A DNA stretch of 20,937 nt from a virus: positions 1 through 20,937 of IMG/VR virus record IMGVR_UViG_3300022074_000460; one strand, 5' to 3'. This document shows, piece after piece, positions 1 to 20,937 of the stretch. The position numbers were made by a program, and so were the translations under genes. Position 1 is the first letter of the stretch, and every line of letters begins with the position of its first letter. Below the pieces are notes generated by a model that was not told where the DNA came from, did no database searches, and saw nothing but the letters and a program-made list of their open reading frames with translations.

Positions 1-93
1 GAATTTATATAGAATGACCCCCCCCCTCTCGAGGCGCAGGGGGTACAATTTTTTTAGTTAATCCACAGACACACAAGTTGAGACCCCCCCTTG
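1..93. other. Leader region upstream of the methyltransferase gene, homopolymer rich
   Basis: No gene is visible here. The stretch has a run of nine C at 18-26, five G at 39-43, seven T at 49-55 and seven C at 84-90. The in-frame TGA at 79-81 closes the methyltransferase frame upstream, so that gene cannot begin further left. No convincing -35/-10 pair or strong Shine-Dalgarno was found. Confidence 0.5.
22..55 (+). terminator. Possible weak rho-independent terminator
   Basis: CCCCC at 22-26 can pair with GGGGG at 39-43 across a 12-base loop, and a run of seven T (49-55) follows five bases later. The short stem, large loop and gap before the T run make this a weak candidate. It would end transcription of whatever lies left of the window. 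Confidence 0.3.
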
Positions 94-993
94 ATGGATT
101 ATGCCAAAAGGTTAAACCACGTTGATTTGTGTTCAGGGGTTGGCGGGTTTGCATTGGGGTTTCGTTGGGCTGGAATGTCCGATCCGATTTTGTTTTGCGA
201 TACTGATGAGTGGTGTCGCAGGGTGTTGAAAAAGAATTTTCCTAACACCCCCCTAGCTAATGATGTGCGCGAGGTAGCGGATGAGCCATCCCGATTTATT
301 CGGCAGCGGGTCGATATCGTCACCGCCGGATACCCTTGCCAGCCATTTAGCAATTCGGGATTGCGAAGAGGCGAAGAAGATCCTCGCCACATCTTTCCGC
401 ACATCTTGCGGCTTGTTACACAAACGCGACCCACTTGGTGCGTTTTCGAGAATGTTTATGGACACCTCTCGCTGGGCTTGGACACAGTACTCGATGCAAT
501 GGCAGCCGAAGGCTACGCCAGCCGGACGTTTATTGTTCCAGCTACAGGTGTCGGCGCGAGGCATCAGAGAAAGCGGGTCTGGATTGTGGGCTACTCCCCG
601 AACAACGGATGTGACGGGAGGGGCGAGGACGCTAGGCGAGGATGGGCGCAGGGTGAGCAAAAGCAACCCCAGCCAGACTTACGGGGCGAATCTAGCGGAT
701 CAGGTTTTGATGTGGCCGACTCCCAGAGCTTCGGAGTGGAAGGACTGCGGGGAGGTGGGGAGCAAGTCGCACTCTCACATGATGGACAAAGAATATCTCT
801 GTGCGGGAGTCAAAGACCCAGCCCAACCCAATGGGCGGCTGAACCCCGACTGGACAGAGTGGCTGATGGGTTACCCAATCGGGTGGACAGAATTAAAGGA
901 TTAGGCAACGCAATCGTTCCTCAAATAGCCATGAATATTGGGCTGGCTATAGTTGAGCATGAGCGAAAATTTGGGGCGTTGCACAACTGTTAG
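94..993 (+). CDS. DNA (cytosine-5-)-methyltransferase
   Basis: This gene transfers a methyl group from S-adenosylmethionine to C5 of cytosine in a DNA target, probably shielding phage DNA from host restriction. From ATG 94 (299 aa) it shows motif I at about residues 11-22 (DLCSGVGGFALG), motif IV with catalytic Cys82 in GYPCQPFS, motif VI Glu119-Asn-Val, motif VIII Gln158-Arg-Lys-Arg161, and motif X near Gly271-Asn272 (GLGNAIVPQ). These are the canonical C5-MTase blocks in order, so it looks complete. The start is ATG 94 or the adjacent TTG 91; an in-frame stop at 79-81 rules out anything longer, and no strong Shine-Dalgarno precedes it. The stretch between motifs VIII and X, where the target-recognition domain should lie, is unusually rich in Gly, Gln, Ser and Arg and poor in hydrophobic residues. 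That same DNA carries a patterned +1-frame ORF (281-904). The recognition sequence cannot be predicted. Confidence 0.93.
   Translation: MDYAKRLNHVDLCSGVGGFALGFRWAGMSDPILFCDTDEWCRRVLKKNFPNTPLANDVREVADEPSRFIRQRVDIVTAGYPCQPFSNSGLRRGEEDPRHIFPHILRLVTQTRPTWCVFENVYGHLSLGLDTVLDAMAAEGYASRTFIVPATGVGARHQRKRVWIVGYSPNNGCDGRGEDARRGWAQGEQKQPQPDLRGESSGSGFDVADSQSFGVEGLRGGGEQVALSHDGQRISLCGSQRPSPTQWAAEPRLDRVADGLPNRVDRIKGLGNAIVPQIAMNIGLAIVEHERKFGALHNC
271..274 (+). promoter_or_regulatory. Shine-Dalgarno for the nested ORF
   Basis: GAGG sits six bases before ATG 281, which is ideal spacing. It lies inside the methyltransferase coding sequence, where a ribosome binding site has no use for that gene. It supports independent translation of the nested +1 ORF, although a four-base match can arise by chance. 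Confidence 0.5.
281..904 (+). CDS. Overprinted ORF nested in the methyltransferase gene (+1 frame), unknown function
   Basis: This 207-aa frame lies wholly inside the cytosine methyltransferase gene, offset by +1. It starts at ATG 281, six bases after a GAGG. The product is not random-looking: it has ATPAGRLLFQL at residues 78-88, LWATP at 102-106, MWPTPRAS at 144-151, and a tryptophan-rich C-terminus at 187-205 with EWLMGYPIGWT. From memory, proteins with WPTPxAS and a C-terminal LNPxWxEWLMGxPxGWT are annotated in many phages and prophages as hypothetical or methyltransferase-related. I cannot check whether those copies also overlap a methyltransferase frame. Motifs opposite conserved blocks (VIII, IX-X) may be forced shadows of the main gene. 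The WPTPRAS region lies opposite the poorly patterned target-recognition segment and is harder to explain that way. No catalytic motif, signal peptide or membrane segment is seen, and function is unknown. Confidence 0.5.
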   Translation: MSHPDLFGSGSISSPPDTLASHLAIRDCEEAKKILATSFRTSCGLLHKRDPLGAFSRMFMDTSRWAWTQYSMQWQPKATPAGRLLFQLQVSARGIRESGSGLWATPRTTDVTGGARTLGEDGRRVSKSNPSQTYGANLADQVLMWPTPRASEWKDCGEVGSKSHSHMMDKEYLCAGVKDPAQPNGRLNPDWTEWLMGYPIGWTELKD

Positions 994-1034
994 GCGCAGG
1001 CGCGTTCCCAATCGCGCTGTAGGGAGAGGGGCGG

Positions 1035-2426
1035 GTGTCCAATTTAGAGGAAGTCCTCGCGAAAGTGGGGGCTGATCCAGAGCTATTCGTGCGCCATGTT
1101 TTGCGTGCAGAGCCTCAAGAGTGGCAGGCGGAAGCTTTGCGTGCTGTTCGGGATAATAATAAGGTTTGCATCAAGTCCGGTCATGGAGTTGGCAAATCGA
1201 CTTTTTTAGCATGGTTGGTACTTTGGCAGCTATTGACCAAATACCCGACTAAGGTTGTTGCTACGGCAAACACAGCCCACCAGCTACATGACATCCTATG
1301 GACGGAGGTCGAAAAATGGTCGAGGGAGCTTCCAGAGGGCTTTAAAGACCAGCTGGATTTTAAACAGGATAAAATTAGCCTAAAGGGCGTTTCTGACTCG
1401 TTCTGTGCATTTAGAACAGCCAGAAAGGAATCGCCGGAATCTTTGCAGGGCTTTCACAGCCCCAACATGATGGTTTTGGTCGATGAGGCCTCCGGCGTTG
1501 ACGAACAGGTGTTTATTGTTGGCGAGGGTACGATGTCGACCCCAAACGCCAAGACAGTTTTGACGGGAAACCCTACTAGGACAGAAGGTTTCTTTTACGA
1601 GTCCTTTCATAGCAATCGTGAGCAGTGGCACTGTATGACGGTGTCTTGCGAAGATAGCCCGATGGTTTCGGAGTCCTTTTTGGCTGATATGCGCCAAAAG
1701 TATGGAGAGGACTCAAATGTCTGGCGGGTGCGCGTTGCCGGAGAGTTTCCGACCCAATCGGACGATGTGTTAGTGCCGTTGCATTTGGTAGAGAGTGCGG
1801 TAAAGCGGGAAATAGAGCCTTCGCCGACCACGCCTGTTGTTTGGGCGGTTGACGTTGCTAGGTACGGGCAAGACAGATCAGCGCTTTGCAAGCGGCAGGG
1901 GCAAGTGGTTTTAGAGCCTGTAAAAACGTGGCAGGGCAAAGATATCATGGAGCTAGCAGGCATCATCCTGTCGGAATATGATTTAACGGCTTACTCGATG
2001 CGCCCAGACGCTATTTTTATTGATAGCATAGGGGTTGGGGCTGGTTTGGCTGACCGCCTTAGTGAGTTGGATATGCCAGCCATCGCTGTTGCGGTTTCAG
2101 AAAGTCCGGCCTTAAAAAGCAAGTTTGTGCGGTTGCGGGACGAGTTGTTTTGGAAGGCGCGTGAGTGGTTTGAAGAGCGCTCATGCCAAGTGCCAAACGA
2201 TCCGACACTAATACAAGAATTAACTGCTATCCGATATAAATTCCAATCTTCTGGAAAAATGAAGGTTGAGAGTAAAGACGAGATGAAGCGTAGGGGGCAA
2301 CGCTCACCTGACGTAGCCGATGCGTTTGTGATGACGTTTGCACAAGAAGGAGCGCTGGCAACAGGCTCTTACAGCAAATGGTCGGGCAATCGCGCTATTA
2401 AGCAAGACAGGGGGTGGGTTGTATGA
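1035..2426 (+). CDS. terL: Terminase large subunit (packaging ATPase and nuclease)
   Basis: This is the ATP-driven motor that threads phage DNA into the prohead through the portal and cuts the concatemer. The 463-aa protein has an adenine-binding EWQ at residues 29-31, a Walker A loop SGHGVGKS at 48-55 (Lys54), and Walker B MMVLVDE at 145-151 with Asp150-Glu151. The C-terminal RNase H-like nuclease shows acidic residues at Asp273 (VDVARYG), Asp330 (FIDSIGVGAG) and Asp426/Asp429 (SPDVADAF). Length and order are normal for a complete TerL. The GTG start at 1035 is preceded by GAGGGG at 1026-1031, which fixes it. The portal follows about 1.4 kb downstream, separated by very small genes. No recognisable small terminase lies beside it; one could be left of the window or among the unknown small genes. 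Confidence 0.97.
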   Translation: MSNLEEVLAKVGADPELFVRHVLRAEPQEWQAEALRAVRDNNKVCIKSGHGVGKSTFLAWLVLWQLLTKYPTKVVATANTAHQLHDILWTEVEKWSRELPEGFKDQLDFKQDKISLKGVSDSFCAFRTARKESPESLQGFHSPNMMVLVDEASGVDEQVFIVGEGTMSTPNAKTVLTGNPTRTEGFFYESFHSNREQWHCMTVSCEDSPMVSESFLADMRQKYGEDSNVWRVRVAGEFPTQSDDVLVPLHLVESAVKREIEPSPTTPVVWAVDVARYGQDRSALCKRQGQVVLEPVKTWQGKDIMELAGIILSEYDLTAYSMRPDAIFIDSIGVGAGLADRLSELDMPAIAVAVSESPALKSKFVRLRDELFWKAREWFEERSCQVPNDPTLIQELTAIRYKFQSSGKMKVESKDEMKRRGQRSPDVADAFVMTFAQEGALATGSYSKWSGNRAIKQDRGWVV

Positions 2427-2707
2427 CGGATAATATCGTTGAGTTTCCGAAAACGGAATTGGACGTGGAATTCACGCCGGAGGGTGACTCCGATGTTGAC
2501 CAAGTGGCAAACGCTTTTATTTGTATGGGCGCAGGCGTCAGGGAAATGGGCGATGTCGATTATGACGCCCTGTTTTACGGTGCGATTGCGGCAGCAGGGT
2601 ATTTTGCCGCAGAGATGGGTATGAGCGCCCAAGAGTTTAGTGACTTATTAAAAAAGGTGGAAGTACGTGAAGAAAAAAGACCCCCGCCTGACCCGATTGG
2701 GGCTTGA
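2423..2707 (+). CDS. Small acidic hypothetical protein
   Basis: This 94-aa product is not recognised. It is acidic in its first half, has a central Ala/Gly stretch (GAIAAAGYFAAEMG) and ends in a charged, proline-rich tail. ATG 2423 overlaps the terL stop in an ATGA, and AGGGGG at 2409-2414 provides a ribosome site, so translation is probably coupled to terL. An in-frame GTG at 2414 is possible but less likely. The acidic composition contrasts with the strongly basic proteins downstream. Position after terL would fit a packaging accessory, but nothing in the sequence shows a DNA-binding fold. Confidence 0.75.
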   Translation: MTDNIVEFPKTELDVEFTPEGDSDVDQVANAFICMGAGVREMGDVDYDALFYGAIAAAGYFAAEMGMSAQEFSDLLKKVEVREEKRPPPDPIGA

Positions 2708-2954
2708 GGGCTATAACAAACCAAAACGCACACCTCGCCACCCGAAAAAAAGCCACGTGGTCGTGGCTAAAGAGGGTGACAAGGTCAAAACTATTCGCTT
2801 CGGCGAACAGGGCGCAAAAACTGCGGGCGCTCCTAAAAAGGGCGAATCTGACGCCATGAAAAAGAAGCGCAAGAGTTTTAAAGCAAGACACGCGAAAAAC
2901 ATCGTGAAAGGCAAAATGTCTGCGGCCTATTGGGCGGACAAGGTTAAATGGTGA
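2667..2954 (+). CDS. Small basic conserved marine-phage protein
   Basis: This 95-aa protein is rich in Lys and Arg, with segments RTPRHPKKSHVVVAKEG, KVKTIRFGEQG, FKARHAKNIVKGKMSAAYW and a C-terminal DKVKW. I recognise this layout from uncultured marine phage genomes, where it is annotated only as hypothetical; a nucleic-acid-binding role is guessed from charge alone. The start is GTG 2667, set by AGGTGG at 2655-2660 six bases upstream. It overlaps the preceding gene by 41 bases in a different frame. No cysteine motif or membrane segment is present. Confidence 0.82.
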   Translation: MKKKDPRLTRLGLEGYNKPKRTPRHPKKSHVVVAKEGDKVKTIRFGEQGAKTAGAPKKGESDAMKKKRKSFKARHAKNIVKGKMSAAYWADKVKW

Positions 2955-2958
2955 AAAA

Positions 2959-3174
2959 ATGGAAAAGTGCAATTCATGTCACGCACCACAAAAGTGCGAG
3001 GACAGAAATAAGTGCATCGCTGGAAAGGTGCAGGGTGTCTCAGACGTTCTTACCAAACAGCCGGAGCGTATGAGCGTCCTGACTACAGGCGGGATTAGTT
3101 ACACTCAGCCAGAGCCTGTGGTTGTGAAGGCAAAAAAGGCTGTGAAAAAAGTTACCAGAAAGGCAGGCAAATAA
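2959..3174 (+). CDS. Four-cysteine small protein A, possible zinc knuckle
   Basis: This 71-aa product has Cys4, Cys7, Cys13 and Cys19 (C-x2-C-x5-C-x5-C) in KCNSCHAPQKC and the following residues. The rest is a Ser/Thr/Val-rich middle and a lysine-rich tail (KAKKAVKKVTRKAGK). The four-cysteine spacing could bind one zinc ion. The same spacing, again followed by a KVQ, recurs in the gene at 3261, so the two are probable paralogues. The start ATG 2959 follows GGTGA four bases upstream. Basic tail plus Cys cluster suggests nucleic acid or protein contact, but function is unknown. Confidence 0.75.
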   Translation: MEKCNSCHAPQKCEDRNKCIAGKVQGVSDVLTKQPERMSVLTTGGISYTQPEPVVVKAKKAVKKVTRKAGK

Positions 3175-3264
3175 ATGGGTTACGGTAAAAAAGGCAAAGG
3201 TAAGAAAAAGGGCTATGGCGGAGTTAACTGCAAAACAGGCAAATACGCCTCAAAGTCCTTATGA
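3175..3264 (+). CDS. 29-residue Gly/Lys/Tyr-rich micro-protein
   Basis: This short frame starts with the ATG immediately after the upstream TAA (3172-3174), encodes 29 residues and ends in a TGA that overlaps the next ATG (ATGA at 3261-3264). The product is almost entirely Gly, Lys and Tyr at the N-terminus (MGYGKKGKGKKKGYGG) with one Cys. AGGCAGG at 3161-3167 is a plausible ribosome site. Exact abutment on both sides is the main argument that it is real. No function is recognisable; it is extremely basic. Confidence 0.6.
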   Translation: MGYGKKGKGKKKGYGGVNCKTGKYASKSL

Positions 3265-3521
3265 TCAAATATTTACGCGCCCCTCGCGAGAAAAAGCCTG
3301 TTGCTTTTGTAAAATGTCAGGGGTGCGTCACTCCCAAAAAATGCAAAACGAGTGAGGCTTGTAATGCCAAAGTTCAAAAAAGTCCCAAAAGACAAGAAAA
3401 GCGGAGTGGCGAAAAAGTATCTATCAGGCTCGAAAAACAAATCGGCAGCAGCCAAAGAGCTAAAATCTACCGCCGAAGCTTACAAGGCAGGCCGCAAGAT
3501 AAACGTCAAGGCGGTTTCTAA
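3261..3521 (+). CDS. Four-cysteine small protein B, paralogue of 2959 gene
   Basis: This 86-aa frame begins with a basic segment, then KCQGCVTPKKC with Cys19, Cys22, Cys28 and Cys34 in the same C-x2-C-x5-C-x5-C spacing as the gene at 2959, again followed by KVQ. The remaining half (about residue 35 on) overlaps the next gene (3364-3591) in another frame for 158 bases and looks like low-information, highly basic sequence. That tail may be a shadow acquired when an earlier stop was lost. The start ATG 3261 is coupled to the micro-gene by ATGA. A zinc-binding role is possible; nothing more specific can be said. Confidence 0.65.
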   Translation: MIKYLRAPREKKPVAFVKCQGCVTPKKCKTSEACNAKVQKSPKRQEKRSGEKVSIRLEKQIGSSQRAKIYRRSLQGRPQDKRQGGF

Positions 3522-3591
3522 ATTTAGGAGTAAGGACAATGCCAAAAGCAAAGCCGTTAAGCGAAAAGGCAAAAAGCGCTCTACGCGATAA
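3364..3591 (+). CDS. Small lysine-rich conserved phage protein
   Basis: This 75-aa protein begins MPKFKKVPKDKKSGVAKKY, contains SGSKNKSAAAKELKSTAEAYKAG and ends in a basic tail. I associate this kind of sequence with marine phage genomes, where it has no known function. ATG 3364 is preferred over GTG 3352 because GAGG at 3354-3357 lies six bases before it. It overlaps the previous frame by 158 bases and the next gene by 53 bases, both out of frame. The central segment is likely helical; high Lys content suggests DNA contact, but this is inference. Confidence 0.75.
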   Translation: MPKFKKVPKDKKSGVAKKYLSGSKNKSAAAKELKSTAEAYKAGRKINVKAVSKFRSKDNAKSKAVKRKGKKRSTR

Positions 3592-3793
3592 AGCTAAAGG
3601 CACAAAGTATTCTTACGGAGAGCTTGCTCAAGTGTATCGCCGAGGGCAGGGAGCTTATTTAGGCGGCGGAAGCAGAAGAGTCCCAATGGCGGCATGGTCT
3701 ATGGGTCGGGTCAATTCCTATATGTCTGGAAAAGGCGGTGCGCGTAAAGCTGACGCTGACATATATAAAAAAGCAAGGTCTCGAAAAAAATGA
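3539..3793 (+). CDS. Conserved small phage protein, DUF5824-like
   Basis: This 84-aa protein has the pattern LAQVYRRGQGAYLGGGSR, then VPMAAWSMGRVNSYMSGK and a charged C-terminus. The pairing of a 'VYRRG.GAY' block with a 'W.M.RVNS' block resembles the DUF5824-type proteins of phages as I remember them; function is unknown. The start ATG 3539 is set by AGGAG at 3526-3530. It overlaps the upstream gene by 53 bases and its stop overlaps the portal ATG (ATGA at 3790), so it is probably coupled to portal translation. Confidence 0.75.
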   Translation: MPKAKPLSEKAKSALRDKAKGTKYSYGELAQVYRRGQGAYLGGGSRRVPMAAWSMGRVNSYMSGKGGARKADADIYKKARSRKK

Positions 3794-5769
3794 TGGATAA
3801 AGATAAAATAGGCCAGATTGTAGGTCGAGAGATACAAGACTCCCTGCAATATTTTGAACAGGAGTTCTCACAAAATCGTGTGGAAGCGCTGGACTATTAT
3901 CTGGCAAAGCCTCTGGGCAACGAAATTGAAGGGCGCTCAAGCGTGGTATCTACTGAGTTTGCGGACACAGTAGAACAGGTCATGCCTTCTTTAATGCGGC
4001 TTTTTACAGGCTCAGACAAAATCGTGCGGTTTGCGCCTCGCACTGCCGAAGATACTGAGGCGGCTGAACAGGCCACCGACTATGTTAATTTTATCCTTGA
4101 GAACGATTGCAATAAATACCGCCTAATTCATGATTTTGTAAAAGACGCCCTGATGTTTAAAATAGGGGTCGTAAAGGTATATTGGGACGAGAGCTACAAT
4201 GTAGAGGAGGCGCTCTACGAAAGCGTGACCCAAGACCAGCTTGCCCTTTTGCTAAATAACCCTGACATTGAAGTGGTCGAACAGGAAGAGACTGTTTTGG
4301 TCGCGCCTGATGCTGACGGGCTTGGCGGGGTTTCAAATTACGATTTGAAGGTTAAGGTGCGTAAAAAAGCCGGACGCATACGCGCTGAAAATGTGCCGCC
4401 AGAGGAATTTTTGATTTCTCGTAGAGCAAAAAGCCTGCAAGACGCACGATTTTTGTGTCACCGCACCCTTTTGACAATATCCCAGCTTGTATCGATGGGC
4501 TTTGATGAGGATGAGATTGAGGAACACGCAAGCTATAATGATTTGGAAGTAGAAGAAGAAGTGGATCGCCGCTTTGGCGATATCGAAGGCGGGAATGTAT
4601 CGGATGCGGCTGATCCTTCACAGCGCGAAGTAATGGTGTATGAGACTATTATTCTTTGCGACTATGACGAGGACGGTATAGCGGAACGCAGGCGGGTTGT
4701 TTCTATCGGCAATGATGGCACGCACGTTTTGTCAAACGAGATTATTGATTATATACCGTTTGCTGTAGTATCGCCGCTATTGATGCCGCACCGTCTTATC
4801 GGACGCAGTTTGTTTGATTTGACTAAAGACTTACAGCTTTTGAAGTCTACTCTGCTTCGGCAGCAGTTAGACAGCACCTATGCCATCAACTTTCCTCGCC
4901 TGCTAGTTCAGGAGGGAGCAGTAAATTTAGATGATTTATTAGATGGCGGCGCTGGCGGGATTATCCGTACTAGGCAAATGGGGAGCGTGCAACAGCTAGC
5001 AACACAGGGCGTTGGTAATGAAGTTCAGCCTTTGCTCCAATACATTGATCAAATCAAGGAGCAGAGAACCGGAATTTCTAAGGCCAGTGCTGGGCTAGAC
5101 GCATCGGTACTGCAATCAACAACCGCTAGTGCGGTTGCCGCTACGGTTAAAGGCGCTGGTCAGAAGTTAGAGTATTTCGCGAGAACAATAGCGGAGGTCG
5201 GGCTAAAGGATCTTTATAACCTTGTTCTGAAGCTAGTCACGACCCATCAGCAACAAGAGCGCATTGTGCGGTTGCGTAATCAGTTTGTGACTATCGACCC
5301 TCGTCTTTTTAAGGGATTTGATACGGTGGTCAATGTCGGGCTTGGCTCGATGGATGAAAATGAAAAGCTGATGAAGCTAGGTCAGATGATTTCTAAACAG
5401 GAATCTATTTTGCAACAGCTAGGCAAAGAAAATGATATAGTTAGTGTCGAGCAGTACACAAACACTCTGCGTCAGTATGCAGAGGTGGCCGGCTTTAAGG
5501 ACACTGACAAATACTTCAAAGACCCAGCGCAAGTTGAGCAGAAGCCTCCACCACCTCCTCCGCCTCCGATGCCAGATCCGAATGCCGCCGCTATGGCAAA
5601 GGTTCAGGCAGAGTTTGCGATAAAAGAAAAGAAGCTTGAGTTAGAGATTGCTTTGAAGCGCGAAGAGATGATGGCAGAGCTAGAGTTGCGTAGACAGGAA
5701 TTAGCTACTGAGGCACAGCTACGCAGGGAAAAAATCCAAATAGATGGTCGGGTTAGCACAAATCTATAA
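3790..5769 (+). CDS. Portal protein
   Basis: The portal is the dodecameric ring at one capsid vertex through which DNA enters and leaves. This 659-aa product has the usual features of the large podovirus-type portals: an N-terminal helical region (EALDYYL, SSVVSTEFADTVEQVMPSLMRLF), a central region with a VKVYWDE strand and 'PPEEFLISRRAKS..DARF' block, and a helical crown with LGSMDENEKL. Near the C-terminus there are eight consecutive prolines (586-593), followed by a long charged segment of heptad-like Glu/Lys/Leu (about 605-650) that should form a coiled coil. ATG 3790 (second ATG at 3793) overlaps the previous stop. It sits between terL and scaffold/capsid, as expected. It looks complete. 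Confidence 0.95.
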   Translation: MMDKDKIGQIVGREIQDSLQYFEQEFSQNRVEALDYYLAKPLGNEIEGRSSVVSTEFADTVEQVMPSLMRLFTGSDKIVRFAPRTAEDTEAAEQATDYVNFILENDCNKYRLIHDFVKDALMFKIGVVKVYWDESYNVEEALYESVTQDQLALLLNNPDIEVVEQEETVLVAPDADGLGGVSNYDLKVKVRKKAGRIRAENVPPEEFLISRRAKSLQDARFLCHRTLLTISQLVSMGFDEDEIEEHASYNDLEVEEEVDRRFGDIEGGNVSDAADPSQREVMVYETIILCDYDEDGIAERRRVVSIGNDGTHVLSNEIIDYIPFAVVSPLLMPHRLIGRSLFDLTKDLQLLKSTLLRQQLDSTYAINFPRLLVQEGAVNLDDLLDGGAGGIIRTRQMGSVQQLATQGVGNEVQPLLQYIDQIKEQRTGISKASAGLDASVLQSTTASAVAATVKGAGQKLEYFARTIAEVGLKDLYNLVLKLVTTHQQQERIVRLRNQFVTIDPRLFKGFDTVVNVGLGSMDENEKLMKLGQMISKQESILQQLGKENDIVSVEQYTNTLRQYAEVAGFKDTDKYFKDPAQVEQKPPPPPPPPMPDPNAAAMAKVQAEFAIKEKKLELEIALKREEMMAELELRRQELATEAQLRREKIQIDGRVSTNL

Positions 5770-6161
5770 TGTCACAATTTGGCGATGTTATGGAGCTTTT
5801 GGCGCAAACTGAATATTGCAACAAATGGAGCTTCAAAAAGGTCATCTATTATTTTGGGATGCCTCTGGTGGAAGATCAGAGCATCCTTTTTTACAGGGGC
5901 AAAAGCTTGAGGGCTGTGTGTAATTACGCACTGGTCAGCGATGTTGACTTGGAAGCTTTGATTTCCGGCGAGGCACGCATATCAGATACAGGCTGGAAAA
6001 CTGGCAGCAATTTATTTTTTAGTGATTTCGTTTGCGTAGACAACACACGCGAAGTGATCAGATCAATTCAAAGGACTGTGGCAACAGAGCTAGGTGATGG
6101 CACTGTTGGTCATTGGTATAGACCATCAACGGAAAGGAATGGTTATGCGGTTGCAAGATGA
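5769..6161 (+). CDS. HlyC/RtxC-like toxin-activating lysine acyltransferase homologue
   Basis: This 130-aa protein matches the pattern of the HlyC family, which moves a fatty acyl group from acyl carrier protein to lysines of RTX toxins. By eye it aligns through KWS (19-21), MPLVEDQSILFY (31-42), YALVSDVDLEALISG (53-67), GWKTGSNLFFSDFV (75-88) and a final GHWYRPSTERNGYAV. Asp86 falls where the family's essential Asp (HlyC Asp92) is expected. The essential His (HlyC His23, in HRNW) aligns with Cys17 in CNKW. Such homologues occur in marine phage structural modules as I recall, with no known target. No RTX toxin or acyl carrier gene is visible here. The start ATG shares one base with the portal stop (TAATG), so it is translated with the portal. 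Family membership is fairly sure; activity is not. Confidence 0.75.
   Translation: MSQFGDVMELLAQTEYCNKWSFKKVIYYFGMPLVEDQSILFYRGKSLRAVCNYALVSDVDLEALISGEARISDTGWKTGSNLFFSDFVCVDNTREVIRSIQRTVATELGDGTVGHWYRPSTERNGYAVAR
6134..6138 (+). promoter_or_regulatory. Shine-Dalgarno deciding the start at 6145
   Basis: AAGGA lies six bases before ATG 6145 and directly abuts ATG 6139, so 6145 is the better start. It lies inside the end of the acyltransferase-like gene. Confidence 0.6.
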
Positions 6162-7479
6162 TATTTTTGCAGACAGTTTTGTACGCAGGCTGGAAAACCG
6201 TCTGTTTTGTTTTGGCAGTTCAGAGGACAGTTCAGGTGGAGATGACAGGAATTATGGTGGTGCTGGCGAACACGCACAAATCGGAAACCTCCTTGCAAGC
6301 GGGAAAACCAAAGACCAAATCAAGCAGACCTTTAGCAACGATATTTCTCAGGCTACTAGAGATGCGATTGCGGCGGCTGATGGTGGGGATGGTAATAACA
6401 CTCCGGTTGCTAATACTAACCTCACCTATCAAGACCAGATTATGCGAATTGCAAGGGACAACCAGTCGTATCCGGATGCCATTCTTCGGGGGCAGGGAAA
6501 CCAGAATGCTGTCAAAGACCTGTCCGATGTTGTGTCAAACATGCCCGCTTATAACATCGACACCTATGTGAATAATGTTATTAAAAACGCCAACGCTATG
6601 AAAAATGCGGCACAGATCCCGACCCCTGCACCTCGTCCAGATATGAACCCGCAGGCGGACTTGGCATCGCAAGCGGCTAATCTTGCAACAGGCACTTACG
6701 ATGAAATCCCAGCGGGGCTTTTAAGTAACAACTCTCCATCAAATACACCTCTCGCTGACGCGAGGGAGGAGTTTGAAACAAAAGGCGCTCGCGCCCCCGC
6801 AGATCAGGGCTTTTTTGGCGCACTGCTGGACACAGTTACAGGCAGAGAATATCCAACCCCAGATGAAGTACAGCAGGGAATTGTGAACGCTAACAACGCA
6901 CAGACCTCTGTGACGTTCAATCCCAATCGCGAGTCTATGAGCGCACTAGACCAATTAGCGGCACGCGCACAAAAGGCTCCAGGCACAGCGAATGAGGAAT
7001 TAGGCGCTTTCGGCAAAATTGGTGCGGCTATAAGTAATCTTGGCGCATCCAGCGCCAGCAAGATGTATGAGGACATTGTAAACAAAGGATATGAGCCTGT
7101 TTACGATGCGGCTGGGCAAATTGTAGCCACAAAAGTGCCAGGCACTGACATCTTTGGTAGCGGAAGTGTCGAAAGCAGGGCGGTCGGGTATGATTCCGGC
7201 AGCAGCGATGATGGCAATTCTTACCAGCCCACAGCATTTGCGCCTCCTCCGGTAGCTCCTGTCGCTCAAGCGCCTGCTCCGAATATGGGGCAAGCGCCAG
7301 CCCCTAGCACCCCGCAAGGGACGTTTTATAGACCAACCTCTCTCGACACATTGAATATGAATGTGCCGATGGGTTTCAACTTTAACGAAGCGAACCAAAG
7401 GTTTCTAAACAGCTTTGCTATGCGGCCTGATTATTATCGCTTTGCACCTGACATGACAGGATACACAAAACTTTTATGA
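6145..7479 (+). CDS. Hypothetical protein, probable virion component
   Basis: This 444-aa protein is not recognised. It has an acidic, Gly/Ser-rich N-terminal part, an Asn/Ala-rich middle, a Pro/Ala linker around residues 365-395 (PPPVAPVAQAPAPNMGQAPA), and an aromatic C-terminus with several Phe and Tyr (RPDYYRFAPDMTGY). There is no signal peptide, membrane segment or enzyme motif. ATG 6145 is chosen for its AAGGA at 6134-6138; it overlaps the acyltransferase-like gene by 17 bases. Position between portal and scaffold, plus the disordered linker, would fit a minor head or portal-vertex protein, but this is inference. Its lysines are one possible target for the neighbouring acyltransferase-like protein, with no evidence beyond adjacency. 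Confidence 0.85.
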   Translation: MRLQDDIFADSFVRRLENRLFCFGSSEDSSGGDDRNYGGAGEHAQIGNLLASGKTKDQIKQTFSNDISQATRDAIAAADGGDGNNTPVANTNLTYQDQIMRIARDNQSYPDAILRGQGNQNAVKDLSDVVSNMPAYNIDTYVNNVIKNANAMKNAAQIPTPAPRPDMNPQADLASQAANLATGTYDEIPAGLLSNNSPSNTPLADAREEFETKGARAPADQGFFGALLDTVTGREYPTPDEVQQGIVNANNAQTSVTFNPNRESMSALDQLAARAQKAPGTANEELGAFGKIGAAISNLGASSASKMYEDIVNKGYEPVYDAAGQIVATKVPGTDIFGSGSVESRAVGYDSGSSDDGNSYQPTAFAPPPVAPVAQAPAPNMGQAPAPSTPQGTFYRPTSLDTLNMNVPMGFNFNEANQRFLNSFAMRPDYYRFAPDMTGYTKLL

Positions 7480-7718
7480 CCCCACATGAAAAGCAAGAGC
7501 GTGAGCGCGATGCGAAGCGTATCTTGAACGAACCATTAGTAGTCGAAGCCTTCGATATACTCGAAAAAGGCTTTATCGATGCTTGGAAAAATTCTGCTGT
7601 TGATAATACCGAAGGCAGGGAGCAACTTTACGGACTCCTTCAATGCCTTGACGCATTTCGGCAGCACTTCAGATCCGCCCTTGAAGAAGGGCAGATAGCG
7701 AGAAATCGTTTAAAATAA
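7476..7718 (+). CDS. Small conserved phage head-region protein
   Basis: This 80-aa protein is helical and charged. The pattern RILNEPLVVEAFDILEKGFIDAW followed by NTEGREQLYGLLQCLDAF and a basic-polar tail matches a small family I recall between portal and scaffold genes of many podoviruses and siphoviruses. In that family an 'A..LL..P.F..AF..LE' helix precedes 'D...RE.L...L..L'. Its role is unknown. ATG 7476 overlaps the upstream stop (ATGA), and the nearest AGGA is 14 bases upstream, so it probably depends on coupling. Confidence 0.8.
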   Translation: MTPHEKQERERDAKRILNEPLVVEAFDILEKGFIDAWKNSAVDNTEGREQLYGLLQCLDAFRQHFRSALEEGQIARNRLK

Positions 7719-7740
7719 AACATCAAATATGAGGTAGATC

Positions 7741-8766
7741 ATGGTTGACCCTAATACACAGGAAACCGCACCGATTTCCATCAGCGATGCTGTTGGGCTT
7801 CTTACAACGCCCCCTCCGGTGGAGGACAAGGTAGAGCAAGAGGCTCAGCCTGAGACAGAAGATCAGGCAGTGCCTTCCGAAGTGGAAGAAACCTTAGAGG
7901 CCGATGAGGCCGATGAGGTTTACGAAGCGGACGAGGAAGATTACGCAGAAGAGGATAGTGAGGAAGCGCCCGAAGAGGAGCTTCAACAAACCTTCACCGT
8001 AAAAGTTGCGGGGGAAGATGTTGAGGTGACCCTTGACGAGGCGTTAGCTGGCTATCAACGGATGGGTGATTATACGCAAAAAACTCAAGAGCTATCAGCG
8101 GAAAAGAAGTCGCTAGATGAACAGCAACAGCAGTTCCAAAAGCAGGCCACAGAGACCGCCCAGCTAAGAGATTATTTTGCTACTCAACTCTCAGACCTTG
8201 AAAAAGTCTTAACTGCAGATGTTGGCTCAGAGCCAGATTGGCAGCAGGCTTATCAAAACTTAGATGGCAAGGATTACGCCGAATTGGTGCGTCAATGGAA
8301 TGCCAAAAAGGAAAATCTGACAAAGGTGCAGGCTGAAAAAGCGCGAGTTCAAGAGGAGCAGGCCAGAGACTATTCGTCTCGTTTTCAGGCGCATCTCCAA
8401 AATGAAGAGCGTCAGATGCTTGATAAAATTCCTGAATGGAGCGATGAGAAACTCAGAGATACGGAGCGTCAAGAGCTTGTGAAATTCGCAAGAGAACGTT
8501 TCGGGTTTTCTGATGACGAGCTGAACAATGCTTCTGATCATCGCATGATTATCGCCCTGCGCGATAGCTGGCAACTTAGCAAAATTCGTGAGGGGACACT
8601 CGAAGCGAAGCGCAAAGTTCGCAAGGCTCCAAAGATGGCTCAAGCCGGAATTCCTACATCTAAACGTGAGAGTAGATCCAAAAACTATCGGCAGAGACTG
8701 AAGAAGCTGGAACAGTCCGGCTCTATTCAGGACGCTGTTGATCTTCTTATGTCACAATCAAAATGA
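7741..8766 (+). CDS. Capsid scaffolding protein
   Basis: Scaffolding proteins guide capsid protein assembly and leave before or during packaging. This 341-aa protein has a long, very acidic disordered N-terminus (about residues 22-80, rich in Glu and Asp). Next comes a TFTVKVAGEDVEVTLDEALAG segment typical of phage scaffolds of this kind, a long coiled coil (about 105-215), and a basic C-terminal region (KRKVRKAPK and following) that would dock on the capsid protein. It lies directly before the major capsid gene, as scaffolds do. GAGG at 7731-7734 sits six bases before ATG 7741. No protease domain is visible. Confidence 0.87.
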   Translation: MVDPNTQETAPISISDAVGLLTTPPPVEDKVEQEAQPETEDQAVPSEVEETLEADEADEVYEADEEDYAEEDSEEAPEEELQQTFTVKVAGEDVEVTLDEALAGYQRMGDYTQKTQELSAEKKSLDEQQQQFQKQATETAQLRDYFATQLSDLEKVLTADVGSEPDWQQAYQNLDGKDYAELVRQWNAKKENLTKVQAEKARVQEEQARDYSSRFQAHLQNEERQMLDKIPEWSDEKLRDTERQELVKFARERFGFSDDELNNASDHRMIIALRDSWQLSKIREGTLEAKRKVRKAPKMAQAGIPTSKRESRSKNYRQRLKKLEQSGSIQDAVDLLMSQSK

Positions 8767-8767
8767 T

Positions 8768-8773
8768 AGGAGG
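8768..8773 (+). promoter_or_regulatory. Consensus Shine-Dalgarno of the major capsid gene
   Basis: AGGAGG lies five bases before ATG 8779. It is among the few perfect consensus sites in the window, which fits the highest-demand virion protein. Confidence 0.7.
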
Positions 8774-8778
8774 CCATC

Positions 8779-9735
8779 ATGGCTACCATTACCACAAACA
8801 CCGCTATTGGTGAGCGGGAGCAATTGGCGGATGTGATTACGCGCATTTCGCCGGACGAGTGTCCAGTATATTCTGCGGCGCAAAAGTCAACTGCAAATGG
8901 CATTTTTCAAGAATTTCTTGTTCAGGAACTAGCCAGCGCATCAACCACAAACTTTGTGGCTGAAGGTGCAGACATGAACGACACTGGCATCACAAATGTG
9001 GTCAGAATGGGTAATTACGCGATGATAAGCCAAAAGGGCTTCATTATCAGTAATACACTCGATGTCGTAGATAAAGCGGGCAGAGAGCGTGAGGTAGCTT
9101 ACCAGCGCACGTTGAAGGGCTTGGAGCTACGGCGCGATATGGAAAAGTATCTAACCGACACAAACACTGCGCGTGACGGTTCTTCTTCAACTCGCAAAAC
9201 CGCCTCTCTGATTACTTGGATCACCAACGGTGACAAGCCATCAGACATGGCATTCGCAACAGGCGATGGCACTGATGTTGCTGACCTAACTGGTACAGCG
9301 AGAAGCCTGACACTTGCACAGATTGATGCGACGCATCAGGCTTGCTGGGAGGATGGAGGTGATCCATCTCTATTAGTGGCATCAGCCACCAATAGAGCCA
9401 ACATCTCCGATTTGACTCAGTCCGGCACTAACTTGGTCACAAACCAAGTTAACCAGACTGCAGGCAAACAGCCTTCATTCGTTGGCGCAACTGCAATCCT
9501 GTTAAACGACTTCGGGCAGCTGGAAATCGTACCTTCTCGTTTGATGTCAAATGACAAGGTGTTTTTGATTGACGCAAACCATGTTGCAATTTCAACCCTG
9601 ACAGGACGTAACTTTCTGACACAGGAAATTGCACCAACAGGTGATGCATCTAAGGAACAGGTACTGTGTGAGTGGGCGCTGATCCCAGACGCTCCAAAAT
9701 CACATGGTGCAGTTATCGGTCTAGACGGCTCGTAA
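8779..9735 (+). CDS. Major capsid protein (SU10/DUF5309-type)
   Basis: This 318-aa protein forms the icosahedral shell. The N-terminus (REQLADVITRISPDECPVYS), the central GNYAMISQKGFIISNTLD and the YQRTLKGLELRRDMEKYL helix match the DUF5309 (SU10-type) major capsid family, a HK97-fold group; length is normal for it. The C-terminal half has the SLTLAQIDATHQACWEDGGDP segment and a strand-rich end. It follows the scaffold gene by 12 bases and is followed by a strong terminator. There is no sign of a cleaved N-terminal delta domain, consistent with a separate scaffold. Confidence 0.93.
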   Translation: MATITTNTAIGEREQLADVITRISPDECPVYSAAQKSTANGIFQEFLVQELASASTTNFVAEGADMNDTGITNVVRMGNYAMISQKGFIISNTLDVVDKAGREREVAYQRTLKGLELRRDMEKYLTDTNTARDGSSSTRKTASLITWITNGDKPSDMAFATGDGTDVADLTGTARSLTLAQIDATHQACWEDGGDPSLLVASATNRANISDLTQSGTNLVTNQVNQTAGKQPSFVGATAILLNDFGQLEIVPSRLMSNDKVFLIDANHVAISTLTGRNFLTQEIAPTGDASKEQVLCEWALIPDAPKSHGAVIGLDGS

Positions 9736-9756
9736 GCCAGACCAAATCAAAATCAG

Positions 9757-9783
9757 AAGGGGGCTTTCATAGCCCCCTTTTTT
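9757..9783 (+). terminator. Rho-independent terminator after the major capsid gene
   Basis: A nine-base-pair perfect stem, AAGGGGGCT at 9757-9765 and AGCCCCCTT at 9771-9779, closes a five-base loop TTCAT. The T run continues to 9783. It lies between the capsid stop (9733-9735) and the next gene at 9796, so it should end much of the scaffold/capsid transcript and lower expression of connector and tail genes. Confidence 0.93.
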
Positions 9784-9795
9784 ATTGAGGGCAAA

Positions 9796-10119
9796 ATGTC
9801 AAAAAAAACGATTTTGAGTGATGCGGCATCCGGCAAGGAGATTGTTCTTCATAAGGATGCGGATGGTTATACCGTAGAGCAAAAACAGCACGTTAAAGAA
9901 GTGTTGGAGCGCAACCTTCGCGCTCGTAATGCGTATGAGCCAAACAGCCTCATTGGAAATACACAACGGCATCATCAGCAAGTCGCTGAAATACCAAATG
10001 TCCTTTATTGGCAATTAAGGCAGAAGTTTGGATCGCCACAGCAAAACCCTAAGGATTGGTTTCGCTGGTTAAACGATCCCGAAAATCGAGCCTTTAGATC
10101 TGGCGGAGGCTGGCTGTGA
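9796..10119 (+). CDS. Conserved phage protein downstream of capsid
   Basis: This 107-aa protein has a basic N-terminus, a histidine- and Gln-rich middle (QRHHQQVAEIPNVLYWQLRQKFG) and a conserved-looking C-terminus NPKDWFRWLNDPENRAFRSGGG. The latter pattern, 'NP..W..WLNDP.NR.FR...G', is one I recall from small proteins that follow capsid genes in many podovirus-like phages, where no function has been assigned. GAGGG at 9787-9791 precedes ATG 9796. It is the first gene after the terminator, and its stop overlaps the next GTG start. Confidence 0.85.
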   Translation: MSKKTILSDAASGKEIVLHKDADGYTVEQKQHVKEVLERNLRARNAYEPNSLIGNTQRHHQQVAEIPNVLYWQLRQKFGSPQQNPKDWFRWLNDPENRAFRSGGGWL

Positions 10120-10751
10120 GCATTAGTACCTATCAAGAGCTTAAAGATGCGGTTGCCAATACAATGGCGAGGTCGGATCTTGGCAGCCAAATACCAAATT
10201 TTATCTTGCTTGCGGAGGCGCGTTTATCGCGTGAGCTAGAAACACGTGAACAAGAAAAGCGTGCGCTGGCAACGCTAGCGGTGAATGATGAATTCATATC
10301 CTTACCATTAGACATTCGCGAAATTCGTGAGGTCAAACTAACTGGCGATCCAAACACAGTGCTTGAGTATAAAAGCCCAACAGGGCTGGACTCAGATTAT
10401 CCAGGCACAGGAGTTGGTGAGCCAAGAGCATATTCTATAGTCGGAAAAGAGCTTAAACTGCGCCCAATTCCAGATTCCGCTTATGGGATGGAGATTGTAT
10501 ATATTGGAGGGCTATCCGCTTTATCCAATAGCAATCAAACCAATGAGATGCTTACCCGCAACCCAGACGCCTATCTTATGGGCGCTGTAAGTGAGGGATA
10601 TTTGTACCTCATGGATGAACAAAAAGCCCAGCTATATGACCAAAAGTTTACGCGCATCATTGAGGAGATCCGGAAGGATTCTCAGCGTCACAACTATGGT
10701 ACTGGCTCTTTGAGCATCCACTCAATTTATCAACGGGCAAACTTAGTTTAA
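10116..10751 (+). CDS. Head-to-tail adaptor protein (SU10 adaptor / gp4-like)
   Basis: Adaptors form the ring below the portal to which the short tail attaches. This 211-aa protein has an N-terminal helical region (TYQELKDAVANTMAR, QIPNFILLAEARLSRELETRE), a beta region with LPLDIREIREVKL and 'EPRAYSIVGKELKLRPIPDS', and a C-terminal helix pair (NPDAYLMGAVSEGYLYLMDEQKAQLYDQKF). This is the standard layout of podovirus adaptor proteins. The GTG start at 10116 is marked by GGAGG at 10105-10109 and overlaps the upstream TGA in a GTGA. It looks complete. Confidence 0.88.
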   Translation: MSISTYQELKDAVANTMARSDLGSQIPNFILLAEARLSRELETREQEKRALATLAVNDEFISLPLDIREIREVKLTGDPNTVLEYKSPTGLDSDYPGTGVGEPRAYSIVGKELKLRPIPDSAYGMEIVYIGGLSALSNSNQTNEMLTRNPDAYLMGAVSEGYLYLMDEQKAQLYDQKFTRIIEEIRKDSQRHNYGTGSLSIHSIYQRANLV

Positions 10752-10763
10752 TAGGAGAACAAA

Positions 10764-11150
10764 ATGTCAGCGATGTCCGATTATCTAGAAAACGCTTTTC
10801 TAGAGCATTTTACAGGAACAACCAGCACCTCTGCCCCATCAGCCGTATATGTCGGGCTGGCAACCGCTACCTTTGCGGACGATGCCTCCGGCACAGAGCT
10901 AACAGGCAATAACTATGCACGCAAAGTGATGACTTTCGGCAGCGCCGCCTCTGGCTCTATCAGCAACAATGCCGCAGTGGAATTTGCGGCGGCAACAGGG
11001 AATTGGGGAACAGTTTCCCATTTTGCAATTTTTGACGCCGCCTCATCTGGAAATATGCTTTTTCATGGAGCGTTTGCATCAGGCAAGCTTATCGAGAGTG
11101 GTGACATTCTTAAGATTGCATCTGGGTCTTTGACTATTACTGCGGCCTAA
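10764..11150 (+). CDS. Virion structural protein, tail/head-fibre-like
   Basis: This 128-aa protein begins MSDYLENAFLEHFTGTTS (from residue 4) and continues with short beta strands: VYVGLATATFADD, YARKVMTFGSAASGS, VEFAAATGNWGTVSHFAIFDAASSG and GDILKIASGSLTIT. This pattern matches a widespread small phage structural family often labelled tail fibre or minor structural protein, in which 'GTVTHFGIFDAA..GNLL' is the hallmark. Its exact place in the virion is not clear. AGGAGA at 10753-10758 gives a good start at ATG 10764. No enzyme motif is present. Confidence 0.8.
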   Translation: MSAMSDYLENAFLEHFTGTTSTSAPSAVYVGLATATFADDASGTELTGNNYARKVMTFGSAASGSISNNAAVEFAAATGNWGTVSHFAIFDAASSGNMLFHGAFASGKLIESGDILKIASGSLTITAA

Positions 11151-11154
11151 TAAG

Positions 11155-12195
11155 ATGCCTATACCTAGCCCTAAAATGGATCAGATAATCGGTAGCTTTG
11201 ACAATGTCAGCGGAGCTATCGATACTGCGGTTATTCTGGATTTGTTGGATTTTACCAATCTAACAATCGACCAGCTAGACGCCGCAGGGCTGTTGGACAA
11301 TCTCGACTCCTTTGGAAACCTCGACAGCCTGTCGGGGATAAAGGTGCGCGTGGTAGGAGACGCTGGGACATTTGCAACCAGCACGTCAATTACGGCACAG
11401 ATCCAGCCTGCGGTTAGCTCTGGTAATTTGACTGCGGATTCGGCGGCAACTGTATTTTTTGGGATGGTAGAAGAAAAAACCTACACCGTCACCGTTGCGT
11501 CTGGGACAAACAACTATGGCACAGGCAACAAGTATTTTTTAGACGGTACGGTTAGCCCAACGATAGATCTTGTGCGGGGGGGCTATTACGAGTTTGATCA
11601 AAGCGACTCTAGTAATGGCTCTCACCCGCTGAGATTTAGCACAACCGCCAATGGCACACATGCCGGAGGCACAGAGTACACAACTGGCGTAACCACCAGT
11701 TCTTCAGAAGTAATTTTTAGAGTGCCTTCAAACGCACCGGATACTTTGCATTATTACTGCTCGAACCATTCTGGCATGGGCGGTCAAGTGCGCGTGAGAG
11801 ACGGTGGTTTTAGAATAAGAGAAGCCAGCGCAACAACTGTCAGCGCAGGCACTATTCAGGCGGATGGTGACGCTTTACGTCCTCTGGACTCTAATTTGAG
11901 TGCAACTGGGACAATCAATACTCCGGCAGCAGCCAGAGTGGCCGATATGTCAGCTTCAATAGCAACGGCATCAACAATAGCTAATGTCACGCCTAACTAC
12001 ATCTTTTTCGTTGATAGCACTGTGGTTACTGGCTTCAGTGCGCCATTTGCAACGGTTCAAGTAATTTGCACAGGTATATTTACTGACTCTGGTTCGATAA
12101 CCGTATCCTCTACAATCCCAGCAACTAGTTTAGAAAAGTTAGGTGAGGAATGGTCGGTTATCGCTCCAGGTAACGAGGTCTGGAGAGGGATATGA
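11155..12195 (+). CDS. Virion-associated protein with cupredoxin-like domain
   Basis: The 346-aa product has three parts: an N-terminal 105-residue region with Asp/Leu-rich repeats (LDLLDFTNL, LLDNLDSFGNLDSL), a cupredoxin-like beta domain at about 110-217, and a beta-rich C-terminus of unknown type. In the middle domain, His157 (SHPLRFS), Cys202, His205 and Met208 (YYCSNHSGMGG) form a full type-1 copper ligand set, with the C-x2-H-x2-M spacing of amicyanin. Related domains occur in structural proteins of marine phages as I recall. There is no signal peptide, so copper loading would happen in the cytoplasm or after release, and copper binding is unproven. The downstream ATG overlaps its stop. 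The Shine-Dalgarno is weak. Confidence 0.8.
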   Translation: MPIPSPKMDQIIGSFDNVSGAIDTAVILDLLDFTNLTIDQLDAAGLLDNLDSFGNLDSLSGIKVRVVGDAGTFATSTSITAQIQPAVSSGNLTADSAATVFFGMVEEKTYTVTVASGTNNYGTGNKYFLDGTVSPTIDLVRGGYYEFDQSDSSNGSHPLRFSTTANGTHAGGTEYTTGVTTSSSEVIFRVPSNAPDTLHYYCSNHSGMGGQVRVRDGGFRIREASATTVSAGTIQADGDALRPLDSNLSATGTINTPAAARVADMSASIATASTIANVTPNYIFFVDSTVVTGFSAPFATVQVICTGIFTDSGSITVSSTIPATSLEKLGEEWSVIAPGNEVWRGI

Positions 12196-13658
12196 TAAAA
12201 TTCGGCGCATGGTTGCCTGATCAACCAGACCTAAATAACTCTGGCGTGACTATCGCAACAAATGTTGTTCCAGCCGCTAATGGTTATAGAAGTTTTCCAG
12301 GTTTTAATCAGTTTTCAAATGCGGCGGATTACCGTATTAGAGGCATTTTTGCGGCAAAAGACGCAAGCGATGCCATTAGTCTATTTGCTGGTGATAAAAA
12401 TAAACTTTATAAATTTAATCAGTCCAACTCTAACTTAGGTGACGCATCGAAGTCAGGAACTCCGGCATATACGTTGGCGGGTGTAGAGAGATGGCGTTTT
12501 GTTCAGTTTGGCGAAACCGTACTGGCAGCGGGTGGCGTAAATAATAATTTACAAAAGTTTTTGTTAGGCACAGACACCGCATTTTCTGATCTGTCTGGCA
12601 CACCTCCAAAGGCAGATTATATAGCTGTGGTTCGGGATCAGGTGTTTTGTGCCAATATAGATGAAGGCTCTGGTCGCAAGCCATTTAGAGTGCGTTGGTC
12701 TGGCCTGAACGATGAGACTAGCTGGACAACAGGTACAGACCAGTCTGATTTTCAGGATGTTTTCGGCGGAGATGTGGGTTCTATAACAGGGCTGGTAGGC
12801 GGAGAGTCTGCGACAATCTTTATGGAGAACGGCATTGCCGTTGCTTACTATGTCGGCAGTCCATTAATCTATCAGTTTGATTTGGTCGAAACATCTAGAG
12901 GCTGTCCTTTTCCAGGCAGTGTGGCTAGCGTTGGTGGTTTAAGCTTTTATCTTAGCCGTTCAGGCTTTTTCTCTTTTGACGGAAAGTCTAGCCAGCCAAT
13001 AGGTGCGGAGGCTGTTAACGAGTTTTTTCTGGCGGATTTCGACTCAGCGCAAACTGATAAAATTTCGGCAGCGGTTGACCCATCGAGGCAGATCGTTTGC
13101 TGGTCGTATGTTTCTGTTAATGCACCGGACGATACGCCTGACCGGATTTTGGTATATAACTATGCTTTGCAAAAGTGGAGCTTAGTGGAAACACAAGCTG
13201 AATTGATTGTCAGCCTTTTCACGCCTTCTTATACATTAGATGCGCTAGACAACCTAGCATCTAGTATTGACTCGCTTCCAGCGCCTTTGGATTCATCTAT
13301 TTATAAAGGTGGTGAGCATTTCTTTGGCGGCAGTCGTTCAAACAAAATTTTTGGTTTCACAGGCACGCCACTGGCTGGGACGATAGAAACCTCAGAATTT
13401 ATGATGACCCAAGGGCGGCATAGCCTTATGACCCGAACCGTCCCTTACTTTGAGGGCGGTAACGTGACTATGCAAGTGGCAGCAAGAGACCGTCAAGATG
13501 ACACTGCAACCTTTGACACTGCAACGGCCTTAACTGACGAGGGCTTTTGTGAGCATCGCGTGCAGGGACGTTATCATAAGGTTCGGATGAATTTGGCTGG
13601 CGAGTGGGATTTCGCGCTTGGCCTCGATGTCGAGGGCTCACCAATTGGCAGACGTTAA
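12192..13658 (+). CDS. Packaged-DNA stabilisation / tail accessory protein (P22 gp10-like)
   Basis: Proteins of this kind plug the portal-adaptor channel after packaging and connect to the tail tip. The 488-aa sequence begins MIKFGAWLPDQPDL with NVVPAANGYRSFPGF, then a series of strand-turn repeats: IRGIFAAKD, SLFAGDKNKLYKF, WRFVQFGETVLAAGG, VRDQVFCANIDEG, FMENGIAVAYYVG, SLSFYLSRSGFFSFDG and so on. These are typical of the gp10-like beta-propeller-type phage proteins. A beta-rich C-terminal domain follows (MMTQGRHSLMTRTVPYFEGG). It lies just after adaptor and structural genes, as in podoviruses. ATG 12192 overlaps the previous stop, with GAGGGA close upstream. Confidence 0.87.
   Translation: MIKFGAWLPDQPDLNNSGVTIATNVVPAANGYRSFPGFNQFSNAADYRIRGIFAAKDASDAISLFAGDKNKLYKFNQSNSNLGDASKSGTPAYTLAGVERWRFVQFGETVLAAGGVNNNLQKFLLGTDTAFSDLSGTPPKADYIAVVRDQVFCANIDEGSGRKPFRVRWSGLNDETSWTTGTDQSDFQDVFGGDVGSITGLVGGESATIFMENGIAVAYYVGSPLIYQFDLVETSRGCPFPGSVASVGGLSFYLSRSGFFSFDGKSSQPIGAEAVNEFFLADFDSAQTDKISAAVDPSRQIVCWSYVSVNAPDDTPDRILVYNYALQKWSLVETQAELIVSLFTPSYTLDALDNLASSIDSLPAPLDSSIYKGGEHFFGGSRSNKIFGFTGTPLAGTIETSEFMMTQGRHSLMTRTVPYFEGGNVTMQVAARDRQDDTATFDTATALTDEGFCEHRVQGRYHKVRMNLAGEWDFALGLDVEGSPIGRR
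13632..13636 (+). promoter_or_regulatory. Shine-Dalgarno supporting a TTG start at 13645
   Basis: GAGGG lies eight bases before TTG 13645. The in-frame ATG 13627 upstream has no comparable site, so TTG is preferred. Confidence 0.45.
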
Positions 13659-13968
13659 CAGAAGAAGGCTACCGCCTCAGATACAAGATGACCGACAAAC
13701 GGCTCTAGTCATAAATCAAATTTTGGACGGCAAACTGAACAGCGTTGGCGAGTTCACTTGCACTGCAAGTGTGGCTTCGACTTCGGTTACTGATTTCAGG
13801 TGCGGCAAAGAAAGCGTTGTTTTGCTCATGCCAACCACAGCGAATGCGGCATCAGAAGTTGGCGCAGGCACTATTTTTATCAGCGCTACAGACAAGCAGA
13901 GCTTTACAGTTTCACATGCAAACAACAGCCAATCCGATCGAACCTTTCGATATATCCTTATCGGCTGA
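13645..13968 (+). CDS. Small beta-rich virion-region protein
   Basis: This protein (107 aa from TTG 13645; 113 from ATG 13627) begins MADVNRRRLPPQIQDDRQTA if TTG is read as Met. It continues with ILDGKLNSVGEFTCTA and then beta-rich sequence VVLLMPTTANAASEVGAGTI and FTVSHANNSQSDRTFRYILIG. I recall this 'VNRR.LPP..QD..' opening and 'F.ITHAN....DRTF.Y...G' ending from small unassigned genes in marine podovirus structural modules. The start depends on GAGGG at 13632-13636 and family resemblance. It overlaps the gp10-like gene by 14 bases (32 from ATG 13627). Function is unknown. Confidence 0.78.
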   Translation: MADVNRRRLPPQIQDDRQTALVINQILDGKLNSVGEFTCTASVASTSVTDFRCGKESVVLLMPTTANAASEVGAGTIFISATDKQSFTVSHANNSQSDRTFRYILIG

Positions 13969-14311
13969 GTTTTGGGCGGCGTCAGAGTATATACAAGACG
14001 CCCTAGATTACGCTCACAATTCACATGACTTGAGTGATGTCTTTGACCTTATAGCCTCCGGACAAGCGCAATTTTGGCGGGGGAAAGATGCAGGGTTAGT
14101 GACAGAAATAATCAATTACCCAAAGCGCCGGACACTTCGGTTTTGGCTGGCTGGCGGCAATTTAGCAACTCTGCGGCAGTTAGAAAAAGACGCTATCGAA
14201 TGGTCGAAAGGCTGGGAATGCGTTTCATGTGAAATCATAGGGCGGCGAGGTTGGGTTCGCTCTTTGGAAGGCTTCGAGGAAGCCGCAACTTTAATGGTAA
14301 AGGATTATTGA
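13916..14311 (+). CDS. Conserved phage protein, GNAT-like C-terminal half
   Basis: The 131-aa product has WAASEYIQDALDYAHNSHDLSDVF, then AQFWRGKDAGLVTEIINYPKRRTLRFWLAGG, a helix (LRQLEKDAIEWSKGWEC) and IIGRRGWVRSLEGFEEAA. This matches a widespread small phage protein family of structural modules whose 'GRRGW' segment and strand-helix order recall a reduced GNAT acyltransferase fold. No acetyltransferase activity is established as far as I know. ATG 13916 overlaps the preceding gene by 53 bases; the frame is open back to 13745, but the sequence upstream of 13916 is out-of-frame shadow of that gene. The Shine-Dalgarno is weak, so the start is less certain than the gene. Confidence 0.82.
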   Translation: MQTTANPIEPFDISLSAEFWAASEYIQDALDYAHNSHDLSDVFDLIASGQAQFWRGKDAGLVTEIINYPKRRTLRFWLAGGNLATLRQLEKDAIEWSKGWECVSCEIIGRRGWVRSLEGFEEAATLMVKDY

Positions 14312-14312
14312 T

Positions 14313-15056
14313 ATGGGCAAAGGTGGTGGTGGAGGCGGTAGCCAGCAGACTGTAAATACACAAGTGCAACCCCCAAGTTATGCATTGCCATATTTGGAAT
14401 ATGGGTTAGATCAGGCCAAAACGCAGTTTACGGACAACGCGCCAAATTATTATCCAGGCTCAACTGTTGTTGGGTTTTCGCCGGAAAATGAAATGGCTTT
14501 GCAGGGGATACGTGACAGAGCTTTAGACCCGAATAGTATGACAGCGCAAACTCAAGGCGTTGTTCAGCAAAACCTGATGGGTACTAACCCGCTCATGTCT
14601 GCGGCGTTTGCGCCTGTTGTAAATCAGGTTCAAAGCCAATTTGCAAAAGCAGGCCGATATGGTTCTGGTGCTAATCAGCAAGCTTTGGCGGCGGCTCTAG
14701 CTCCGGCGGCTCTTCAGGCACAGCAAGCGGCAATCGCTCAAGCGCCATCTATACAAAATCAGGATCTGGCACAGCTTTCCGCCGTTGGGGATGCAAGAGA
14801 GCAAATGGCACAGGCAGAGCTTCAAGACCAAGTTGATCGCTTTAACTTTGAGCAAAATCGTGATCAGCAAAAACTTCGTGATTATATGGCTTTGGTATCT
14901 GGTGGGACGGTGGGCAGTCAAACCGTTGAGCCAGTTTTTAGAGACCGAACATCGTCAGCACTTGGCGGCGCTTTAGGTGGCGCACAGTTAGCCTCCTCGA
15001 TGGGGATGAGTAGCGGCTTGGGTGCTATCGGCGGTGGTTTATTAGGGATGTTATAG
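14313..15056 (+). CDS. Gly/Gln/Ala-rich virion protein, probable ejection component
   Basis: This 247-aa protein starts MGKGGGGGGSQQTVNTQ. The middle (SFAPVVNQVQSQFAKAGRYGSGANQQALAAAL-like, residues about 95-135) is Ala/Gln helical with a 'GRYGSGANQQAL' turn, and a Gln/Asp/Arg-rich helix follows (DQVDRFNFEQNRDQQ). It ends in a Gly/Ala/Met hydrophobic tail (ALGGALGGAQLASSMG, GLGAIGGGLLGML). This arrangement recurs in podovirus proteins next to internal virion genes and is often called tail or ejection-associated. The hydrophobic glycine-rich tail could insert in a membrane; that is inference. It starts one base after the previous stop. Confidence 0.8.
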   Translation: MGKGGGGGGSQQTVNTQVQPPSYALPYLEYGLDQAKTQFTDNAPNYYPGSTVVGFSPENEMALQGIRDRALDPNSMTAQTQGVVQQNLMGTNPLMSAAFAPVVNQVQSQFAKAGRYGSGANQQALAAALAPAALQAQQAAIAQAPSIQNQDLAQLSAVGDAREQMAQAELQDQVDRFNFEQNRDQQKLRDYMALVSGGTVGSQTVEPVFRDRTSSALGGALGGAQLASSMGMSSGLGAIGGGLLGML

Positions 15057-15065
15057 GAGTAAGCG

Positions 15066-16013
15066 ATGTCATTCGGTGGAGGCAATAAAGTCACAAACGG
15101 TCTGTTAGGCACTGGCATGAGAGACCCACGCACGCAGGGCATTTTGCAGGCGAGTGCCGCATTGATGCAGGCTGGCGCTCCGCAAGTAGGAAGGCCGACA
15201 TCTTTGGGCGGCAATCTAGGTGCGGCGATGGCGGCTTATAATCAGGCTTATAACACAGCCGAACAGTCCAACTTTGACCGCCAGAGGCTTGGGGCAAACG
15301 ATGAAATAAATAATCGTTACAAAACAGCGCAAGCGGCTCAGATGGAAAAAACGGCAGCACGTGCCGACTTGCCTATTACTGAGGTGATCGGCGGCGGCGC
15401 CTTTTTGAAAATAACTGACCCAGAGACTGGCGAGGTTTCATTCAAGAAAAATGAAGAGGTAGCCGATTATTTGTTAGACAGTAAAAAGGCGAACCAAAGG
15501 CCAGGAACATTATCTGACAGCCTAGCTAAACAGCAAACAGAAGATTTGGACTCAATTAGAACCGTTCAAAATATTAATGAGCAAGTTGAGGATTTCCTCG
15601 ATGATATTGACGAGGGCGAGTTAGTGTTTGGTATGACATCTAACTTGGTGGATTCAAAGATGGGTCAGGCCGTTGGTCTAGGTGGGGGCAAATACACACA
15701 AAAGCGCAACGAGTTTAGACGCTTTATGAACCGTTTGAGAAACGAGCTTCTGCGTATTGCGAAGGGCGTGCAGACAGATGGTGATGCCCAGCGTGCGTTG
15801 GATGAGTTGCTTTTGCCTGATGAGTCTCTAACAACCGAAGGCGTCAAAGGCGCTCTAGAATATCTTTACAGCACAAACACATCGACCATAGCCCGTCTGC
15901 AATCGAAGGTGGATGATTTGCGTGGGGCAAAAGGAATGAAGCCTTACGACTTCGGGTCAAATGACAGTCTGATGGGCGTTACTATTGGAGGCGCAAATAA
16001 TGGCACAGATTAA
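15066..16013 (+). CDS. Putative internal virion / ejection protein
   Basis: This 315-aa protein has a Gly/Ala-rich N-terminus (GLLGTGMRDPRTQGILQASAALMQAG), a helical Gln/Ala region, a short beta segment (TEVIGGGAFLKITDPETGEVSF) and long charged helices to the end (NEFRRFMNRLRNELLRIAKG). The order and its position between two Ala/Gly-rich genes suggest an internal protein that leaves with the DNA, by analogy with podovirus ejection proteins. No lytic transglycosylase motif is seen. AGGAG at 15055-15059 fixes ATG 15066. Specific function is unknown. Confidence 0.8.
   Translation: MSFGGGNKVTNGLLGTGMRDPRTQGILQASAALMQAGAPQVGRPTSLGGNLGAAMAAYNQAYNTAEQSNFDRQRLGANDEINNRYKTAQAAQMEKTAARADLPITEVIGGGAFLKITDPETGEVSFKKNEEVADYLLDSKKANQRPGTLSDSLAKQQTEDLDSIRTVQNINEQVEDFLDDIDEGELVFGMTSNLVDSKMGQAVGLGGGKYTQKRNEFRRFMNRLRNELLRIAKGVQTDGDAQRALDELLLPDESLTTEGVKGALEYLYSTNTSTIARLQSKVDDLRGAKGMKPYDFGSNDSLMGVTIGGANNGTD
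15987..15991 (+). promoter_or_regulatory. Shine-Dalgarno deciding the start at 16000
   Basis: GGAGG lies eight bases before ATG 16000. It overlaps the only upstream alternative start in this frame (TTG 15985), so that TTG is part of the ribosome site and not the start. Confidence 0.7.
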
Positions 16014-17976
16014 TCTTGGCGGTCAAATGGTTGAGGTTTCAGACGATTACAACGACCTGTCTGAAGCCCAGCAAAAGAAATTCCGCCGCCGTCTCGCAAG
16101 GCGCATGGATATTGATTTGACGCCCAAGCCAAAAGAAAAAGAATCCACAGGCATTGATGATATTTTGCGTTTCGGTGTTGGGCAAGGGCTGGCTCTGGGC
16201 TTGGGTGATGAGATCGAAGCAGGCGCACGCTCTTTATTTGAGGATCGTTCTTATTCAGATATTCGCGATGATATTCGCAAGGATATGGATTCCTATAGAG
16301 AGGACAATCCAGGCAAGGCGCTTGCTATGGAATTGGGCGGTGGCCTTTTGACTGGCGGTGCTGGATTGGCACGCGCAGGCGTTGGCGCAGGCGTGCGAGG
16401 CGCAATTACGCAGGCCGCAAAAGTCGGTGCGGGGACAGGCGCTGTTGCGGGTTTTGGAACAGGCGAAGGTAGCGCAACAGATCAGGCTCTCAGCACAGTT
16501 ACAGGTGCAGGGCTGGGTGCTGGATTAGGTGCGGCACTCCCTGCGGCTGGCACTGTAGGGAAAAAGTTTTTTGTTGACCCTATCATGCGCTCAACAGGGT
16601 TAATGAGCAAAAAGGCAACCGATAAAGCCGCTGACATGAAAATCCTACAGGCGCTAGAAGAGGAGGGCGCAACCCCTGCCTCCGTCCAGCAACAGTTGGA
16701 CAATTCTGTGGACGGGACAATGCTAGCCGATGTCACAGGTGAAGCTGGCAGAGGCACAGCTAGAGGCGCAACAGTAGCTAGCGGCAAAGCCAGAACCATT
16801 GCAGAAGATGCGCTAGATACAAGGCAGGCCGATGCAGGCTTTGCTATGGCAGATGATTTGGCAGAATCTGTGGGTGTAAATAAGTCAGCTACTGAAGCGC
16901 TTGATGAAATCGTAACCCGCCAGAGCAATTCGGCAGCAGGCGACTTCAGAAAAGCATTTGAGGTCGAGAACGCCGATGGCTCTTCTGTGGCTAGACTGAT
17001 GGACTCTTCCGACCTAGCGGACATGGCAAACACTAGCGCATTTCAAAAGGCTTTCAATGCGGCAAAGCGTCTGGCCTCCAACGAGGGGAAAGCCATGCCG
17101 ACATATAGGGAGTTCGTGGACTCCTTTGGCAAAGGGAAAACCCCGATTGATTTGACCGCTCAGCAGGGGCATTACATAAAAATGGGGTTTGACGCAACCA
17201 TTGACTCCGGCAAACGTTCCGGCTCTCTTTCAAACGTAGAACAGGGGCAAGTCAAAAATCTCCGGACTCAATTAAAGGACATTTTGAACAAAAACGATGA
17301 TTATCGGGTGGCAAACGAGTCTTTTGCCGGAGATGCGGCTTTACGAGATGCAGTTGATGAAGGCTCACAAATATTTAAGTCAAAGCGTCCGGAACAAATC
17401 AAAAAAGCTGTTTCCGAAATGTCAGAGTCTGAAAAAGAGGCGTTTCGTATCGGGGTTGCACAGGCGGTTCGCGACAGAGTTAGCGACCAGCGCACTTTAG
17501 GAAACTCCGCACAGGACTTGTTTAAAAGCCAGACTTATAAGGACGTCTTGCGGGAGGCTTTCCCTGACCAGCAGACCTTTGATGCGTTCACAGACCGTAT
17601 GAACCAGCGCATCAACCAAGAGGTCACCCGCACAAGAGTTAAGCCTTCTAGCGGCTCAAAGACAGCATTTGCAGAAGCTGATGGGCGCGAATTTAAAGAG
17701 AACGCCGACATTTTGGCAAATCTGCTATCTGGCCGACCAGTGGCAGCAGCCGGACAGGCTTTGGGTCGCGTTACTCAACAGCAGTCCGGCGGTATGGGGC
17801 AACGCATCGCTAGGGATATGTTCTCTACCGACAGAGGGGTGCAACGTGCAGTTTTAGATCGCCTCGCGCAAGTACAGCGGGCGGAACAGGAAAGGCTGGG
17901 TCGCTCCGGTCTATTAGGTACACGTGTCGGCGGTTCTGTCGGGGCGGCGTCTGGATTACTTTCAGGAGGTAAATAA
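16000..17976 (+). CDS. Large internal virion / DNA ejection protein
   Basis: This 658-aa protein begins MAQINLGGQMVEVSDDYNDL, has a basic segment (FRRRLARRMD), then a long Gly/Ala-rich stretch at about 112-185 with repeated small-residue spacing (GGGLLTGGAGLARAGVGAG, GAGLGAGLGAALPAAG). The remaining 470 residues are mainly charged helix (about 210-620), ending in another Gly/Ser-rich hydrophobic tail (GTRVGGSVGAASGLLSGG). Size, composition and place before the tail fibres fit the largest ejection protein of podoviruses, which makes a channel across the cell envelope. The Gly/Ala segment may be the membrane-active part. No transglycosylase catalytic motif was seen. ATG 16000 overlaps the upstream gene by 14 bases. 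Confidence 0.82.
   Translation: MAQINLGGQMVEVSDDYNDLSEAQQKKFRRRLARRMDIDLTPKPKEKESTGIDDILRFGVGQGLALGLGDEIEAGARSLFEDRSYSDIRDDIRKDMDSYREDNPGKALAMELGGGLLTGGAGLARAGVGAGVRGAITQAAKVGAGTGAVAGFGTGEGSATDQALSTVTGAGLGAGLGAALPAAGTVGKKFFVDPIMRSTGLMSKKATDKAADMKILQALEEEGATPASVQQQLDNSVDGTMLADVTGEAGRGTARGATVASGKARTIAEDALDTRQADAGFAMADDLAESVGVNKSATEALDEIVTRQSNSAAGDFRKAFEVENADGSSVARLMDSSDLADMANTSAFQKAFNAAKRLASNEGKAMPTYREFVDSFGKGKTPIDLTAQQGHYIKMGFDATIDSGKRSGSLSNVEQGQVKNLRTQLKDILNKNDDYRVANESFAGDAALRDAVDEGSQIFKSKRPEQIKKAVSEMSESEKEAFRIGVAQAVRDRVSDQRTLGNSAQDLFKSQTYKDVLREAFPDQQTFDAFTDRMNQRINQEVTRTRVKPSSGSKTAFAEADGREFKENADILANLLSGRPVAAAGQALGRVTQQQSGGMGQRIARDMFSTDRGVQRAVLDRLAQVQRAEQERLGRSGLLGTRVGGSVGAASGLLSGGK
17964..17970 (+). 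promoter_or_regulatory. Consensus Shine-Dalgarno of the first tail-fibre cassette
   Basis: AGGAGGT lies five bases before ATG 17976, inside the end of the ejection-protein gene. It is a near-perfect site at the start of the fibre region. Confidence 0.65.
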
Positions 17977-18299
17977 TGCCAATTAACGACATTCGGGCGC
18001 TGAGTAAAACCGCCTCATCTAACACCGATATTCTGGGGACAGATATCGCTGAAAACTGTGCCGCTTCTGGCATTAACGATGCAATTCGTGGAATGGGAAA
18101 AATCATTGCTGATTTTGCAGATGGCACAGAGGGTATTACCGGAATCACAATCCAAAACAGCGCTGGCACTAGCAAATACAAACTCGTGGTTTCAGGCACT
18201 AACTTGGTTTTGTCTTACAACGGAACAGACATCTTAAAGGTAGAGTCCGATGGACATATCACCTCTGTCGATGATGTCACAGCCTTTGGTACAATCTAA
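17976..18299 (+). CDS. Small tail-fibre cassette protein, copy 1
   Basis: The 107-aa product reads LSKTASSNTDILGTDIAENCAASGINDAIRGMGKIIADFADGTEGI, then a beta-rich end (YKLVVSGTNLVLSYNGTDILKVESDGHITSVDD). The 'S.N..V.G..IAE.....INDAIR.....DFA.GT' pattern is the repeat unit found in marine phage tail fibres, here as a free-standing gene. A paralogue lies at 19900, in the same relation to a second glycine-rich fibre. It shares one base with both neighbours (TAATG at 17976 and at 18299), so the fibre gene is probably coupled to it. A role as fibre base or chaperone is inferred. Confidence 0.8.
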   Translation: MPINDIRALSKTASSNTDILGTDIAENCAASGINDAIRGMGKIIADFADGTEGITGITIQNSAGTSKYKLVVSGTNLVLSYNGTDILKVESDGHITSVDDVTAFGTI

Positions 18300-19354
18300 T
18301 GCCTGCTATAGCTAGCACAGGGGAAGTATCTCTATCCGATTTGGCAACGGAATTTAATGATACTCAGCCCAACTCCATGAGCGAGTTTTACCGCAACGGA
18401 GATCGCGTTCCAGGCAACAACTCAAACGTTCCAACCGCAGGGCTTATGCGGATTTCTAACTTTCGGGGCGCAATCAATCAGATCGAACAAACCGCCTCCA
18501 ACGCTTCAAATGTAAGTCTATCCACCGTCTTTGGCAGCGATTGGGCTTCAACTGTTCCAAAAGTTTACACAGTCCCATCTGGTGTTACCGTTGGTGGGAC
18601 AAGTGGCACAGCCGCAATAACAGCCTCCTCAACGATGCAAGGCACTTTGACAATTGAAGTGACAGGCTCTGTGATTGGCACTGGAGGTGCGGTAGCTGGT
18701 AGCGGCGGCGATGCTATTTCCAATGCGGCATCCGGCGTGACACTGACCGTTAATAACGGCGGTTTAGTTGCCGGAGGAGGTGGCGGTGGAGGTGCTGGCG
18801 GTACTGGTGGCAACGGTTATTATAGCAGTACATCTTCTAGTAGCCCAAATTATTCAAATGCTTATCGCTGGTACAGAAGAAGTAATGTTGGTGCTAGAGC
18901 ATATTGGGGCAACGGTTCTGTTCCTGCGGCATCTAGTTCAAACATCAACGTAACAACATTAAGTTCTGGTAACGCAACTTATACCAGAGGTGTGTTTGTT
19001 ACAGGTTTAGAAAATGGAGAAGCGCAGGGCTATAAGGTCTCACGCACTGCTACTACAACCACATATACTAACGGTGGAGGTGGCGGCTCTGGGGGTGTTG
19101 GACAAGGTTATAACCAAACCAATGCATCTGGTTCGGCTGGCGCATCCGGCGGCACAAATGCTGGTGCGGGTGGTACAGGTGGTGCTGGCGGCACTTATGG
19201 AAATGCTGGTGGCACTGGTGGTACTGGAGCAAATGGCAATAGCACAAATGGCAGCGCTGGCTCATCCGGTGGTTCTGCGGGTGCGGCGGTAAGCGGCACA
19301 GCCCTTTCTGCCTACACAAATAACGGGACAGTCAATGGCACAGTCTCCACCTAA
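18299..19354 (+). CDS. Glycine-rich tail fibre / receptor-binding protein, copy 1
   Basis: This 351-aa protein has an N-terminal segment with SMSEFYRNGDRVPGNN and LMRISNFRGA, typical of marine phage fibres. A beta region follows (SLSTVFGSDW, GVTVGGTSGTAAITASSTMQ), then GGLVAGGGGGGGAGGTGG at about 154-171, a variable aromatic stretch (YRWYRRSNVGARAYW), and a second long Gly-rich region from about 261. In that region runs such as GAGGTGGAGGTYGNAGGTGG alternate with Asn, Ser and Thr. Such sequence can form a stack of polyglycine II helices, as in the S16 gp38 adhesin, with receptor loops between. That is inference from composition. It is the probable host-recognition protein, paralogous to the gene at 20221. 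Confidence 0.85.
   Translation: MPAIASTGEVSLSDLATEFNDTQPNSMSEFYRNGDRVPGNNSNVPTAGLMRISNFRGAINQIEQTASNASNVSLSTVFGSDWASTVPKVYTVPSGVTVGGTSGTAAITASSTMQGTLTIEVTGSVIGTGGAVAGSGGDAISNAASGVTLTVNNGGLVAGGGGGGGAGGTGGNGYYSSTSSSSPNYSNAYRWYRRSNVGARAYWGNGSVPAASSSNINVTTLSSGNATYTRGVFVTGLENGEAQGYKVSRTATTTTYTNGGGGGSGGVGQGYNQTNASGSAGASGGTNAGAGGTGGAGGTYGNAGGTGGTGANGNSTNGSAGSSGGSAGAAVSGTALSAYTNNGTVNGTVST
19080..19300 (+). repeat. Imperfect GGT/GGC-rich repeat tract in fibre gene
   Basis: The DNA is made of imperfect repeats of GGTGGY triplet blocks interspersed with GCT, ACT and AAT codons, encoding alternating Gly-Gly-X units. The tract keeps the reading frame. Other frames are also open here, giving spurious ORFs. 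Such tracts are prone to slippage and recombination, which could vary fibre length. Confidence 0.7.
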
Positions 19355-19541
19355 TAACCAAGACATCGTAAATCCAAAGGATCGGCTTGAGGTATGCAAG
19401 TCGTGTGAGTTTTATCGCTCATCAATTAAGCAATGCAAAAAATGCGGGTGTATTATGCCAGCGAAGGTTCTCTTTTCTTTTGCTAAATGCCCACTAAAAA
19501 AATGGAGATACTCCGATGAAATATACTCTAAACTCTATTGA
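19335..19541 (+). CDS. Zinc-ribbon-like small protein (DUF6171-like)
   Basis: The 68-aa product contains RLEVCKSCEFYRSS, then QCKKCGCIMPAKVLFSFAKCPLKKW. It has five Cys in a C-x2-C-(about 9)-C-x2-C-G-C pattern plus a later CP, typical of short zinc-ribbon proteins of marine and cyanophages that end 'CP..KW'. I link this to the DUF6171-like group from memory. It lies between two fibre cassettes and overlaps the first fibre gene by 20 bases and the next gene by 26. No strong Shine-Dalgarno precedes ATG 19335. A role in fibre assembly is only suggested by location. Confidence 0.78.
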   Translation: MAQSPPNNQDIVNPKDRLEVCKSCEFYRSSIKQCKKCGCIMPAKVLFSFAKCPLKKWRYSDEIYSKLY

Positions 19542-19896
19542 GAACGGGGTGGCAAACGTAACTTATGCTGATGGTTCATGGGCTGAGTTTATTGTCACCT
19601 CTGATATGGCACAGGCCGACATTGATGACTTGGCATATCAGTTTAAGCCAAAGACAGGATCTAACCCTGACTTCCTGATTAATCAAGTGGGTATCCAGCG
19701 CGATGCTACAGCAAAGCCAGAAGAGGTGCCAGCAGTCGAAGAATTTGTGGATGAGCGTCCTCAATGGCTGATTGATAGAACAGAGGCTTATGGGACTCTT
19801 CAGTCTCAAATCGAATATATCACTGAGAACGGTTTGGAAGCGTGGCAGACCCATGTTGCTCAAATCAAGGCGGACAACCCCAAGCCTACGGAGTAA
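19516..19896 (+). CDS. Tail-fibre-region protein with chaperone-like C-terminus
   Basis: This 126-aa protein has an N-terminal half MKYTLNSIENGVANVTYADG with SWAEFIVTSDMAQADIDDLA, and a C-terminal half TEAYGTLQSQIEYITENGLEAW ending in basic-polar sequence. The C-terminal 'YG....QI..I...G...W......I.....P' pattern recalls the short phage tail-assembly chaperone family often found next to fibre genes. GGAGA at 19504-19508 gives ATG 19516 a clear start. It sits directly upstream of the second cassette, so a role in assembling one or both fibres is plausible but not shown. Confidence 0.78.
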   Translation: MKYTLNSIENGVANVTYADGSWAEFIVTSDMAQADIDDLAYQFKPKTGSNPDFLINQVGIQRDATAKPEEVPAVEEFVDERPQWLIDRTEAYGTLQSQIEYITENGLEAWQTHVAQIKADNPKPTE

Positions 19897-19899
19897 ATC

Positions 19900-20211
19900 A
19901 TGGCGAAAGATAAATTCACAGATTACGACTCAACTGCCTCAAATAATCTTGAAGTTGGGGGCGTAAATCTGGCGGAGAATAGCATGTTGCCCTCTGATGT
20001 CAATGGAGCGTTCAGGGAGCTAATGAGTCATTGCAAAGATTTTGCAGAAGGGACTTCAGCCGTAAATTCAATCAAAATTCAAGACTTTGAAATCACTGAG
20101 GATGCTTCCGGCAACCTCGTCATCAAAGCTTCAGGGACAACTATTGCCAAGCTGACAACGGCTGGCAAACTTTCTGTCGCTGATGACTTGGTGGCATTCG
20201 ATTCACTCTAG
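19900..20211 (+). CDS. Small tail-fibre cassette protein, copy 2
   Basis: The 103-aa product reads TDYDSTASNNLEVGGVNLAENSMLPSDVNGAFRELMSHCKDFAEGT, then short strands (IKIQDFEITEDASGNLVIKASGTTIAKLTTAGKLSVADDLVAF). It is colinear with the copy at 17976: both have a TAS.N....G..(I/L)AEN opening, DFA(D/E)GT near residue 50, a short strand region with SGT, and an end with '(V/A)DD...F'. Identity is low, so the duplication is old. GGAG at about 19890-19893 precedes ATG 19900. The second fibre gene begins nine bases after its stop. Confidence 0.8.
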   Translation: MAKDKFTDYDSTASNNLEVGGVNLAENSMLPSDVNGAFRELMSHCKDFAEGTSAVNSIKIQDFEITEDASGNLVIKASGTTIAKLTTAGKLSVADDLVAFDSL

Positions 20212-20220
20212 GAGGGTTAA

Positions 20221-20937
20221 ATGGCTGTTAAGGCGTCAGGCGCGATATCTTTTGCAACTGACATCGTGGGGGAATTTGGCGGGACAGCACCCTATGCGAT
20301 GTCTGATTATTACAGGGGCGGCAGCAAAGTACCGAACATCACAGATAACAATAGCATTGGTGCTTCCGGCCTCATCCGCTTCGGTGGTTTTTATAGCGCC
20401 CTGAATGAAATCCTCCAGGCGTTAACAGGCACTAATATCAGCCTATCCTCAATCTTTGGATCTGATTGGACAGCTACCACACCCAAAAGAGCAACAATTG
20501 CATCAGGCGTTACGATAGGCGGTACTGGTGGGACAGCCGCAATAACTATCGAAAGCACGATGGGCGGAACGATTACCATTGTTATCACCGGATCTGTTCT
20601 TGGCACTGGTGGATCTGCTGGAGGCTCTGGCGGACACGCAATCTTATGCTCCGTTTCTGGCGTCACTTTGGAAGTGGAATCAGGCGGTCTGTTAGCTGGT
20701 GGCGGTGGCGGTGGTGGCGCTGGCGGTTCTGGTGGTAATGGTAGTTATTCATCGTCATCTACTACTGGTCAGTCTTGGACTAACTTTAGATTTTGGCGGA
20801 TTGAGGGTTATTATGGCGGTCAAGCAGGTTTTGATGGCTATAACTTTGGTGTCACCCAAAACCAAACATCTAAGTCCGCAGGTAGTGCTGTTTATTACAG
20901 AGGCAATTACCGACAAAGCATGGACGGTGTGCAATAC
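20221..20937 (+). CDS. Glycine-rich tail fibre / receptor-binding protein, copy 2 (3' end beyond window)
   Basis: An open frame of 239 codons runs from ATG 20221 to the window edge without a stop, so the C-terminus is missing. AGGAGGG at 20210-20216 precedes the ATG. The sequence aligns from end to end with the fibre at 18299: MSDYYRGGSKVPN, SLSSIFGSDW, GVTIGGTGGTAAIT, TGSVLGTGG, SGVTLEVESGGLLAGGGG, and then GGGAGGSGGNGSYSS. After the glycine stretch the two diverge. The second has a different aromatic variable part (FRFWRIEGYYGGQAGFDGY). It should be a second receptor-binding fibre with a similar base and a different tip. Confidence 0.85.
   Translation, partial: MAVKASGAISFATDIVGEFGGTAPYAMSDYYRGGSKVPNITDNNSIGASGLIRFGGFYSALNEILQALTGTNISLSSIFGSDWTATTPKRATIASGVTIGGTGGTAAITIESTMGGTITIVITGSVLGTGGSAGGSGGHAILCSVSGVTLEVESGGLLAGGGGGGGAGGSGGNGSYSSSSTTGQSWTNFRFWRIEGYYGGQAGFDGYNFGVTQNQTSKSAGSAVYYRGNYRQSMDGVQY

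Follow-up and report, generated by a model that had tools for sequence, protein, structure and literature searches.

C5-cytosine DNA methyltransferases made of two subunits are already known. In M.EcoHK31I, the large subunit carries motifs I–VIII and X and was also credited with the recognition domain, which leaves the small subunit with motif IX alone (PMC3404938). The large-subunit gene of M.EcoHK31I is reported to contain the small-subunit ORF in a different frame, and activity in vitro reportedly depends on both proteins (Lee, Kam and Shaw 1995). M.EaeI is another two-polypeptide enzyme of the M.EcoHK31I kind. In M.AquI, alpha contains motifs I–VIII, and beta the distal recognition region and motifs IX–X (PMC3404938). 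Split C5 methyltransferases serve as targeted DNA methylation tools (PMC3439449). The multispecific phage C5 methyltransferases (M.SPRI and M.phi3TI type) are single chains, and their tandem, exchangeable recognition units of ~40 residues lie between motifs VIII and IX.

The window analysed here was the whole stretch of 20,937 nucleotides (positions 1–20,937) of IMG/VR virus record IMGVR_UViG_3300022074_000460. A single segment of it very probably codes for the two subunits of a heterodimeric C5-cytosine DNA methyltransferase from a tailed phage; translation, subunit assembly, methylation activity and target recognition are inferred. The methyltransferase ORF (91–993) entirely contains a second ORF (281–904) in the +1 frame. 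The products are called alpha and beta, and the features are as follows.

91–993, + strand: methyltransferase ORF, with an ATG at 94.
94–993, + strand: alpha, C5-cytosine DNA methyltransferase of 299 aa, with motifs I–VIII and X and without motif IX (PF00145, phrog_363, AlphaFold2 model).
271–274, + strand: putative internal Shine-Dalgarno site of beta, GAGG, six bases ahead of the ATG at 281 (sequence; family-wide enrichment of such sites).
281–904, + strand: beta, +1-frame ORF of 207 codons, ATG start and TAG stop (stop depletion, substitution rates, profile score, phrog_1008).
281–586, + strand: helical N-terminal part of beta, across alpha catalytic motifs IV–VIII, consensus LTWKxKxTxxGRLLFQL (both frames constrained).
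587–712, + strand: putative beta recognition unit 1, WATPRTTDVTGG...ANLADQVLM (units in other loci).
713–838, + strand: putative beta recognition unit 2, WPTPRASEWKDCGEVGSKSHSHMMDKEYLCAGVKDPAQPNGR (units in other loci).
839–901, + strand: motif-IX-like end of beta, LNPDWTEWLMGYPIGWTELKD (the family's most conserved beta block).
604–873, + strand: alpha residues 171–260, connector between motifs VIII and X, unconserved and predicted to be unstructured (pLDDT, conservation).
874–993, + strand: alpha motif X, NRVDRIKGLGNAIVPQIAMNIG, and C-terminus (conserved residues, pLDDT).
1035–2426, + strand: neighbouring terminase large subunit (phage packaging), given for context only (phrog_2, E 1.7e-54).

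The original prediction, made from the sequence alone, had described a 207-codon +1 ORF at 281–904 inside a methyltransferase gene, which held exactly; its ATG six bases after a GAGG and the product motifs ATPAGRLLFQL, WPTPRAS and EWLMGYPIGWT were likewise confirmed. It had made no link to the two-subunit enzymes M.EcoHK31I and M.AquI. Among the few neighbours examined around the methyltransferase and terminase genes, no restriction gene was identified.

Like M.EcoHK31I, the window has a second ORF in another frame inside the large-subunit gene, with coding selection (see below), and it has motif IX (by pattern and position only) on the small subunit and motif X on the large. Unlike M.EcoHK31I, for which the recognition region was assigned to the large subunit, selection places that of the window in the small one. 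Possibly M.EcoHK31I belongs to the same family and its recognition domain was misassigned, a suggestion made without a sequence comparison. Eleven relatives resemble M.AquI in that the small subunit carries motif IX as well as motif X. The window differs from M.AquI in having motif X in alpha and not in beta, in the deep overlap of its ORFs in different frames, and in an extra N-terminal part of beta read over the alpha catalytic motifs. As in the M.SPRI/M.phi3TI type, tandem recognition units of beta were exchanged between enzymes, but here they lie in an overlapping frame and not in a single chain. PHROG 1008, which matched beta, is labelled “DNA methyltransferase”, a label silent on an overlapping-frame subunit. 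What is new here is a recognition region in a hidden frame, made of exchangeable ~40-residue units, in a widespread layout. No description of this overlapping arrangement in phages was found in the literature searched, where M.EcoHK31I was mentioned only in passing.

Alpha matched phrog_363 (E 4.9e-67) and PF00145 (E 1.7e-35), the latter over residues 9–173 only, which is the catalytic half, and carried motifs I, IV (PCQ), VI (ENV), VIII and X. No in-frame motif IX was detected in alpha of the window or of 80 viral loci gathered by alpha-only peptide patterns, and the stretch of the alpha chain from motif VIII to motif X held neither a recognition region nor motif IX. In the AlphaFold2 model, the large domain (residues 1–170) was confident (pLDDT mostly above 85), and ~170 residues could be aligned with the large domains of M.HaeIII and M.HhaI at 2.1–2.3 Å. 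Residues 171–260, opposite the beta recognition units and motif IX, had no secondary structure and a pLDDT mostly of 45–59, compared with 88–97 in the flanks and 88–95 in the motif X segment; this low pLDDT came partly from alignment gaps. Mean top-residue frequency of alpha in blocks across 589–813 was only 0.16–0.31, and G271, N272 and P276 were invariant in 67 alpha sequences. Alpha lacks a recognition region and a motif-IX-like block, and both belong to the beta frame; that this block is motif IX rests on its position, its pattern and its absence from alpha.

Stop codons in the +1 frame were counted from motif IV to motif X in 77 loci (the window and 76 relatives from the alpha-pattern collection) and compared with shuffles of synonymous codons in which the methyltransferase amino acids were kept fixed. 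The collection had been gathered by methyltransferase patterns to avoid choosing loci by their +1 frame, with the caveat that the query alignment (A1) was itself built from loci first found via the +1 product. Only 10 stops were observed in the +1 frame against 293 expected, and the other alternative frame of the same loci had 1088 against 1098. For the window alone, no +1 stop was found (mean of shuffles 4.0, p = 0.003), and the other frame had nine (8.7 expected). Single-chain controls, mostly of Dcm type, contained 79 stops in the +1 frame against 97 expected. Against a beta profile made from bacterial-genome copies only, the window beta scored 185.9 bits, and 1000 synonymous shuffles scored a mean of 47.5 and a maximum of 84; at none of 123 further loci did any of 100 shuffles attain the observed score. 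About a quarter of the window beta similarity (47 of 186 bits) can be put down to methyltransferase shadow, and the remainder cannot. The beta ORF at 281–904 is a real gene under coding selection.

To resolve selection by frame, isolated nucleotide differences in 20 independent pairs of relatives were sorted by their effect in each frame, SN being silent in alpha and altering beta, and NS the reverse. The window had no close non-identical relative, so these rates came from other family members. In the 5′ non-overlapping part, SN was 0.340 and NS 0.007 (SN/NS 48), and in the 3′ non-overlapping part 0.371 and 0.011 (SN/NS 32). Across motifs IV–VI the rates were 0.215 and 0.052 (SN/NS 4.1), and across motifs VI–VIII both were reduced, to 0.091 and 0.080 (SN/NS 1.1). 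The relation was reversed in the recognition region, where SN was 0.026 and NS 0.240 (SN/NS 0.11, 0.07–0.18). Changes altering beta and silent in alpha were therefore ~9-fold rarer than the reverse in the motif VIII–IX interval and 32- to 48-fold commoner outside the overlap, and alpha opposite the units was under relaxed selection (NS 0.24 versus 0.007–0.011 outside the overlap). The motif-IX-like block showed the same trend with small numbers (SN/NS 0.47, interval 0.06–1.54). The pattern had been the same in an earlier run on 15 pairs, and three pairs of single-chain controls had an SN of 0.447 and an NS of 0.010 in the corresponding region. A codon table at the EWLMG site was conditional on the presence of the motif and was not taken as evidence. 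Selection thus acts on alpha outside the overlap, on both proteins where the catalytic motifs lie and, in the recognition region, almost exclusively on beta.

The reverse stop test, with beta amino acids fixed, was applied to 129 loci required to have motif X in the alpha ORF. No alpha-frame stop was observed over the recognition region, against 484 expected. In this common layout the alpha frame is held open through the recognition region, motif X staying in the alpha frame.

The first start of beta was preceded by a match of at least 6 bases to the anti-Shine-Dalgarno complement in 39% of 138 loci, compared with 1% of control positions, and by a match of at least 4 bases in 78%, compared with 23%. 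We infer, without expression data, that beta is made from its own internal Shine-Dalgarno site. The alpha start at 94 had no obvious Shine-Dalgarno sequence and beta had one, so the amounts of the two subunits may be unequal.

Beta matched phrog_1008 (E 6.7e-26), as did all 70 beta sequences tested, and W74 and L88 in its N-terminal part were almost invariant in the family. Pfam and NCBIfam recognized no domain in beta, even in long versions that contain motif X, and did not recognize the motif-IX-like block; a PDB sequence search with beta gave no match. AlphaFold2 modelled beta alone weakly (pLDDT 64, pTM 0.31), and a fold search with this low-confidence model found no match. The end of beta, LNPDWTEWLMGYPIGWTELKD, can be compared with the in-frame motif IX of single-chain controls, LTPQECARLMGFD; it is a likely counterpart, by pattern and position only.

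From the end of its N-terminal part up to the motif-IX-like block, beta consisted of units of ~25–55 residues opening with [W/F/Y][P/A]TP. With a loose TP pattern, most betas gave one to five matches, the first often being the KATPxGRLLFQL block and not a unit. In 97 loci, 397 pairs of units were at least 55% identical while the N-terminal parts of their betas were less than 45% identical. Mean identity in these pairs was 0.67 in the beta frame and 0.32 in both the alpha and the third frame; selection of pairs on beta similarity inflated the first value, but it is still informative that alpha did not exceed the third frame. Unit 1 of the window was 65–74% identical to units in loci L002, L048, L049, L053 and L006 (beta N-terminal identity 35–45%), and unit 2 was 64–80% identical to units in L048, L063, L084, L096 and L121 (19–42%); for L121 the values were 69% for the unit and 19% for the N-terminal part. 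By analogy, these ~40-residue units would behave as exchangeable specificity modules, their DNA targets being inferred. Four loci (L214, L216, L219 and L235) combined a recognition region of very small size with a +1 motif-IX-like block that had diverged strongly, e.g. FNPETSEQMMAWPIGQTDLKP; specificity in this subgroup may be reduced or changed.

Among 251 distinct loci, 164 had the EWLMG-type motif-IX-like block in the +1 frame and motif X in the alpha frame, and 11 had both in the +1 frame. In these 11, alpha closed after motif VIII, mostly within a few codons, and before motif X there were 3–42 stops in the alpha frame and none in the +1 frame, which ended e.g. LNPDWTEWLMGWPIGWT...RIRAIGNGQVPACVALAWQIL. 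By sequence pattern, beta of these loci clearly corresponds to a C5 methyltransferase's C-terminal half, and its possession of motif X ties beta to the enzyme. No beta without any methyltransferase nearby was found among the loci, the sole departures being the frame-broken L039, L042 and L117. In these three and in L285, frame breaks interrupted alpha or scattered motifs over frames; sequencing errors, decaying genes and fusions could not be distinguished. L039 resembled a single-frame fusion of both halves, yet stops interrupted it, and a fusion there is no more than a suggestion.

The original prediction had favoured a dual-coding gene over a shadow of the methyltransferase, which was supported, the shadow accounting for about a quarter of the similarity. 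It had left three points to be checked in homologues: stops in the +1 frame, purifying selection on that frame, and occurrence without a methyltransferase frame. Stops were far fewer than the methyltransferase protein forces, purifying selection was strong and strongest exactly in the recognition region, and the family was found to continue where the methyltransferase frame was closed (the 11 loci). Two of its proposed roles, a methyltransferase partner and a supplier of target specificity, were supported, function being inferred; nothing pointed to beta as an anti-restriction protein, the third.

Similar proteins had also been predicted to be widespread in phages and prophages, which held. 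A tblastn search with the beta product hit 129 phage records, and in the phage loci inspected the homologue again lay inside a methyltransferase gene. A single beta-based scan with one short pattern, run over 84,980 species genomes of bacteria and archaea, returned 285 related stretches, by record title from Bacillota, Bacteroidota, Pseudomonadota, Acidobacteriota, Chloroflexota and others. Of the best 80 of these 285 relatives, 79 had overlapping alpha and beta, and L185 had motif X in beta. Relatives from enterobacterial and Xanthomonas phages (L128, L129 and L284) began with HFFAGIGGW and formed a separate branch with the same layout, their +1 ORF ending LNPAHSRWLMGxPxxWDD. Five near-identical copies (L166, L167, L169, L170 and L171) were present within about 230 kb across the record start of a Roseovarius chromosome (OX638333.1), possibly as repeated prophages or as an assembly effect.

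Beta is annotated as “g50 internal gene” in Paenibacillus phage Redbud. In E. coli prophages, relatives are labelled as a single “DNA cytosine methyltransferase” or are split into two pseudogene fragments despite both frames being open. In one such prophage (L283, 1863–3032 of NZ_CP041110.1), two incomplete methyltransferase pseudogene fragments are annotated where neither the alpha nor the +1 frame is interrupted. Automatic annotation is apparently misled by the overlapping layout.

Three other explanations were considered. According to the first, beta is a separate protein (a regulator, anti-restriction protein or decoy) and not part of the enzyme, alpha alone being active with a very divergent recognition region. 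In its favour, the literature places the M.EcoHK31I recognition domain on the large subunit and gives the small subunit no more than motif IX (PMC3404938). It is very unlikely, because the alpha segment opposite the units is unconserved, under relaxed selection and predicted to be unstructured, and because motif X has passed to beta in 11 loci, which ties beta to the enzyme.

The second, also very unlikely, is a programmed +1 frameshift after motif VIII giving one fused catalytic-recognition chain without separate initiation of beta. The 11 loci in which alpha ends soon past motif VIII and the +1 frame carries the remainder including motif X would fit it, as would the fusion-like, though stop-interrupted, L039. 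Against it, a single shift would lose motif X in the common layout, where this lies in the alpha frame; the +1 frame is constrained, with conserved residues, ~300 nt upstream of motif VIII; and an internal Shine-Dalgarno site and start are needless for a frameshift product.

The third, that beta is a shadow ORF, never translated and merely a consequence of conserved methyltransferase motifs and of codon bias, was rejected by the synonymous shuffles and the frame-resolved substitution rates and is all but excluded: ~47 of the 186 bits of the window survive shuffling, but +1 stops are depleted beyond what the fixed methyltransferase protein explains, selection switches frame, Shine-Dalgarno matches are enriched at beta starts, some loci have the alpha frame closed and the +1 frame open, and single-chain controls are negative.

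In the preferred reading, a two-subunit enzyme, the phage mRNA would be read twice, from 94 to give alpha and from 281 in the +1 frame to give beta. Alpha would form the AdoMet-binding catalytic large domain, with motifs I–VIII and then X at its end, and would have a mere unconserved connector in place of the small domain of a normal enzyme. The first ~100 residues of beta, overlapping the alpha catalytic motifs, would probably dock onto alpha, and its C-terminal half, ~40-residue units followed by motif IX, would be the missing small domain. Alpha and beta together would bind the target and methylate a cytosine of phage DNA, and this methylation is inferred most likely to protect the phage from host restriction.

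Outside small viruses, deep same-strand gene overlaps that selection maintains are rare. In this case an unannotated frame appears to hold the entire specificity half of a textbook enzyme family. The second protein is usually missed by annotation, though many phages and bacteria have this arrangement; where annotation shows one ordinary methyltransferase or pseudogene fragments, specificity predicted from the annotated chain would be read from the wrong protein. With motif X in either frame, the family is a natural experiment and a ready test of overlapping-gene evolution. A bolder reading, for which we see no decisive weight on either side, is that a broad class of phage and bacterial C5 methyltransferases keeps its specificity in an out-of-frame gene of exchangeable units. 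The alpha frame there would be only a connector that must stay open, so units could be swapped without harm to the enzyme body, and overprinting may thus make target specificity unusually easy to change.
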